Part shown: positions 1 through 64,000 of the stretch, piece by piece
Layout of the letters: each line of letters starts with the position of its first letter
Position numbering within the stretch: the stretch's first letter is position 1
NCBI GenBank assembly: GCA_017303715.1
Contig: JAFLBZ010000001.1
Coordinates: 62,001 to 126,000 of the forward strand
DNA from: Rhodothermia bacterium
GTDB taxonomy: Bacteria; Bacteroidota; Rhodothermia; Rhodothermales; UBA2364
Length of the DNA: 64,000 nt
Direction: 5' to 3'
Position numbers and translations under genes: made by a program
The notes under the pieces: model-generated
What the model saw: the letters and a program-made list of their open reading frames with translations, nothing else
Database searches by the model: none
What the model was told of the DNA's origin: nothing

Positions 1-80
1 CGAAACTAAGCCAAAATGCAGGCTACTAATTCGGATGTGTATCTAACCTAATTGGCATTTTTGCTTAAAAGGCGAATTGT

Positions 81-138
81 AAAGGGAATAATCCTTGCCT
101 GCCGGATAACCGGAAAAATCAGGGGTTATTCCCTTTTT
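81..138 (+). terminator. Intrinsic terminator-like hairpin upstream of the first operon
   Basis: A stem of about 14 bp is formed by AAAGGGAATAATCC (81-94) and its near-complement ending in TTATTCCCTTT (to about 137), with one mismatch, followed by a short T run. It probably ends a gene lying left of the window. It separates that gene from the lipoprotein operon that begins at 186. Confidence 0.75.
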
Positions 139-185
139 ATGTTGTAACTTCCAACAAGTCCCTACTCCTGCAAGATCAAAAGCTC

Positions 186-3100
186 ATGTTCAAAAGATTC
201 CTCAACCCCATTGGGTTCAGTTTATTCTTCCTTACCATTGTTGGATGTACCCCAGATAATGGAACATCCACAGAAAATGGGAAGCCCCTTTTTACAAAAC
301 GAACGGCAAAGGAAACAGGCATATCTTTTGAAAATCGGCTTTCGCCTACCAAGGAATTTAACATTTTCACCTACCGGAACTACCACAACGGTGGTGGCGT
401 GGGCATTGGTGATTTTAATGGTGATGGCAAACAAGATTTATTCTTAACCGCCAATCAACGGTCTTCGCGTTTGTACTTGAACGAAGATAAGCTCCGGTTT
501 AAAGACATTACCCAACAAGCAGGTGTGGGTGTAAACAAAGGCTGGGCTACAGGTGTAGCCATTGCGGATGTAAATGCAGACGGGAAATTGGATATTTACG
601 TGTGCAATGCCGGCGACAAAGACGGCGAAGCCCGTGCAAACCAATTGTTCATCAATCAAGGCAACAACACTGTAGGTATCCCGACCTTTACCGAGCAAGC
701 GGCACAGTATGGCATTGCAGACCAAGGCGCAACCACACATGCCGCATTTTTTGATTACGATTTGGATGGCGACTTAGACTTGTATGTCTTAAACAACTCC
801 TTCCGTCCGGTTTCTTCATTTGGCCTACGCAACATCCGCCATGAACGCAATGAAGTGGGCGGTCACAAATTGTACCGGAACGAAGGAAACAACAAATTTA
901 AAGACGTAAGTTCACAAGCCGGAATTTTTGGGAGCGAAATTGCCTTCGGACTTGGCGTAACGGTGGGGGATGTTAACCGCGACGGTTGGCCCGATATTTA
1001 TGTCTCTAACGATTTCTTTGAGCGAGATTATTTTTACATCAATCAAAAAAATGGCACCTTTTCCGAGGAATTAGAAGCACAAATGCCCTCCCTTTCTATG
1101 TCTTCGATGGGAGCAGATATGGCAGACCTCAACAACGATGCCTATCCCGAAATTTTCGTCACCGATATGCTTCCAGAAGACGACCTTCGGCTAAAAACCA
1201 CCACAATTTTTGAAACATGGGATGTTCGAAAACTCAAAATCGCGAATGGGTATTGGAATCAATTTACACGGAATGCCCTCCAGTTGAACAATAAAAACAA
1301 CACCTTCTCCGAAATTAGCCAACTGACCAAAACGGATGCCACCGATTGGTCTTGGGGCGCACTTATGGCCGATTTCGATTTGGACGGGCATAAAGATATT
1401 TTTGTCTGTAACGGGGTTTTTAAAGATGTGACCAACCAAGACTTCTTAGAGTTTTTCCAAAGCGAAGCCGTTGTACGAGAATTTGTGGTAGATCAAAATG
1501 CCGACTTCCGGCCTCTTTTAGACAAAATACCCAGCCGGCCTTTACCCAATTACCTCTTCCGCAACGATGGGAACCTCAACTTCCGCAATGTGGCCAAAGA
1601 TTGGGGATTGGCCGATCCAAGTTTCTCGAACGGTGCGGCTTATGCCGATTTTGATGGCGATGGCGACTTAGACTTGGTGGTGAACAACCTGAATGAACCC
1701 GCCGCTTTTTATGAAAACAATGCACGAACTTTAGACCAAAACAACTTCTTGCAACTCCAATTCGAGGGCGAGGCCGGCAATTTACGGGGCATTGGCGCAC
1801 AAGCAACCGCTTACGCAAAAGGACAACAATTCTACTTGGAAAACATCCCCCAACGCGGTTTCCAATCTTCCGTGGACGAGGTGATGACCTTCGGACTCGG
1901 CAAAATACAAACCATAGACAGCCTACGGGTGGACTGGCCTAACGGGAAAAGCCAAGTCCTTACACAAGTATCCGTCAACCAAAAACTCAGGCTCAAACAA
2001 AAAGACGCCCAAATTCCAACAGCAAATTACCGCAAAAACACCATAACTCCGTACTTTCAAGACATTACTACTGAAAGTGGCCTTGATTTTACCCATATAG
2101 AAGGAGACTACTCGGACTTTGACCGTGAACTTTTGCTCCACCGGATGCAATCCACCGATGGGCCAAGGATGGCCGTGGGCGATGTAAACGGTGACGGCCA
2201 CGAAGATGTGTACCTCGGTGGTGCAAAAGACCAATCTGGTGCGCTGTTCTTTGGAACCGAAAAGGGCTTCAGAAAAGGCAATAACGCGCCTTTCCAAGCA
2301 AACAAAGCCGCAGAAGAAGTGGCAGCCCTCTTCTTCGATGCCGATAAAGACCAAGATTTAGACCTATACGTGGTCACCGGAAGTTCAGAGTTTGGCCCAG
2401 ATCAGGCCAATTTGCTCGAAGACTTGCTCTACCTAAATGATGGAAATGGTAATTTTACACGTGCATCGGGAAGGATTCCCGCACGGTACGATGCGGGATC
2501 GTGTGTGACTGCTACAGATTATGACTTAGACGGCGACCAAGATTTGTTTGTAGGCTCACGGGTGATTCCGGGGCAATATGGCGTAATTCCCAAATCTGCG
2601 TTGCTCCGTAACGATGGAAAAGGCTATTTTACCGATATTACTGCCGACCTTGCCCCTGAATTAGAACATGTTGGCATGGTAACGGACGCCCATTGGTTGG
2701 ATTTAGACGGCGACAAACGGCTTGATCTCTTAGTGGTTGGCGATTGGATGCCCATAACAGCCTTTGTCAACAAAAAACAAGGCTTTAAAAAAACGGCGGT
2801 CTCCGGTCTTGAAAACACTTCTGGATGGTGGAACCGCATGGTGGTCGAAGACACCGATGGCGATGGCGACCAAGACCTCCTCCTCGGAAATTGGGGTTGG
2901 AACTCCCTTTTTGGCCGCTCAACACCAGAACATCCCATCGAAATGTATGTGGGCGACTTAGACCAGAATGGTGTTAACGAGCAAATTTTGGCCTATTATA
3001 AACCCTTGGACCAAAAGACCTTGCCTTTTGCCTTACGAGGCGACTTGGCACGGCAGATGCCTTCCGTAAAATCCAAATTCCTGAAGTACGAGGACTTCGC

Positions 3101-3542
3101 CAATAAGACCGTGCAAGATATTTTTCCAGCCGAATCCCTAAAGAAAACCACCTTTTTTGATACAAAATCATTGACCACAACCCTTTTTGAGAATGTAGGC
3201 GGTGGCCAATTCCGTGCAATAACCTTGCCAATTGAGGCCCAAATAAGTCCCGTCTTTGCCCTTGCCGTTGTGGACTTTGACCAAGATGGGATAAAAGACC
3301 TGATCTTGGGCGGTAACTTGCGGAGCGTAAAACCACAAATCGGCGAAATGACCGCCGGATACGGAACCGTCTTAAAAGGAATCGGGAAAAACAAGTTCAT
3401 GGTCCTCCCAAACGCCACAACTGGTCTAAACCTTACGGGAGAAGTGCGGGACATCCGGAAGATTGGCAGAACCATTGTAGTGTCTCGTAGCCATGCAAAA
3501 GCCGTTGTTTTGGCGGTTCGAAACTCCAAAAATCCGTTATAA
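186..3542 (+). CDS. FG-GAP/VCBS repeat lipoprotein with ASPIC/UnbV domain (CRTAC1-like), first paralogue
   Basis: Predicted lipoprotein of 1118 aa. The N-terminus is a signal peptide ending in the lipobox TIVGC, so Cys21 would be lipidated. The body is a run of FG-GAP/VCBS calcium-binding blades with D-x-D/N-x-D-G loops, for example GDFNGDGKQDLFL and FDYDLDGDLDLYVL, consistent with one or two beta-propellers. An ASPIC/UnbV domain lies at about residues 520-602, and a second group of blades runs to the C-terminus. Such proteins are exported and often bind glycans or proteins; no catalytic residues are evident. It opens an operon: the stop is 4 bases before the next start. The ATG at 186 is chosen because it gives the signal peptide. 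Molecular function is unknown. In Bacteroidota these genes often accompany SusC/SusD pairs, which would lie left of the window if present. Confidence 0.9.
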   Translation: MFKRFLNPIGFSLFFLTIVGCTPDNGTSTENGKPLFTKRTAKETGISFENRLSPTKEFNIFTYRNYHNGGGVGIGDFNGDGKQDLFLTANQRSSRLYLNEDKLRFKDITQQAGVGVNKGWATGVAIADVNADGKLDIYVCNAGDKDGEARANQLFINQGNNTVGIPTFTEQAAQYGIADQGATTHAAFFDYDLDGDLDLYVLNNSFRPVSSFGLRNIRHERNEVGGHKLYRNEGNNKFKDVSSQAGIFGSEIAFGLGVTVGDVNRDGWPDIYVSNDFFERDYFYINQKNGTFSEELEAQMPSLSMSSMGADMADLNNDAYPEIFVTDMLPEDDLRLKTTTIFETWDVRKLKIANGYWNQFTRNALQLNNKNNTFSEISQLTKTDATDWSWGALMADFDLDGHKDIFVCNGVFKDVTNQDFLEFFQSEAVVREFVVDQNADFRPLLDKIPSRPLPNYLFRNDGNLNFRNVAKDWGLADPSFSNGAAYADFDGDGDLDLVVNNLNEPAAFYENNARTLDQNNFLQLQFEGEAGNLRGIGAQATAYAKGQQFYLENIPQRGFQSSVDEVMTFGLGKIQTIDSLRVDWPNGKSQVLTQVSVNQKLRLKQKDAQIPTANYRKNTITPYFQDITTESGLDFTHIEGDYSDFDRELLLHRMQSTDGPRMAVGDVNGDGHEDVYLGGAKDQSGALFFGTEKGFRKGNNAPFQANKAAEEVAALFFDADKDQDLDLYVVTGSSEFGPDQANLLEDLLYLNDGNGNFTRASGRIPARYDAGSCVTATDYDLDGDQDLFVGSRVIPGQYGVIPKSALLRNDGKGYFTDITADLAPELEHVGMVTDAHWLDLDGDKRLDLLVVGDWMPITAFVNKKQGFKKTAVSGLENTSGWWNRMVVEDTDGDGDQDLLLGNWGWNSLFGRSTPEHPIEMYVGDLDQNGVNEQILAYYKPLDQKTLPFALRGDLARQMPSVKSKFLKYEDFANKTVQDIFPAESLKKTTFFDTKSLTTTLFENVGGGQFRAITLPIEAQISPVFALAVVDFDQDGIKDLILGGNLRSVKPQIGEMTAGYGTVLKGIGKNKFMVLPNATTGLNLTGEVRDIRKIGRTIVVSRSHAKAVVLAVRNSKNPL

Positions 3543-3546
3543 CTTT

Positions 3547-6500
3547 ATGAATCCACGTACAGTTTTCGCTTTTTGGCTCGTCAGCACGTTATTGCTTCTC
3601 GGTGGATGCAAAGAAACAGACGGCCCGAAGCGGTTTCAGAAGATCTCGGCAAGTCAGTCTGGTATCACCTTCAAAAATGAATTACCGGAAGAGAAGGACT
3701 TCAACATCATCAACTATCTCTACTATTATAATGGAGGCGGCGTGGCTGTTGGCGACATTAACCGAGATGGTTTAATGGATGTTTACCTCAGTTCTAACCT
3801 TGGATCCAATAAATTATACCTCAACAAAGGCAATTTTAAGTTTGAGGACATCACTGCACAAGCTGGCGTAGGGCTACGAAATGCAAATTGGAAAACGGGC
3901 GTAACGATGGTGGACATTAATGCAGATGGTTGGACAGATATCTACGTCTCTACCCTTTCTGGATTGGAAGGCCGAGCGGGAAAAAATGCCCTTTTTATTA
4001 ACAACAAAGACAACACTTTTACCGATCGTGCAGCAGAATTTGGCTTAGACGAAGATGGTTATGGCCAACAAGCCACTTTTTTTGATTACGACAAAGATGG
4101 CGACTTGGATGTCTATCTCCTACGAACGTCTGTCCACTCCGAAAACAACTACCGTCCGGTTGCCGTGCGCAAAACCAGAGACCCAAAATCGGGCGATAAA
4201 CTCCTCCGAAACGACGATGGCAAATTTGTTGATGTCTCGGAAAAGGCCGGAATTTGGGGTGGAAGCATCGGATATGGCCTTGGAATTGCCACTGGCGATT
4301 TAGACAATAACGGATACCCAGACCTCTACATTGCCAATGACTTCCACGAAGACGACTATCTGTACCTGAACAATGGCGATGGAACCTTCTCCGAGAAAAT
4401 CAAACAAGCCATGCCCCATACCTCGCAATATGCCATGGGAACCGATATCGCTGATGTTAACAACGACGGACTTTTGGATGTGATGACTTTGGACATGATG
4501 CCAGACGATGAACACATCCGCAAATCCTCGGAGGGTGCGGATCGTGTGGATGTTTACCGCCTTAAACGGGAGTATGGGTATCACCACCAACTTGCCCGAA
4601 ATGCCCTCCAGCTTAATCGTGGAAATGGGCACTTTTCGGATGTGGCTCCTTATGCCAACGTCTTTGCGTCAGACTGGTCTTGGGGGGTGCTTTTTGCAGA
4701 TTTGGACTTAGACAGTCACCAAGATATTTTCATCACGAATGGCATTTATCGTCGTCCGAACGATTTAGATTTCTTGTTCTACATCTCGAATAAAAGCGTA
4801 CAGCGCGTGGTAACACCGCAAAATATAGAAATTTCCCGCAAAATGCCACAAGTCAAAATACCCAATTATGCCTTTAGAAATACTGGAAATACCCAGTTTG
4901 AACAGGTTTCCAAGGCTTGGGGTTTAGACGATTTGGCCTATTCCAATGGCAGTGCTTATGCCGATTTGGACAACGACGGCGACTTGGACTTGATCACCAA
5001 TTGCATCAATGAAGAAGCCGGAATTTACCGCAATCAAACCGCTGAAGAAGGTGGGCATCGGTATTTGACCATTCGATTGGAAGGTGAAGGACAAAACACA
5101 CAAGGCATTGGTGCGCGGGTACAGGTTTTTTCAGGAGGAAAAATGCAAACCCAAGAACAACATCCCACGCGCGGCTGGTTGTCATCCGTCACTCCCAACT
5201 TACATTTTGGACTGGGGAAAAAGGATAAAGCAGACTCGGTACGGGTGATTTGGCCTAATGGGAAATACCAAACCATAACCACCACCAAAGGCAACCAAAT
5301 TCTTGTCCTAAAACAAATCAACGCCCGTAGGACTTGGACTTATGCCACAAGACAATCCCAAGACATTGTTTTTGAAGATGTTACCACCGCTTCTGGTGTG
5401 AATTACCTCCACCGAGAAAACGAATATACAGACTTTAACCGCGAATTTTTAATTCCCAAAATGGTCTCGCGGGAAGGCCCAGCTTTGGCCGTTGGAGATG
5501 TGAACAAGGACGGGCTAATGGATTTCTACGTGGGTGGGGCCGCTGGAATGGCCAAAAAAATATTCCTCGGTAAAAAATCGGGCGGCTTCTCCGAAAGCCC
5601 ACAATCCATGCTTGCCGCAGACTCCCTCTACGAAGATACCGATGCCCTCTTTGCAGATATAGATAAAGACCAAGACTTAGACCTGATCGTGGCTTCCGGC
5701 GGCGGTATGTGGCCAAAAAATGAGTCTCGCGCCAAGTCGCGTCTCTACCTAAATGATGGCAGAGGACAATTTTCCCAAGCTACACAAGGCTGGCCGGATG
5801 TAGCCGGAAATGCCGCCTGCATCGCCGTAAATGATATGGATGGAGATGGCGATGTGGATATCTTCATTGGGATGCGTAGCGAAACCGGAGCCTATGGTAT
5901 GAAGCCGCGTTCCTTCCTATTAGAAAATACCGGAAAAGGCATCTTTAAAGACATAACCTCCACAAAAGCACAAGCATTGGCAAACATAGGAATGATCACC
6001 GATGCCGCATGGAGTGACTTAGACGGCGACCGAAAACCGGAATTAGTGGTGGTGGGAGACTGGATGCCTGTCACGGCTTTCGTAAATAAAAGCGGAAAAT
6101 GGCAAGTTTCGACCTCTAATGGACTTGAGGATACGAATGGTTGGTGGAATGCCCTGCATATCACCGACGTGGACGGTGACGGCGATAACGACTTTATTGC
6201 TGGCAATCTGGGCGAAAACAGCATTTTCAACACTGCCCTACCGTTACACCTGTATATGAAGGATTTTGATGCGAATGGGACGCCCGAAGCCATCATGACG
6301 TATCAACGTAACCAGACAGAATATCCTATAGACCGCTTGGAAGATCTCTTCCAACAAATGCCGATGCTCAAACAACGTTTTAATGCCTCGTTTACCAAAG
6401 CCGGTAAAGAATCTTTTGCGGGCATGTTCACCTCCGAACAACGATCTGGAATGGCCACACAAACAACAAACATTCTGCAATCATCGGTCTTTATCAACGA

Positions 6501-6864
6501 CGGGAAAGGCAGATTTACCCGTAAAGCCCTACCAGCAATCGCCCAGTTTTCCCCTATTTTCACCCTCCAAAGCGCCGATTTTAATGGTGATGGCAAAAAG
6601 GACGTACTTGTAGCAGGCAATTTTTACGGCGTAAAACCTGCAATCGGACGATATGACGCCGGTTACGGGGCGCTTCTTCTTGGCGATGGAAAAGGCGGAT
6701 TTTCGGTAGCCCCCAATCATACCATAAACTTGTGGCTTACCGGAGAAACCAAAGCCCTTCGATTGATTAAGAACTATAACGGAAACAACTTGCTTTTGGT
6801 GGCGAAAACGGGTGGCTCTTTACACGTTTTACAATACCAAAAACCAAAATCTTCCCGTTCATAA
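3547..6864 (+). CDS. FG-GAP/VCBS repeat lipoprotein with ASPIC/UnbV domain (CRTAC1-like), second paralogue
   Basis: Paralogue of the preceding gene with the same architecture (1105 aa): signal peptide with lipobox LLGGC, N-terminal FG-GAP blades (GDINRDGLMDVYL, FDYDKDGDLDVYLL), an ASPIC/UnbV domain at about residues 504-590, and a second set of blades. I start it at ATG 3547 rather than at an upstream start at 3493, because 3547 places the hydrophobic signal directly at the N-terminus and leaves only 4 bases after the previous stop. The mature N-terminus begins C-K-E-T-D. This acidic/lysine-rich pattern resembles the lipoprotein export signal that sends Bacteroidota lipoproteins to the cell surface, so surface exposure is likely (inference). 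Its function is not known. The pair looks like an old tandem duplication. Confidence 0.9.
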   Translation: MNPRTVFAFWLVSTLLLLGGCKETDGPKRFQKISASQSGITFKNELPEEKDFNIINYLYYYNGGGVAVGDINRDGLMDVYLSSNLGSNKLYLNKGNFKFEDITAQAGVGLRNANWKTGVTMVDINADGWTDIYVSTLSGLEGRAGKNALFINNKDNTFTDRAAEFGLDEDGYGQQATFFDYDKDGDLDVYLLRTSVHSENNYRPVAVRKTRDPKSGDKLLRNDDGKFVDVSEKAGIWGGSIGYGLGIATGDLDNNGYPDLYIANDFHEDDYLYLNNGDGTFSEKIKQAMPHTSQYAMGTDIADVNNDGLLDVMTLDMMPDDEHIRKSSEGADRVDVYRLKREYGYHHQLARNALQLNRGNGHFSDVAPYANVFASDWSWGVLFADLDLDSHQDIFITNGIYRRPNDLDFLFYISNKSVQRVVTPQNIEISRKMPQVKIPNYAFRNTGNTQFEQVSKAWGLDDLAYSNGSAYADLDNDGDLDLITNCINEEAGIYRNQTAEEGGHRYLTIRLEGEGQNTQGIGARVQVFSGGKMQTQEQHPTRGWLSSVTPNLHFGLGKKDKADSVRVIWPNGKYQTITTTKGNQILVLKQINARRTWTYATRQSQDIVFEDVTTASGVNYLHRENEYTDFNREFLIPKMVSREGPALAVGDVNKDGLMDFYVGGAAGMAKKIFLGKKSGGFSESPQSMLAADSLYEDTDALFADIDKDQDLDLIVASGGGMWPKNESRAKSRLYLNDGRGQFSQATQGWPDVAGNAACIAVNDMDGDGDVDIFIGMRSETGAYGMKPRSFLLENTGKGIFKDITSTKAQALANIGMITDAAWSDLDGDRKPELVVVGDWMPVTAFVNKSGKWQVSTSNGLEDTNGWWNALHITDVDGDGDNDFIAGNLGENSIFNTALPLHLYMKDFDANGTPEAIMTYQRNQTEYPIDRLEDLFQQMPMLKQRFNASFTKAGKESFAGMFTSEQRSGMATQTTNILQSSVFINDGKGRFTRKALPAIAQFSPIFTLQSADFNGDGKKDVLVAGNFYGVKPAIGRYDAGYGALLLGDGKGGFSVAPNHTINLWLTGETKALRLIKNYNGNNLLLVAKTGGSLHVLQYQKPKSSRS

Positions 6865-6877
6865 TGTTTGCAAACCC

Positions 6878-9523
6878 ATGAAAAAACCAATTTCACATTT
6901 CCTCATATTATGCTGGGCGGCTTTACCAGTTTTGGCACAAGGACAGCAAACGCTTGTCCCACGGTTCGACCTCCCAAAAAGCGGGCCGTCCTTACAAAGA
7001 AACATTCAAAATGGCGCATTTATGGGTGTCATGGGGCGAAAATCAGCGGTTTTTGGCTATGAAAACAAACCCCTCGAAATGTGGGTTTATCCCCTAAAGT
7101 TAGTCCATGATTTTAAGTTGGACTTCATTACCGAGTACGAAGAAACCCAAGTACCTGTCAGTGGCCCCGAAGCCGTAACGTCCATTGAAGTCCGTCCAGA
7201 GGCCACCATCCTTACCTATCGCCATGCCGCCTTTTTGGTGCGTCAAATCATCTTTGCTCCGGTAAATGAACCGGGCATTGTCATGCTTTTAGACATAGAC
7301 TCGCCGCGCCCGCTCACCATCCAAGGCTCTTTCCGCCCAGCCTTGTCTTTGATGTGGCCTGCCGGACTGCAAACAGGCAATATTTTTTGGCAGGCAGACC
7401 AGCAACGTTATGGTATCGTAGAAGAATTGGGTAAGTATGTGGGAATGATCTCCGTTCCCGGCGCACAAGACCGCTCCATTATCCCATATCAAGAAGAACC
7501 CAAAAACACCTCAAACGTCTTCCAAATAAGGGTTTTACCGGAAACACACCGCAAGAACTTTATTCCCATCTTCATCACCGGCGGAACAGAAGGTTGGCAA
7601 AAGGCGGAAGAAAACCTACAACGGTTACAAGATAACCCAAGGGCACTCTACGAAAAAACCACCGAATACTATAAAAACTTCCTCGCCAACACCACATCCT
7701 TAACAACACCGGACGAGCGCCTAAACACGGCTTACACTTGGGCGAAAATCGGAACCGAAAAAGGCGTGGTAGAAAATCCACAACTCGGAACCGGATTGGT
7801 AGCGGGGTTCCGTACTTCGGGAAACTCCGAAAGGCCGGGATTCGCTTGGTTTTTTGGCCGAGATTCCCAATGGACGGAACTGGCCATGCTTTCCTATGGC
7901 GATTTTGAAACCGTTAAACAAGGCCTGCTTTTCCTCAAAAAGTTTCAATACGAAGACGGACGGATTCCGCACGAGATTTCGCAATCCGCTGGACTGATAG
8001 ACTGGTTCGGAAAATACCCCTTCGGTAAAGCAAGTGCAGATGCAACGCCGCTCTACGTGGTGTTACACCATGCCTATTACCAAGCAACGGGCGATCTTGG
8101 CTTTATCCAACAAAATTGGGCGTCCATCAAAAAAGCATGGGAATGGACCTCAAAATCCGATACCGATAACAATGGCTTGATCGAAAATACAAACTTTGGG
8201 CACGGATGGGTTGAAGGCGGAAAGCTTTATCCGCCCCACGAGGAAATGTATATGCAAGGCATTTGGATTGAAGCCTGTAACGGTATGGAAAAGTTCGGAA
8301 ACATCATGTACGAACCAGAAGTGGCCTTAAAAGCAAAGACGTGGGCCTCCAGAACCAAAGAAGCCATGGAAAAAACCTATTGGCTACCAGAAAAACAGTA
8401 CTATGGTTATGCAACGTCTAAGCCTGCTGAAAAAGGAAAAACCTTCGTACCCGATGGCCTCATGCCCACCAACCGAGAAACCGATGCCCGTGGATTTATG
8501 GCAGAAAGTACGGTTTTGCCCGCTGTTCCCATGTGGTTCCGCACAACCGACCCAGAAAAATCTCAAAAAGCCTTAGACGAAATTGGTTCTGCGAGCATGG
8601 CCACCGATTGGGGACATCGCATCTTGAGCAACCAATCTCCTATTTACGACCCCATGAGTTATCATTATGGCTCCGTCTGGCCCCTTTTCACGGGATGGGC
8701 AAGCCTCGCCGGATACCATTATGGTCGTCCACACATCGGTTATCAAGCGTTAATGGCCAACGCACTGCTCACCTTTCAAGATGCTTATGGCTATGTCACC
8801 GAATTGCTATCAGGGGACTTTAATACTGCATTTGGCCGTAGTTCTCACCACCAAATTTGGTCGGAAGCAATGGTGGTTTCCCCACTGCTGCGCGGGTTGT
8901 TTGGTATAGAAGCCACCCATGCGGGAAAAGTGCTGGCCTTTAGTCCGCAAGTTCCGGCGGATTGGGATCATTACACCATCAACCATTTGCGTGTTGGGGC
9001 AGATTTGGTGAACATAACGATGTCGCGTACCACAAGTGGCTCCGCATATGACTTCTCTGGCAATACAAACGGTGCAAATGTCCAATTTTCCCCGATATTT
9101 CCCAATGATGCCCTTATTAAATCGGTCAGTATCAATGGTAAGATCGTTCCACACAAAACAGAACCTTTTGGAGATGGCATAAAATTGACGCTCCAAAGTT
9201 TTCCGGCACAACGAACTGAAGTGCATATCCAGCACACCAAAGGAACGAATGTATATACCCGCCAAACGGAGGCTCCTCTCGGCGCAAAAAACACCCAGAT
9301 CAAAGTAATTCGTGCAAAAACCGAAGCAAACACACTCTATTTAACTGTGGATGGGCTAAAAGGAAGCACACCATCGGTATTTGTTCGCACGGATAAAGTC
9401 TTGAAAGAAGCCCCCAATACCATCGTTAACAGACTCCCAAATGGCGATCAAGAAGTAAAAATCATCTTCCAAGGTCAAGGAGATACCTTTATGCGCCGAA
9501 AAATCTCACTGAGATTACAATAA
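6878..9523 (+). CDS. Secreted six-hairpin glycosidase, glycogen-debranching/GH63-like
   Basis: An 881-aa exported protein. The start at 6878 gives a signal peptide (hydrophobic FLILCWAALPVLAQG) with a likely cleavage after A-Q-G. An N-terminal beta-rich domain of about 300 residues precedes an (alpha/alpha)6-barrel domain: FFGRDSQWTELAML near residue 324, DGRIPHEISQS, GHGWVEGGKLYPPHEE near 445, YHYGSVWPLFTGWAS near 595, and HHQIWSEAMVVSPLL. This order of motifs fits clan-GH-G-like or amylo-alpha-1,6-glucosidase-type enzymes. Acidic residues at GRD, at EGG and at SEAM are candidate catalytic groups. The exact GH family and substrate cannot be fixed from sequence alone. It lies 13 bases after the ASPIC pair, implying co-transcription and a glycan substrate captured at the cell surface. 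It ends with an extra beta domain of about 150 residues. Confidence 0.75.
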   Translation: MKKPISHFLILCWAALPVLAQGQQTLVPRFDLPKSGPSLQRNIQNGAFMGVMGRKSAVFGYENKPLEMWVYPLKLVHDFKLDFITEYEETQVPVSGPEAVTSIEVRPEATILTYRHAAFLVRQIIFAPVNEPGIVMLLDIDSPRPLTIQGSFRPALSLMWPAGLQTGNIFWQADQQRYGIVEELGKYVGMISVPGAQDRSIIPYQEEPKNTSNVFQIRVLPETHRKNFIPIFITGGTEGWQKAEENLQRLQDNPRALYEKTTEYYKNFLANTTSLTTPDERLNTAYTWAKIGTEKGVVENPQLGTGLVAGFRTSGNSERPGFAWFFGRDSQWTELAMLSYGDFETVKQGLLFLKKFQYEDGRIPHEISQSAGLIDWFGKYPFGKASADATPLYVVLHHAYYQATGDLGFIQQNWASIKKAWEWTSKSDTDNNGLIENTNFGHGWVEGGKLYPPHEEMYMQGIWIEACNGMEKFGNIMYEPEVALKAKTWASRTKEAMEKTYWLPEKQYYGYATSKPAEKGKTFVPDGLMPTNRETDARGFMAESTVLPAVPMWFRTTDPEKSQKALDEIGSASMATDWGHRILSNQSPIYDPMSYHYGSVWPLFTGWASLAGYHYGRPHIGYQALMANALLTFQDAYGYVTELLSGDFNTAFGRSSHHQIWSEAMVVSPLLRGLFGIEATHAGKVLAFSPQVPADWDHYTINHLRVGADLVNITMSRTTSGSAYDFSGNTNGANVQFSPIFPNDALIKSVSINGKIVPHKTEPFGDGIKLTLQSFPAQRTEVHIQHTKGTNVYTRQTEAPLGAKNTQIKVIRAKTEANTLYLTVDGLKGSTPSVFVRTDKVLKEAPNTIVNRLPNGDQEVKIIFQGQGDTFMRRKISLRLQ

Positions 9524-9566
9524 CAGAAATCGCTAACGACCAAGCATTTTAAACTTTAAGAACATC

Positions 9567-10886
9567 ATGAAAAAGCTAATTCTTTTCGCCTTAGTTTTAG
9601 TCACAAGCGGTTGTACAAAAACAAAAAATTGGCAATCTGCAACCCAAAGTACGGAACCATTACTTGGCGCATTACACGCCTTAAATGAGGTTATCCTCCA
9701 CGATGTCTTTTCTCCACCTGTGGCAAGCAGGATTTTAGCTTACACATCTATTGCAGCTTACGAAGCCTCGATTGTAAATCAGCCCAAGTTCAAAACGTTG
9801 GCGGGACAACTCAAAGCACTGAAAGAGGTTCCGAAACCAAATAAAGACCAAGAAATCAGTTCCGAGATTGCAGGTTTTTCGGCGTTTATTGGAATGTCGA
9901 AAAAGTTGGTTTTTTCTCCGGCAATGATGGATGCCTACGCAAACAAGGTGTATGCACAATACGAAAATGCCGGCGTGCCGTCCAAGGTCTTGCAAGACTC
10001 TAAAAAATACGGGGAAGTGGTCGCGGCTCACATTGCAGCATGGGCAAAAGAAGATCAATATAAAGAAACCAGAAGCGCACCCAAATACACCTTGGTCACG
10101 GGTGATCCAAGCCGTTGGATTCCTACGCCACCGATGTACAAAGAGGCTTTAGAACCGCACTGGCAAACCATAAGACCCTTCGCCGTTGATTCTTCGGCAC
10201 AATTCACCATGCTACCTTTTCCTAAGTATAGCCCAGACAAAAACAGTCCTTTTTACAAAGATCTGATGGAAACCTATAGCATTGGGAAAAACCTTAGTGA
10301 AGAACAAAAGGCCATTGCCCTCTTTTGGGACGACAATGCCTTTGCCCTTCAAGTACACGGACACGCCATGTTTGGAGTCAAGAAAGTAACGCCGGGCGGC
10401 CATTGGATGAACATCGCCGCAGTTGCCATCCGTCAAAAGAAGCGCTCCGTTGCCGAAGCTACCGAGTCTTTTGCACGAGTTGCTATCGCCATTTCAGATG
10501 GCTTCATCACTTGTTGGTATGGCAAATTTGCCACCAACCGAGTCCGCCCCGAAACCGTCATCAACCGAGAATTGGACGAAAAATGGATGCCCTTCTTACA
10601 AACGCCGCCATTCCCAGAATACCCCTCCGGCCACAGCACCATTTCCCGCGCCGCCGCCGAAATTCTTACCCAACTTCATGGAGAAAGTTATGCGTTCAAA
10701 GATACCACAAACGTCCGATATGGCAACAAAGCACGCTCCTTTACCTCCTTCCGCCAAGCCGCAGACGAGGCTTCCATTAGCCGTGTGTATGGTGGGATTC
10801 ATTACCGAACAGGTACGGACGGTGGCGCTGACTTAGGCAAGCAAGTGGGTGAATGGCACAACCAAAAACTCAAAACCAGATCGTAA
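9567..10886 (+). CDS. Vanadium-dependent haloperoxidase / PAP2-superfamily lipoprotein
   Basis: A 439-aa lipoprotein (lipobox VTSGC) with the three signature motifs of the vanadium haloperoxidase/acid phosphatase superfamily: K-x6-R-P (KFATNRVRP, near residue 319), P-S-G-H (near 353) and S-R-x5-H (SRVYGGIH, His near 411). In this fold the histidine of the third motif binds vanadate or forms the phospho-intermediate, and Lys/Arg bind the oxyanion. The residue four after the third-motif His is Gly rather than the Asp of many haloperoxidases; an Asp follows two residues later. Halide oxidation versus phosphatase activity cannot be decided. It is the last gene of the operon. ASPIC/FG-GAP proteins next to haloperoxidase-like lipoproteins are a recurring neighbourhood in Bacteroidota. 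The acceptor is unknown. Confidence 0.85.
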   Translation: MKKLILFALVLVTSGCTKTKNWQSATQSTEPLLGALHALNEVILHDVFSPPVASRILAYTSIAAYEASIVNQPKFKTLAGQLKALKEVPKPNKDQEISSEIAGFSAFIGMSKKLVFSPAMMDAYANKVYAQYENAGVPSKVLQDSKKYGEVVAAHIAAWAKEDQYKETRSAPKYTLVTGDPSRWIPTPPMYKEALEPHWQTIRPFAVDSSAQFTMLPFPKYSPDKNSPFYKDLMETYSIGKNLSEEQKAIALFWDDNAFALQVHGHAMFGVKKVTPGGHWMNIAAVAIRQKKRSVAEATESFARVAIAISDGFITCWYGKFATNRVRPETVINRELDEKWMPFLQTPPFPEYPSGHSTISRAAAEILTQLHGESYAFKDTTNVRYGNKARSFTSFRQAADEASISRVYGGIHYRTGTDGGADLGKQVGEWHNQKLKTRS

Positions 10887-10978
10887 CGCCTTGTAATGTG
10901 CTCTTGTGATAATAACATGGGTTATACGTCGGTCGCGCTAATTGCTTTTAAGGCACTAAGGATGGGTGATTTTTCTCC

Positions 10979-11002
10979 CTTTACGTCGCTGCGCCCCTGC
11001 GT
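10979..11002 (-). repeat. Degenerate tandem octamer (three units, aCGCaaAG type)
   Basis: Read on the minus strand, the sequence is three consecutive 8-mers, ACGCAGGG, GCGCAGCG and ACGTAAAG, preceded by C. They match the consensus of a second array at 52668-52691 on the opposite strand. It lies in the non-coding gap between the haloperoxidase gene and malQ. Confidence 0.5.
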
Positions 11003-11121
11003 GTTTTTTTTAAGCTAAGACGATGGGAATCAATATTTTTTGCCTTACGCATTTAAATGTAGTATCGCCTACTAATATTTCCCACGACCAAAGAGAAGGG
11101 ACAAAATTCATACCCTCAATA

Positions 11122-11153
11122 CAAAAAGGGCTATTCGAGAAGAAAAGCCCTTT
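11122..11153 (-). terminator. Terminator of malQ
   Basis: AAAGGGCT (11125-11132) pairs with AGCCCTTT (11146-11153). Read on the minus strand the stem is followed by a short T run, placed just downstream of the malQ stop. It may also act on the plus-strand operon that converges here. Confidence 0.75.
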
Positions 11154-11174
11154 ATTACATCTGTGCAATGTAAT

Positions 11175-12701
11175 TTAGACCACGTTATTCAAGCGCCCAG
11201 CCGTTTCTGTTAGCGTTCTTAACGATCTGGCTAAGTCATCGGAAAAGGCATCCGATTTTGCCCGCCACTGCCAATTTCCAGACGAACTACCCGGAAAATT
11301 CATTCTGGCACCGGCATCTAATGCCAAAAGGTCTTGCATGGGTACGATGGCCGTATCCGAAGGACAATAAAAACACGTTTGAATGAGATCCCACACCACC
11401 GATGAACCATCCACATTCAGGTATTCTCGGAGTTTGCGTTTCTCAGCCTCGGTTGCATCGTTCTGCCACCAACCCAGAGTGGTATTGTTGTCGTGAGTTC
11501 CGGTGTACGTCACCGAGTTTGGTTTATAGCGATGTGGTAGGTGTGGGTACAGGTCTGCTTCAGCGGTTGCCCCGATGTCTAAGGCGAAAGCAAATTGTAA
11601 AATGTGCATTCCGGGGAAAGCGAAATGGTCTCGCAAATCATGTACACTTTGGGTCATTAAACCAAGGTCTTCTGCCATAATAGGCAATTTTCCCAAGGAT
11701 TTTAGAACAGCCTCGAACATCGCAATTCCCGGCCCTTTTTGCCATTTTCCGTTTACGGCAGTGGTATCACCACCCGGAACTGCCCAATACTCGGCAAACC
11801 CTCTGAAGTGATCAATCCGAATAATATCAACCAAATTAAGCAGTTCCCGAAAGCGCTCAATCCACCACTGGTAACCATCATTCGCCATTTTATCCCAGCG
11901 GTATAGAGGGTTACCCCAAAGTTGACCTGTTTCGCTGAAATAATCGGGCGGTACACCCGCTACCACTGTTGGATTGGCCTGCTCGTCAAAGTAGAACAAT
12001 TCGGGTTTTGCCCAAGCCTCTGCACTGTCTCGCGCCACAAAAATCGGAAGGTCACCAACAATTTCGATACCCTTGTCATTTGCACGTTTTTTCACCCGCG
12101 TCCATTGTGTAAAGAACACCCATTGCTGGTATTGGAACAATTGTACACTTTCCGTCAAGCGCTCATTTGCACCTTTCAAAGCCGCCGGATCACGTAGTTT
12201 GAGTGGAAGAGGCCATTCCCACCATGCTTTTCCACCCAAATCATTTTTTATGGCCATAAATATTGAAAAATCATCCAACCAATGTGCATTTTGAGAACAA
12301 AAAGCGTCAAAATCTTTTTTTTGCGTGTCTGTTCCTTCATCCAAGAAGTATTCAAAAGACTCTCGTAGAATAAGTTTTTTAGCCAGTACCACTTTTCCAT
12401 AATCCACCCGATCTTCCGCTCCACCTTCAAAAACTTCTAAGGGTTGAGCCTTGAGCAAACCATCGGCGATCAACCGTTCTGGGCTAACAAGCAAGGGGTT
12501 GCCCGCAAACGCAGAAAAGCACTGATAAGGAGAATCTCCATATCCCGTAGGACCCAGTGGTAGGATTTGCCAATAACGTTGACCCGCTTTGTGTAGGAAG
12601 TCAATAAAACGATCGCATGATTTACCCAAATCACCTATTCCCGGCGAGTCTGGTAAACTGGAAACATGTAGGAGGACACCTGATGCCCGAGGAAACGACA
12701 T
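11175..12701 (-). CDS. malQ: 4-alpha-glucanotransferase (amylomaltase), GH77
   Basis: Cytoplasmic enzyme that transfers alpha-1,4-glucan segments between maltodextrins. At 508 aa it is the short amylomaltase form of the Thermus type rather than the longer enterobacterial MalQ. The N-terminus (GVLLHVSSLP, GIGDLG) is typical of GH77. The catalytic residues are visible: nucleophile Asp297 in RIDHFRGF, acid/base Glu344 in MAEDLG, and transition-state Asp404 in GTHDN. The loop around residues 301-325 (EYWAVPGGDTT) matches the family. It is transcribed alone, with its own terminator at 11122-11153. Substrate could come from internal glycogen or imported maltodextrins. Confidence 0.97.
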   Translation of the reverse strand: MSFPRASGVLLHVSSLPDSPGIGDLGKSCDRFIDFLHKAGQRYWQILPLGPTGYGDSPYQCFSAFAGNPLLVSPERLIADGLLKAQPLEVFEGGAEDRVDYGKVVLAKKLILRESFEYFLDEGTDTQKKDFDAFCSQNAHWLDDFSIFMAIKNDLGGKAWWEWPLPLKLRDPAALKGANERLTESVQLFQYQQWVFFTQWTRVKKRANDKGIEIVGDLPIFVARDSAEAWAKPELFYFDEQANPTVVAGVPPDYFSETGQLWGNPLYRWDKMANDGYQWWIERFRELLNLVDIIRIDHFRGFAEYWAVPGGDTTAVNGKWQKGPGIAMFEAVLKSLGKLPIMAEDLGLMTQSVHDLRDHFAFPGMHILQFAFALDIGATAEADLYPHLPHRYKPNSVTYTGTHDNNTTLGWWQNDATEAEKRKLREYLNVDGSSVVWDLIQTCFYCPSDTAIVPMQDLLALDAGARMNFPGSSSGNWQWRAKSDAFSDDLARSLRTLTETAGRLNNVV

Positions 12702-12761
12702 GTGTTTATTTTTTAATATGTTAAGAGAATTAATAATCTAATTAAAGCACTTATGCAAGAT

Positions 12762-12800
12762 ACAAAAAAAGCACAAATTAGATTTCTCTTCTCTGTGCTT
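12762..12800 (-). terminator. Terminator of the M3 oligopeptidase gene
   Basis: AAGCACA (12769-12775) pairs with TGTGCTT (12794-12800). On the minus strand the stem is followed by a run of seven Ts, 46 bases after the stop of the peptidase gene and before malQ begins. Confidence 0.8.
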
Positions 12801-12845
12801 AGGTTTAAAATCAGTCAATTTTTAGAGGAAGTTAATTCCTTGTTT

Positions 12846-14615
12846 TTACGCAAGCGCTTCCGCTTGTTCAATCCATGCTTGGATGGCGTCTAAGCCTTTG
12901 TTCCAGAAGTTCGGGTCTTGTAAATTAATGTTCATTTTCTGCAACAAGACATTAGGCCAATCGCTTCCACCAGCCGATAAGAGGTTTAGGTATCGGTCTG
13001 CAAAATTGTGTGGATTGTTCATAAACTCGGAATAAAGCGCCAGTACCAAAAGTTCGCCAAACGCATAGGCATATACATAACCCGGCGAATGTAAGAAGTG
13101 CGGGATATAACTCCACCAAATACTATAATGCTCGCCCAATTCTACGCTTTCACCAAACATCTCTGTTTGGGTGGTCATCCAAGCATGGCTAAACTCCTCT
13201 GTACTTAGTTCGCCTTTTGTGCGCCGCAAGGTATGAATTCGGTCTTCAAAGCGGTTCATGGTAATTTGGCGAAAAACCGTAGCAAAGGTATCATCTATTT
13301 TAGAAACCAACATTCTAAGTTGGCTTTTCGGGTCTTGTTCCAGTTGCATCAGGTACTGGAAGGTGAGCATTTCCCCAAAAACGGAAGCAGTCTCGGCGGT
13401 GGTTAGTGGCGTATCTGCATGAAATACACCTTGTTTCCGCGAAAGGTATTGATGGACACCGTGCCCCAATTCGTGGGCTAAGGTTTGCACATCTCTAACG
13501 CGCCCTGTAAAGTTCATCATAATATAAGGGTGCGCACTCGGAACAGCGCCATGCGAGAACGCTCCGCCCCGTTTTCCGGCCACGACTGGAGCATCAATCC
13601 AGCGTTCTTCAAAAAACTTTCGGGCAATATCCCCCATTTCGGGATGGAAATTGGTATAGGCTTTTAGTACGATACTCTTTGCTTCTTGCCAACTATAAAT
13701 CCGTTCTGCTTCACCAATAGGGGCATAACGGTCATAATCCATCAACTTTTCAAGCCCCAAAAGGCGGGCCTTCAGTTTGTAAAACCTTTCGACCAAAGGA
13801 TAGCGGTTTGTGACCGCATCAATGAGGGTTTGCACCGTTTCATCTTCTATTTCATTCGACATATTTCGGCTTGAAATCCACGACGAGTAGCCCTTTAAAC
13901 GGTCGGTCGAAGCCTTGTCCGCCAAAATGGTATTGAAAATAAAGGTCAGTGTATGGCTATGTTTTTTAAGGCCTTCGGTCAAGGATGCCGCCGCATCTTT
14001 CCGCATGGTGCGATTTGGGTGGGAAAGGTAGGTCAATACCTCTTGCTCAGTCACCGTTTCACCCCTAAAAACGAACTCGGCAGCCCCCAATACTTCGTCA
14101 AAGTACCGCTCCCAAGCCCCACTTCCTGTAATATACTTTTCTGCCAAGATTTTTTCTTCCGGTTCTGAAAGCAGATAACGTTTTTGGAGATGTCGTACTT
14201 CTAAAAAATGCCGATATGGCAAGATGCTTGGGTCTTCGAGTATCCCTTGTGCCTTTTCGTCGCCCAGCGCAGCCCATTCGGTTTCTACAAATATGAATTG
14301 CTGGTTAATCGCCGTATAGGCTTCTTTTACTTTTTGGAGTAACGCTCCTCTCGCCGCTTCGTTGGTGGCCGTCACCCAATGTAGATAAGCAAAGGTATAA
14401 GCCTTACCAGTCGTATCTAAAAGACGTCCCCAAGCCTGCATCATATCCGCAAGTTCTCGCGGCGTTAAATCGGCAATGCGCCCGCGATACCGCTCTGCAA
14501 AAGCTATTGAATTTTGTTGCGTCTCGATCAGTGCATGATGCAAGGCATCTTCAGATGGAAAAAGATCGGTAAGATTCCAGCGAATGTTTTCCGCGCCAGT
14601 TTTTGCGGTCTTCAT
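12846..14615 (-). CDS. pepF: M3-family oligoendopeptidase (PepF-like)
   Basis: Zinc metallopeptidase of 589 aa, the usual length of the oligoendopeptidase F group, acting on short cytoplasmic peptides. The active-site helix HELGH is at residues 381-385 (His381, Glu382, His385). The third ligand is expected in the following TAETASVFGE segment. The C-terminal PGYVYAYAFGELLVLALY stretch is typical of the family and supplies the substrate-binding tyrosines. No signal peptide is present. It is monocistronic: the upstream region is divergent with the YtxJ gene and a terminator follows. Substrate length preference is not predictable from sequence. Confidence 0.95.
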   Translation of the reverse strand: MKTAKTGAENIRWNLTDLFPSEDALHHALIETQQNSIAFAERYRGRIADLTPRELADMMQAWGRLLDTTGKAYTFAYLHWVTATNEAARGALLQKVKEAYTAINQQFIFVETEWAALGDEKAQGILEDPSILPYRHFLEVRHLQKRYLLSEPEEKILAEKYITGSGAWERYFDEVLGAAEFVFRGETVTEQEVLTYLSHPNRTMRKDAAASLTEGLKKHSHTLTFIFNTILADKASTDRLKGYSSWISSRNMSNEIEDETVQTLIDAVTNRYPLVERFYKLKARLLGLEKLMDYDRYAPIGEAERIYSWQEAKSIVLKAYTNFHPEMGDIARKFFEERWIDAPVVAGKRGGAFSHGAVPSAHPYIMMNFTGRVRDVQTLAHELGHGVHQYLSRKQGVFHADTPLTTAETASVFGEMLTFQYLMQLEQDPKSQLRMLVSKIDDTFATVFRQITMNRFEDRIHTLRRTKGELSTEEFSHAWMTTQTEMFGESVELGEHYSIWWSYIPHFLHSPGYVYAYAFGELLVLALYSEFMNNPHNFADRYLNLLSAGGSDWPNVLLQKMNINLQDPNFWNKGLDAIQAWIEQAEALA

Positions 14616-14786
14616 ATAGGTTTATTTTAGTGCTTAACATGGTCGTAATAAACCATGTAGAAAGGTAAATTAACAAGCAGCAAAGGCTTTTACGGAATGA
14701 ATTTACCACTAAGCCTTGAACCCAACCACAATTTTGAGGTAAGATTCTTTTAAAACAATCCAAACCCACGTTAAAACAACCAAGCC

Positions 14787-15140
14787 ATGCAACATCCGCG
14801 CTTTGTTCCTTTGGCCAAAATGGAGGATCTTAAGGCTGCATTCACGGCCTCCTACCAAGAACCAGTAGTCTTGTTCAAACACAGCATAACGTGCTCCGTA
14901 AGTATGCGAGCCGAACGAGAAATGCAAGCCTTAGACCAAGAACGGGATCCAAAAATTTTCCAATTGATTGTTCAGCGCTCGCGAAATTTATCCTACCACA
15001 TTGCGGATACCTTGAACATTCAACATGAATCCCCACAAATTATTATTTTGCAAGACGGTAAAGCGATTTTTAACACGTCTCATGGACAAGTACGTGCCCA
15101 AATTGTCCGTGATGTCCTACAAACCTTGGCCCCTGTTTGA
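14787..15140 (+). CDS. ytxJ: YtxJ-family bacilliredoxin (bacillithiol-dependent monothiol redox protein)
   Basis: A 117-aa thioredoxin-fold protein with the YtxJ/DUF2847 signature KHSITCSVS, having a single active Cys36 instead of a CxxC pair, and HESPQ with the family's cis-proline. YtxJ proteins are linked to removing bacillithiol from oxidised protein thiols, so the organism is predicted to make bacillithiol (inference). The biosynthesis genes bshA, bshB and bshC are not in this window. It sits 6 bases before an exported TlpA-like gene, so the two are probably one operon. Confidence 0.9.
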   Translation: MQHPRFVPLAKMEDLKAAFTASYQEPVVLFKHSITCSVSMRAEREMQALDQERDPKIFQLIVQRSRNLSYHIADTLNIQHESPQIIILQDGKAIFNTSHGQVRAQIVRDVLQTLAPV

Positions 15141-15146
15141 CCCGCT

Positions 15147-15686
15147 ATGAAACAGGTTTATATTTTATCCGGTATCTTGGCTGCACTTATTTTGACCTTT
15201 GCTTTTACGAAACCCTCCGATGGGGCTTTCTTAGATACCAATACGCAAAATGCCCAAAAGAAAATAGTTGCCGCCTCCTTTAGCTTGCCTGATATGAACG
15301 GGAAAACCATTCGTTTATCGGACTATAAAGGTAAAATTGTCATCCTTAATTTTTGGGCAACATGGTGCGCTCCTTGTGTCCAAGAAATTCCAGACCTTAT
15401 CGGATTGCAGCACCGGATGAAGGGCAAAATTCAGGTTATTGGTGTATCGGTAGATGTAAACGGCTTTGCGGACGTTGTTCCGTTCATCCAACAAAAACAA
15501 TTTCAGCTCAATTACCCCATCGTTGTTGCAAACCATCCCATGCTTGAAGGGTATAAAAACCCCTCTTTTTTACCAACAACCTTTGTGATAGACCAAAATG
15601 GCCTGCTTAGAAAAGAAACCATTGGTCTGGTAAACATTCCACGATTGTCACAGGAAATTGAAGACTTGATAGACGAAGGGCGATAA
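15147..15686 (+). CDS. TlpA/ResA-like thiol-disulfide oxidoreductase, membrane-anchored or periplasmic
   Basis: A 179-aa thioredoxin-fold protein with one N-terminal hydrophobic segment (residues 3-20) that serves as a signal or anchor. The active site is WCAPC (Cys74, Cys77) after FWATW, and the cis-Pro loop is FLPTTFVI. The AhpC/TSA-Redoxin type domain starts near residue 42 (ASFSLPDMNGKTIRLSDY). Such proteins reduce disulfides in the periplasm, for example on apocytochrome c. Its stop and the mtgA stop converge 20 bases apart. The start at 15147 is 6 bases after the ytxJ stop and gives the N-terminal anchor. Confidence 0.9.
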   Translation: MKQVYILSGILAALILTFAFTKPSDGAFLDTNTQNAQKKIVAASFSLPDMNGKTIRLSDYKGKIVILNFWATWCAPCVQEIPDLIGLQHRMKGKIQVIGVSVDVNGFADVVPFIQQKQFQLNYPIVVANHPMLEGYKNPSFLPTTFVIDQNGLLRKETIGLVNIPRLSQEIEDLIDEGR

Positions 15687-15706
15687 ACCTTTAGATATGT
15701 AGATAA

Positions 15707-16423
15707 TTAATGCCCCATTGCACGCATACGCTTTTGGATAATGCGGCTGTATCGGTTCATACCTTGGGGTTTTCTTGTCTGTGGAGCGGGTAAACAGGCT
15801 GCAAGTCGTGATGCCTGATTCCGATTTAAGCGGCTCGCCGAAATGCTATAGTGGTATCGTGCAGCAGCTTGTGCGCCATAAATCCCTTTCCCCCACTCCA
15901 CCACGTTGATGTAAAGCTCTAAAATCCGGTCTTTCGGTAAGACCAACTCTGCCAAAGGCGCAATCGTAAACTCCATTCCTTTCCGCAAATAAGACCTATG
16001 TGTGGTAAAAAAGAGGTTTTTCACCAACTGTTGCGTAATAGTAGAACCGCCACGAATAGTCTTGCGCTCTTCCGACATGGCTTCTTCGAGAGCGTCAAAA
16101 TCTATGCCATCATGCTCAAAAAAGCGGCTGTCTTCCGCTGCCACAACCGCATATTGGAGATGGTCGGAAATTTCCTCCATGGGGCGGTATTCCATTTCAA
16201 CATTTAACCATTCACCTTCAAATACAGCGGCAACACGGTGCTGAAGCTGAACGGTCGTAAACAGAGGTGGCAGAAAACGCAAATAGATCAGCACCAAGAG
16301 GCAATACACATGGAAGCCGAAAAACACCATCATTCCCCAACGTACAAAACGATACCACAACGGACGTTTTTTTCGTTCGGTCTGTAGGCTAAGTGGCGTG
16401 GTGGGCGTGGCTGTTTTCGCCAT
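15707..16423 (-). CDS. mtgA: Monofunctional biosynthetic peptidoglycan transglycosylase (GT51)
   Basis: A 238-aa inner-membrane enzyme that polymerises lipid II into glycan strands. An N-terminal transmembrane helix lies at about residues 25-50. The GT51 signature motifs follow: EDSRFFEHDGID with catalytic Glu, then RGGSTITQQLVKNLF, then RKGMEFTIAPLAELVLPK and ILELYINVVEWGKGIYG. There is no transpeptidase domain, so it is MtgA rather than a class A PBP. Length is normal for the family. It lies 43 bases downstream of greA on the same strand and may be co-transcribed with it. Confidence 0.96.
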   Translation of the reverse strand: MAKTATPTTPLSLQTERKKRPLWYRFVRWGMMVFFGFHVYCLLVLIYLRFLPPLFTTVQLQHRVAAVFEGEWLNVEMEYRPMEEISDHLQYAVVAAEDSRFFEHDGIDFDALEEAMSEERKTIRGGSTITQQLVKNLFFTTHRSYLRKGMEFTIAPLAELVLPKDRILELYINVVEWGKGIYGAQAAARYHYSISASRLNRNQASRLAACLPAPQTRKPQGMNRYSRIIQKRMRAMGH

Positions 16424-16466
16424 GCAAAGTTATGATTGTGGCCACAAGGCCGAGGTCTTTATAATT

Positions 16467-16940
16467 TTATCGGCTGATTTCCAAGATTTCAAATTTGATG
16501 ATGCCTGCGGGTACTTTCACGTCCACAATGTCCCCAACAGACCTTCCCAACAAGGCTTTCCCAATGGGGCTATTGACCGAGATTTTATTTTGAGCAAAGT
16601 TGGCCTCGCGGTCGGAGGTCAAGACATAGGTTACTTCTTGATTAACTTTATGATTTTTCACCCGAACTTTAGACAAGATATAAGCCTTGCTCACGTCCAT
16701 CTTGCTATCATCTACCACCCGCGCATTCTGAATCATTTCATTAAGCTGTGCGATGCGTGCTTCCAAAAGTCCTTGTGCGTCTTTCGCCGCATCATATTCC
16801 GCATTTTCAGACAGATCACCTTGCGCACGCGCCTCTGCAATGGCCTGCGCTATACGGGCACGCTCTTTTGTTTTGAGAAACTGCAACTCTTCATTCAATT
16901 TATTCAGCCCATCTTGGGACAAATACAGCGTCTCGCTCAT
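16467..16940 (-). CDS. greA: Transcription elongation factor GreA
   Basis: A 157-aa protein that stimulates transcript cleavage by stalled RNA polymerase. The N-terminal coiled-coil carries the acidic tip GDLSENAEYDAAKD, whose Asp and Glu coordinate the catalytic Mg2+. The C-terminal FKBP-like domain has NSPIGKALLGRSVGD. A good Shine-Dalgarno site AAAGGAG lies about 8 bases before the ATG. A terminator hairpin sits in the leader 32 bases upstream of the start, suggesting attenuation. Confidence 0.97.
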   Translation of the reverse strand: MSETLYLSQDGLNKLNEELQFLKTKERARIAQAIAEARAQGDLSENAEYDAAKDAQGLLEARIAQLNEMIQNARVVDDSKMDVSKAYILSKVRVKNHKVNQEVTYVLTSDREANFAQNKISVNSPIGKALLGRSVGDIVDVKVPAGIIKFEILEISR

Positions 16941-16971
16941 GGCTAAATTCTCCTTTAGCGTTGTGTACGAT

Positions 16972-17017
16972 AAAAAAAGATCGCCCCATCCGTTTATTAC
17001 CGTCGGATGCGGCGATC
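16972..17017 (-). terminator. Terminator/attenuator hairpin in the greA leader
   Basis: GATCGCC (16979-16985) pairs with GGCGATC (17011-17017), and ATCCG (16988-16992) pairs with CGGAT (17004-17008). The stem is interrupted by a small internal loop. On the minus strand it is followed directly by seven Ts. No minus-strand gene lies upstream between it and the plus-strand IscA gene, so it most likely acts on greA's own leader transcript. Confidence 0.7.
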
Positions 17018-17160
17018 ATTGGTTGCTAAAATAAGCACTTTCTGTCGCTAAAAAAAGTGATTTATTAAAAATGATCCCTACTTTGCATATTTCATGCTCA
17101 CAAGGAACCCATATTGGGCTTGAAACGTTTCCGTCTCAAAAAAAGTCCTTCAATATAGAT

Positions 17161-17496
17161 ATGAACACACTTAACATTACCCCAAAAGCAGCTGATAAAA
17201 TTAAGTCCTTGGCCTTGAACGAAGGTATCAATTGGTCACAACAGTTTTTGCGCGTTGCCGTTGTCAGCGGTGGATGCTCTGGATTAACCTACGACTTGGG
17301 CTGGGATACCGTCCCGCAAGAGGAAGATGTGTTTATTGAGACCGATGGCATACGACTGGCGATGGATATGAATGCGCAACTTTATGTAGAAGGTTCAACC
17401 TTGGATTTTACAGACGGCTTAGAAGGGAAGGGATTTCACTTCAACAACCCACAGGCCGTCCGGAATTGTGCATGCGGCGAGTCTTTCTCCGTCTGA
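17161..17496 (+). CDS. A-type iron-sulfur cluster carrier (IscA/SufA/ErpA family)
   Basis: A 111-aa HesB/IscA protein that carries or delivers Fe-S clusters to apoproteins. The three conserved cysteines are Cys39 in SGGCSG and Cys103/Cys105 in NCACGES. The ATG at 17161 is preferred over an in-frame start at 17071, because family members begin a few residues before ITPKAADKI. Other isc/suf genes are not adjacent. Which of IscA, SufA or ErpA it is cannot be decided from sequence. Confidence 0.94.
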   Translation: MNTLNITPKAADKIKSLALNEGINWSQQFLRVAVVSGGCSGLTYDLGWDTVPQEEDVFIETDGIRLAMDMNAQLYVEGSTLDFTDGLEGKGFHFNNPQAVRNCACGESFSV

Positions 17497-17571
17497 TTTC
17501 AAGCAAGCTATACAATTTCGATCTTGCCTTGCGCAAATTAAAGACGTATCTTGATTTTCTTAAAATGAAAT

Positions 17572-17645
17572 GCGCTTATAGCTCAGCTGGATAGAGCGTT
17601 GGATTCCGGTTCCAAAGGCCGGGGGTTCAAATCCTCCTAAGCGCA
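17572..17645 (+). tRNA. tRNA-Arg (anticodon CCG)
   Basis: The 74-nt cloverleaf is complete: acceptor GCGCTTA paired with TAAGCGC, D-arm GCTCAGCTGGATAGAGC, anticodon stem TTGGA/TCCAA with loop TTCCGGT, and T-arm with TTCAAAT. The anticodon CCG is at 17606-17608 and reads CGG arginine codons. The 3' CCA is not encoded. A terminator follows. Confidence 0.96.
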
Positions 17646-17646
17646 C

Positions 17647-17678
17647 AAGGAGTTTCCCATGAGGAGGCTCCTTTTTTT
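17647..17678 (+). terminator. Terminator of tRNA-Arg
   Basis: AAGGAG (17647-17652) pairs with CTCCTT (17668-17673). The stem is followed by a run of seven Ts immediately after the tRNA. Confidence 0.85.
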
Positions 17679-17903
17679 ATTGGTGATTTAGGTCTAACTA
17701 CGATAATGCAATGTGAATTAATGGTGTTAAATTATTGTGAGTTATCAATTTAAGCTATTGTTATTAATTGAAGGCAAGTTAATGTCGCCCCTATGGTGTT
17801 CAAGCTGCACCTTTCCAGAATACCCACTGTTCTCATTTTTTTGTAATCAAACCACATCGCTAAGGTTGGTAACTTGAACGGAGTTGTAAAAAAACCAACC
17901 AAT

Positions 17904-19151
17904 ATGTGGAAATTTGGTACGAATCTGCTTTTATTTGTTTTTTGGGGCTTCGGTTTTGCTTGGTCGCAAAATACGTCCTTGTCATTAGACACTGTCTTGG
18001 CGCATGTCCTGAAACATCACCCTACGATTCACGCCGCAAACGCAAATATTCGCGCCGTTGAAGCGGAAAAGGATGGACTTTCGGCCAGGTTCCTCCAACT
18101 TCCAGAAGCGGATGCTTCGGTGATGCGGGTTTTGGGCGGCAGATTATACAATGTGACGATAGGCGGAATGCAAACGTTCGAACGGAGAAACCAGCTTGGC
18201 TCCAGAATTATATTAGGCGATACCAAAGTGAGGGCGGCGCAGGAACAAGTGCGTTTGACGATCCAAACCAAAGTGGCCGAAGTACGTCTTGCATTTATTC
18301 AGGCGATGTATGCCCAAGAAAAACAAACCTTATTGGCCTCCTTTTCCGCAGAAGCAAAAGCACTCCAAGAAGCGCTTCAGGCACGTTTTGAAAGCGGGCA
18401 AAGTGCAGGTTATGATGTAACCTTGGCCAGGATTGAAGCACATCGAGCAGAAGTTACCGCGAGGCAAGCCCATCTTTTTTCCGAGAAAGCAAAACAAACC
18501 TTGGCGCTTGTTGCAAACATGGAGATTGGTATGCGCCCAATACTCGTTGCGGATATTCCGATAGGCAAGTTTCCTGCATTGGAGGTCTTGGAGCAAACGG
18601 CTTTGCAAAACCGCATGGAATTGGCACAGTTGGTGGCAGATCATGAAATCCTTGCCGCAGAACGGGTTTTAGCCAATAAGAACAGAACGCCAAACCTTCA
18701 AGCAGGCGCTTTTTTGGCCTTAGACAATACCTATTTAAATCGTTTGACACCTGTGGTTGGGCTTCGGGTGGCCATGCCTTTACCGATTCGAAGGGCGGGA
18801 TGGTATAACAATGGTCAAGCAGAAATCAACCGCTTAACAGCCGAGATGGAACGCTCGGAGGTTATTTATGAAGCGCAAAAATCCAACATTCGCCGAGAGG
18901 TGCAAGCCGCATACGAGCAATTCCACTTGGCCGTGCAATCGCTTGAACTTGCAAAAGACATGGAACGGCTATTGGGAGAATCGTCGCGACAAATAGAAAC
19001 CATGTACCAAGAGAAGCGGCTTGATGTGGTGCAGTACTTGGCGCACAAAGCCAAACAGGGGCTTGTACGGTTAGATGTACTGGAGTTAACCTATCAGGCT
19101 GTTCAAGCCCAGACCGAACTTGAAAACGTTATCGGGTTATCCGCTCTGTAA
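17904..19151 (+). CDS. czcC: TolC-family outer-membrane efflux channel (CzcC-like)
   Basis: A 415-aa outer-membrane factor for the RND pump encoded next. The ATG at 17904 gives a signal peptide (LLLFVFWGFGFAWSQ), so I prefer it to a start at 17874. Two OEP repeats are visible as long helical stretches (LDTVLAHVLKHHPTIHAANA near the N-terminus, and the region around 190-260). The C-terminal half repeats the pattern with SNIRREVQAAYEQF. Length fits CzcC/CusC-type channels. It is the first gene of the operon, 31 bases before the adaptor gene. The czc name is by context and is less certain than the family. Confidence 0.85.
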   Translation: MWKFGTNLLLFVFWGFGFAWSQNTSLSLDTVLAHVLKHHPTIHAANANIRAVEAEKDGLSARFLQLPEADASVMRVLGGRLYNVTIGGMQTFERRNQLGSRIILGDTKVRAAQEQVRLTIQTKVAEVRLAFIQAMYAQEKQTLLASFSAEAKALQEALQARFESGQSAGYDVTLARIEAHRAEVTARQAHLFSEKAKQTLALVANMEIGMRPILVADIPIGKFPALEVLEQTALQNRMELAQLVADHEILAAERVLANKNRTPNLQAGAFLALDNTYLNRLTPVVGLRVAMPLPIRRAGWYNNGQAEINRLTAEMERSEVIYEAQKSNIRREVQAAYEQFHLAVQSLELAKDMERLLGESSRQIETMYQEKRLDVVQYLAHKAKQGLVRLDVLELTYQAVQAQTELENVIGLSAL

Positions 19152-19182
19152 TACGCTGAATTGCCATACATAGACCAAAAAT

Positions 19183-20352
19183 ATGAAGATGATTTCTACT
19201 CTTTTAAGGGTTTCCGTGCTTATTGCCCCTTTTTACTGGCTTGGCTGTACCTCCGAAGCAGAAGCACCTCCAGCCCCAACCTCCAAAGCAGCCACTACAC
19301 CGCCCAATGTCCTCAGCCTGACCCCAAAACAACTTAGGAGCCTGAACATAGAATCGGTAAAAGTAAGCCAGCAAAGTGTCGGGATTCCAGTTTTGGTGCA
19401 AGGAAAAGCCGTTCCTGATCATCAAGGCATGGGCGTGGTCAGCGCACCGATTTCGGGCAGGATTCTTCGCGTTTATGCCTACGAAGGGAATGTAGTCAGG
19501 AAGGGTACTGTGGTAGCCGATTTAGAAAGCCTCGAATTTGCAACTCTTGCGGCGGAGTATCTGCAATCGGAAACAGAATTGAGGTTCCAATCCAAAGAAT
19601 GGGAGCGCCTACAAGCTTTGTACGAGAAGAATTTAGTTGCCCAATCCGAGGTACAGCGGGCAGAGGCAGCACAAATGCGTGCCCAAACCCAACTTCGTGC
19701 CTCCGAAACCAAACTCACCGCTACGGGCATTAGCCGTGCGTATATACGGCAATGGGTCTCCCGAAAAACCCAAAATCCCACACTTCCCGTGTATGCACCG
19801 GTTTCGGGTGTGATCCATAACCATAATATTAATGTGGGGCAATCGGTGTTGGCCTATACCCAAATGATGGACATCGTACCGACAGAAAGCGTGATGGTCG
19901 AGGCTTATGCAACCCCAGCGCAAGCCCAGAATATCCGGAACGGCGACGAAGCCACCATCCATATGCCGGGACAAAATGAGGTGTTACGGATGTCGGTTAT
20001 TGGTCTTCAAGCAAGTATGGACGAGGAGCGTCATGCGGTACGGATTTTACTAGAGAGCCGCACGGTAAATGGCTTTCCGAAGCCCGGACAATCCGTACAA
20101 GTGGCATTTTCCACACTTTCGAGTGGTTTTGCATTTCAGGTTCCATTATCCGCTATTGAATACGAAGGAAATGATGCCCATGTCTTCGTAAAAAAGGCAG
20201 ACCACCAATACGAACGCCGTCCTGTAAAAATTCACCGCATATTGGCGGACATGGCCTTGGTCACAGAAGGGCTAAACTCCGGTGAATCAGTTGCAGTCTC
20301 TCACGTTTTTACGCTTAAAGCGCTAAGTAGAATGACCGATTTTGCAGAGTAA
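19183..20352 (+). CDS. czcB: RND efflux periplasmic adaptor lipoprotein (CzcB-like)
   Basis: A 389-aa membrane-fusion protein that bridges the pump and the TolC channel. The N-terminus is a lipoprotein signal with lipobox WLGC. It is followed by a lipoyl-like half (VSAPISGRILRVYAYEGNVV), an alpha-hairpin of about residues 120-195 (LQSETELRFQSKEWERLQAL), the second lipoyl half (VYAPVSGVIHNHNINVGQSV), a beta-barrel domain and a C-terminal membrane-proximal domain. No long histidine-rich N-terminal metal-binding stretch is present. The stop at 20352 lies 25 bases before the pump start. The operon order channel-adaptor-pump is typical of metal efflux. Confidence 0.9.
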   Translation: MKMISTLLRVSVLIAPFYWLGCTSEAEAPPAPTSKAATTPPNVLSLTPKQLRSLNIESVKVSQQSVGIPVLVQGKAVPDHQGMGVVSAPISGRILRVYAYEGNVVRKGTVVADLESLEFATLAAEYLQSETELRFQSKEWERLQALYEKNLVAQSEVQRAEAAQMRAQTQLRASETKLTATGISRAYIRQWVSRKTQNPTLPVYAPVSGVIHNHNINVGQSVLAYTQMMDIVPTESVMVEAYATPAQAQNIRNGDEATIHMPGQNEVLRMSVIGLQASMDEERHAVRILLESRTVNGFPKPGQSVQVAFSTLSSGFAFQVPLSAIEYEGNDAHVFVKKADHQYERRPVKIHRILADMALVTEGLNSGESVAVSHVFTLKALSRMTDFAE

Positions 20353-20377
20353 ACCTATTCCAAAAGCCCATATATCC

Positions 20378-23300
20378 ATGTTGAATGCCCTTATAGATTT
20401 CAGCCTAAGACAAAAATTTATTGCCTTTTCATTGGTCATATTGGCCGCATTTGGGGGCATTATGGCACTTGTAAGGCTTCCGATCAACTCTTTACCCGAT
20501 GTTACACCCGTTCAGGTTTTGGTGATTACACCGGCAGGACGATATGCACCGTATGATGTAGAGCAATTGGTCAGTTTTCCGATTGAGACACAGATGAATG
20601 GCCTTCCCAATGTTAAGGAAGTCCGCTCCATCTCGCAATTCGGCCTTTCCGCAGTTACGGTGGAGTTCTCGGAAGATACCGATATTTACTTCGCCCGCCA
20701 GATGGTTAGCCAGCAACTCCAAAACGTTGTCGGAAGTTTGCCACAAGGGATCTCACAGCCGCGACTGGGGCCAATTTCCACTGCTTTAGGCGAAATTTAC
20801 CAATATGTGGTTCATTCGGATACCCCTTGTCCCTCAGAAATTCAAGTACCCTCCACGGATTGTCATTCGCTTACCGATTTACGGACTATCCAAGATTGGA
20901 TGATTGCGCCACAACTCAAGACGGTTCCGGGCGTAACCGAGATTAATGCCTTTGGCGGATTTGTAAAACAATATGCCGTCACCGTTTTCCCAGAAAAATT
21001 ACAAGCCTATGACCTCTCTTTAGAAGACCTAACCACAGCAATTACAGCCAATAATGAGGTTTCCGGTGGCAATTATCTGGATCATAATCAGGAACAATAC
21101 ATTATTCGGGGTTTTGGACAAATTCGTAATGAGAGCGATTTAGAAAGCATCCTTCTAAAAGAAGCAGGAACACCCATTTTTTTACGGGATGTGGCCGCAG
21201 TGTCGCTTGGAACCCAACTTCGGCAAGGCGCGGTAACACAAGACGGCAAAGGCGAAATCGTCACTGGAATTGTGATGATGCTTCGTGGTGGAAATGGTAT
21301 GGAGGTGATTAAGCAGATCGAAGGCAAGATCCAAAACATCCAAAAAGGCTTGCCAGAAGGGGTGAAAATCGAAAAATTTTATGACCAATCCGATTTGATT
21401 AACCGAACAACTTGGACGCTTGGGAAGAATTTGTTGGAGGGCGGTTTTCTGGTGATCGTGGTTTTGCTCCTATTATTGGGCGAGGTGCGTGGTGCATTAA
21501 TTGTAGCCTCCGTCATTCCCCTCTCGATGTTATTTGCCTTTATAGGCATGTACGAATTCGGCTTAGCGGCAAATTTGATGTCACTCGGCGCGATTGATTT
21601 TGGCATGGTAGTGGATGGATCGGTGGTGATGATTGAACACATGGTACACAAAGTTCAGCACATCGAGGAAGGGCGTTCCGTTTTTTCCACCCTACGTGAG
21701 GCTGCACACGAAGTTGCTCGGCCCATTTTCTTCGGTGTCTTAATCATTATCATGGTTTATGTACCCATTGCTACCTTCAGCGGAACCGAAGGAATCTTGT
21801 TCAGGCCAATGGCCATTACTGTGGCTACTGCTGTTTTTGGTTCTTTGCTTTTGGCTTTGGTCTTTGTACCAGCTATGGCTGCAATCATCTTCCGAAAAGG
21901 TGTTCGTATCCAACAAAATCGGGTGATGGATTGGCTTAAGCCCCGATATACTAAATTATTAGCGCGGGTATTACGTAACCCAAGAGCTACGATGGGGTCT
22001 GCCTTATCCGTCTTTATCTTGGCCTTAATTTGGATGCCTTTCCTCGGAACAGAATTTTTGCCGGAATTGGACGAAGGCTCCATTCTCGTAGAACAAGTGC
22101 GCCTTCCGAGTATCACCTTGGATGAGTCCATAAGCCGCGCCAATGTATTTGCAGCAAAAGCGAAACGCGCCATCCCGGAAATACAAACGATTGTCCCCAA
22201 AACAGGGCGCTCGGACTTGGCGAACGATTGGATGGGGGTTCATCAGACGGATGTTTGGGTGATTCTAAAACCGATGGATCAGTGGAGACCCGGTATAACC
22301 AAAACAGATATTCAAGACCTAATGCGCCCGTTTTTGGATGCAGAAGTGGGTTTAGCCTATAATTTTACCCAACCTATTGCCATGCGGGTGGACGAATTGA
22401 CCAGTGGGGTAAAATCCGATTTGGCCGTTAAAATACAAGGGGAACATTTGGAGGAGTTAAACCAAATCGGCACCCAAATCGCAAAGATTTTACCAGATAT
22501 TGCTGGAACGGACAATTTTTTCTTAGAACGCACCATCGGACAGCCCTACCTAAACATACAAATTGACCGCGAAGCTATTGCATCATTTGGCCTAAACGTG
22601 CAGGACGTGCAGGCGGTCATCGAGGCGGGACTTGGTGGAAAGGCCGTCAGCGAGGTATTTGAGGGACAACGAAGGTTTGAAATATCGTTACGTTTTCCCG
22701 CAAAAGCACGTCAAACGTTTTCCGATATTTTTTCCACACCAGTGCCATTACCTCGTGGTGGAAGCATTCCACTCGCGCAGGTAGCCCATTTTGCACCACA
22801 AGAGGGCGCACGTGAAATCGCACGTGAAAATGGCTGGCGACGCGTAATTTTGGGTATAAACCTCCGAGATACCGACATCGGCACGTATGTTTCGCGCCTC
22901 GAAACGGCCATCACCGAGAAGGTCAAGCTACCTTCGGGTGTATTTTTGCAATATGCTGGTTCTTTTGAAGACCAACAACGTGCCACCCAACACCTTTTGA
23001 TTGTGGTTCCATTGGCCTTGCTCCTTATTTTTGGCCTACTCTACATCATGTTTGGTCAAGCACGGTATGCATGGCTCATTTTCCTCAATCTGCCACTGGC
23101 CTTTTCGGGAGGAATCTTCTTTTTGGGCTTACGTGGTTTTTACCTATCGGTCTCGGCGAGTATTGGTTTTGTCGCGCTCTTTGGAGTCGCTGTGTTGAAT
23201 GGAATTGTTTTGGTATCGCACCTCAATCATTTACGCCAACAAGGCATGAACGTGACAGATGCTGTAAGAAAAGGGGCTGCGGATCGTTTACGGCCTGTTT

Positions 23301-23506
23301 TAATGACAGCACTTGTGGCAGGTCTGGGTTTTGTACCTATGGCTTTCAACTCCGGCCCCGGTTCAGAAGTGCAGAGACCCTTAGCAACCGTTGTGATTGG
23401 TGGCTTACTTACGGCCACTTTACTGACCCTGTTCGTCCTTCCAACACTTTACGAATGGATAGAGAAGGATAGCGAGATACCAATTCTTGAGCAAGAACCC
23501 ACGTAA
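20378..23506 (+). CDS. czcA: Heavy-metal efflux RND pump (CzcA-like, HME family)
   Basis: A 1042-aa inner-membrane proton/metal antiporter that exports divalent cations from the periplasm or cytoplasm. The ATG at 20378 (MLNALIDFSLRQK) matches usual CzcA/CusA starts better than 20342, which would overlap the adaptor. TM4 carries D407-F-G-x-x-x-D413 and Glu420 (DFGMVVDGSVVMIE), the proton-relay signature of divalent-metal CzcA-type pumps rather than the monovalent CusA type. MRVDELTSGVKSDLAVKI is the family hallmark in the porter domain. A loop near residue 150 contains two cysteines (TPCPSE and STDCHS). The metal specificity (Zn, Co, Cd, Ni) is not determined. Confidence 0.93.
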   Translation: MLNALIDFSLRQKFIAFSLVILAAFGGIMALVRLPINSLPDVTPVQVLVITPAGRYAPYDVEQLVSFPIETQMNGLPNVKEVRSISQFGLSAVTVEFSEDTDIYFARQMVSQQLQNVVGSLPQGISQPRLGPISTALGEIYQYVVHSDTPCPSEIQVPSTDCHSLTDLRTIQDWMIAPQLKTVPGVTEINAFGGFVKQYAVTVFPEKLQAYDLSLEDLTTAITANNEVSGGNYLDHNQEQYIIRGFGQIRNESDLESILLKEAGTPIFLRDVAAVSLGTQLRQGAVTQDGKGEIVTGIVMMLRGGNGMEVIKQIEGKIQNIQKGLPEGVKIEKFYDQSDLINRTTWTLGKNLLEGGFLVIVVLLLLLGEVRGALIVASVIPLSMLFAFIGMYEFGLAANLMSLGAIDFGMVVDGSVVMIEHMVHKVQHIEEGRSVFSTLREAAHEVARPIFFGVLIIIMVYVPIATFSGTEGILFRPMAITVATAVFGSLLLALVFVPAMAAIIFRKGVRIQQNRVMDWLKPRYTKLLARVLRNPRATMGSALSVFILALIWMPFLGTEFLPELDEGSILVEQVRLPSITLDESISRANVFAAKAKRAIPEIQTIVPKTGRSDLANDWMGVHQTDVWVILKPMDQWRPGITKTDIQDLMRPFLDAEVGLAYNFTQPIAMRVDELTSGVKSDLAVKIQGEHLEELNQIGTQIAKILPDIAGTDNFFLERTIGQPYLNIQIDREAIASFGLNVQDVQAVIEAGLGGKAVSEVFEGQRRFEISLRFPAKARQTFSDIFSTPVPLPRGGSIPLAQVAHFAPQEGAREIARENGWRRVILGINLRDTDIGTYVSRLETAITEKVKLPSGVFLQYAGSFEDQQRATQHLLIVVPLALLLIFGLLYIMFGQARYAWLIFLNLPLAFSGGIFFLGLRGFYLSVSASIGFVALFGVAVLNGIVLVSHLNHLRQQGMNVTDAVRKGAADRLRPVLMTALVAGLGFVPMAFNSGPGSEVQRPLATVVIGGLLTATLLTLFVLPTLYEWIEKDSEIPILEQEPT

Positions 23507-23525
23507 AAAAAGCCTCAAACGAGGC
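23503..23525 (-). terminator. Terminator of psuG overlapping both convergent stop codons
   Basis: GCCTC (23512-23516) pairs with GAGGC (23521-23525) across a four-base loop. On the minus strand the stem is followed by seven Ts that fall at the czcA stop. The stem itself covers the psuG stop codon. Confidence 0.8.
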
Positions 23526-24390
23526 CCGTAACGGCACGGGCAATTTGTGCAGCCACACGGGCATTGTTCTGCAAAAGGGCTAAATTGGCTTCAAGGCTAC
23601 GTTCTCCGGTCATCTCTGCAATTTTTTTGAGGAGAAAAGGCGTTACTGCGGCTGACCGCAACTTGTGAAATTCGGCCTCTTCAATGGCTTCTGCGATGAT
23701 TGGTTCAATTTCCCCGCGCGGAATTGCAGCCTCTTCGGGTATGGGGACGGCAACCAAAATGCCTCCGGGCAAGTTGAGGTATTTTTTGGCCTTGATAATT
23801 TCGGCCACTTCTTGCGGAGTATCGCAGCGGACGTCCACCGTTAGGCCGCTTTCTCTGCTGTAAAATGCCGGAAATTCATGGGTTTGATAACCAATAACGG
23901 TAATACCATAAGTCTCTAAATACTCTAATGTGGCCGGTAAGTCTAAAATGGCCTTTGCGCCGGCACACACCACCGTCACAGGGGTCTGTGCCAATTCTTG
24001 CAAATCTGCACTGATGTCCATGCTACCTACTCCCAATTCACCGGCTCCTCGATGAACACCTCCAATTCCTCCTGTTGCGAAAACCGCGATTCCGGCACGA
24101 TGTGCTGCCCACATGGTCGTGGCAACGGTAGTGGCACCATTTAACCTTCTGGCAACCACAATCGGTAAATCGCGGCGGCTCACCTTCCGCACCTCTTTTG
24201 AAGTGGCCAAAAGGCGAATTTGTGCCTCATTCAATCCGGCGATTATATTACCCTCGACAATACCAATCGTCGCAGGACGTGCTCCTTCATGACGAATGAT
24301 GGCTTCGAGGCTGTGCGCCAATTGTAGGTTCTGGGGATAAGGCAAGCCGTGACTAATGACGGTAGATTCTAAAGCGACGATGGGTTGCAT
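23515..24390 (-). CDS. psuG: Pseudouridine-5'-phosphate glycosidase
   Basis: A 291-aa cytoplasmic enzyme that reversibly splits pseudouridine 5'-phosphate into uracil and ribose 5-phosphate. The family signature blocks are clear: VALESTVISHGLPYPQN at the N-terminus, TIGIVEGNIIAGL, FATGGIGGVHRGA, VVCAGAKAILDLPATLE and YQTHEFPAFY. The partner pseudouridine kinase (psuK, PfkB-type) and a nucleoside transporter, often adjacent or fused, are not next to it here. It converges with czcA with an 8-base gap and shares the terminator region. It appears to be transcribed alone. Confidence 0.97.
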   Translation of the reverse strand: MQPIVALESTVISHGLPYPQNLQLAHSLEAIIRHEGARPATIGIVEGNIIAGLNEAQIRLLATSKEVRKVSRRDLPIVVARRLNGATTVATTMWAAHRAGIAVFATGGIGGVHRGAGELGVGSMDISADLQELAQTPVTVVCAGAKAILDLPATLEYLETYGITVIGYQTHEFPAFYSRESGLTVDVRCDTPQEVAEIIKAKKYLNLPGGILVAVPIPEEAAIPRGEIEPIIAEAIEEAEFHKLRSAAVTPFLLKKIAEMTGERSLEANLALLQNNARVAAQIARAVTGLV

Positions 24391-24628
24391 AAAATGGTTT
24401 TAAGGGCGATGGGAGAAAATACATCTGATCGCCCATTTCTTCAAAAAACGTGCCCAAAAACTTGATCGTGGATTGTTTCTGGTTCATTCGGAAGATTGAG
24501 ATGTGGATCTCTCCTCGTATATAAGTCGTTTCTATACACTTCCTCCAAACCATAGAGTAACCCCAAAGTAGTGTATCTTGACGGTTCGCTGTCTTTCGAG
24601 GAAGAAACGTATATTCTCTACTCCTCTT

Positions 24629-26734
24629 CTACTTTCCCCGCATTACCGCTCCGAACTTTAATACTCGCTCCCCTACACCCGAAACAGAAACATGCACCAA
24701 GTACATGCCGGAGGCGATCGGGTTGCCACGGTCGTTTTCTAAAAACCAACGGACGTAACCTGTTTCTTCAGCTTGCCAAAAGTACTTCACTTGCTGACCA
24801 TCCAAGCTAAAAATGCGAATCGTACTGCCACGTGGAATCCCCACCAATCGGATTTCCTTAGGACTTGTCGTCGTTTCGTATGGTGACCCAAACTTGTATG
24901 GATTTGGTGTGATGCCAATCCGTGACAGTTGCTCTTGTGGAGGTGCAGTTTCTTCGGCTAAGTCTTTCGGGGTTATACTAATACGAGACACGTCACCCCA
25001 ATGCAAGAATGGATACTGACCCACCCTGCTGTTTATGGCATAGGGTTGTTGTACACCAAAATGATAGTCAAAATACAGACTGATCCTTTCCGAAACGATG
25101 TGGTACATCTGGAGACCAGAATCACTACCTTCCAATAATCGTTCGGTAACACGACTGTCTTCTGCTGTGGGCGCATAAATATTTTTGATGCCATTCTCTT
25201 GGTCATAAATGGCCACAATTGTACCTACCGAATCGGAGGCACTTTTGTATTGTCGTACCACATAGCCTTCGAACTGTAAGCCATAAGCCGTATCAGCATA
25301 ATCATTCAAACGATTGGTTCCATTTGGATTGTTCTTCCAATTAAGTTGCAAAACCTCGTTTTCATATCTTGCCGACAATTCCGGTGACGAGATAGGCTTT
25401 ACGGATTGAAAACCAGCATCAAAAAAACCTTGTACCGTATCGGAGGCTCGGCGTAAGGCCACCAACGATCCCAAGGCAGTTTTCTCTTGTGCCCAGACAA
25501 TCGCAAAGTCTAAGGTAAGGACTTCTCCAGAAGAAAATGTCGCTGGTTGAGTGGACATCGCAAACGCACGATTACCATCAGAATTTTTACTACCTCTACC
25601 ATCATTATTCATCTCCGACCAACCATGTCCCGTTACCGGATCACCATGAAAAGCAAAATTGGTGAATGGTGGTATTCCAGAAGTACCATCGCCTTGAGCA
25701 GAAAGACGGCGTCCATCTAGAAAACGTGAAGTTTGACAATAACGAAATGCTATTGAACCAGAAACCGGAGGGCATATTATAGGGTGACCACTTCCCATGT
25801 TTATAGAATACCCAAGTACTTGATTTTCTCCCCTACTCACCGGAAAATGTAAAAAATCAATGCCTAAAGCTGGTGGCTCTTGGCCAGTGCCAGAATTTTG
25901 ACTTGAAGTGTTTGAGGTGCTGTCTTTTTCATACGCATTATAGCCATACACCATAGAGCGAGTTGTATCCGTACCAATGTAATCATTAGATGAGTCACCC
26001 AAGTCTGGATCCGAAAAATACGAAATAATAAAATCTTTATAACGGTTTGGACTTTTGTTTTTCAGCCGATACCGATAAAAGGTTGTATTCCCAATATCTC
26101 CATGCCTATCAAAGGCATAAGCCAATACCTGTATCTCTACACCCAGTGGTTTTGTTTGGGTTTGGTTATGCACATTACCCACATCGTTCATCACCCACCA
26201 CACCATTTGATCGCCCAAAAGATCAGGCCGATCACCTTTCGAGAGATCATAGTTGTTCGGATTACCATCCCCATCCTTTACAGGCGCACCAAGCTGCCAA
26301 GGCCATTCCGATAAATCTTTGCTCGCCACTTTTGTCGTATTGTAGTCCACAATGTCCGACCCAGAGATTTTATACAGCCGGTCGTATAAGCTACAATCCT
26401 TTGGTGGATTGGCCTGTGCATCCAATGGGCCAGGCCAAAATTCCCAATTACCAAAGTTGGCTCCAGCGACCCGGAGTTCATCTGTCTCAGTATAGCCACT
26501 AAGCCAAAGTCCATGGGCAAAAATGGCATTGGATTGACTATTTTTGGGGACATTATAGACACTAGGATCCCCTTTCCAGAAAAGCCCACCTGTATTCACT
26601 AACCGTGCCCTTACATTGTTGATGTCTAAATATGCTTCCGCATTGCCTGTTGCACAAGTACCAGAAGTCTGTGCAGATACATAAAACAAGGGTGTCAACA
26701 GTATTATGCTGCAAAAAGATATAAAGCGTTTCAT
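24629..26734 (-). CDS. Secreted protein with C-terminal T9SS-like sorting domain, function unknown
   Basis: A 701-aa exported protein with signal peptide (FISFCSIILLTPLFYVSAQ). I start it at ATG 26734, directly before the hydrophobic core, rather than at 26746. The last roughly 85 residues (ITPNPYKFG, then IRIFSLDGQ, then NPIASGMYLVHV and a basic end) form the beta-sandwich sorting domain common in Bacteroidota/Rhodothermota secreted proteins. A fibronectin-III-like segment (LQLNWKNNP) lies near residue 475. The N-terminal 450 residues match no enzyme family I can name. The mix of Trp/Tyr/Gly-rich strands suggests an all-beta surface protein. A role in adhesion or binding is possible but not shown. 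Confidence 0.75.
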   Translation of the reverse strand: MKRFISFCSIILLTPLFYVSAQTSGTCATGNAEAYLDINNVRARLVNTGGLFWKGDPSVYNVPKNSQSNAIFAHGLWLSGYTETDELRVAGANFGNWEFWPGPLDAQANPPKDCSLYDRLYKISGSDIVDYNTTKVASKDLSEWPWQLGAPVKDGDGNPNNYDLSKGDRPDLLGDQMVWWVMNDVGNVHNQTQTKPLGVEIQVLAYAFDRHGDIGNTTFYRYRLKNKSPNRYKDFIISYFSDPDLGDSSNDYIGTDTTRSMVYGYNAYEKDSTSNTSSQNSGTGQEPPALGIDFLHFPVSRGENQVLGYSINMGSGHPIICPPVSGSIAFRYCQTSRFLDGRRLSAQGDGTSGIPPFTNFAFHGDPVTGHGWSEMNNDGRGSKNSDGNRAFAMSTQPATFSSGEVLTLDFAIVWAQEKTALGSLVALRRASDTVQGFFDAGFQSVKPISSPELSARYENEVLQLNWKNNPNGTNRLNDYADTAYGLQFEGYVVRQYKSASDSVGTIVAIYDQENGIKNIYAPTAEDSRVTERLLEGSDSGLQMYHIVSERISLYFDYHFGVQQPYAINSRVGQYPFLHWGDVSRISITPKDLAEETAPPQEQLSRIGITPNPYKFGSPYETTTSPKEIRLVGIPRGSTIRIFSLDGQQVKYFWQAEETGYVRWFLENDRGNPIASGMYLVHVSVSGVGERVLKFGAVMRGK

Positions 26735-26849
26735 AAGTATAACCATAAAGGGTGGAACACATTTATTACCTTTGCAGTTTATCCGAATCCTAAGAGAAAT
26801 ACAATAGGAAAAACCCCTGATTTACCTGAATGGTTTATACAGTAAGCCC

Positions 26850-26889
26850 AATGGTAAAGACCTGCACCTGTATGGTGTTACCATTTTTT
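26850..26889 (+). terminator. Plus-strand hairpin with T-run between two minus-strand genes
   Basis: AATGGTAA (26850-26857) pairs with TTACCATT (26878-26885), with an inner CACC/GGTG stem and a T6 run to 26889 on the plus strand. The genes on both sides run minus, so its transcript is unknown. It could end a small or antisense RNA, or be incidental. Confidence 0.35.
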
Positions 26890-26922
26890 GACCTACCTGT
26901 CTTACTGCGCTTGCGCTGTGTA

Positions 26923-29900
26923 TTACATATTCCGCCTATAACGGCCACCCACTTCAAAGAGTGCCTCCGTAATTTGACCGAGACTACACACTTTTACGGT
27001 TTCCATGAGTTGCGCAAAGATATTGCCGCCTTCAAGCGCTACTTCCTTTAATGCCGCCAAAGCCTGCATAGATTTAGCCGTATTACGAAAGTGGAATTGC
27101 TGTAAATTTTTGATTTGTTGCTGTTTTTCTGTTTCTGTGGAGCGCATCAGCGGGACTTTAACCGAGGCCCGCTCCGTTTCTTTTGCTTTAAAGGTATTTA
27201 CACCAATAATGGGCAACGTTCCAGCGTGTTTGAGATGCTCGTAATAAAGGCTTTCCTCCTGAATTTTACCCCGCTGGTACATGGTTTCCATTGCGCCCAA
27301 AACCCCACCACGATCCGAAATCCGCTCAAACTCCAACAAGACCGCATCCTCTACCAATTCAGTAAGTTCTTCTACGATAAACGATCCCTGAAGTGGGTTT
27401 TCGTTTTTGGCCAGACCCAATTCGCGGTTAATAATCAACTGAATGGCCATCGCTCGCCGCACAGACTCCTCCGTCGGGGTGGTTATGGCTTCATCATACG
27501 CATTGGTATGCAACGAATTGCAATGGTCGTAAATGGCCAAGAGCGCTTGAAGCGTGGTTCGGATGTCGTTAAACTGAATTTCTTGGGCATGTAAACTCCT
27601 GCCAGATGTTTGAATATGGTACTTTAATTTTTGACTTCGTTCGTTTGCGCCATATAACTTTCGGAGCGCAATGGCCCAGATTCGTCTTGCCACCCGGCCA
27701 ATAACGGTATATTCAGGATCTAAGCCATTGGAAAAGAAAAACGAGAAGTTGGGCGCAAAGTCATCCACATTCATGCCACGACTACGATAATATTCCAAAA
27801 GGGTGAAACCATTCGATAACGTAAACGCCAACTGAGAAATGGGATTTGCCCCAGCTTCTGCGATATGATAACCCGAAATGGAAACGGAATAATAATTCCT
27901 CACCTGATGGTCTATGAAGTACTGTTGGACGTCGCCCATCATACGCAGGCCAAATTCCGTACTAAAAATGCAGGTATTTTGTGCTTGATCTTCCTTTAAA
28001 ATGTCCGCTTGAACCGTTCCTCTCACTGTAGAAAGGGTTTTGGAACGTATGGCAAGGTATGCTTTGTTAGACAAAAAGCCCGCTTCAATCAACTCATCCG
28101 CACTAAAGCCCAACAATCCCAAGCCGCTCCCATTATGCCCTTCAGGGAGTTCCTCCGACTCGTAAGGACAATAGGATACCGCTCGGTTTTGAGTAATCTT
28201 CCATGCTTCAATATCTTCCCATTTGCCTTCATTTCTCAAGAATTGCTCCACTTGCTGGTCTATTGCAGTATTCATATACATCGCCAGAACCATTGGAGCC
28301 GGCCCATTGATGGTCATGGAAACACTGGTGGCTGGATCACACAAATCAAAGCCCGAATAGAGTTTTTTCATGTCGTCCAAGGTTGCAATAGATACGCCAG
28401 CATTCCCAATTTTTCCGTAGATATCAGGGCGAATACGTGGATCCCTTCCATAGAGCGTAACAGAGTCGAAGGCCGTAGAAAGGCGTTTGGCGGGCATCCC
28501 TTGCGAGACCAAATGAAACCGTTTGTTGGTACGTTCTGGCCCACCTTCCCCCGCAAACATCCGCGTTGGGTCTTCATTTGTGCGTTTAAACGGAAAAACG
28601 CCCGAAGTAAAGGGGAAAAATCCCGGGATATTTTCCTTTAGCGCAAACCGCAACCTCTCCCCAGCATCTTCCATACGCGGCAAGGCAACAAGCGGAATCT
28701 TCAGGCCAGAAAGCGACATTGAGAATTGTGGTGTCCGAATTTCTTTCCCGCGAACCTGATATACAGAAGACTCTTGCCGGTATTGGGCCGTCATTTGATC
28801 CCAATTTGACAAAATTTGCTGGCACGGATAAGCCAATTTACCCCACCAATGTGCAACCATTTCATCCATTTTTGCCAAAAGGTGTTCTTTATCCTCTGGC
28901 GACCACGCCTCTACTTGTGCCCGCACCCCTGAAACTTGTCCCCATTTGCGGGCAAAAACAATTTGCTCCTCCGCCCACTCATGGTAGTTCCGGACGGTTT
29001 CCGCAATTTCACCTAAATAACGAATACGTTTGGGTGGAATCACTTGGTTTTTATGCGCAAAAACAACGGCATTTTCTTGTCCCGCAAACTTATTCGATTG
29101 CCAAAAGTTGGATTTTTGCGTTTTCCTACCCAATGCCTCAAGTAAGGCCAAATAAAGTTTGGTAACTCCCAAATCGGCAAAATGAGAAGCCATCGTCGGG
29201 AAAACGGGCATGGCCTCCATTGGCTTATCCCATGCTTTTCGATTGCGTTGTACCTGTTTGCGAACATCCCGCAAGGCATCTTCCGAACCTTTTTTCTCAA
29301 ACTTATTGAGCGCAATTAAGTCGGCGACATCCAACATCCCAATTTTCTCCAATTGTGTTGGTGCGCCAAACTCCGAGGTCATCACATAGACCGTTACATC
29401 TGCAAAAGACGTAATTTCGGTGTCAGATTGCCCTATACCCGCCGTTTCGAGCACAACCAGATCAAATCCAGCATTTTGGCAAAGCCTAACCGCATCTTTA
29501 AGGGCATCCGTGACCGATCGGTGAGCCGCCCTTGTTGCAAATGACCTCATAAAAAGCCTATCCGCAAAAGTCCCATAAGCTGTATTCATCCGAATCCGGT
29601 CGCCGAGCAACGCCCCGCCTGTACGAGATTGTGTGGGATCTACGGAAAGAACGGCCACACTTCGGTCTTCAAAATCGGATAAATAGCGATTAACCAACTC
29701 ATCTGTTAAGGTGGATTTCCCAGCACCACCCGTACCGGTTATTCCCAAAACCGGTGCATGTGGCACTATACCAACCAAATCCGGCGTACCACCTTCTTCC
29801 AAGAGACTCAGGTCATGTGCAATTTTAATCCATCTTTCCTCAAGGTTAATAGGTTGATATTTTGCTTTCCGCCCCATGCTCCGGCAATCCGTCATCATAT

Positions 29901-30291
29901 ACGCAATCATGCCTTCAAGTCCCATCTTCATCCCATCTTCAGGCGAAAAAATGCGGGCGATTCCATATTGGTGGAGTTCCTCAATTTCCGATTGGACGAT
30001 AACGCCACCTCCGCCGCCAAAAATCCGAATATGTCCAACGCCCAATCGCTGAAACTCGTCGTACATGTACCGAAAAAACTCCATGTGTCCACCTTGATAG
30101 GAAGAAACAGCCACGGCATCGGCGTCTTCTTGGATGGCAGTTTGGACAATATCCGCAACCGAACGGTCGTGCCCTAAGTGGATGACTTCCGCACCTTGGT
30201 CTTGGAGAATCCGACGCATGATATTAATGGCGGCATCATGGCCATCAAATAGGCTGGTAGCCGTTACAAATCGTAAAGGAAATTGACTCAT
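26923..30291 (-). CDS. icmF: Fused isobutyryl-CoA mutase IcmF (B12-binding, MeaI-type GTPase and mutase domains)
   Basis: A 1122-aa adenosylcobalamin enzyme that interconverts isobutyryl-CoA and n-butyryl-CoA, with a built-in G-protein chaperone. Domain order is: N-terminal B12 domain (DGHDAAIN, Asp16/His18 lower-ligand motif), GTPase from about residue 180 with Walker A GGAGKSTL (Lys192) and NKFE, then the large mutase barrel from about 560. The mutase active-site segment [16 protein letters not shown] has the Phe-containing form typical of IcmF, not the Tyr form of methylmalonyl-CoA mutase. The full length and both linkers are intact. It may also act on pivalyl-CoA or isovaleryl-CoA, as reported for some IcmF enzymes. 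Confidence 0.96.
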
Positions 30292-30362
30292 AGTGTATTA
30301 AAAAAAGCGCTTCCGGAAATAAGAAGATACAATCATACAAAAGGCTGCAACGGGAATTTACT

Positions 30363-31070
30363 TTAAAGGTGTTTTACGATCATCTTATGCCACCAAGGCC
30401 AATCATGCCCAAATCCCTCCCAAACCTCCAAGGTATGGTCAATCCCCTTCTCGTGTAGGATGCGGCTTAGCCGCTCATTGGCTTCGCGACAAGGATCGTG
30501 TTCCCCCAAGGCTAAAATAACATGTAGTTTTCTAATCTTATTTAGCAAATCGGCACTTAGGTTCCCACTTAAGAAGTCAGGTGGATTGGAGAAATAGACG
30601 TTATCGTCATAGAACCCATCCATAAACATTTTGATGTCGAAAGCCCCACTGAGTGCAATCAATTTCCCGAATGCCCAAGGGAATTTAAACGCCATGTCAG
30701 CCGCATGATAAGCCCCGAAACTTGCCCCCGTTACCATGATAAAGTCATGTTTAGATGTATTTCGGATCATGGGAACCACTTCGTTCAAAATATATTGCTC
30801 ATATTGTTGATGACGTTTTATCCGGACGTATGGATTCGCGTTGCGGTTATAGAAGCTCTCGCGGTCAACCGAATCAACACAAAAAACTTGGTTCTGCCCA
30901 TTGGCCAATTGAACGCCCATCGCGTCCATCATCCCAAAATCCCGCCATTCATAAAAGCGTCCCATACTCGAAGGGAACACCAGTAACGGCGTTCCGGCAT
31001 GACCAAACCGGAGGATTTCCATATCGCGCCCCAAGGTTGCGCTGTACCACTTAATGTATTCTTGATGCAT
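30363..31070 (-). CDS. Alpha/beta-hydrolase, esterase (PF00756-like) family
   Basis: A 235-aa predicted cytoplasmic hydrolase. I start at ATG 31070 (MHQEYIKWYS); an upstream in-frame start at 31112 would abut the murF stop but adds residues unlike the family. The nucleophile elbow is GASFGAYHA (Ser), the likely acid lies in LGEHDPC, and the likely base His is in GFGHDWPWW. It resembles the esterase/S-formylglutathione-hydrolase-like proteins often annotated as putative esterase. The substrate is unknown. It is 43 bases downstream of murF on the same strand and probably co-transcribed. Confidence 0.8.
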   Translation of the reverse strand: MHQEYIKWYSATLGRDMEILRFGHAGTPLLVFPSSMGRFYEWRDFGMMDAMGVQLANGQNQVFCVDSVDRESFYNRNANPYVRIKRHQQYEQYILNEVVPMIRNTSKHDFIMVTGASFGAYHAADMAFKFPWAFGKLIALSGAFDIKMFMDGFYDDNVYFSNPPDFLSGNLSADLLNKIRKLHVILALGEHDPCREANERLSRILHEKGIDHTLEVWEGFGHDWPWWHKMIVKHL

Positions 31071-31113
31071 ATCCTGATTTTCGTTAAAACGACATAAAAA
31101 ATTGTTAAACAAA

Positions 31114-32418
31114 TTATTTAGACTTCCAAGAAGCCTCTTGTCGTACCAAAACCTCGACTGGATGGATTTCAGGGTCTAAGACCGCCTCGGCAACCCGCTC
31201 CATACGCAAGCCTTGCGAGCCTTTCACCAAAACCACATCCTCGGAACCTACCTGAAAAACCAACTCCATTTCAATGGCATTTGCCAGCGCTTGGGAATCT
31301 GGAAACCAATACACGCCCTGTACATCTAAAATAGACAATGCAGCCTGAAACCTTTGCCCCACAAAACAGCAAATGTTTGCAGCTTCTATAGCCTCCTTTA
31401 CCACCAATTCGTGGCCGATAGCCTCTTCCTCCCCCAACTCCAGCATATCGCCCAAACAAGCAATCCGACGGCCTTTCATATTAGCCAGAACCCGCAAAGC
31501 GCTCAAGGTTGCCACCGGCGAGGCATTATAGGTGTCATCAATCATAATCCCGCCATTTCGGGCTGGCAACTTCGACAGGCGACCTTTTTCTGTCTTTAAC
31601 GTCGCAACCTGTTTTAAAATCACTTCCTGCGACATCCCCAAAACATGTCCAGCAGCATACGCCGCCAACATCGTATAAATGGCATGATCGCCCAACAAAG
31701 GGTATGGCTTGGGGATTAAAGTCGCGGGCAACTCGACGGATTCTTCGTGACCCGAATAAAAAACAACGCGGCCTTTGCACCTTTCCTTCATAGCCCGTAC
31801 ACGCGGGTCGTCATAGTTTAGGCAGGCAACCCCTGATTCGTCGAGCGCCTCTACAATCATTCCTTTTTCTTGGGCGATATTCTCGATACTGCCAAATGTT
31901 TCTAAATGCACCCCTTGAACTGTAGTTACAAAGCTAATGTCTGGTCGAAACGCGGCTGTTAATTCGGCGATATCACCTACAAAACGAGCACCCATCTCTA
32001 AGACCATTACGCTATTTTCTTGCGTAAGTCCATTTAAAATCGTTAAAGCAAGCCCTAATGGTGTATTTAGATTTCCTTCTGGCACAACCACCGGAAACGC
32101 TGCGGAAACGACATGTGCAATAGCCGTTCGTGTACTCGTTTTCCCCACCGACCCCGTAATCCCGATGGTTTTGGGTTTGAGTTTTTGGATTCTTTCCCGC
32201 GCCAGTTCCACAAGATGTTCGATTGCGTTTTCCACTTGCACCACCTGCACATCGGGTACATCTATTTTCACCACCTCTTCGGCGATCACCCCCACTGCAC
32301 CCTTAGCAATGGCATCCGCAATAAACCGATGGCCATTAAAGACTTCTCCCCGAATGGCCACATACCAATCCCCCGCCCGAATGGTGCGGGTATCTTTAGA
32401 GTATTTTGGGTACTTCAT
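31114..32418 (-). CDS. murF: UDP-N-acetylmuramoyl-tripeptide--D-alanyl-D-alanine ligase
   Basis: A 434-aa cytoplasmic ATP-dependent ligase that adds D-Ala-D-Ala to the UDP-MurNAc-tripeptide in peptidoglycan synthesis. The N-terminal substrate domain is followed by the P-loop GITGSVGKTSTR, the EMGA motif with the Mg-binding acid, DDTYNASP, and the C-terminal ligase domain with CLGDMLELG. Unusually, it stands outside a dcw cluster; the neighbours are an esterase and a divergent gene. Another Mur ligase was considered, but GDWYVAIRG and TYNASPVA point to MurF. Confidence 0.95.
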   Translation of the reverse strand: MKYPKYSKDTRTIRAGDWYVAIRGEVFNGHRFIADAIAKGAVGVIAEEVVKIDVPDVQVVQVENAIEHLVELARERIQKLKPKTIGITGSVGKTSTRTAIAHVVSAAFPVVVPEGNLNTPLGLALTILNGLTQENSVMVLEMGARFVGDIAELTAAFRPDISFVTTVQGVHLETFGSIENIAQEKGMIVEALDESGVACLNYDDPRVRAMKERCKGRVVFYSGHEESVELPATLIPKPYPLLGDHAIYTMLAAYAAGHVLGMSQEVILKQVATLKTEKGRLSKLPARNGGIMIDDTYNASPVATLSALRVLANMKGRRIACLGDMLELGEEEAIGHELVVKEAIEAANICCFVGQRFQAALSILDVQGVYWFPDSQALANAIEMELVFQVGSEDVVLVKGSQGLRMERVAEAVLDPEIHPVEVLVRQEASWKSK

Positions 32419-32763
32419 GTATTCTTTTTGATCTATGTTTGCCGAGAACTTGAACAGCCATGTAATATAAGCAGATGAAAGTATGATTCAAGGGGTCTTT
32501 TCCTTATAATATGCCTTGGTTTTTTGGGCTTACCGTCTTTAATTTTGAACAACCAAACACGGTTCATGAATTTTGGGCAACAACAAAAGGGCGTTTTCGA
32601 GGATTGTACTAAGGCTACATATGATCGTTTATCCTCTCAATTATTGCCCTTCTGGAAAAAATCCCATCAATCACCTGAAAAGCCTTTATTTATACCTGCA
32701 TATACCTTTATACCTGCATATACCTTTATAATTGACCTTGGAAAAATTCTAAACCTCAAATCC
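32419..32763. other. Divergent intergenic region upstream of murF and the DUF1080 gene
   Basis: This 345-base stretch has no convincing gene. A plus-strand reading frame runs through it into the DUF1080 gene, but the signal peptide places the true start at 32764. It contains an 18-bp tandem duplication (32691-32726) directly followed by TATAAT at 32727-32732, a possible -10 element. It should hold promoters for both flanking genes. Confidence 0.6.
32691..32726 (+). repeat. Perfect 18-bp tandem duplication
   Basis: TATACCTGCATATACCTT occurs at 32691-32708 and again at 32709-32726 without mismatch. It lies about 40 bases upstream of the DUF1080 start and just before a TATAAT. Slipped-strand duplication could alter promoter spacing. 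Confidence 0.9.
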
Positions 32764-33501
32764 ATGCAAAAACTTGTTTATTTAACCTGCATCTTCCTCT
32801 CCCCGCTCATGCTATCTGCACAAACAGAGCTAACCAAACCCGAACAAACCGAGCAATGGGATCCAGAGCCACGTGTGGTGACACCCGGAAAAGGTACAAA
32901 ACCGCCCTCTGATGCCCTTGTGATCTTCGACGGAACATCATTGGAAGGTTTTCGGGACAAAAGTGGGAACCCACCAAAATGGGAGTTAAAAGAAGGCGTA
33001 CTCACCGTAAAAGGAGGTGCTGGAGATATTTGGAGCAAAGCCTCTTTTGGTAGTTTTCAGCTTCATTTGGAGTGGAGAACCCCAAACGAGTCCACCAATT
33101 TAAAGGGGCAAGGACGCGGAAATAGCGGTATCTTTCTACAAGATCGCTACGAAATTCAGATCCTAAACTCTTATGAAAACAGAACCTATGCCAACGGACA
33201 AGCTGGCAGTATTTACAAACAAACTCCACCACTGTCCAATGCAATGAACCCTATGGGCGAGTGGCAAACCTACGACGTTATTTATACCGCACCCACCTTT
33301 CGGGCAAATGGTTCAATGGCCAATCCACCCTTTGTCACGGTCATCCACAATGGGATTGTCATCCAAAACCATACACCCATACAAGGAACCACCGAGTATA
33401 TTGGCTCACCTCAAGTCAAAGCACACGGAGATGCACCCATTCGTTTACAAGACCACGGTAATCCAGTGAGTTATAGAAATATTTGGGTACGCCCCCTCTA
33501 A
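32764..33501 (+). CDS. Secreted DUF1080 (3-keto-disaccharide hydrolase/LamG-like) protein
   Basis: A 245-aa exported protein. The ATG at 32764 gives a signal peptide (LTCIFLSPLMLSAQ). The mature part is a single DUF1080 jelly-roll domain: IFDGTSLEGF, DIWSKASFGSFQLHLEWR, GNSGIFLQDRYEIQILNS, then RLQDHGNPVSYRNIWVRPL at the end. Members of this family include 3-keto-glycoside hydrolases and uncharacterised carbohydrate-active proteins, so a periplasmic role in sugar turnover is plausible. It is transcribed alone, divergently from murF, and ends at a terminator shared with the Rpn gene. Confidence 0.92.
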   Translation: MQKLVYLTCIFLSPLMLSAQTELTKPEQTEQWDPEPRVVTPGKGTKPPSDALVIFDGTSLEGFRDKSGNPPKWELKEGVLTVKGGAGDIWSKASFGSFQLHLEWRTPNESTNLKGQGRGNSGIFLQDRYEIQILNSYENRTYANGQAGSIYKQTPPLSNAMNPMGEWQTYDVIYTAPTFRANGSMANPPFVTVIHNGIVIQNHTPIQGTTEYIGSPQVKAHGDAPIRLQDHGNPVSYRNIWVRPL

Positions 33502-33513
33502 ACAATCAGCTGT

Positions 33514-33557
33514 AAAGAAGCACCAGATGTCCGAAATACTCAAAGTCTGGTGCTTCC
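33514..33557. terminator. Bidirectional terminator between the DUF1080 and Rpn genes
   Basis: GAAGCACCAGA (33517-33527) pairs perfectly with TCTGGTGCTTC (33546-33556), an 11-bp stem with an 18-base loop, located between the two convergent stop codons. T-rich sequence flanks both sides. Confidence 0.75.
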
Positions 33558-34442
33558 TTACTCCTTTTGTTGCTTGCGTAACCCATCGAGTTGTGTAAGG
33601 CTTAGGCCCGTTGCAGCTGCTACAACCACATCTGGTACACCTTGCTTTAACAAATTCAATGCAACTTCTACTTTACCTTCCTCACGACCTTTTTCCAAAC
33701 CTTCCTCACGACCTTTTTCTAAACCAAGTTCTAAGCCTATTTCAATACCTGCTTCACGTTCAAGTTTCAGCACTTTCTGGCGAGAGGCTTCAAACTTCGC
33801 CGCCTCCCATTCCTCCGGACTAATATTGTCTTGGTTGATTAGCTCCGTCACACGTTTGATGCCCGCATGCGTGATATTCACCTTCGGGTCTGCCGGGCTG
33901 TGGATGCTTTCATAAATCAAATCTAACCAATCACGGTAGTTGGATGGCGTATCAGCACCCTTGTAATTCGGATTCAGGTAAATCAACTCATGGTTAAAAA
34001 GCTTACGTTCAATCCCTTTCAAATTCTTTGGATTCAAACTCGAAATCAATACTTCATCTTTGTAAAGCTCATGGGTCTTCGGGTTCATACGATAAGGAGC
34101 CGTCATAACCACGATCGTATAAACCGTACGATCTACCGAATAATCCTCTGAACTACGTTGCTGCTCCGTGATTGCTTGAAGATGATAATGCAGAAAACGA
34201 TCAAAATTGTGGTCATACTCAACCTTCTGAATCTCAATAATCACACGCTTTTTCTTGTCCTCTGCAAAAATATCATACTTAAAGTTGATATGACCAAGCT
34301 TCGGCTGAAACGACTTCTCCGTCTCTATCGTTTCGGGATCAACCTCAATCCCTACAATATCCTTCACAAAAGAACGAAATACGAACGGATCCGTGAACGC
34401 TTTCTTGAAAAATACCTCATTGTCTAATCGTGCTAGTGCCAT
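33558..34442 (-). CDS. Rpn-family PD-(D/E)XK nuclease (recombination-promoting nuclease / putative transposase)
   Basis: A 294-aa protein of the Rpn/PF12784 group, whose members cut DNA, promote RecA-independent recombination in E. coli and have been linked to phage defence. The nuclease core shows FKYDIFAEDKKKRVIIEIQ, with Asp57 and Glu70-x-Gln72 as the variant PD-(D/E)XK triad. The N-terminal block (DNEVFFKKAF) is typical. The C-terminus has an 8-residue repeat (GLEKGREE twice) followed by a short helical domain ending LTQLDGLRKQQKE. No terminal inverted repeats or second gene are seen, so it is a single cargo-like gene rather than an insertion sequence. Confidence 0.88.
   Translation of the reverse strand: MALARLDNEVFFKKAFTDPFVFRSFVKDIVGIEVDPETIETEKSFQPKLGHINFKYDIFAEDKKKRVIIEIQKVEYDHNFDRFLHYHLQAITEQQRSSEDYSVDRTVYTIVVMTAPYRMNPKTHELYKDEVLISSLNPKNLKGIERKLFNHELIYLNPNYKGADTPSNYRDWLDLIYESIHSPADPKVNITHAGIKRVTELINQDNISPEEWEAAKFEASRQKVLKLEREAGIEIGLELGLEKGREEGLEKGREEGKVEVALNLLKQGVPDVVVAAATGLSLTQLDGLRKQQKE
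33676..33723 (-). repeat. 24-bp tandem repeat inside the Rpn gene
   Basis: Two adjacent 24-bp units (33676-33699 and 33700-33723) differ at one base and encode consecutive GLEKGREE octapeptides. Copy number changes would stay in frame, so this linker is prone to length variation. Confidence 0.85.
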
Positions 34443-35113
34443 AAAGATGCTCAGGCTTATTTTAAAACAGTTTTTAAGTGATTAGACCCAACATCGTGGA
34501 CTTCGTTCCATTGGGAAACGTCTATCGAGATACGACTTATTTTATCAAGGTGAATTTTTGCTTAGGCTTTGTTTCTATGTATAAAGTTTGCAAAAACAAA
34601 TACCTGACAACAGCGCCTCACCATGTAAGGAGACTTTATGCACACCCGCCTAATATAAACCCTTTGCCCAAACCCGAACTTGTCATCCCGTTACATCGTA
34701 CAAAACCAAGTCAATTTTTTCGGATTTAGGCAGGCCAAAACAGATGGTAGTGCTTGGATTAAATGGGTTTGGAAAATTAACCGCTCAAAATAGGGTTAGA
34801 GGAATAAACTTAGACTCCAAAAGCTTATCGGTATGCCAGTTTTCCAAAAGTGGCGATCTTTCTCTCCCATTGGTTAAGAGTTTTCCATGCACAAATACGA
34901 CTTGACCTAAAACCACAAGAGAATAACAGAGCCATCTTTCCCAGAACTAAGGAAGGCCACTTCCGGTAGCATACAACATAACCAAAGAACAAGGTGTTAC
35001 AAGAAAGAGGTCATTGGTCTGATAGGCAAAGATATAGGATTAGTAGTGTAGGACACCGCATTTACAAAATAAGGTAATATCATTATACTTATCGCGATAC
35101 CTTAAAATACACA
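34443..35113. other. 671-base gap without a convincing gene
   Basis: I see no conserved coding sequence on either strand here. The longest frame (34478-34729, plus, 83 codons) has no family features or hydrophobic signal. The stretch is AT-richer than its neighbours and separates the Rpn gene from sbcD. It may be a decayed insertion. The right end contains a weak hairpin that could terminate sbcD. Confidence 0.5.
35065..35103 (-). terminator. Weak terminator candidate after sbcD
   Basis: AAGGTA (35071-35076) pairs with TACCTT (35098-35103). On the minus strand TTATTTT follows. The stem is short and AT-rich, so support is modest. Confidence 0.35.
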
Positions 35114-36355
35114 TTATTCCCCCGTTTCATTAACAAGCTCCAGGTCTAAGGCGAGGGCTTTTTCAAGGAGGTCATCGGTTAGAGGTTCGAGGTGTTCGTG
35201 GCGGGCTAGATAGGCTTCCATAGCCGTTTTGAGGCTTGCATCGCGGGTAAGCGTGGTTGTGCGTTGCACTTGTCGCACCTCTAAAGCCCGCTCAATAGAG
35301 GCAATTGAAGCGGCTTTGCTCAATTCGGCACGAATTGCCGCCACATCCACCAAATTGGTTTGGTCTTCGTTGATTTCATAGCGTACTCTAACGATGGCTT
35401 CTTCAATGTTCTGTTTTCGGATGGCGCTAACAATCAACTCGGTGGGATTGATGGTGTCCCGCACATCTAACATTACCGAGACAAAACGACGGGCAGGCGT
35501 CTCGACAAAACGGTAATTCGTTTGGCGTTGATGACCATTGCCCATGATCTCCACCAATACAAAACCTTTCGGGGTGTCGGCTTCTTTAAACGTAACCCGT
35601 TCGATACTGGAGGAATACACTACAGGCGGCCTATGGCCTTCATTCCGGTCTTGAAACCGATGGATATGCCCCAAAGCCACATAATCCAATGCTGGATATG
35701 CCAAGTGGCTTACCAAAAACGTGGGTTCATGTTGAATGACACTACTCCTTTCAGAACCCGACATTTCCGCCCCTTGAACGGTTAGGTGCGCAGCCAATAC
35801 GGTTGGCAGGCTCGGGTCTAAGTCATTTTCCACCACAATTTGTACAAACTCGGCGTATTTCTCCTCAATCAACTCCCTAACCTCCGAGGGGGTTTTGTCT
35901 TTGTACTCCTCTTTTGCCAGAAGTTTAGAACGGATCGGCCAAGGCAAACCCAGCACCTGAAGTGGCCCCGACTTGGTTTGGACGACCTTTAAAGCGGGAT
36001 GTTCAAAAATCGTAACGGCTCCCGTCAGATGCTCAAAAATTGAGATGGAAGAAGCCTTTCCAAATGACACTGGTTGATCATGATTCCCCGTAAGCATTAC
36101 CATTGGAATTCCGGCATCGGCAAGAGGTCGCAAACAATCAGCAAAAATTTTCTGCTGTGTGGGGCTTGGGTCGTGGGTTCGGTAGGCATCGCCGCAGAAC
36201 AAAAACACATCCACTTTTTCGTGAATGGCGGTTTCCACCATGAAGTTGAAACAGCGTTGAAAGTCCAATAGGCGCGTATTAAGACCAGTAGCGGGGTCTA
36301 AACGTCCAAAATTTTCGTAGCCAATATGTATATCAGCGGTATGGAGGATTTTCAT
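35114..36355 (-). CDS. sbcD: SbcD/Mre11-like DNA repair exonuclease subunit
   Basis: A 413-aa metallophosphoesterase-fold nuclease. The five metal-binding motifs are present: TADIHIG (Asp/His), FCGDAYR, TGNHDQP, AAHLTVQG and LGHIHRF. Length fits SbcD, with a capping domain after residue 280. SbcD normally works with the SMC-like ATPase SbcC to open hairpin DNA and trim broken ends. The sbcC gene is usually immediately downstream but is absent here; a 671-base non-coding gap follows. It may be an orphan pairing with a distant AAA ATPase. Confidence 0.9.
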   Translation of the reverse strand: MKILHTADIHIGYENFGRLDPATGLNTRLLDFQRCFNFMVETAIHEKVDVFLFCGDAYRTHDPSPTQQKIFADCLRPLADAGIPMVMLTGNHDQPVSFGKASSISIFEHLTGAVTIFEHPALKVVQTKSGPLQVLGLPWPIRSKLLAKEEYKDKTPSEVRELIEEKYAEFVQIVVENDLDPSLPTVLAAHLTVQGAEMSGSERSSVIQHEPTFLVSHLAYPALDYVALGHIHRFQDRNEGHRPPVVYSSSIERVTFKEADTPKGFVLVEIMGNGHQRQTNYRFVETPARRFVSVMLDVRDTINPTELIVSAIRKQNIEEAIVRVRYEINEDQTNLVDVAAIRAELSKAASIASIERALEVRQVQRTTTLTRDASLKTAMEAYLARHEHLEPLTDDLLEKALALDLELVNETGE

Positions 36356-36662
36356 GTTTTACTTAATAGATGTTCATCCGCTAAACTAACACATTTTACT
36401 GCGGGACCCGTTGCCATTTTCTGCTTTGATCAATGATATTTTTGGTATTGAAATAACGCTACCCTCATTCCGATGCAAAAAAACTGTTCATACATGAATT
36501 TTAATCCCTTCCTAACCTTCGATTAATAAGGCTTTAATTGGCGGGAGGTAGCTTCTCGCATCGTTATTCCACGCCAACAGCCCAAATTTTGGTATGAAGG
36601 GCTTTTTTTGTGGGCAACGAGATTATAGAATCCCTTTTCAGTTCATTTTAACCAACAGCAAT
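36356..36662. other. Divergent intergenic region between sbcD and the NTF2-like lipoprotein gene, with a leader hairpin
   Basis: No gene is seen. AGCCC (36579-36583) pairs with GGGCT (36599-36603), followed by a T7 run on the plus strand, 53 bases before the lipoprotein start. No plus-strand gene precedes it closely, so it could be a leader attenuator. The five-pair stem makes this tentative. An in-frame ATG at 36594 inside the hairpin is rejected as the start. Confidence 0.4.
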
Positions 36663-37244
36663 ATGAAAAAAAACTTCTTGAATCTCCTTTTGGCCTCATT
36701 TGTCTTCGCCTTTACTGCCTGTAGCAGTCCTAAACCAGCCATTTCCACCAGCCCAACTAGCATCAGCAGTAGCCGCATCACCCAGCAAAATGTAGATGTA
36801 GCACTTCAGGCTTGGTGCGATGGATTAATCAGCATTGCAAAGGCTCATACTGAAAACAAAGATTATAAAACGATAGCGGGTCAGGTTTTGGACAATTTGT
36901 ACAATTATGCCGAGGCGCCCGTATCCTTCAAGCCAACCCTTACTTTTGGCGATAAAACCTTCAGAACCACTCGCGAAGGTGCAGCAGCTTATTTTATTGG
37001 CGGAAATCCTAAGTTTCCTGATGATACAGGATTCGCACTGAAGGGTTGGACAGCCGCCCGTTATGTGACCAGCAGCCTAAATACAGAGGGCAATATGGTC
37101 ATTTGGCAAGGCAATGTGTATATCAAAGGAAAAGACGGAAAAGAAACCATGGTTGACAAAACCTTCGGGTACAAAAGAGGATCGGATGGCAAACTACGCA
37201 TTGTTTTACACCACTCCTCTCTTCCTTATAGCCCGGCGAAGTAA
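36663..37244 (+). CDS. Small exported lipoprotein with NTF2/SnoaL-like fold
   Basis: A 193-aa lipoprotein: signal LLLASFVFAF, lipobox FTAC, then a Ser/Pro-rich linker of about 20 residues. The rest looks like one NTF2-like (SnoaL-like) cone: VALQAWCDGLISIAKAH, FKPTLTFGDKTFRTTREGAAAYF, then LRIVLHHSSLPY. Related proteins are sometimes labelled phosphoribosyl-AMP cyclohydrolase, but the metal-binding motifs of that enzyme are not here, so I do not use that name. The ligand is unknown. The ATG at 36663 is chosen for the signal peptide. It is monocistronic with a strong terminator. Confidence 0.75.
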   Translation: MKKNFLNLLLASFVFAFTACSSPKPAISTSPTSISSSRITQQNVDVALQAWCDGLISIAKAHTENKDYKTIAGQVLDNLYNYAEAPVSFKPTLTFGDKTFRTTREGAAAYFIGGNPKFPDDTGFALKGWTAARYVTSSLNTEGNMVIWQGNVYIKGKDGKETMVDKTFGYKRGSDGKLRIVLHHSSLPYSPAK

Positions 37245-37279
37245 ATCATCTGAATTACCTTTGGAATTAACCAAGGCCA

Positions 37280-37309
37280 AAAGTCACTCATTTAAGGGTG
37301 GCTTTTTTT
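37280..37309 (+). terminator. Terminator of the NTF2-like lipoprotein gene
   Basis: AAAGTCACTC (37280-37289) pairs with GGGTGGCTTT (37296-37305) with two wobble pairs across a six-base loop, followed by seven Ts. Confidence 0.85.
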
Positions 37310-37355
37310 ATGGGTAGGATTGGCGATAGGGCAAGAAAGGCGTAATGGAGCTACC

Positions 37356-38597
37356 TTAGATTTTAGTGGGCTTGCCTCGCCACATGTTTTTGGTTTTCGC
37401 TGCGACAAATGCCACTGTAATCAAAGCCGCCGTAGCGCCAAATACTACCGAAGGAACTGCGCCCAATAATTTAGCTGCCAAGCCCGACTCAAAAGCGCCC
37501 AACTCATTCGAGGCTTTGATGAAAATCCCATTTACTGCCGAAACCCGCCCCCGCATTTCTGGCGGTGTCAGGGTTTGTAGAAGGGTTTCGCGGATAACAA
37601 CGCTCACACTATCAAAAGCTCCTGTCAAGAAAAGCGCGATACAAGAAACCATAAAACTTTTAGAAAGGGCAAAGACCAAAGTAGCCAAGCCAAAAGCAAA
37701 AACGGCGAACAAAAGGTTCCGCCATGCACGCCGCATTGGTGAAAGAAACGTAAGCAAGAAAGTGGTGATTACTGCGCCGAGTGCCGCAGAGCCTCGCAAA
37801 ATCCCCAAGCCATCCGCCCCTACGTCCAGCACTTCGGTTACAAAAACGGGTAAAATGGCCACCACGCCACCAAAAAGCACGGCCACCATGTCTAATGTAA
37901 TGGAATACAATATGGGTGGATTTTGCCCAACAAATTGAAATCCTTCTTTTAGGCTGTCTGAAATCCTTGCGTGTATTTTCGGTATATCAATTTTTTGGGG
38001 CGATGTATTCAACCAAATTAAAAATCCAGCAATAGCCAAAAGTACCAACATCCCAAAAAGTGCGTATGAAATTCCCCAAATCGCATATACGAACCCACCA
38101 ATGACTGGCCCAAGAATGGCGCCTATTTGCCAAGATGCGCTATTCCAAGCACTGGAATTGCCATATTGGGCAGGCGGAAGTAACAATGGGATCCATGATT
38201 GTAGCGCCGGCCCACTAAATGCCCGCGTTATACCATTGAGAAAGTTAACAAAATAAACCCAAGCGATCGTTTCCGAATCGGAAAAAGTACGCGGAAACCC
38301 TTCAAAAACCATCCAAACCCAAATTGCACCAATCATCATAACTGTATGACCCGCTAACCAAATGGTGCGCTTGTTGTACCGATCTGCCGAGTGACCACCT
38401 AATAAAGAAAGTGCCATGTACGGCAATGCCTCCGCCAAGCCCATCCAGCCAAGCACCATCGGATCGCGGGTACGGCCATACAATTCATAACCCACCACCA
38501 CATCTTGGATCATGAGCGCAAGCGTAACCAAAAGTGACGTGGCTGCAATCCGTCTGAACCCAGTATTCCGAAGCGCAATTAGTGGGTCATTTCCCAT
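37356..38597 (-). CDS. Major facilitator superfamily transporter (EntS-like, MFS_3)
   Basis: A 413-aa inner-membrane protein with about 12 predicted hydrophobic helices and a central cytoplasmic loop near residue 200. GGHSADRYNKRTIW is the loop 2-3 motif A of MFS carriers. NGITRAFSGPALQSWIP and SSAWNSASWQIGAILGP resemble the EntS-like subgroup, which includes enterobactin and macrolide exporters. The substrate is unknown. Its ATG overlaps the stop of the isoaspartyl peptidase gene by one base (TAATG), which implies translational coupling and a related job. Confidence 0.88.
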   Translation of the reverse strand: MGNDPLIALRNTGFRRIAATSLLVTLALMIQDVVVGYELYGRTRDPMVLGWMGLAEALPYMALSLLGGHSADRYNKRTIWLAGHTVMMIGAIWVWMVFEGFPRTFSDSETIAWVYFVNFLNGITRAFSGPALQSWIPLLLPPAQYGNSSAWNSASWQIGAILGPVIGGFVYAIWGISYALFGMLVLLAIAGFLIWLNTSPQKIDIPKIHARISDSLKEGFQFVGQNPPILYSITLDMVAVLFGGVVAILPVFVTEVLDVGADGLGILRGSAALGAVITTFLLTFLSPMRRAWRNLLFAVFAFGLATLVFALSKSFMVSCIALFLTGAFDSVSVVIRETLLQTLTPPEMRGRVSAVNGIFIKASNELGAFESGLAAKLLGAVPSVVFGATAALITVAFVAAKTKNMWRGKPTKI

Positions 38598-39622
38598 TAA
38601 TTATCCTTAAATATACGTGTCTCCGGTTTTCCATCACCCTTAATCCATGCACGATACATGCCTTCGGAATTAAAAGGTAGCGAGATATTTCCCTGCCGGT
38701 CTATCACAATAACGCCACCATCTCCGCCCAATTTGCCAACCTTGTTGATCACGGTTTGGGCTGCTTCATCGGAGCTTAGCCCTTTGTATTCGATTAGTGC
38801 CGAAATATCATGTGCTACCACCGAACGGATAAAAAACTCACCCCAACCCGTCGCCGAGATTGCGGCAGTATCGTTATTGGCATAAGTTCCAGCCCCAATA
38901 ATGGGAGCATCTCCCACACGACCCCATTTTTTATTGGTCATACCGCCCGTAGAGGTGGCTGCGGCCAGATTTCCGTGTTTATCTAATGCCACAGCGCCCA
39001 CCGTCCCATATTTATAGGATCGGTCTTCATTCAACGACATTCCAGCGTTTTTCTCACTTTGTTTGGCACGTTCCAAAGCCCGCTTCCGCTCTGGCGTAAT
39101 AAAATATTGCGGGTCAACCATTTCGATGCCCACCGAGTGCGCAAAAACTTCCGCACCTGCACCAGAAAGCATGACGTGTGGGGATTTTTCCATCACCGCA
39201 CGCGCCAAGTTGATGGGATTTTTAACTTGTTTTAGCCCTGTCACGGCTCCAGCTTCTAAGGTTTTTCCGTTCATGATGGCCGCATCCAATTCCGCATGGC
39301 CTTCTGCCGTCAAAACCGCCCCTTTTCCTGCATTAAAATACGGGGAATCCTCCAAGACATTTACAGCCGCAATAACGGCATCCATACTACTTCCACCCTT
39401 TTCAAGAATGTCCTGTCCGGCAAGTAGCGCCCGCTCCAAGTCTGCTCGGATGGCCGCTTCCCGCTCTGGTGACAATTGGGAACGGGTAATGACCCCTGCG
39501 CCTCCATGAATGGCAAGCCCAAAGGCTGGTTTATCCGGATTTGGTGTTTGTACAATTTTTTGAGAAGTCGAGCAAGCGCTTAGTCCGATAAACAGCGCCA
39601 TAAAGATGTTTAATCTGATCAT
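38597..39622 (-). CDS. Exported isoaspartyl peptidase/L-asparaginase (Ntn-hydrolase), predicted lipoprotein
   Basis: A 341-aa plant-type asparaginase/isoaspartyl dipeptidase precursor. These proteins self-cleave before a Thr, which then becomes the nucleophile: here Thr207 in KYGTVGAVALD. AIHGGAGVI at the mature N-terminus, FNAGKGAVL and TSTGGMTNKKWGRVGD are family landmarks. It carries a signal with a lipobox-like GLSAC at residues 13-17, so it is probably membrane-tethered outside the cytoplasm, unlike the E. coli IaaA enzyme. It would hydrolyse beta-aspartyl peptides or Asn. The downstream MFS gene overlaps by one base. Confidence 0.92.
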   Translation of the reverse strand: MIRLNIFMALFIGLSACSTSQKIVQTPNPDKPAFGLAIHGGAGVITRSQLSPEREAAIRADLERALLAGQDILEKGGSSMDAVIAAVNVLEDSPYFNAGKGAVLTAEGHAELDAAIMNGKTLEAGAVTGLKQVKNPINLARAVMEKSPHVMLSGAGAEVFAHSVGIEMVDPQYFITPERKRALERAKQSEKNAGMSLNEDRSYKYGTVGAVALDKHGNLAAATSTGGMTNKKWGRVGDAPIIGAGTYANNDTAAISATGWGEFFIRSVVAHDISALIEYKGLSSDEAAQTVINKVGKLGGDGGVIVIDRQGNISLPFNSEGMYRAWIKGDGKPETRIFKDN

Positions 39623-39663
39623 CTTATAAATTATTTTAAGCCCTTGTAAACGCTTCCAAAAAC

Positions 39664-39687
39664 AAAAAAAGGGGCCATATTGACCCC
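39664..39687 (-). terminator. Terminator of fabF
   Basis: GGGGCC (39671-39676) pairs with GACCCC (39682-39687) including one wobble. On the minus strand a T7 run follows. It lies 16 bases after the fabF stop. Confidence 0.8.
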
Positions 39688-39703
39688 AGCTTTAAAAATC
39701 ACC

Positions 39704-40957
39704 TTACTCTGCGTAACGACCAAAAATAACCGTCGTGTTGTGCCCACCAAATCCAAAAACATTGCTTGCAGCAACATTTACAGTGCGCTCTTGTGGGGTA
39801 TTGAAGGTATAATTCAGGTCACATTCTGGATCTGCTTCGACAAAATTAATGGTGGGCGGAACGGTATTGTTCTGAATGGCCAAGATTGCAGCAATTGCTT
39901 CGACCGCTCCGGCTGCACCCAACAAGTGGCCCGTCATGGATTTTGTGGAGGAAACATTCAGTTTGTATGCATGATCGCCAAAGACTTGTTTGATGGCTTT
40001 TGTTTCGGCCACATCGCCAAGTGGTGTTGATGTTCCGTGCATGTTCAGATAATCCACTTGAGAAACGTCCAATCCGGCGTCATTGAGTGCCATGCGCATA
40101 GAAAGTGCTGCACCTCGCCCATTCGGGTCTGGAGCCGTCATGTGATAGGCATCTGCACTCATCCCAATACCCAATATTTCCGCATAAATCTTTGCACCTC
40201 GTGTTTTAGCGTGTTCCAGTTCTTCAAGGATTAAAATACCTGCCCCTTCACCCAGAACAAATCCATCACGACGTTTATCAAATGGGCGGCTTGCGGTTTC
40301 CGCTTCCTCATTATTGGTGGAGAGTGCTTTTGCCGCATTAAAACCACCAACGCCGGTACGGGTAACTGCGGCCTCGGCCCCTCCAGTGACCATTACATCC
40401 GCCATTCCCCGTTGGATGGCATTCAGCGCATCCATGATATTGTGGTTAGCGGTTGAACAAGCCGAAACGGCGGCATAATTCGGCCCTCGAAAGCCAAAAC
40501 GGATCGAAATCAATCCCGCACAAATATCAGCAATCATCATAGGAATGAAGAAGGGAGAAATTCGACGCGGGCCGTCTTTATCCATTGTAATAACTTGGTC
40601 TTCAAACGTTTGTAAGCCGCCAATGCCACTCCCAACGATCACCCCAATGCGGTCTTTTTCGTCTTCGCTGAGTTGCGCGGGGTCAATACCTGCATCTTGT
40701 AAAGCCATTACAGAAGCACTAATGCCATATTGAGCATACTTGTCCAAGCGTCGAGCGTCTTTTCGATCCAAATACTTGGAGGCATCAAAGCCTTTTAGCT
40801 CGCAGGCGAATTTGGTATCAAAATGGGTGGTATCAAAATAGGTGATTGGTGCGGCACCGCTTTTCCCCTGCATCATTCCTTCCCAGAAGCTTTCCACAGA
40901 AAGCCCAATCGGTGTTAGTGCGCCCATGCCGGTTACGACAACTCTTCTCGTAGCCAT
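39704..40957 (-). CDS. fabF: 3-oxoacyl-[acyl-carrier-protein] synthase II
   Basis: A 417-aa condensing enzyme that elongates acyl-ACP with malonyl-ACP in fatty-acid synthesis. The start at ATG 40957 (MATRRVVVTGMG) is standard; an upstream start at 40999 adds 14 unlike residues. The catalytic Cys is in SACSTANHN, and the two His are in MHGTSTPLGD and MTGHLLGAAG. The C-terminal block NVFGFGGHN is also present. The acpP gene that usually precedes fabF is not adjacent. FabF is preferred over FabB by overall sequence pattern. Confidence 0.95.
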   Translation of the reverse strand: MATRRVVVTGMGALTPIGLSVESFWEGMMQGKSGAAPITYFDTTHFDTKFACELKGFDASKYLDRKDARRLDKYAQYGISASVMALQDAGIDPAQLSEDEKDRIGVIVGSGIGGLQTFEDQVITMDKDGPRRISPFFIPMMIADICAGLISIRFGFRGPNYAAVSACSTANHNIMDALNAIQRGMADVMVTGGAEAAVTRTGVGGFNAAKALSTNNEEAETASRPFDKRRDGFVLGEGAGILILEELEHAKTRGAKIYAEILGIGMSADAYHMTAPDPNGRGAALSMRMALNDAGLDVSQVDYLNMHGTSTPLGDVAETKAIKQVFGDHAYKLNVSSTKSMTGHLLGAAGAVEAIAAILAIQNNTVPPTINFVEADPECDLNYTFNTPQERTVNVAASNVFGFGGHNTTVIFGRYAE

Positions 40958-41118
40958 ATAATAATTCGTTTTGGAGTTAAGTAATGGAGTTGGTCGCAAA
41001 GCGCGGAACGATTTTCCACCACTTTACGGAAGCATATCAGATGAAATTACGGTTTCATACATGGAGAATCAAATTCTACGGCCATTCTGGTTCGGTTTTC
41101 TTACGGAAATCGCCAAAC

Positions 41119-41151
41119 AAAAAACGGATGTTACCCGAAAGTAGCATCCGT
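41119..41151 (-). terminator. Terminator of the DUF3467 gene
   Basis: ACGGATGTTAC (41124-41134) pairs with GTAGCATCCGT (41141-41151), an 11-bp stem with one wobble and loop CCGAAA. On the minus strand it is followed by six Ts. Confidence 0.85.
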
Positions 41152-41172
41152 CTTATATTTATGGGGCACTTT

Positions 41173-41481
41173 TCATGCTTCTCCTCCGGGAAATTGGAAG
41201 TGGATTTCCCCGTCAAACTGGTGTCCTTCTGAAATTGGGCCATAAACCGATTCGTATTTGTCTATATTTTCCTCCATCGCACCCAAGAATCGTTTGGCGT
41301 GCTGTGGCGTCATGATGATCCGGCTCTTTACTTTCGCTTTCGGAACACCGGGCATCATCCGGATAAAATCAAGGATGAACTCTTCGGGCGAATGTGCAAT
41401 CATGACAAGGTTGGAATAAATGCCCTCGGCGGTTTGTTCGTCCAACTCGATATTCAAACCTTCATCTGTTTGTTCTTGCAT
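41173..41481 (-). CDS. DUF3467 domain protein
   Basis: A 102-aa small cytoplasmic protein matching the conserved DUF3467 family: EGIYSNLVMIAHSPEEFILDF, then MPGVPKAKVKSRIIMTPQHAKRF near the middle. Its role is unknown. It is 30 bases downstream of the cystathionine beta-synthase gene on the same strand and ends at a strong terminator, so the two may share a transcript. No metal-binding or catalytic motif is seen. Confidence 0.9.
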   Translation of the reverse strand: MQEQTDEGLNIELDEQTAEGIYSNLVMIAHSPEEFILDFIRMMPGVPKAKVKSRIIMTPQHAKRFLGAMEENIDKYESVYGPISEGHQFDGEIHFQFPGGEA

Positions 41482-41511
41482 TATTTTTAAAGCATAAAAG
41501 GGTTGTAAAAA

Positions 41512-42906
41512 TCAGCCTTTATAACGGCTTTGTTTGGAAAGCGCCCGCAAGAGATCGCTTCGGGTTAATATATCAAATCCATCTGCATTTTCCCTACGTA
41601 CCAATACCGCTTCTGCATCTTTTTCCAGAATTCCCGAAAGTTGTTCCAACCCTGTTCCACGCGCAATAACGGGAAAAGGCCGTCCCATTACTTCCCTCAC
41701 CACCTCACTCCGCACGGTTGGGGAAGCAACCAACAGCGCTAACAACTGCTTTTCAGTCAACGAGCCTACCATTTGGCCATTCTCCATCACAGGGATTTGG
41801 GAAATGCCATGTTTGCCCATCAGAGTGATCGCTTTTTCGACCGTGTCTTCGGGCGAGAGTTGGACGAGGTGGCCTTCTGCGTTCTCAAGTACCTCGCCCG
41901 CCGTTAGCCTTGGTTCTTTTTCCAAGAATCCATGACCTTCCATCCATTTATCATTGTAAATCTTAGACAAATACCGGAACCCGGAGTCCGGCAACAAGAC
42001 GACAACCACATCTTCCGACTTTAGGGTATCTCGATTTGATTCCAGCCACTGCAAGGCTCCAGCCATTGCCATCCCACACGATCCACCAACAAACAAGCCT
42101 TCTTCTTTGGCAAGGCGGCGCGTAAATTGCATGGCCTCCTTGTCTGTCACCCTTACATAGTCATCCACGAGATCAAAATCCATATTTCCTGCCAAAATGT
42201 CTTCTCCTACGCCTTCAGTGATATAGGGGTAAATTTCAGCGTGGTCAAAGAAACGTTCGTGGAAATATTTGTAATAAACCGATCCATACGGATCCACGCC
42301 AATCACTTTAACTTCAGGATTTTGCTCCTTCAGGTATTTCGCCGTCCCACAAATCGTTCCACCAGTACCTGCACCTGCGATATAATGCGTGATTTTGCCT
42401 TCGGTTTGTGTCCAAAGTTCTGGGCCAGTGGACTCATAATGGGCTTGTGCATTTGCCGGATTGTCGTACTGGTTGGGATAGATGGCGTTGGGGATTTCTT
42501 GGCTTAGTCTTTTGGCTACGGAATAATAGGAACGAGGGTCTTCGGGAGAGACATTGGTGGGGCATACAATCACTTCTGCACCCAATGCCCGCAAGACGTC
42601 TATTTTTTCTTGACTTTGTTTATCGGTAGTGGTAAAGATACATTTATATCCTTTTGCAATAGCTACAATGGCCAAACCAGCACCTGTATTGCCACTCGTC
42701 CCCTCGACAATGGTTCCCCCTGGTTGGAGTGTTCCGGCTTTTTCGGCGGCCTCAATCATTTTAAGGGCAATACGGTCTTTTACCGAGCCGCCCGGATTAA
42801 AAAATTCCACTTTTGCCAAGACGGTACAAGGCAAATGCGCGGCTAATTTATGCAATTTTACGAGTGGGGTGTCGCCTATGGCGTCAAGTATGGAACGATG
42901 CCACAT
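41512..42906 (-). CDS. Cystathionine beta-synthase (PLP domain plus two CBS domains)
   Basis: A 464-aa enzyme that condenses serine and homocysteine to cystathionine, or produces H2S. The fold-II PLP domain has the Schiff-base lysine in NPGGSVKDR and the phosphate loop in GAGTGGT. The substrate loop is EGTSGNTGAGLA. The C-terminal 120 residues form a CBS-domain pair (EDTVEKAITLMGKHGISQIP, then VVREVMGRPFPVIARG), which could bind AdoMet as in eukaryotic CBS. There is no N-terminal haem segment. Cysteine synthase is the main alternative, but the CBS domains and lengths favour CBS. Confidence 0.92.
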   Translation of the reverse strand: MWHRSILDAIGDTPLVKLHKLAAHLPCTVLAKVEFFNPGGSVKDRIALKMIEAAEKAGTLQPGGTIVEGTSGNTGAGLAIVAIAKGYKCIFTTTDKQSQEKIDVLRALGAEVIVCPTNVSPEDPRSYYSVAKRLSQEIPNAIYPNQYDNPANAQAHYESTGPELWTQTEGKITHYIAGAGTGGTICGTAKYLKEQNPEVKVIGVDPYGSVYYKYFHERFFDHAEIYPYITEGVGEDILAGNMDFDLVDDYVRVTDKEAMQFTRRLAKEEGLFVGGSCGMAMAGALQWLESNRDTLKSEDVVVVLLPDSGFRYLSKIYNDKWMEGHGFLEKEPRLTAGEVLENAEGHLVQLSPEDTVEKAITLMGKHGISQIPVMENGQMVGSLTEKQLLALLVASPTVRSEVVREVMGRPFPVIARGTGLEQLSGILEKDAEAVLVRRENADGFDILTRSDLLRALSKQSRYKG

Positions 42907-42945
42907 TGTCTTAAATGATGAATAGATGGAAAATGCTTAATGGCC

Positions 42946-42987
42946 TGCGAATGGAGTAAATACACATGCGAATGGAGTAAATACACA
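42946..42987 (+). repeat. Perfect 21-bp tandem duplication between cbs and lon
   Basis: Two identical 21-bp units beginning TGCGAATGGAG occupy 42946-42966 and 42967-42987. They lie 40 bases upstream of the cystathionine beta-synthase start, so they fall in its leader or promoter, and about 200 bases from lon. Confidence 0.9.
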
Positions 42988-43111
42988 AACGACCAAATGT
43001 CTTCTTATGAATCCAAACGCAGGTTGAAAGTTTCGGTTCTTTCATAATTTCTAAAAGATATTTGTACAAATTGAAATCCGTTGTGCTATTTTAAAAAAAG
43101 ATTATGCCATC

Positions 43112-43140
43112 TTGACAGTTAAAGAAAACTGGCATGATTT
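43112..43140 (+). promoter_or_regulatory. Possible promoter of lon
   Basis: TTGACA (43112-43117) is followed 17 bases later by TGATTT (43135-43140), a weak -10. A start of transcription near 43147 would lie inside the longest possible lon frame, which supports a start codon further downstream (43191). The match is to the general sigma-70 pattern only. Confidence 0.3.
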
Positions 43141-43190
43141 TGACGCTTTTTTCTCAAAAACCAATTTTCACCAGAAACCAGATAAGACGC

Positions 43191-45701
43191 ATGTTACCCT
43201 TTTATATGCAAAGTGACGACGATTTTGATCATTCGATCCCATTATTGACCGCTGATGAAGAACAAAAGTTGAACACAGAACATTTACCGGATAAATTACC
43301 CATTTTAGCCCTAAAAAATACGGTTCTATACCCCGGTGTGGTATTACCCATAACGGTTGGTCGTGATACCTCCCTTAAATTGGTTCGCGAAGCGTATAAT
43401 GGAACTAAAAAAATTGGGGTTATTTCTCAGAAAGAAAGCGAAGTTGAGGTTCCTTTACCTCAAGACCTTTACGCTGTTGGTACGGTTGCTTCTATTTTGA
43501 AACTGATCAAAATGCCTGACGGAACCGTTTCGATTGTCATACAAGGCAAACGCCGGTTTGAGATTCGGGAATTTGTACAGGAAGATCCGTACCTTGTTGC
43601 CACCATCATGCCCTATGACGAGCCAAGCGAGGAAAACCAGATCGAACTTACGGCGCGGGTACGCTCCATTAAAGACTTGGCTACACAAATTATCCGATTG
43701 AACCCCAATTTACCCAGTGAGGCCGAGTATGCCATCCAAAACATAGATTCTGCCTCTTTCCTGATCTACTTTATTGCGTCCAATTTGCAAATCGAGGTAG
43801 AGAAAAAACAAGCCATCCTCGAAGTAAAATCGCTGATCGAACGGGCGGATCTGCTGTTGGAGCATTTGGAGCATGAACTTCAGGTTCTTGAGCTTTCGGA
43901 AGAAATCCGGAGCCGCGTAAAAACCGATGTGGACAAGCAGCAACGCGAATACATCCTGCGCCAGCAAATGAAGGCCATCCAAGACGAGTTGGGAGATTCG
44001 GAATTCGGAAATGGCGACGAATTAAACGAACTCCGAAGCCGATTGGCCGAAAAAGCCCTGCCCGAACATGTCAAAAAAGCAGCCGATAAAGAGCTTGACA
44101 AATTGGCGCGCACAAACCCCATGTCGCCCGATTATAGCGTCCTTCGCAATTATGTGGAGTGGATCGCAGACTTGCCTTGGGAACACTATACGGAGGATCA
44201 CCTCAAAATCAGAGCCGCCGAGGAAGTACTCAACGAAGACCATTATGGCTTGGAGCAGGTCAAAAAGCGGATTTTGGAATACTTGGCGGTGTTAAAATTA
44301 AAAGGCGACATGAAAGCACCCATCCTCTGCTTTTATGGACCACCCGGTGTGGGAAAAACGAGCCTTGGCAAATCCATCGCACGGGCACTTGGCCGGAAAT
44401 TCGTCCGAATCAGCCTTGGCGGTGTTCGCGATGAGGCCGAAATCAGAGGACACCGCCGTACCTATATTGGAGCGCTACCCGGACGGATCGTCCAAGGTCT
44501 CAAAAAGGCCGGAACCTCCAATCCTGTGTTTATCTTGGATGAAATTGACAAGGTGGGCAACGACTTCCGGGGCGACCCCTCTTCAGCACTTCTAGAAGTG
44601 TTGGATCCAGAGCAAAACAATACTTTCAGCGATCACTATTTAGAATTGGAATACGACCTTTCTAAAGTCATGTTTATCGCTACTGCAAACTCGCTCAGCA
44701 CCATTCCCGCCCCCCTTCGCGACCGAATGGAAATCATTGAAATCAATGGTTATACCTTAGACGAAAAGTTGGCCATCTCCAAACAATATTTGGTTCCAAG
44801 ACGGCTCGCTGAAAATGGCGTGGACGATTCTCAATTTACGATTGAGGATGAAGCCTTGACCGACCTTATTGACGGCTACACGCGAGAGTCTGGCGTGCGA
44901 CAGTTGGAACGTACCATTGGCTCGGTGGTGCGTGGCGTGGCAAAGAAAATTGCGATGGAAGAAACCACGAAAGAACATGTTACCGCCAAAGACTTAGAAC
45001 CGTACTTGGGTCCGGTGAAGTTTGAATCGGACTTGGCAGAGCGGACAGGCGTTCCGGGCGTTGCAACCGGCTTGGCATGGACTCCTGTGGGTGGCGATAT
45101 CTTGTTTATCGAAGCCTCCGTTCACCGTGGCAATGGCCGTTTAATCGTAACCGGACAACTCGGTGAGGTGATGAAGGAATCGGCTTCTGCGGCCCTCTCT
45201 TGGGTAAAAGCCCATGCGGAAACATTGGAAATACCGTTGGATGCCTTCCGATACTGGGATTTACATATTCACGTACCTGCTGGAGCTGTTCCAAAAGATG
45301 GTCCTTCTGCTGGAAATGCCATGATTTCCGCAATTACGTCTATCTTCACCCAAAGACGAATTAAGCATACGGTTGCTATGACGGGCGAAATCACCCTACG
45401 TGGCGCGGTGTTGCCTGTCGGTGGGATCAAAGAAAAGGTTTTGGCCGCTAAACGTGCCGGGATTGAGACGGTGATTATGCCAGAACGTAACCGGAAAGAC
45501 TTAAACGAGATCAATAAGGCCGCTTTGGACGGGCTTAAATTCTACTTTGTTAAACGGATTGATGAAGTGGTGAAATTGGCCCTCGAAAAACGTCCCGTAA
45601 ACGATCCAAAAGAGAAGTTTAAGCTACCCGATAACGAAAAGTCAAGTGCTACATCCGGGACTTCCGAGGTTCCCCTTATCGTCCCTCCAGCACAAGCGTA
45701 A
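43191..45701 (+). CDS. lon: ATP-dependent protease La (Lon)
   Basis: An 836-aa cytoplasmic AAA+ serine protease for damaged and regulatory proteins. Domains in order: N-terminal LON substrate domain (LPILALKNTVLYPGVVLP), a coiled-coil region, AAA+ module with Walker A GPPGVGKTS near residue 383 and Walker B FILDEIDKVG, and the protease domain with Ser in KDGPSAGNAM (near residue 705) and Lys in GGIKEKVLAAKRAG. I place the start at ATG 43191; 43134 would overlap a probable promoter, and 43206 is also possible. The C-terminus has a short extension rich in Ser/Pro after the conserved part. It is transcribed alone. Confidence 0.95.
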   Translation: MLPFYMQSDDDFDHSIPLLTADEEQKLNTEHLPDKLPILALKNTVLYPGVVLPITVGRDTSLKLVREAYNGTKKIGVISQKESEVEVPLPQDLYAVGTVASILKLIKMPDGTVSIVIQGKRRFEIREFVQEDPYLVATIMPYDEPSEENQIELTARVRSIKDLATQIIRLNPNLPSEAEYAIQNIDSASFLIYFIASNLQIEVEKKQAILEVKSLIERADLLLEHLEHELQVLELSEEIRSRVKTDVDKQQREYILRQQMKAIQDELGDSEFGNGDELNELRSRLAEKALPEHVKKAADKELDKLARTNPMSPDYSVLRNYVEWIADLPWEHYTEDHLKIRAAEEVLNEDHYGLEQVKKRILEYLAVLKLKGDMKAPILCFYGPPGVGKTSLGKSIARALGRKFVRISLGGVRDEAEIRGHRRTYIGALPGRIVQGLKKAGTSNPVFILDEIDKVGNDFRGDPSSALLEVLDPEQNNTFSDHYLELEYDLSKVMFIATANSLSTIPAPLRDRMEIIEINGYTLDEKLAISKQYLVPRRLAENGVDDSQFTIEDEALTDLIDGYTRESGVRQLERTIGSVVRGVAKKIAMEETTKEHVTAKDLEPYLGPVKFESDLAERTGVPGVATGLAWTPVGGDILFIEASVHRGNGRLIVTGQLGEVMKESASAALSWVKAHAETLEIPLDAFRYWDLHIHVPAGAVPKDGPSAGNAMISAITSIFTQRRIKHTVAMTGEITLRGAVLPVGGIKEKVLAAKRAGIETVIMPERNRKDLNEINKAALDGLKFYFVKRIDEVVKLALEKRPVNDPKEKFKLPDNEKSSATSGTSEVPLIVPPAQA

Positions 45702-46102
45702 GAGATAGGATTAATCCAAAAGGATGGGGTTTTTGTTGGGCATTTCTTCGTCCAATAAAAACCCCTTTCACTTTCACGGCAACTTCCTTTCTGGCGTGAA
45801 GGTAACCCCATACTTTAGCTTGGGGTTTATGGAACGGATCCACCGTCGGCTTTAGCCGTGACGCAGTAAGGTATCGTTGGGATTCAGAGGCTGTGTAAAA
45901 TGTGTTATCACTTGTTTTTCCTAAGGATAGCTTGTTACACCATTCTACTGCATACTAATCCGTGTGCTTTTGTTCAGAACCAAAAACCTTTTGGTTTGGT
46001 GGGTCTATATCTCCGCACTGAAGGATGGCGTTAATGCGACGTAACTACTCTAACAGCACCTTAATTCCCATAACCCACACCATTTTACGACCAAAAGCGT
46101 CT
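45702..46102. other. Non-coding region with a series of hairpins after lon
   Basis: No gene is seen in these 401 bases. From 45726 there are several stem-loops in a row: 45726-45765, about 45773-45800, 45804-45827 (AACCCCA/TGGGGTT) and 45847-45858 (CGGC/GCCG). There is another at 45978-45996 (AACCAAAA/TTTTGGTT). The first acts as the lon terminator. The others have no T runs and may be structured RNA or repeat relics. Confidence 0.55.
45726..45768 (+). terminator. Terminator of lon
   Basis: GGGGTTTTTGTTGG (45726-45739) pairs with CCAATAAAAACCCC (45752-45765), a 14-bp stem with one wobble, followed by TTT, 25 bases after the lon stop. Confidence 0.75.
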
Positions 46103-47395
46103 CTACGTTGTTCCTAACACAAACGTAGCTTCCGCATGACTTGCCGCGCTTGGTACAAAAGTAGGCGCACCGATTGGAATGGTGGCAATGCCTTCTGGTA
46201 AAGGTATTTCGGGCAAAAGGCCACGATACGCTTCTTCATCGGGGGGGATGGGATTTGGCTCTGCCCAGAGTGTTTCGCGAGGCGTTCGCATCACCACATA
46301 ATCTCCGGCTCGCCCGATCAGATAGGAACGGTTCATGGGCACTTTCCCAAAAGGCGTGTCTAAAACATATTTTGGAATGGCATAACCGCTTGTTTGGCCT
46401 TGCATAGCCTCCATGATGCGCATCCCCTTCTCGATCGAAGTACGAAAAGCCGCCGTTCCCCCAATAAGTTGGGCTTGATACAAATAATATGGGCGAACCC
46501 TGAACGAAACCAGTTTTTCACAAAGTTCCTTCATGGTCGCTGCATCATCGTTGAGCCCTTTTAACAAAACCGCTTGATTACCAACCGGAATCCCACCACG
46601 GAGCAGCTTATCTATGGCTTCTTCCGCTGCTTTGGTCAGTTCTTTGGGGTGATTAAAATGTGTATTTAACCAAACTGGGTGATAATTAGACAACATCTGC
46701 ACCAATTCATCGGTGATTCGGTACGGCAGGGTAACGGGCAATCGCGTACCGAGACGAATGATTTGCAGGTGTGGGATGGCACGCAAGCGACTGATAAGCC
46801 ACGCCAAATTGGTATCGCTAAAGATGAGTGGATCTCCTCCCGTGAGCAAAACATCGCGAATTTCCGAATGTGCTGCTAAATAGTCTATGCCTTCTTGCAA
46901 CTCGGCCTTGTTCATAAAAAAATCCGCATCACCCACCATTCTTTTTCTAAGACAATAACGGCAATAAATAGCACACTCGGCGCTAACACAGAAAGCAACG
47001 CGGTCTTTGTAGTTATGAATCAGGTTTTTTACTGGCGAGTGCGCCACTTCTTCCAAAGGATCAATCACACCAACGATATCGGGCGACATTTCGTTCATAC
47101 GCGGTACAACATGCTGACGAATGGGACAATTCGGATCGTTTGCGTCCATTAATGCAGCATAATAAGGCGTAATGTTCCACCGAAAAATGCCCTCCGTCTC
47201 GCGAATGGCTTGAAATTCGTCTTCGGTAGGCGTAATGTAACGAGACAAGTCTTCTGCATGGTGGATACGGTTGCGCATTTGCCAGCGCCAATTGGTCCAG
47301 TTGGGGTCATTCTGCATATCAATCATAGAAAAAAAGCTGCTTTTGTTTTGGGTTGTGATTCTTCGTGCAACAGTCATTCGATCGAGGTAATTCAC
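46103..47395 (-). CDS. KamA-family radical SAM aminomutase (lysine 2,3-aminomutase-like)
   Basis: A 430-aa radical SAM, PLP-dependent enzyme. The cluster motif C-x3-C-x2-C is at Cys141, Cys145 and Cys148 (CAIYCRYC), followed by RKRMVG. The SAM-binding GGDP follows. The PLP lysine is probably in TPFGKVPM. Compared with clostridial KamA, the lysine-contacting Asp of the CDLSEG segment is replaced by Gln (QAQLIGG), while the second Asp (VLDTP) remains, so the substrate may not be plain lysine. Clear C-terminal catalytic elements remain. The start is uncertain: GTG 47395 is given, and ATG 47377 is the alternative. It lies 9 bases after a secreted protein gene. Confidence 0.85.
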   Translation of the reverse strand: MNYLDRMTVARRITTQNKSSFFSMIDMQNDPNWTNWRWQMRNRIHHAEDLSRYITPTEDEFQAIRETEGIFRWNITPYYAALMDANDPNCPIRQHVVPRMNEMSPDIVGVIDPLEEVAHSPVKNLIHNYKDRVAFCVSAECAIYCRYCLRKRMVGDADFFMNKAELQEGIDYLAAHSEIRDVLLTGGDPLIFSDTNLAWLISRLRAIPHLQIIRLGTRLPVTLPYRITDELVQMLSNYHPVWLNTHFNHPKELTKAAEEAIDKLLRGGIPVGNQAVLLKGLNDDAATMKELCEKLVSFRVRPYYLYQAQLIGGTAAFRTSIEKGMRIMEAMQGQTSGYAIPKYVLDTPFGKVPMNRSYLIGRAGDYVVMRTPRETLWAEPNPIPPDEEAYRGLLPEIPLPEGIATIPIGAPTFVPSAASHAEATFVLGTT

Positions 47396-47404
47396 TCCCC
47401 CGCC

Positions 47405-48160
47405 TTAGCGCTCAAAAAATGCAAAACTTCCATATTGTGCATTGAGTTGAACCACCGTATGAAAGACCTGCCCGCGCATTTTCCGCTTAAACGTCACCGT
47501 CATTTCTGAGCGTTTGACCAGATCAATGCCTTGGAGACGGTCGAAGTAGAGATTTATCACCAAAGGATCGGGGGGCAATGGGCCGCCGGAATCTTCTTCC
47601 ATGGGGAAAGGCATCGGACGAACCAGTCGTGCGGCCAACAAACGGCCATCTCTACGAGACAGCCAGACCTCGGCAGCACGGATAGGGAATGCCGCATTTG
47701 AGGGTTCTAATTTAATTCTAAAGGCGGGATTCCCATCGAAATTTTCCAGTTTTGCATTAGCCCTTGCCGATAAATTCAGCAAAATTCCGGGATTCAGCAC
47801 CCAACTTGCCTGACAAGCCCTACGGAAGCGAGGCCGCCACGCTACTTGTCCGCCAATATCCAAATTGCCCGGATCCTGTACCGGCCGACCATTTAGCGAG
47901 GCACTTGTAAAACGGCGGTTGGGTTCAAAACTTCCTGATTGGCGTGAGATTTTGGCTTCTGTTAACAAATCCCATTTTTCAAACCGATTTTCGATAAGGC
48001 AGCGTGCGGATTCAATGGCCGCCATTTGCTGAAAGCGTTGTATTTCTTGACGTTGGCCGCTTCGCCATTGGTTCCAAAGGTTTTGTGCATTGGGCTGTGC
48101 AGTCACGACGCCAAGGGCAGAAAAGATTAGGAATAACAAAAAGTGGTATCGGTGGGTCAT
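47405..48160 (-). CDS. Secreted hypothetical protein
   Basis: A 251-aa protein with a signal peptide (FLLFLIFSALGVVTAQ). The rest is a single beta-rich domain with basic patches (RQEIQRFQQM, RPRFRRACQAS) and two cysteines, near residues 54 and 115. A segment near the end (AAEVWLSRRDGRLLAARLV) loosely recalls outer-membrane lipoprotein-sorting-like beta sheets, but I cannot assign a family. It precedes the KamA-like gene by 9 bases, so the two are probably co-transcribed. It diverges from the response-regulator gene. Confidence 0.7.
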   Translation of the reverse strand: MTHRYHFLLFLIFSALGVVTAQPNAQNLWNQWRSGQRQEIQRFQQMAAIESARCLIENRFEKWDLLTEAKISRQSGSFEPNRRFTSASLNGRPVQDPGNLDIGGQVAWRPRFRRACQASWVLNPGILLNLSARANAKLENFDGNPAFRIKLEPSNAAFPIRAAEVWLSRRDGRLLAARLVRPMPFPMEEDSGGPLPPDPLVINLYFDRLQGIDLVKRSEMTVTFKRKMRGQVFHTVVQLNAQYGSFAFFER

Positions 48161-48394
48161 AGGATTTTCGGTTTCGCCTTAAAAGAACGAATATCCTTGT
48201 TCAGAAGTTGTCACAAAAGTATGGAATGAACATGGGTTTTTTGTTCACCCCTTCTTTTGGCATGTTGGTTTTTTATATTGACTTATGCAAGCCAACAGGT
48301 AACGTACTTTCCGAGGAAAAGGAAGATGCTCATCGCTTGGCTTGTTGTTAATGAAAAAATAAGGACTTCTCCCTAATTTTACGAAAGGCTTCTT

Positions 48395-49126
48395 ATGAAC
48401 AACCCAAATATTTTATTGGTAGAAGACGATACCGAATTGGCCAAATTGGTCTCTGGACGTTTGCACGACGCCGGCTACGATGTGCGTGTAGTGGGCAATG
48501 GTCCCGACGCCGTAGAAGCGGTGCAAACAAATTTGCCCGATTTATTGCTCTTGGATGTGATGCTACCCGGTTTTGATGGCTTAGAGGTTTGCAGAAGGGT
48601 TCGTGCCCAGTTTCCGCTGCTCTATATCGTGATGTTGACCGCCAGAACGGACGAAATTGACCGAATTGTTGGCTTGGAGGTAGGAGCGGATGACTACATC
48701 ACAAAACCTTTTAGTTTACAAGAATTGGTTGCCCGTATCCGCTCTATTTTGCGAAGAATAAGACTAACGCAAGAATCCAGTCATTCCCAACAACCCAACA
48801 AGGAAATACAAAACGAGGTTATCGTCTTTGATGGCCTCCAACTGGACGTAACGCGGAGGGAAGTGCGGAAAGATGGTCATTTATTGCACTTAACGGTACG
48901 AGAATTTGACCTTTTACTCTTTCTAATGCAAAATCCAGACCGACCCTTCACCCGCGGCCAGTTATTGGAAAAGGTCTGGGATATTCGTTATGAAGGCTAC
49001 GACCGAACGGTGGACTCGCATGTGCAGCGGTTGCGAACCAAAGTTGAACGTGATTCTGAAAATCCTCGCTTTGTTCGGACGGTTTGGGGTTTGGGGTATA
49101 AATTCCAAAGTAAAGAAGAAGATTGA
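48395..49126 (+). CDS. OmpR/PhoB-family response regulator
   Basis: A 243-aa DNA-binding regulator. The receiver domain has the acidic pocket Asp11/Asp12, phosphoacceptor Asp54 (LLLLDVM) and Lys104 (TKPF). The C-terminal winged helix includes LTVREFDLLLFLMQNPDRPF and TVDSHVQRLRTKVE. Its stop overlaps the start of the histidine kinase gene by one base (TGATG), so they form a coupled pair. The target genes are unknown. A leader of about 100 bases contains an AAGCCAA/TTGGCTT inverted repeat that could be an operator. Confidence 0.95.
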   Translation: MNNPNILLVEDDTELAKLVSGRLHDAGYDVRVVGNGPDAVEAVQTNLPDLLLLDVMLPGFDGLEVCRRVRAQFPLLYIVMLTARTDEIDRIVGLEVGADDYITKPFSLQELVARIRSILRRIRLTQESSHSQQPNKEIQNEVIVFDGLQLDVTRREVRKDGHLLHLTVREFDLLLFLMQNPDRPFTRGQLLEKVWDIRYEGYDRTVDSHVQRLRTKVERDSENPRFVRTVWGLGYKFQSKEED

Positions 49127-50667
49127 TGCCTTACCAAACGCCAAACACGCCTCAAAACACCGCTTTAGGCCAATTTTCACTCCGAAAGTCTATTTTTTGG
49201 CGTGTTGCGGGGATTCTTATTGGCGCGCAATTGCTCACGGGTCTTGTGGCGGTAGGCGTAACGGTTTGGATTGCGGCCTCACAAAGTGTAACGTTGGTTC
49301 AAAACAGTGTCGCACTTCAGTTGAACAATCTGGCGGCGGAATTGGAACGAAATGCCACCTTTGATGAAGATGGGAACTTTCAACTCCCGCCTTTTGCCTA
49401 TTTAGACCTCACGGGCAGGCTAAAAGACCCTATTCACTTCTCCGATCGGAACGGACGTCTTTTATCAACTGATGAGATTACCCCTTTACCAGAGGCAAAT
49501 GCTGGTTTTTCGGCAAAAAACAATGGTGTTATCCCAAAAGAAGGTCTTGCTGCGATCCGCGAAAACAATAACTTTATCGTTTTCCCACGGCAACTTTTTC
49601 GTACAGGCCAATCTTGGGGCGTAACGCCTTTTTTCTTTAAAGGTGAATTGGCTGGTGCGATATATGCGCCTTCACTTCGTCAAACCATAGACGGCGAATT
49701 ATCAAGCGTTCGCCAAACCTTTGTTGACGCACTTTTTATTGTCTTGTTGATTGGGGGGATTGTAGCCCTCATCTTAGGCGGCGTTCTGACATGGCGTCTC
49801 GTAGAACCCCTACGCAAAATCACCGGAAAGGTGGAGGCTATCGGGCAAGGAGCCTATGAAACCCGTATTCAACAAACGGGGCGTGATGAACTCGGACGTT
49901 TGGCGATGGCGGTTAACCAGATGGCGGAAGAAGTCGAAAAAAGCGTCGTTACACTCCGCACAACCGATAAGGTAAGGAGAGAGCTGATCGCTAACATTGG
50001 TCACGATTTACGGACGCCCATTGCTGCGGTATTGGGGAATATTGAAGAAGCCGAACGCCATAACCAAGCCCAACAACCCGATGCCAGTCTGGAGGCGCTA
50101 AAAACTGCACACGAACAGGCAAACTACCTTAACCGGCTTCTCCAAGACCTTTTCGAACTCAGTCTTTTCGATGCAGGGCATTATAACCTCCGCTTAGAAC
50201 CCATTCCCTTGAGCGAACTCCTCCACGAAGCCGCACGCGGACACAAACAAGCATTCACTGCGGCTGGGATTACCCTCGCCTTAGACATTCCATCGGGTTT
50301 AAAACCTATACATGCAGATGGGCTTCGTCTGCTCCGCGTCATAGACAATTTGCTCTCCAATGCACGCCGGCATACACCAAAAGGCGGAAAGGTTTGTCTG
50401 GGCGTTAAAGAGGAAAGCCTTCAAATCCTTGTTTTTGTTCAAGATACAGGGATTGGTATGAACCTTGAGGAACTGAACCATGTTTTTGAACGCTATTATC
50501 GTGGTGGAGATGCACGGACGCGCGGCGCACATGGAACGGGCTTGGGGCTTGCCATTTCTAAAGCCATTGTAGAGGCTCATGGTGGCCACCTAATTGCGGA
50601 AAGCACACAAGGTAAAGGCAGCACGTTTACCCTCCAATTGCCTTATCCCGAACAAAAGCAGGCATAA
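49126..50667 (+). CDS. Sensor histidine kinase (HAMP, HisKA, HATPase)
   Basis: A 513-aa inner-membrane sensor. TM1 is at about residues 22-50, followed by a periplasmic sensor domain of about 130 residues, TM2 near 195-220, and HAMP (VEPLRKITGKVEAIGQG). The H-box is NIGHDLRTPIA with phosphoacceptor His293. The N-box is DNLLSNARRHT, and DTGIGMNLEEL and GTGLGLAISKA complete the ATPase domain. The true start is ATG 49126, overlapping the regulator stop by one base, rather than the TTG at 49123. The signal is not identifiable from the sensor domain. Confidence 0.95.
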   Translation: MPYQTPNTPQNTALGQFSLRKSIFWRVAGILIGAQLLTGLVAVGVTVWIAASQSVTLVQNSVALQLNNLAAELERNATFDEDGNFQLPPFAYLDLTGRLKDPIHFSDRNGRLLSTDEITPLPEANAGFSAKNNGVIPKEGLAAIRENNNFIVFPRQLFRTGQSWGVTPFFFKGELAGAIYAPSLRQTIDGELSSVRQTFVDALFIVLLIGGIVALILGGVLTWRLVEPLRKITGKVEAIGQGAYETRIQQTGRDELGRLAMAVNQMAEEVEKSVVTLRTTDKVRRELIANIGHDLRTPIAAVLGNIEEAERHNQAQQPDASLEALKTAHEQANYLNRLLQDLFELSLFDAGHYNLRLEPIPLSELLHEAARGHKQAFTAAGITLALDIPSGLKPIHADGLRLLRVIDNLLSNARRHTPKGGKVCLGVKEESLQILVFVQDTGIGMNLEELNHVFERYYRGGDARTRGAHGTGLGLAISKAIVEAHGGHLIAESTQGKGSTFTLQLPYPEQKQA

Positions 50668-50678
50668 ATCACCGCCCA

Positions 50679-51527
50679 TCACTGATAGGCCAGGCGGACA
50701 ATTACTGGAAAATGGTCGGATAAAAAGTAGCCGCCGGAACGCACATCTGCTCGCACCTGATAATCCAATACGCCAAGTGCTTGATTTACAAAAACATAAT
50801 CTATCCGCCCTGTATAGGATTGTGCAACTTTAAACCCGTTAAACGTCCCTTCTGGGCCAAAAGGAGGTCGTTTGCTGACGAGAAAAGCATCTTGAAAATA
50901 CCCCTGCATTTTTTTGATGGGCGTAGTTTCCGGCGTCAGGTTAAAGTCGCCCATCAACACGACGGGCAAATCTTTTGCAAATTGATGCGCTTTTTGGTTT
51001 AAGAGATCCGCCGCATGAATCCGCGCTTGCATACCTTGATGGTCGAAATGGGTATTAAATACCGCCAACTTTTTTCCCGTTTTAAGGTCTTTGAGAATTA
51101 ACCACGTACAAATCCTATTGAGTGCCGCATCCCAGCCTTTTGAAGGTAATTCGGGCGTTTCGGAGAGCCAAAACGTCCCGCCATCCAATCGGGAAAAGCG
51201 GTCTTTACGGTAATACAGCGCACTAAACTCGCCATTTACTTTGCCATCATCACGTCCTACACCTTCTCTTGCATATAGTGCCAAGCTATCCAAAAATTGC
51301 ACCTGTTCCCATAGTCCTTCTTGGATTCCAAAGAGGTCTGGTTGCTCAAATTGGATGAGACGTTTTACGTCATTTTTACGATTTGGCCAAGCGTTTTGAC
51401 CATCCTCTGGATTGTTGTATCGGATGTTATAGGTCATGGCCTTCAGTACCCTTTGTTCTGGTGTAGGGATACTTTTACAGGCTCCAAGGGCCAACAAAAC
51501 GGGAATCATTACGGTTCTTAGTTGCAT
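50679..51527 (-). CDS. Endonuclease/exonuclease/phosphatase-family lipoprotein
   Basis: A 282-aa lipoprotein (lipobox ALGAC) with the DNase I-like fold. Landmarks are MTYNIRYNN, the Mg ligand in [23 protein letters not shown] and a C-terminal LSDHFPVI with the catalytic His. In this superfamily the activity may be a nuclease or a phosphodiesterase; exported bacterial members often resemble sphingomyelinase or sugar-phosphate phosphatases. It converges with the histidine kinase gene, with an 11-base gap. It diverges from aqpZ. Confidence 0.9.
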
Positions 51528-51725
51528 GTATTTTTTTGGTTTAGGTACAAGATAAATAATTTTTTGGCCTTGTCTATCTGGTACAAATGCTATAACTTAC
51601 CCATGAAGATCCTGTCAAAAAACGTTTTAAAATCGCAAGATAAAAACAAGTGGAGTCCAGAGCCCACTTCAAAAACGGGGCGGAACCGAAAAGCCAAACG
51701 AGTAGGGATCAAAAAAAATAATGAT

Positions 51726-52403
51726 ATGAAAAATTATCTCTCTGAATTTATTGGAACCTTTTGGCTCGTTTTGGGCGGTTGCGGAAGTGCTATGTTGTCC
51801 GCAGCATTTCCAGAGGTTGGTATTGGGCTTGTGGGCGTTTCGCTCGCTTTTGGCTTAACGGTAGTAACAATCGCTTATTCATTTGGGCATATTTCGGGTG
51901 CGCACCTCAATCCGGCGGTAACCATTGGCCTTTGGATGGGCGGCAGAATTGACGTTAAAGAGGTTTTCCCCTACATCGTTTCCCAAGTTCTGGGAGGCAT
52001 TTTGGCCGCTGCCGTACTCTTCTTGATTGTTACCGGAAATGGCAGCCAAATTGGGGATTTCGCCGCAAACGGTTATGGAGACCATTCTCCGGGCAAATAC
52101 AGCATGGTTGCGGCCATCGTCACCGAGTTCGCCATGACGTTCATGTTTTTACTGGTGATCTTAGGTGCTACGGATAAAAATGCCCCAAATGGTTTTGCAG
52201 GTCTTGCCATAGGTTTAATGCTGACCCTCATCCACCTTATCAGTATTCCCGTTACCAATACATCCGTTAATCCAGCAAGAAGCATTAGCCAAGCCCTTTT
52301 TGTGGGCGGGTGGGCCTTGTCACAACTTTGGTTATTCATCGTTGTTCCGATCGCAGGCGCAGCAGTAGCGGGATTAGTCCACGCTTATTTTAAGTCCGAA
52401 TAA
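51726..52403 (+). CDS. aqpZ: Aquaporin Z (water channel)
   Basis: A 225-aa inner-membrane protein with six helices and the two NPA half-helices (HLNPAVTIG at 62-64, SVNPARSIS at 182-184). The aromatic/Arg selectivity filter matches E. coli AqpZ: Phe42, His170, Thr179 and Arg185, which indicates water rather than glycerol. I start it at ATG 51726, where the conserved [19 protein letters not shown] begins; longer frames up to 51522 are spurious. It is preceded by a possible ribosome site AGTAGGGA. A long palindrome follows the stop. Confidence 0.96.
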
Positions 52404-52424
52404 CCGCTTAAAACTGTTTTGAGG

Positions 52425-52488
52425 AGGAGGGTTTTTAGAAAAATTTGCACACATTGTATCTTGTATGTGTGGTTCTAAAATCCCTCCT
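52425..52488 (+). repeat. 64-bp imperfect palindrome
   Basis: AGGAGGGTTTTTAGAA (52425-52440) pairs with TTCTAAAATCCCTCCT (52473-52488), 16 positions with one mismatch. Inside, CACACAT (52448-52454) pairs with ATGTGTG (52465-52471). No T run follows. It may be a terminator, an RNA hairpin or a miniature-element relic. Confidence 0.85.
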
Positions 52489-52667
52489 ATTTCAACTATG
52501 GGGGGCAAATTGAAAAAATTTGGTATGCTGTAAAATACCTTCAATAAAATTGATTTGATCAATACGTTTACCGAACTTATAGCGATAGCATCCACATCTC
52601 TCCTTGACCGTTTAGGAAAAAGTGGATCACTTGACGCCCACCTTTATGCGGCCATCTGCATTGTTTC

Positions 52668-52691
52668 ACGCAAAGTCGCAAAGGCGCTAAG
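52668..52691 (+). repeat. Tandem octamer array (ACGCAAAG, TCGCAAAG, GCGCTAAG)
   Basis: Three consecutive 8-mers of one consensus, preceded by C. A more degenerate version lies at 10979-11002 on the minus strand, also in a gap between convergent genes. Confidence 0.65.
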
Positions 52692-52834
52692 ATAAGATTG
52701 ACGGAATTGCCAGAAGATCATATCATTAGAACCATGAACCAGAGCCAATAGTTTTACTAACGTTTAGCAGACCACTAAAGATGAATACAGGTTATATGGC
52801 AGTTCACAAAGGATAACACCCGCACAGTACGCAT

Positions 52835-53557
52835 TTACACCTTTTTATAGACCTCCTCGAAAGGAATCCGCATTCGGTCTCCCCAAACCCCGCCAGCATC
52901 TCGGATGCCGCAAGAAATGACCATATTCACCTCGGCCCCATACGGCAGGTTTAAAATTCGCTTCACATATCGGCTATCAAATCCCTCCATTGGGCAGGTA
53001 TCGTATCCTTCATTTGCCATTGCCAGCATGAAGGTTTGTGCCGCAAGACCACATGTTTTATGCACCACTACCCTAAGGTCACTCTCGGCAACCTGATAAA
53101 AAATCGGGCGGAAAAGTCCGATAAGGTTAACCATGATTTTTCTAAAAAGCCCCAATACACCAAAAAAACGAGCATATAAAAATGGGATCACCCGACCATA
53201 ATACATTTTCCAACGTTTGATTCTTTTTCCCTGCTTTTCGATAGGGCTATTTTTCAAGACATTTTCCGTTTCCAAAGCCATCATTTTTTGCCTTCGGTTT
53301 AGGAATAAGTCTTGTCGGGTTACAAAAACGACCATTTGCTGGGCGGTGGAAGCAGCGGTTTGGTTCAAACATGCGACGGCCATTTTTTTTAGTACTTCTG
53401 CATCCGTAATGTGATAGAACTCCCATAATTGCATATTGGAGCTATTAGGTGATAATGCGGCCAGTTCCAAACAGTTTTTTACCCTCTCTGGATCAATGGG
53501 TTGTGGTTTATAAAGCCGAACCGAACGGCGATAATGGACGATTTCCGGGAAGGTCAT
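52835..53557 (-). CDS. Nitroreductase-family FMN oxidoreductase
   Basis: A 240-aa protein. The start at ATG 53557 (MTFPEIVHYRRSVRLY) is preferred to 53611. RRSVR is the typical FMN-binding N-terminal motif, PNSSNMQ lines the flavin site, and the C-terminal GYDTCPMEGFD and LPYGAEVNMVISCG are family landmarks. A middle insertion of about 50 residues (YYGRVIPFLYARFFGVLGLF region) is hydrophobic and unlike the compact members, so the protein may bind a membrane surface or a lipophilic substrate. The substrate is unknown. It follows proline dehydrogenase on the same strand. Confidence 0.87.
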   Translation of the reverse strand: MTFPEIVHYRRSVRLYKPQPIDPERVKNCLELAALSPNSSNMQLWEFYHITDAEVLKKMAVACLNQTAASTAQQMVVFVTRQDLFLNRRQKMMALETENVLKNSPIEKQGKRIKRWKMYYGRVIPFLYARFFGVLGLFRKIMVNLIGLFRPIFYQVAESDLRVVVHKTCGLAAQTFMLAMANEGYDTCPMEGFDSRYVKRILNLPYGAEVNMVISCGIRDAGGVWGDRMRIPFEEVYKKV

Positions 53558-53586
53558 TGTGTTTAAAGGCAGGTCTTTTTCGGAAA

Positions 53587-53617
53587 ATAAAAAAGGCCAG
53601 TTTTTGATCAACCAGCC
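53587..53617 (-). terminator. Terminator of the proline dehydrogenase gene
   Basis: GGCCAGTT (53595-53602) pairs with AACCAGCC (53610-53617) with two wobble pairs. On the minus strand a T-rich stretch follows. It overlaps the start region of the nitroreductase gene. Confidence 0.65.
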
Positions 53618-53635
53618 AAGGTCTTTAAGGTTTGT

Positions 53636-54487
53636 TTATCCTCTAATCAAATTTTTTAGGATAAACCAAATGTTTTCTTTTCGCTCCCGTAGGCGACGCG
53701 AATAATAGGGCAGCCACTCGGTTCCGTAAGGCACATAAACACGCATGTTATAGACTTTACCGATCTGCTCTTGGGTTTCTGGCCGGATTCCATAAAGCAT
53801 CTGGAACTCGAAGCGCTCTTTGGCAATATTGTGTTCGGCCACATATTTTTTGGTTTCGTTAATCAAGTAATCGTCGTGGGTGGCAATACCCGGATAACGT
53901 GCATGGGTAATCAGTTGCGCCATGTACGTCAGATACCGCTCGCGTATATTGGGCATATCCTGATAAGCCACCGTTGCAGGTTCTTTATAGGCTCCTTTAC
54001 AAAGCCGTACACGGGCATTTAGGTCGCACATTCGTGCAACATCTTCTTGAGTACGGTGCAAATAGGCTTGTAAAACCACCCCAACATGGTCGGGATACGT
54101 GGGATAAACCTTTTCAAAGAGGTCTAATGTGGACTGCGTAATGTCCGAGCCTTCCATATCTAAGCGTACAAAGATATTTTGCTCTTTTGCAACGGTCAGC
54201 ATTTTGTGGAGGTTATCCAGACAAAATTCAGCGTCAATTTTCTGGCCAATCATAGAAAGCTTCATTGAAATATTACAATCTAAGCCGGGGGTTTGGCCAA
54301 TTTGGGTTAACAAATGGAGATAGGTTTGGGTAAAACGGGCCGCCACCTTTCGGTCGCTGACATATTCACCCAATAAGTCTAAAGTAACATGCAGCCCTTT
54401 TTGGTTCAGAGATCGAACCTGTGGCAGTGCTGCTTCTAAGGTTTCGCCAGCCACAAACCGTGAGGCGAGAAAAAATGGCAATCTCAT
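53636..54487 (-). CDS. Proline dehydrogenase (monofunctional PRODH)
   Basis: A 283-aa flavoenzyme that oxidises proline to pyrroline-5-carboxylate. The FAD/proline pocket is seen in VRLDMEGSD, VRLCKGAYKE (the LVKGAY motif, with Cys in place of Val), FEFQMLYGI, and YVPYGTEWLPYYSRRLRER, with the paired Arg residues that bind the carboxylate. Length and lack of an aldehyde-dehydrogenase part mean it is monofunctional; the P5C dehydrogenase gene is not nearby. It lies downstream of the NlpC/P60 gene on the same strand, 110 bases away. Confidence 0.95.
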   Translation of the reverse strand: MRLPFFLASRFVAGETLEAALPQVRSLNQKGLHVTLDLLGEYVSDRKVAARFTQTYLHLLTQIGQTPGLDCNISMKLSMIGQKIDAEFCLDNLHKMLTVAKEQNIFVRLDMEGSDITQSTLDLFEKVYPTYPDHVGVVLQAYLHRTQEDVARMCDLNARVRLCKGAYKEPATVAYQDMPNIRERYLTYMAQLITHARYPGIATHDDYLINETKKYVAEHNIAKERFEFQMLYGIRPETQEQIGKVYNMRVYVPYGTEWLPYYSRRLRERKENIWFILKNLIRG

Positions 54488-54597
54488 ATTTCCGAGTTTA
54501 GTAAGACAAATACTGCCCGTAAATTAGGCTTTTTTCAAGGCAAACACCTAATACCTGATCGAACATTTGGGCTTTTCATCTTCTGAATTAATTTTCT

Positions 54598-55407
54598 CTA
54601 ATCGTTTCCGATTGTTGAAATGGGTCTTGGCCGGATCCGCCGTGCGAACACAAATTGCTCTTTTTGGCGTGCAGAAAAATACGGGGATTTTGGATCAAGG
54701 CTATTCCGACGAACATATCCGGACGCATGAATAAACAGGTGATCGCCCTCATAAAGTGCCACATGGGTAATGCGTCCTTCTGGATTGTTGCTAAAGAATA
54801 GCCAATCTCCACGCGCCAAAAGCCCAATTTCTGGTGGAATAGCTGCTCCAAAACGTGCCTGCATGTAGGAATCTCGCGGCAAAGACAGGCCACTTAAAAG
54901 AGCCGAAGTGTGCGTAAGTCCTGAACAATCAACACCATACACACTCCTTCCGCCCCACAAATACGGGACTTCCAAGAGTTTTTCGGCTTGGTGTAATACT
55001 TGTTCTTCAAAGGGGCGTGTAGTTTTGGGCGATTGCGGTTCTTGATACGGCTCGAACCGTCTGCCATCGGGCAAAAACCAATGATTGCCCTCACGGAACA
55101 AGACCCCAGCCATAGGAACACGCACCTCATGGCCTTTGGCATCGCCATCTACAAATCGGTTTTGGATGCGGAACAAATTGGCGTCTTGCAGATGGTCGGG
55201 CAACGGAATGACCATGAAGGCACTCACAAAGCCACGATAACGGTCTGTTTGGGTCTCAATTTCCAACCACATGGGGTCTGGTATGTCCACAACCCGAGCC
55301 GCCTCACCAAGGAGCATTTGATTCACCATTTCGGCGTCGTCTCCGCCAGATTGACGAATGGGTACATAGGCCGTTCTCGCCACCACCATTTGTTCAGGGT
55401 AAAACAT
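54598..55407 (-). CDS. NlpC/P60 cysteine peptidase with SH3-like N-terminus
   Basis: A 269-aa predicted peptidoglycan endopeptidase that would cut gamma-D-Glu-diamino acid bonds, like the YkfC/dipeptidyl-peptidase VI group. The N-terminal 110 residues look like bacterial SH3 domains (ARVVDIPDPMWLEIETQTD). The catalytic triad is Cys161 (GVDCSGL), His215 (ITHVALYE) and His227 (FIHASG). No signal peptide is obvious, so it may recycle cytoplasmic cell-wall peptides. It begins 11 bases after the dehydrogenase E1 stop and is probably co-transcribed. Confidence 0.9.
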   Translation of the reverse strand: MFYPEQMVVARTAYVPIRQSGGDDAEMVNQMLLGEAARVVDIPDPMWLEIETQTDRYRGFVSAFMVIPLPDHLQDANLFRIQNRFVDGDAKGHEVRVPMAGVLFREGNHWFLPDGRRFEPYQEPQSPKTTRPFEEQVLHQAEKLLEVPYLWGGRSVYGVDCSGLTHTSALLSGLSLPRDSYMQARFGAAIPPEIGLLARGDWLFFSNNPEGRITHVALYEGDHLFIHASGYVRRNSLDPKSPYFSARQKEQFVFARRIRPRPISTIGND

Positions 55408-55418
55408 TTGCCTCCAGA

Positions 55419-57422
55419 TTAGTACGCCAATAAGTTGTTTAAGGACTGCCGCAAACGTGCCTTTGCCGCATAGACCTCTTGCTCAATTTGTGTTGAAAAG
55501 GCAATTGGGAAATTGGCTCCGGTAACCCGTTTTGGTGGCGCATCCAAATGTTCAAACGCCGTCTCGATGACTTCTGAGGTAATCTCGGCACCAAATCCGC
55601 CCGTCCCATGAGCTTCATGCAAAACCAAAAGCCGGTTTGTTTTGCGAACAGATGCCAAAACGGTCTCACGATCCCAAGGAACCAAAGTTCGCAAATCAAT
55701 GACTTCTACTAACTTGCCCTCTTTTGCCCAAAATGCAGCCTCCTCCACAGCCCAGCGCGTCCCCAATCCCCACGTTACAAGTGTGGCAGCATCGCCAACG
55801 TGAAGGATCCGTGCTTTGCCAATGGGCGTAAAATAGTCGCCATCGGGCAAAGATCCTTTTTCGTTTCGGTACAAAAATTTGTGTTCAAAAACCAAGACCG
55901 GATTCGGCTCTACGATCGCGGCCATGAGCAAGCCTTTTGCATCAGCAGGCGTGGCCGGAACCACAACTTTGAGTCCGGGAACATGGCAAAACCACGCTTC
56001 TGGTGATTGGCTGTGGAAGGGTCCCGCGCCAATATAACCACCGAATGGCGCACGAATAGTCACGTTTACAGGTGCACCCCAACGATAATGCGTTGTGGCC
56101 AAGTTGTTGACGATCTGGTTAAACCCGCAAGAGATAAAATCGGCATATTGCATTTCCACCACCGGTTTAAAGCCTTCTAAGGCCAAGCCAAGCGCCGCAC
56201 CCAAAACACCACTCTCCATAATGGGTGTATTTCTTACCCGTTCTAAACCAAATTCCTTCGCAAAGCCTTCGGTTACTTTAAACACGCCACCATAGCCCGC
56301 AATGTCTTGCCCCATCAAAAGTACCTTTTCGTCTTTTTGCATGGCAAGCCGTAGTGCATCAGTTACGCCATCAATAAATCTTTTTTCTGGCGCATCGGGT
56401 GGCAGCTCCATTATTGGTCGTGTAGGAGAAGGAGCATAGACATCGGTCAATTCCTTTTCCAAAGTGCTTTTTACTTCTGGCTGGTCTAAAGCGAAGCGAA
56501 CTGCAACCTCAATTTCGGCAAGCAAATGATCTTCTATTTCCTTCAAATCGGTTTCGGATAAGCCTTTTATCTCAAGAATTTGTTTTTTGAAACGTTGGAT
56601 TGGATCTTTTTGTGACCATTCTTCAAACAAGTGAGGTGGTACGTATTTCACGCCAGAGGCTTCCTCGTGCCCGCGCATACGGAAGGTTTTCATCTCTAAG
56701 AGTGTCGGTCCGCCGCCAGCTCGCGCCGTTTTTGCGGCATTTTCTATTGCACTAATGACAGCCATTAAGTCGTTACCATCAACCGAATGACCGGGCATTC
56801 CATAACCAAACGCGGCATCAGCCAAGTTTTCTACCGGAATAACTTCCTGTGTAGGCGTGGAAAGGCCATAACCATTGTTTTCTATGACAAAAATAACGGG
56901 CAGTTTCCAAGCTGCGGCCAAGCTAAGTGCTTCGTGGAAATCACCTTCGCGGGTAGCTCCTTCCCCCACAAAAGCGAGGGCTACTTTTTGCGAGCCTTCC
57001 AATTTTGTCGCCAAACCAAAGCCGCACGCAACGGGTAACATAGCGGCAAGGTGTGAAATCATCCCTACAATACGGTGATCCAATTTGCCAAAATGAAAGG
57101 TACGGTCTCGGCCATTTGTAAAGCCACCTTCTTTGCCCATCAACTGACAAAACAAGGGTTTAAGCGCAATACCTCTTGTGGTAAAAACGCCCAAATTGCG
57201 GTGCATGGGCAAGACCACATCATCCGGCGTGAGGCCCAAAACAGCCCCGACCGCAATGGCTTCTTGTCCATAACCGCTGAACCATTTGGTAATGCGGCCT
57301 TGACGGATAAGCCGAAGCATTTTTTCTTCGATAAGACGTGGTGTGACGAGTTTTTGATACAACAACAATGCCGAGGTTTTCTGAATGTCCTTTGGCAGGT
57401 GTTTATAAGGATCTTTAATCAT
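55419..57422 (-). CDS. 2-oxoacid dehydrogenase E1, alpha and beta parts fused (thiamine diphosphate)
   Basis: A 667-aa protein. The N-terminal half is E1-alpha with the ThDP/Mg motif GEGATREGDFHEAL ending in NNGYG (Gly153, Asn183). The C-terminal half from about residue 340 (VTDALRLAMQ, then GQDIAGYGGVF) is E1-beta with ESGVLGAALG. The alpha-beta fusion and sequence style match branched-chain 2-oxoacid or acetoin dehydrogenase E1. E2 and E3 genes are not in the window. The start at ATG 57422 is used instead of a GTG at 57443. The partner substrate is uncertain. Confidence 0.93.
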   Translation of the reverse strand: MIKDPYKHLPKDIQKTSALLLYQKLVTPRLIEEKMLRLIRQGRITKWFSGYGQEAIAVGAVLGLTPDDVVLPMHRNLGVFTTRGIALKPLFCQLMGKEGGFTNGRDRTFHFGKLDHRIVGMISHLAAMLPVACGFGLATKLEGSQKVALAFVGEGATREGDFHEALSLAAAWKLPVIFVIENNGYGLSTPTQEVIPVENLADAAFGYGMPGHSVDGNDLMAVISAIENAAKTARAGGGPTLLEMKTFRMRGHEEASGVKYVPPHLFEEWSQKDPIQRFKKQILEIKGLSETDLKEIEDHLLAEIEVAVRFALDQPEVKSTLEKELTDVYAPSPTRPIMELPPDAPEKRFIDGVTDALRLAMQKDEKVLLMGQDIAGYGGVFKVTEGFAKEFGLERVRNTPIMESGVLGAALGLALEGFKPVVEMQYADFISCGFNQIVNNLATTHYRWGAPVNVTIRAPFGGYIGAGPFHSQSPEAWFCHVPGLKVVVPATPADAKGLLMAAIVEPNPVLVFEHKFLYRNEKGSLPDGDYFTPIGKARILHVGDAATLVTWGLGTRWAVEEAAFWAKEGKLVEVIDLRTLVPWDRETVLASVRKTNRLLVLHEAHGTGGFGAEITSEVIETAFEHLDAPPKRVTGANFPIAFSTQIEQEVYAAKARLRQSLNNLLAY

Positions 57423-57442
57423 CGGTTTTAGGGGACAATACA

Positions 57443-57476
57443 CGAAAACCGGAAGATACCAAAAGCCCTTCCGGTT
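57443..57476 (-). terminator. Terminator of the M36 peptidase gene
   Basis: AACCGGAAG (57447-57455) pairs perfectly with CTTCCGGTT (57468-57476). On the minus strand a short T run follows. It lies between the peptidase stop and the E1 start. Confidence 0.75.
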
Positions 57477-57506
57477 GTGATATAGAGAAGATGAAGAGCA
57501 AATGCG

Positions 57507-60476
57507 CTATCGTAGAAGTACCATTTTTTGCACCTCCGAAAAGTCCTCTCCAACAATCCGGCAGAAATAAACACCATTTGGCAGCGCGGCTCTTTCCACT
57601 TTTACGGTTTGCCATTCACCTCCTTGAACCACACCACTAAACACCTCGCCCACATGCCGGCCCAAGAGGTCGTGCAGCGTCACGTTTACTTTTTGCGGTT
57701 TGGCCACCCGAAAACGCAGATTGGCTTGTTGTTTAAATGGATTGGGCCAAATCTTTTCCATTTCGTGGGTAATGGGGAGTGCGGGGCGCTCGGCGTCAAC
57801 AGGCGTACTGAAGACAACCATAAAGTTTGTTTTGGTGCACACTTGGTCTCCCTCATGAGATGTTAGACAAACTTCGGAGGCTAAAGTCGCCTGATCTGCA
57901 ATTAAAACATCGTCCACATGCCAGCCTTGTATGCCTGTCACAATATCGCTCGCAAACCGGAATCGTACCAGAATGGACTGATCAATGTAGCTGCTTAAAT
58001 CGGCAACGCTGTTCAAGTATTTTTGGGATGAACCCGTAAACGCATTTCGGTTGGTTAACGGTGTAGCGAAGGTAGAGGTTATTTTCCCGTTGTAGCCATT
58101 GGTCATCCACTTTGAATCCAAATCTTGCCAATTATTGCCACCATCTACCGAGACTTCTACTACACCACCGTCGCTATAAAATTCTGTATTGTAATAATGC
58201 CAAAAGCTCAAGATCGGGCTTCCCGCCTGTAATTTGATGGGCTTGGCCAAGGTCAACGTCAAGTCTGTTGCTTCCCCTTGGTTCTGAACAAATGCACTGC
58301 TCTTGCCACTATGAGGCTGCATCAAATTAGCCGTCCAACCAAAATTGCGGGCATCTTTTGGCGCAACCCATTGGCTAAGCCCCTGTTCAAAATCATCTGC
58401 GACATAACGTTTGCCTGTTTGGTTTTGTAATCTCACCACAAATGAACACGTTTTAAACCCAAATGCCGCCAGATCGCCAATGGAGAGTACAAGTTTTCCA
58501 TCGAGCAAACTCGTCGGACAAGTTGTATTTCCATCCTGATAAACCATATCGCTTGGCAATGAAACCGTGACTTTCACATTGGATTTTGTTTGTGAACTGT
58601 TGTTGTTAATCTCCACCTTCATTTCGGCATCTTTGTCAAAATTGAGGGATGACTCCTCGGCTTGATAAACGATATGGAGTCCTTTTGCAGGCAAAGTATA
58701 GCCACGATTCACCAGAATCTGATACACTTGATCCATTTGTGCAGCCGATGCGCCCATCAAGCGGAGTACCAAATAAAACGCATTAAAATAATCGTTTTGG
58801 TTGGAGTCCCGATTGGTCATCCCGACGGCGGTAAGTGCGGCTTTATCGGTCAACGTCCGTCCTAAAATAGGCCATATTTCCATCAATGTAGCAGAAAGGA
58901 TTTGCCCATTTCGCTCACGGAGGGATCCGCCAGTACTTACAATGCCACTTGGGAAGGTATTGGGGTAAAGGGTGGTACGCCCCGTCCAAAAAGGGTTGTG
59001 CCCATCCCACCGAAACACATGGTGGTAAGAAGCCTCTGTTGACGCCCAAGGCTGCACCGTCCAAATGTAGGACTGTGTCCAATAGTCTGCAAAACCTTCC
59101 GCAAGCCCATCGTTCGTCGCATTTGAGATGCTCCCCAACGTCATACGGTCATGCAAGGCGTGGGCTGTTTCGTGCCAAACTACACCTGCATCCTCGGCAT
59201 CGTCCACACCACCTTCTCCAAAAACCAAGAACCCCGTAGAAGGATCGTACTGAGAATTATCACTTCCATTCAAAGCACTTGCATCAAACCATTGGGTGGT
59301 GGAATTACCCGTGTGGCGATTTGGGATAGAGAAACCCAATGTCTCTGCTGTATATCGCAGGTTTTTATCTATGTGATAATATGCGTTGACGGCCTCAAAC
59401 ATATCTTCGGTGCGCGTCGTCGAAAAATCATTACTGCTTTGTTCGAACAAGCCCTTAAATGGTGCGCCTGTATCCGCAATCCACGCATATTTACCGCGTA
59501 GGAAATATTGCCCATTTTCTAAGGAAAGGTCATTCAGCACCACGTCTTTGAGTTGTGCACTGAGTTCCGGCGAGTCGGCATCGTTGTTATCTGACAAGCC
59601 CGGAGCGCCATAAAGTTGCTTGGCAGAAGTCACAGGATCGGGATCAAAGACTTTACCCATGCCTTCCACAAATCGTTGCGTACCAATGACCCTTACCGTA
59701 CTTTCGGTGTTGGTAAACGGTAAGGCCACCTCCTTTTTTGTCATGGCGACTAATGCTTTTGCTTCCAAAATGGCTTCGTGGGAATGTTTGCATTTCACGG
59801 CCAGCGATTCTTTTTGAAGGACGTCTCCCCGCTCGGCGGAAATCCAAACGGCCCAATAGTGTTGGTGTTCGGGGTGGTACACCTCCACCCGACGGGCTTC
59901 TACCCAAATACCAGCAGCATCAATCACCCAAACGGAAGTGGCTCTTACCGGAAATCCGGGGGTTTCCTCATTTTCATCACGGAGAATTGCAGCCCTTGCA
60001 ACTGCATCCTCGCGTGCCAATCGCCGCCGAAGAGGTCGCTTCTGGGTCTCCATATTTTTGGGGACGGATTTAAAGGAAGAGGTGGTAAAAAGTACCTCCC
60101 CGCCATGCGTGATGGTCACGACGACTTCGCCGCCTTCAACGGCAATTCCTTGAAAGACTTGCTGAAATCGCACGGCTTGTCCAAACGGCAAAGTCGTGTG
60201 ACCAAGATATTCGAGCATATCCTCAGGTAGTTTAGGCATCCCAAAGAGTTGGGCGGAGCGTTCATTTATATACGCCCGAGCTTGATCCTGTGGTGTTCCG
60301 GCTTGTGCGGCATAACGGCTTGAATAAAGTGCGCGTGGCAAACCAGAAGCCGCGTCATACCGTCCAGAACCGTTTATTTTTGGGTTCTGCTGTGCCTGCA
60401 CATCAGAAAAATGGAGGAACAACGCCAAGCAAGAAAAAAGCCTTAAGGCATATATTCTCTTTAAGTTGTAGATCAT
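57507..60476 (-). CDS. Secreted M36 (fungalysin-like) zinc metallopeptidase with T9SS sorting domain
   Basis: A 989-aa exported peptidase. The signal peptide is LRLFSCLALFLHFSDVQAQ, and ATG 60476 is used rather than a TTG at 60497. Next come a thermolysin-type propeptide (FTP-like, about residues 40-200) and the catalytic domain with HETAH (His435, Glu436, His439) and the third ligand in GLAEGFADYW. A MAM/immune-inhibitor-A-like beta domain follows around residues 700-860. The last 85 residues (WPNPFKQQANLRF, then PNGVYFCRI) are a T9SS type A sorting signal. It should be cell-surface or extracellular. It starts 4 bases after the stop of the haem/copper lipoprotein gene. Confidence 0.93.
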   Translation of the reverse strand: MIYNLKRIYALRLFSCLALFLHFSDVQAQQNPKINGSGRYDAASGLPRALYSSRYAAQAGTPQDQARAYINERSAQLFGMPKLPEDMLEYLGHTTLPFGQAVRFQQVFQGIAVEGGEVVVTITHGGEVLFTTSSFKSVPKNMETQKRPLRRRLAREDAVARAAILRDENEETPGFPVRATSVWVIDAAGIWVEARRVEVYHPEHQHYWAVWISAERGDVLQKESLAVKCKHSHEAILEAKALVAMTKKEVALPFTNTESTVRVIGTQRFVEGMGKVFDPDPVTSAKQLYGAPGLSDNNDADSPELSAQLKDVVLNDLSLENGQYFLRGKYAWIADTGAPFKGLFEQSSNDFSTTRTEDMFEAVNAYYHIDKNLRYTAETLGFSIPNRHTGNSTTQWFDASALNGSDNSQYDPSTGFLVFGEGGVDDAEDAGVVWHETAHALHDRMTLGSISNATNDGLAEGFADYWTQSYIWTVQPWASTEASYHHVFRWDGHNPFWTGRTTLYPNTFPSGIVSTGGSLRERNGQILSATLMEIWPILGRTLTDKAALTAVGMTNRDSNQNDYFNAFYLVLRLMGASAAQMDQVYQILVNRGYTLPAKGLHIVYQAEESSLNFDKDAEMKVEINNNSSQTKSNVKVTVSLPSDMVYQDGNTTCPTSLLDGKLVLSIGDLAAFGFKTCSFVVRLQNQTGKRYVADDFEQGLSQWVAPKDARNFGWTANLMQPHSGKSSAFVQNQGEATDLTLTLAKPIKLQAGSPILSFWHYYNTEFYSDGGVVEVSVDGGNNWQDLDSKWMTNGYNGKITSTFATPLTNRNAFTGSSQKYLNSVADLSSYIDQSILVRFRFASDIVTGIQGWHVDDVLIADQATLASEVCLTSHEGDQVCTKTNFMVVFSTPVDAERPALPITHEMEKIWPNPFKQQANLRFRVAKPQKVNVTLHDLLGRHVGEVFSGVVQGGEWQTVKVERAALPNGVYFCRIVGEDFSEVQKMVLLR

Positions 60477-60480
60477 AAGT

Positions 60481-61827
60481 TTAATAAAAATAACCAAATA
60501 AGATCATCATTTCATCATCGGCAGTAAGCCCAAAAGAAATTGCATTGTTCGTTGTATTGTCATATGTGGCTTCTAAACGCAATTTAGTTCCAGCCTCCAG
60601 AATGAGCGGATCGTTAAACGTAAGAATAGGGGGATGCTCCCAATCATCTGCAAAATAGACCATTTTACCATTATTTGCCCCGCCCTCCACAAACACCTTG
60701 AAGGCCGTCATGTATTGGTGGGCATGGCTAAAGAGCATAATGATTCGGGTTTGTTTGTTAAAAGTGAAGGTTTTCTGTAGGGTCGTTTTTTGTTTTGGGG
60801 GCAAAAAGATACTTGTATTGTTCAGGTCTAAGATATTGGCCTCATACTTTACTTGGCTTTTATCCACCGTATGTAGGTTTGCATAAACCTCCCCTGTAAT
60901 GCTTTCTTTGCCCCGATTCACATAGTGGGAATTTAGGTCAAAGCCCGTATTTGCTGGCATTTTCAGCGCTACCCCTTCCGGAAAGGTGTAATCAAGACGT
61001 GGCCATTGCGTTCCACCAAAAAAGGTATGGTATTGCATGGGCGCAGCATTTAGCATATTAAAACCGCCATTTGCATCCCAAAGATCCCTGATTACTCCCT
61101 CTTTTGGCATGATTGAACTAGGGGTATTGGCCCTAAAATTATAGATCAAAAAGTGATGGCTTCCGGCACGCATTTCAATCTCAAACCGCTTCACATAGGT
61201 ATCCGCTATATTTCCCACTTTCTGAAAAACAAAAAACTCGCGGTTAAAGTTTGGGGCAACGTCAAAAGGCCCAAGTTTTAGTTGATAACCCTGTGCTGGC
61301 TTTTCTAATGGGCGGAATGCGGGACGTTCATAACGCCTTGTATCCTCCAAAACCTTTAAGTCCACCACCTTTCCTACTTTTGGCGCACCTGCCACAATCC
61401 ATTGACGGAGTAATTCCAATTCGCCATTTGTAAGTGGATCACCTCCAAGTGGCATTAATGCGCCGTAATTTGGATGATCATTATAAAAATGGTCTTCATC
61501 TGGATAATTGACCTTTTCCCAAAAATAGCTTCTGTACAAACTGGGCAACCCTTGTGTACCTACCATTTCTAATCCATCTTTTTTGGCGGAGGCATTTTTC
61601 ACCTGACTGTTCACCGTCTCCTCGTAAGCCAAATCTTCTGTGAGTATCAAACCAGACTGTTCCGCAAAACTAGAACCAGCAACGTGGCAATTGGCACATT
61701 TTGGGGTTAAAATGCGGGTTTGGATAGAGCGCCATGTGGTTGAATCGTCAAATTCATCTACATTCTTGACATCACAGCCCATCAGAAGGAGCGCAAAGAG
61801 GAAAAAAAACAAAGCGTTTGACTTCAT
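60481..61827 (-). CDS. Lipoprotein with haem-binding and copper type II monooxygenase-like domains
   Basis: A 448-aa lipoprotein (lipobox LLMGC, Cys18). The N-terminal half binds haem c: CxxCH at Cys44-Cys47-His48 and a likely axial Met125 in ALMPLGG. The C-terminal half resembles the copper ascorbate-dependent monooxygenase (PHM/DBM) fold: paired His224-His225 (AGSHHFL), His267, His301 (SHYVNR), His368/His370 (FSHAHQ) and Met440 in DDEMMILFGYFY. In PHM these positions hold the two copper sites. The haem may feed electrons to the copper (inference). Substrate is unknown. It is coupled, 4 bases apart, to the M36 peptidase. Confidence 0.75.
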   Translation of the reverse strand: MKSNALFFFLFALLLMGCDVKNVDEFDDSTTWRSIQTRILTPKCANCHVAGSSFAEQSGLILTEDLAYEETVNSQVKNASAKKDGLEMVGTQGLPSLYRSYFWEKVNYPDEDHFYNDHPNYGALMPLGGDPLTNGELELLRQWIVAGAPKVGKVVDLKVLEDTRRYERPAFRPLEKPAQGYQLKLGPFDVAPNFNREFFVFQKVGNIADTYVKRFEIEMRAGSHHFLIYNFRANTPSSIMPKEGVIRDLWDANGGFNMLNAAPMQYHTFFGGTQWPRLDYTFPEGVALKMPANTGFDLNSHYVNRGKESITGEVYANLHTVDKSQVKYEANILDLNNTSIFLPPKQKTTLQKTFTFNKQTRIIMLFSHAHQYMTAFKVFVEGGANNGKMVYFADDWEHPPILTFNDPLILEAGTKLRLEATYDNTTNNAISFGLTADDEMMILFGYFY

Positions 61828-61914
61828 ATATTCATTATTTTAAAGTGATACCGTAAAAACCAGTCTGTAATCAATGAAGGCGTGTAAATGCCCCAATTTT
61901 TCATTTCTATTATT

Positions 61915-64000
61915 ATGAACAAGTTATACACGCTTGCTTTTCTTTTGATTCCGTTGGGCTTTGTCCTCTGGTTTTGGGCCTTCAGAGCACCCAAATCCAA
62001 TGGACATCCTGATTGGCCAAGCCGCCGTGAATTACTACGGCGGGACAGAAGCAACCCTAAACCAATTCTGATTTATGGAACCGGAAACCCCACTGTTTCA
62101 GCCCGTTACAAGCAACTTGCAGATTCGATAGACGCAGAAACGCCTTGGTTCGAATTTGAGATAAAAGCAGATACCGAGGTTAAATGGGAGGAAATTATTC
62201 AACGGCGGATTTATCTAATTGGAACCCCCAAGTCTAATCTATTGCTTCAAAAAATACTACCACAAACCCCTTTTCGCTTCGAGGAAGGCCGCTTTTTTAT
62301 CCATGACGATGTTTTCCCACATCCAGAAGACCGGCTTCACTTTTTATACCCCAATCCATCGAATCCCAAATTCCCACTTTTTGTTGTGACCGGAAACACG
62401 GATCAGGCCATCCTCGCAGGGAAATCCATCGAGATCCGTGGTGATTTTCAGGTTTTCCATGGCAGAAAAGCCTCTCTTTTTGGAATGTATTCACAAAAAC
62501 CGACTACTCGCTGGGAGGTTGATCCCGCATTGATTCGGCATTTGTATTTCGAGACCAAACCTACTTTAGAAACCCAGCATTATCAATTTTTTGGCGCACA
62601 AGACCAAAGAGAAGTTGCCCTTTTCAGTAAACTTGCAACATCGCGCGAGGCCGCCTATTCCAAAATATCCGATTTTATCCAAAATAAGACACCACATCCC
62701 AAGTTTCGTTATTACCTCTACAAAACATTTGAAGACTTGGGCTTGGCCACCAACGAAGTAAATTGCACCACACATGGCTTTGTTCGTCCTGAGCGCTTCA
62801 ACCGCCCTGCCATCGAAACCGATCCACCCACCTTTGAGGTCTCTTCCGTTTCAGATGATTTTTTTATTTGCAATAACGGATTATTAGATGGCCGCCAACT
62901 CATCCGCCATGCCTTGGGTAAGCCCAAAACCATCGCCTTAGAATTGGGCTTGGCCATGTATTTCTCGCAAGACTGGCACAAACAAGGTTATCAATACTGG
63001 ACGTACCGCCTTGCAACTTCTGGTTATCTGCCCACGCTCGAAGAATTGACGGACAACGAGGTTTTGCAAACAGACTCCGGCCTCCTTTTCCAACCTGCAA
63101 CAGGTGCTTTTGTGGCATTTTTAATCGAAGAATGGGGTCGAGAAAAATTCCTCGAAAAATACCTTTCTTGGAAACCAAACCCTGCGGAAATCAATGTCCT
63201 TTCCGGAAAATTTGACGCATTCGCGAGGCGTGAAAAGCCCCATTTTCTCACAATTACGCAACAAATAAAGCGTAACTATTCTGAAGACACTTCCTTTTTA
63301 AAAGGATTTAATTTTGCTCATGAGGGCTATGGAATTTACAATGGCTACATCTCCCGACAAGCAACCGAATCCATCTCCGCACTAAAAAACATTGGTTCTA
63401 ATACCATCGCCGTGATCCCTTATTCTTTTATGCGTGATCCTAAAAAACCAAGCCCATTGCGGTTTTCACACGGTGCGGATGAGGAAAACGACGAGGCTGT
63501 GATCACCGTAGCCAATCATGCACGAGAATTGGGGATGTCGGTTCTCCTGAAACCGCAAGTTTGGATTCCCAAATCATGGCCGGGTGAAGTCGAAATGCAA
63601 ACCGAGGCAGACTGGGAGACCTTTTTCAGGTACTACGAACGCTGGATTCGCCACTACGCACTGCTGGCAGAAATGTACCAAATCCCTATCCTGTGTGTGG
63701 CCACCGAGTTTGGTAAGGCCACAAAAGGCCATGAAGACCGCTGGATCGCCCTTTTTAAGCGGTTGAGAAGTTTGTATTCCGGCAAGATGACGGTTGCCGC
63801 CAACTGGGATGGCGGGTTTGATCATAAGCCGTTTTGGGATGCCTTAGATTTTATTGGGATCAACAATTACAAGACGTTATCACAAAAAACAAATGCTTCG
63901 GATGCGGAACTGCTGGCTGGGGCAAAGACCGAAAATGCCTTCTTTCAGGCCATTTCTGATAGATTCGGAAAAAAAATTGTATTCACCGAAGTTGGATTTA
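61915..64000 (+). CDS. Two-domain protein with C-terminal GH113-like TIM barrel (truncated by window end)
   Basis: An open frame from ATG 61915 to the window end (695 codons, no stop seen). An N-terminal transmembrane or signal segment (LAFLLIPLGFVLWFWAF) leads into about 440 residues with no clear enzyme motifs. The part around 320-430 resembles the helical C-half of gluzincin-type peptidase-like domains (ELGLAMYFSQDW, TGAFVAFLIEEWGREKF) but has no HExxH, so it looks inactive. From about residue 465 a TIM barrel like GH113 begins: GFNFAHEGYGIYNGY, ALKNIGSNTIAVIPYSFM, VLLKPQVWI. Candidate catalytic Glu are in CVATEFG and VFTEVGF. Substrate is unknown; known GH113 enzymes are beta-mannanases. 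It diverges from the haem/copper gene with 87 bases between. Confidence 0.7.
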   Translation, partial: MNKLYTLAFLLIPLGFVLWFWAFRAPKSNGHPDWPSRRELLRRDRSNPKPILIYGTGNPTVSARYKQLADSIDAETPWFEFEIKADTEVKWEEIIQRRIYLIGTPKSNLLLQKILPQTPFRFEEGRFFIHDDVFPHPEDRLHFLYPNPSNPKFPLFVVTGNTDQAILAGKSIEIRGDFQVFHGRKASLFGMYSQKPTTRWEVDPALIRHLYFETKPTLETQHYQFFGAQDQREVALFSKLATSREAAYSKISDFIQNKTPHPKFRYYLYKTFEDLGLATNEVNCTTHGFVRPERFNRPAIETDPPTFEVSSVSDDFFICNNGLLDGRQLIRHALGKPKTIALELGLAMYFSQDWHKQGYQYWTYRLATSGYLPTLEELTDNEVLQTDSGLLFQPATGAFVAFLIEEWGREKFLEKYLSWKPNPAEINVLSGKFDAFARREKPHFLTITQQIKRNYSEDTSFLKGFNFAHEGYGIYNGYISRQATESISALKNIGSNTIAVIPYSFMRDPKKPSPLRFSHGADEENDEAVITVANHARELGMSVLLKPQVWIPKSWPGEVEMQTEADWETFFRYYERWIRHYALLAEMYQIPILCVATEFGKATKGHEDRWIALFKRLRSLYSGKMTVAANWDGGFDHKPFWDALDFIGINNYKTLSQKTNASDAELLAGAKTENAFFQAISDRFGKKIVFTEVGF

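Follow-up and report, generated by a model that had tools for sequence, protein, structure and literature searches.

A bacterial lipoprotein joining a haem c site to a predicted PHM/DBM-type dicopper domain

The lipoprotein gene and its peptidase neighbour

The window, a stretch of 64,000 nucleotides from a Rhodothermia bacterium, contains a lipoprotein gene followed on the same strand, after a gap of 4 bases (60477-60480), by a metallopeptidase gene (Table 1). As read from its translation, the lipoprotein unites a haem c site (CANCH) and a PHM/DBM-type dicopper domain in one chain, and its only cysteines are found at positions 18, 44 and 47. The start of the peptidase is best read at the ATG at 60476, because the TTG at 60497 proposed by the ORF tool overlaps the lipoprotein gene. 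The two genes are probably co-transcribed. Between 54000 and 64000 no RNA family was found above its gathering score, and promoter and terminator patterns were no more frequent than in shuffled sequence.

The peptidase features an FTP propeptide motif (28.5 bits), an InhA-like MAM domain and a T9SS tail. To judge from its motifs, with HExxH, a downstream Glu and the FTP propeptide, it has the hallmarks of M36 peptidases, and it scores 17.3 bits against M36 (PF02128), under the Pfam cut-off of 23.3. The FTP motif, HExxH with Glu, MAM domain and T9SS tail are all common to NF038113, a T9SS-dependent M36 metallopeptidase; however, the score against that model is only 54.9 bits, with a cut-off of 885. 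A sorting domain over its cut-off and the presence of SprA in the genome make the peptidase a predicted T9SS cargo, in a genome with 82 T9SS-tail matches, 81 of them over the cut-off. The original prediction had described two genes 4 bases apart, the second encoding a secreted peptidase, and both points are borne out, the latter as a prediction from the motifs and the sorting domain.

Table 1. Positions, within the window, of the two genes and of the features assigned to their products
Feature	Position	Strand	Basis
Haem-c/PHM-like lipoprotein gene, 448 aa	60481..61827	minus	ORF, translation, full-length homologues
Lipobox Cys18 codon (LLMG, then C18)	61774..61776	minus	sequence; lipobox-like Cys in 55/65 untailed rows
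Predicted haem c domain, about residues 27-165	61333..61749	minus	AlphaFold segment; weak sequence similarity to c-type cytochromes
Haem attachment site C44-A-N-C47-H48	61684..61698	minus	C, C, H kept in 81/81 rows
M125 (MPLG), probable distal haem ligand	61453..61455	minus	81/81 rows; role inferred
PHM/DBM-like dicopper domain, residues 171-448	60484..61317	minus	VIA and Foldseek matches to PHM/DBH
H224, H225, predicted CuH ligands (PHM H107, H108)	61153..61158	minus	register and conservation
H301, predicted CuH ligand (PHM H172)	60925..60927	minus	register and conservation
H368-A-H370, predicted CuM ligands (PHM H242, H244)	60718..60726	minus	register and conservation
M440, predicted CuM ligand (PHM M314)	60508..60510	minus	register, conservation, numbering offset
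M36-like T9SS metallopeptidase gene, 989 aa	57507..60476	minus	ORF, Pfam, TIGR04183
HETAH zinc motif, residues 435-439; EGFAD from residue 460	59160..59174	minus	sequence
T9SS type A sorting domain, residues 909-986	57519..57752	minus	TIGR04183 36.7 bits, cut-off 23

Copper and haem parts of the lipoprotein

PHM and DBM are uncoupled dicopper enzymes, with the two copper ions 11 A apart, and their animal representatives finish peptide hormones (PHM) and make noradrenaline (DBM). The PHM catalytic core contains disulfides; DBH carries a DOMON domain, lacks haem c and acts on phenylethylamines. In the AlphaFold model of the lipoprotein (pLDDT 90.2, pTM 0.83), the whole copper domain superposes on rat PHM (3mib) with a VIA Z of 22.7 and an rmsd of 3.0 over 260 residues, the next fold reaching a Z of 8.7. 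With Foldseek, PHM or DBH filled ranks 1-31, the best E being 8.6e-15 as compared with 6.5e-6 for the next fold. The modelled domain thus has the predicted PHM catalytic-core fold of two beta-sandwich domains that is found, with all six copper ligands, in rat PHM (1phm, 1opm, 3mib), and human DBH (4zel) has the same fold and ligands.

By single-sequence tools the copper domain is weak, whereas by structure and joint profile it is strong. Searches of the PDB with the lipoprotein sequence alone, and with the family's own profile (A2), returned no PHM match, and Pfam Cu2_monoox_C (PF03712) scored 18.1 bits in hmmscan, against a cut-off of 23, and 26.1 bits in a six-frame search of the genome. The joint profile A4, which combines the lipoprotein family with classical bacterial PHM-like relatives, matched human DBH best (E 7.3e-13), together with rat PHM (E 5.6e-11), and placed the six ligands in register. 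The union of a haem c site with a PHM/DBM-like domain, as first proposed, is therefore confirmed by the motif, the fold match and the joint profile.

Conservation was counted over 81 rows, consisting of the window protein and the closest 80 of 393 relatives. At the predicted CuH site, H224, H225 and H301 are each kept in 81/81 rows, in register with PHM; at the predicted CuM site, H370 is kept in 81/81, H368 in 80/81 (one row has X) and M440 in 80/81 (one row ends early). M440 has an offset of 126 to PHM numbering, as do H368, H370 and the point at which the structural alignment ends. The six ligands, the haem motif and M125 also occur in 19/19 rows of alignment A1, at identities down to 35%. 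It had been claimed that most copper ligands could be placed; in fact all six were placed, and all are conserved. When 16 family members were aligned with 8 classical bacterial PHM-like proteins (24 rows), 13 columns proved invariant, 9 of them being the haem-site C, C and H plus the six copper ligands. The chance of this in a random draw would be 4e-16, a figure to be read in the knowledge that columns are not truly exchangeable.

This strict retention, the CuM Met included, favours copper catalysis and argues against a non-catalytic or other redox role on a PHM fold (copper or haem sensor, oxidase, nitrite or NO chemistry). Such a role is very unlikely in our estimation, and what speaks for it is that the literature searched shows no activity for any bacterial member, and that in one relative (L083) two of three modules, judged by eye, are without most copper ligands.

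The haem motif is spaced by X2 in 72 of the 81 rows, by X3 in 6 and by X4 in 3, and it is probably a c-type cytochrome attachment site, with M125 as the putative distal ligand. The haem domain folded alone gave 0 PDB matches at E <= 0.001 in Foldseek, and of the 44 chains compared in VIA none reached a Z of 2. Weak profile likeness, confined to the haem part, was seen to TIGR03806 (SO2930 family diheme c-type cytochrome) and to hydrazine synthase alpha. The second module of L083 scored 1.8e-9 (37 bits, where the cut-off is 313), and the joint profile gave 3.6e-4.

Relatives, location and gene neighbourhoods

A contig profile search with alignment A1 yielded the 393 relatives, and a contig scan with the single lipoprotein sequence found nothing. 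Profile A2 was built from 58 of the 80 closest relatives (59 rows with the window protein), the other 22 being incomplete, masked or left out for a smaller set, and A5 comprises 50 of 57 segments drawn from those 59 rows; start codons of homologues were set by a heuristic. A second group, A3, consists of 15 proteins from the phylum of the window that combine Cu2_monoox_C and CXXCH; it was taken from 17 classical loci, omitting L038 for its long extension at the N-terminus and L039 for being truncated by its contig. These proteins show the same order, haem c and then PHM domain, and the A2 and A3 profiles match over their full length (probability 99.8%, E 4e-28). However, they are only 17-23% identical to the lipoprotein, and their haem domain is shorter and has an MPP motif. 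The place of PHM Q170 is taken by N in 81/81 rows of the lipoprotein family and by Q in 12/15 A3 proteins. Among bacterial haem-c/PHM fusions, the lipoprotein family forms a divergent branch. A search of the phylum with PF03712 gave 31 matches, 30 of which were taken as loci; C-X2-4-CH stands upstream in 29 of them, and the thirtieth ends at a contig edge. PF03712 overlooks true homologues, as two genomes without a match (G007, G029) yet carry full-length relatives, 54% and 48% identical.

A T9SS tail (TIGR04183) is present in 12 relatives and in 8/15 A3 proteins. A lipobox-like Cys was found in 1/12 tailed rows compared with 55/65 untailed rows, which suggests that the tail and the lipobox largely exclude each other. 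The lipoprotein itself would thus be located at the surface or in the periplasm.

The original prediction coupled the lipoprotein to its neighbour and took homologues mostly without a peptidase as the observation that would count against this; such homologues were indeed the rule. The catalytic part of the peptidase lies beside homologues L047, L048 and L065 among 98 loci, some of which end shortly after the gene, and since L048 and L065 represent one and the same place, adjacency is limited to the window and 2/92 distinct homologous places, belonging to two other genomes of the genus. Genome-wide, the two families co-occur at background level, the peptidase family being found in 9/10 genomes with the enzyme and in 40/50 without it (p 0.67). 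Each of the genus's three genomes keeps the pair, but this persistence is not specific, because these genomes also retain ORFs further downstream in the same order and of corresponding length; nor is a T9SS-tailed neighbour rare, given the 82 tail matches in the genome. Coupling to the peptidase as a conserved link was rejected on both neighbourhood and co-occurrence. The peptidase is a genus-level neighbour and not a conserved partner, and its membership in one functional system with the lipoprotein is not supported.

The substrate-binding positions also bear on the peptide-processing proposal, in which surface peptides freed by the peptidase are hydroxylated at the C-terminal glycine by the copper enzyme. 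In PHM, R240, N316 and Y318 hold the C-terminal carboxylate of the peptide substrate. In the register of the joint profile, their equivalents in the lipoprotein are F366, I442 and F444; over the 81 rows there is no Arg at 366, with I at 442 in 76 and F at 444 in 75 (Y in 5). The lipoprotein thus lacks the carboxylate binders of PHM proper, and the oxidation of peptidyl-glycine is not supported. Bifunctional PAM has a PAL lyase domain, whereas a PAL-type (NHL) domain is absent from the 3 Pfam families listed for the lipoprotein at E <= 1. Despite the 4-base gap on one strand, the persistence of the pair within the genus and the fact that PHM, with DBH, is the nearest solved fold, we regard this proposal as highly improbable, and the substrate is probably not a glycine-extended peptide. 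The observation of both genes and of the fused domains is confirmed, and its interpretation is partly supported.

The lipoprotein departs from rat PHM in further respects, being 12% identical to it, with the carboxylate trio replaced and no PAL partner domain. No Cys occurs downstream of the haem motif in 80/81 rows, and for this reason the PHM disulfides are absent. In place of the dependence on ascorbate, the lipoprotein would rely on its N-terminal haem c domain.

The nearest downstream gene in the 80 loci is on the same strand in 39, on the opposite strand in 36 and missing in 5, and among the nearest neighbours of these loci no partner gene conserved across phyla was seen. Neighbours were clustered by BLAST for 76/80 loci, with genes called by a simple ORF picker, and 30 neighbour proteins were scanned with Pfam (27 out of 78 close neighbours on the same strand, plus 3 from a second set of loci), 8 of which had no family at E <= 1e-5. 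One BLAST cluster is next downstream in 16 of the 30 loci titled Neomarinimicrobiota or Marinimicrobia and in no others; its single scanned member (L109) is Lip_C lipase-like. L081 and four cluster mates have an AMP-binding (acyl-CoA ligase-like) gene on their upstream side, and L070 has an enoyl-CoA hydratase downstream. These neighbours, the mostly hydrophobic residues at the carboxylate-binder places, and a weak match of the haem part to fatty acid cis/trans isomerase in 32/59 rows (the window protein being below the cut-off) would suit a lipid or fatty-acid hydroxylase whose substrate is an acyl chain or some other hydrophobic compound released by surface esterases. This reading is unlikely, however, as the lipase link is limited to one phylum in which many flanking genes are syntenic too, and the remaining neighbours are unrelated (beta-lactamase family, phosphorylase, NTPase, peptidase M20).

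Proposed activity and its significance

The gene, its motifs, the fold match, the conservation and the neighbourhood are observed, and the explanation that fits them best is that the lipoprotein works outside the cytoplasm as a self-contained dicopper monooxygenase of PHM/DBM fold, a C-H hydroxylase fed by its own haem; we consider this somewhat probable. After export, haem c would be attached at C44, C47 and H48, with H48 and M125 as probable axial ligands; the cytochrome c assembly family is matched twice in the genome. The protein would be anchored in the outer membrane through a lipid on Cys18, in the place of which some relatives may use the T9SS tail. Electrons from a periplasmic or surface respiratory chain would enter at the haem, which would stand in for the ascorbate of the animal enzymes, and would pass to CuH (H224, H225, H301) and from there to CuM (H368, H370, M440) if both sites are loaded with metal. 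CuM would then activate O2 for the hydroxylation of a C-H bond in a small substrate.

More tentatively, with the case falling a little short of even, about eight phyla, counted by record titles, may deploy surface-anchored C-H hydroxylases of the PHM/DBM class that are fed by a fused haem c and not by ascorbate, acting on a new substrate class. The table of a 2020 review lists PHM and DBM among eukaryotic cuproproteins only (PMC7435645). To judge from titles and the first lines of abstracts, none of the open PMC papers listed concerns a bacterial haem-c/PHM protein, and a term search of PMC6529398 turned up neither bacteria nor prokaryotes nor archaea. If the proposal is true, it would represent a form, coupled to the respiratory chain and perhaps ancestral, of a chemistry tabled for eukaryotes only. 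A bacterial branch that has all six ligands, carries its own haem and is widespread would offer new material on the electron supply to the copper pair; it would bear on the origin of the animal enzymes and possibly on a new extracellular hydroxylation chemistry. The interest thus rests on the haem-fused bacterial enzyme and not on peptide processing.

A peroxygenase or peroxide consumer, in which H2O2 in place of O2 and two electrons drives CuM and the haem is a redox regulator, was also weighed. According to a passage of PMC6123673, H2O2 is able to bypass a requirement of the PHM reaction, and AhpC/TSA-redoxin genes adjoin two homologues (L061 and L064), while such a domain is fused to a classical relative, L040. 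This redoxin link was seen in 3 cases only, and the domains may serve thiol or metal handling, so that we judge this alternative quite unlikely beside the haem-fed monooxygenase. L040 also shows a weak ResA match.

Copper domain and fold of the lipoprotein

The original prediction placed a lipoprotein with a haem c site and a copper domain like that of the peptidylglycine and dopamine monooxygenases (PHM, DBM) 4 bases from a secreted peptidase, and this gap was confirmed with the peptidase read from its ATG, which lies 4 bases past the lipoprotein stop.

Open reading frames at the locus, in window coordinates
Feature	Position	Strand	Description
Lipoprotein gene	60481-61827	minus	448 aa, lipobox LLMG/C18, CANCH at 44-48
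Peptidase gene	57507-60476 (ATG start at 60476)	minus	989 aa
Pair of co-directional genes	57507-61827	minus	
Downstream ORF	55419-57443		674 aa, by eye resembles a fused dehydrogenase E1 alpha-beta subunit

Taken as a single sequence, the lipoprotein gives weak support for a copper domain (Pfam Cu2_monoox_C, 18.1 bits, below the cut-off of 23; 26.1 bits in the genome search), a picture that its homologues alter. The Pfam model matches 35 of 59 aligned family members at E <= 0.1, and 19 proteins from the order and phylum, the window protein included, align over their full length with all copper ligands invariant. When the window protein was aligned with the best 80 of 393 relatives, which represent loci from named genomes, six of these places belonging also to an earlier locus set, C44, C47, H48, M125, H224, H225, H301 and H370 were found in all 81 rows, and H368 and M440 in 80 each, the remaining row carrying an X and a contig end, respectively.

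An AlphaFold model of the protein, built with 59 sequences, reached a pLDDT of 90.2 and a pTM of 0.83. With this predicted model, the top 31 Foldseek chains were all PHM or dopamine monooxygenase (DBH), with E values from 8.6e-15 to 5.3e-10 (following fold, 6.5e-6), and VIA-align superposed residues 171-448 onto PHM 45-322 (3mib; Z 22.7, rmsd 3.0, 260 residues; following fold, Z 8.7). The copper ligands of PHM are named in PMC6123673, and an offset of 126 pairs H368 with H242, H370 with H244 and M440 with M314, as does the end of the structural alignment. With six ligands placed on this fold, the predicted union of haem c site and copper domain was borne out; in fold and ligands the protein resembles PHM/DBM, without being PHM proper. 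Its cysteines are three in all, of which C18 would be used by the lipid and C44 and C47 by the haem.

Haem fusion, distribution and anchoring

The N-terminal CXXCH domain is also present in 15 classical bacterial Cu2_monoox_C proteins of the phylum, and the profiles of the two families match across columns 9-448 (probability 99.8%, E 4e-28). The classical profile alone found human DBH at 3.5e-10, and a joint alignment of 24 rows, in which nine of the 13 invariant columns are the haem C, C and H and the six copper ligands, matched DBH (E 7.3e-13) and PHM (E 5.6e-11), the six copper ligands falling in register. A phylum search with PF03712, which overlooks some true homologues (in G007 and G029), gave 31 matches, spread over 28 of the 296 genomes. 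Since a script counted C-X2-4-CH upstream in 28 of the 30 loci fetched (one, L039, is cut by a contig end), the fusion looks like the rule among PHM-like proteins found in this phylum, not an oddity of the window. The remaining locus, L042, which the script took in a wrong frame, holds the same gene as L052, with a CX3CH site.

Within the 81 rows the haem attachment residues are invariant and their spacing varies (X2 in 72, X3 in six, X4 in three), which makes the family useful for the study of non-standard haem c attachment. CX4CH was seen in L057-L064, CX3CH in L049, L052 and L053, and CX2CH also occurs in the same family. The haem domain shows repeated but weak sequence similarity to cytochrome c6 and hydrazine synthase alpha. 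Cytochrome families match a few of the 59 rows, and fatty acid cis/trans isomerase matches 32 (in the window protein 16.5 bits against a cut-off of 25, residues 112-155). Folded alone, the domain has a predicted pLDDT of 92.3, and structure searches with it gave no PDB match by Foldseek at E <= 0.001 and none by VIA at Z >= 2 among the 44 chains it was compared with. Six genomes (G006, G007, G012, G023, G030, G036; loci L012-L017) hold separate open frames of 159-177 aa resembling the haem domain only, the copper domain being absent from these matches; the G030 frame has a stop within the match.

By record titles, mostly of MAGs, so that individual assignments are possibly wrong, the best 80 of 393 relatives include Neomarinimicrobiota/Marinimicrobia (30), Bacteroidetes-type including Rhodothermia (26), Gemmatimonadetes (9), Latescibacterota (5), KSB1, Poribacteria, Planctomycetes and Proteobacteria (2 each) and Kapaibacterium (1). 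The kind is already known, because the Pfam copper-domain model matches bacterial members. The table of a 2020 review places PHM and DBM under eukaryotes only (PMC7435645), and no bacterial haem-c/PHM protein was among the matches listed in an open-access literature search. The window protein is read here as a variant of this known kind, and the variant itself appears new.

A T9SS sorting domain was found in twelve relatives (10 of 10 in one scanned set; L083 and L136 among five long-tailed homologues). A lipobox-like Cys occurs in 1 of 12 tailed rows, where the motif looks false by eye, versus 55 of 65 untailed rows, several of those lacking it appearing shortened at the N-terminus; the count omitted three contig-cut rows and L084, and its p value of 5e-7 makes the exclusion look stronger than it is, the rows being related. 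In this family, lipobox and tail are largely mutually exclusive, as if two anchoring routes had been swapped. Either one can bring a protein to the outer membrane or surface, and we infer that the window lipoprotein faces outward. Its genome encodes SprA, 82 T9SS-tail matches and two cytochrome c assembly family matches.

The peptidase neighbour and the substrate site

The secreted peptidase is present as predicted: its FTP motif, HETAH...EGFAD, InhA-like MAM domain and T9SS tail mark it, by sequence, as an M36-like T9SS metallopeptidase. The pair may be co-transcribed. The proposed coupling of the two proteins was not supported, as adjacency is confined to the genus: the catalytic part of the peptidase was found at 3 of 98 loci (L047, L048, L065), L048 and L065 being one of six same-place pairs that leave 92 distinct places. 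Similar peptidases occur in 49 of 60 genomes and the full-length copper enzyme in 10, the window genome included; the two families show no association (peptidase in 9 of 10 genomes with the enzyme versus 40 of 50 without, p 0.67). Downstream of the pair, ORFs of like length and order lie in both other genomes of the genus. The ORF next to the pair has a counterpart of near-equal length at the equivalent place in other genomes of the genus.

Oxidation of peptidyl-glycine, also proposed, was not upheld either. PHM residues R240, N316 and Y318, which we take to bind the peptide carboxylate, correspond in the joint alignment to F366, I442 and F444. Across the 81 rows the first place holds F 42, T 13, V 8, W 7, M 5, L 4, N 1 and S 1, with no Arg, the second I 76, F 3, A 1 and one gap, and the third F 75, Y 5 and one gap. 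Arg is absent from the R240 place in the 15 classical relatives too, 12 of which have Y at the Y318 place. N299, at the place of PHM Q170, is invariant in the window family. The replaced trio argues against a peptidyl-glycine substrate, not against hydroxylation.

Neighbours and unusual relatives elsewhere

At the same 80 loci (best 80 of 393), the nearest downstream neighbour lies on the same strand in 39, on the opposite strand in 36 and is lacking in five. A recurring partner, forming one BLAST cluster, directly follows the copper enzyme (0-36 bases or a short overlap) in 16 Neomarinimicrobiota loci, within a broader syntenic block; the member scanned (L109, 7395-8612) is Lip_C lipase-like. 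An AhpC/TSA-redoxin gene lies upstream of two homologues of the phylum (L061, 9460-10023; L064, 5464-6081), and such a domain is fused to the classical relative L040. A KSB1 MAG encodes a 1406-aa protein (L083, 5150-9367) with three tandem haem-c/PHM modules followed by a T9SS tail; haem motifs are present in all three and, by eye, the full copper ligand set in the first only. A diheme cytochrome family matches one of these modules below the cut-off, and L084 is similar to L083 and cut by the contig.
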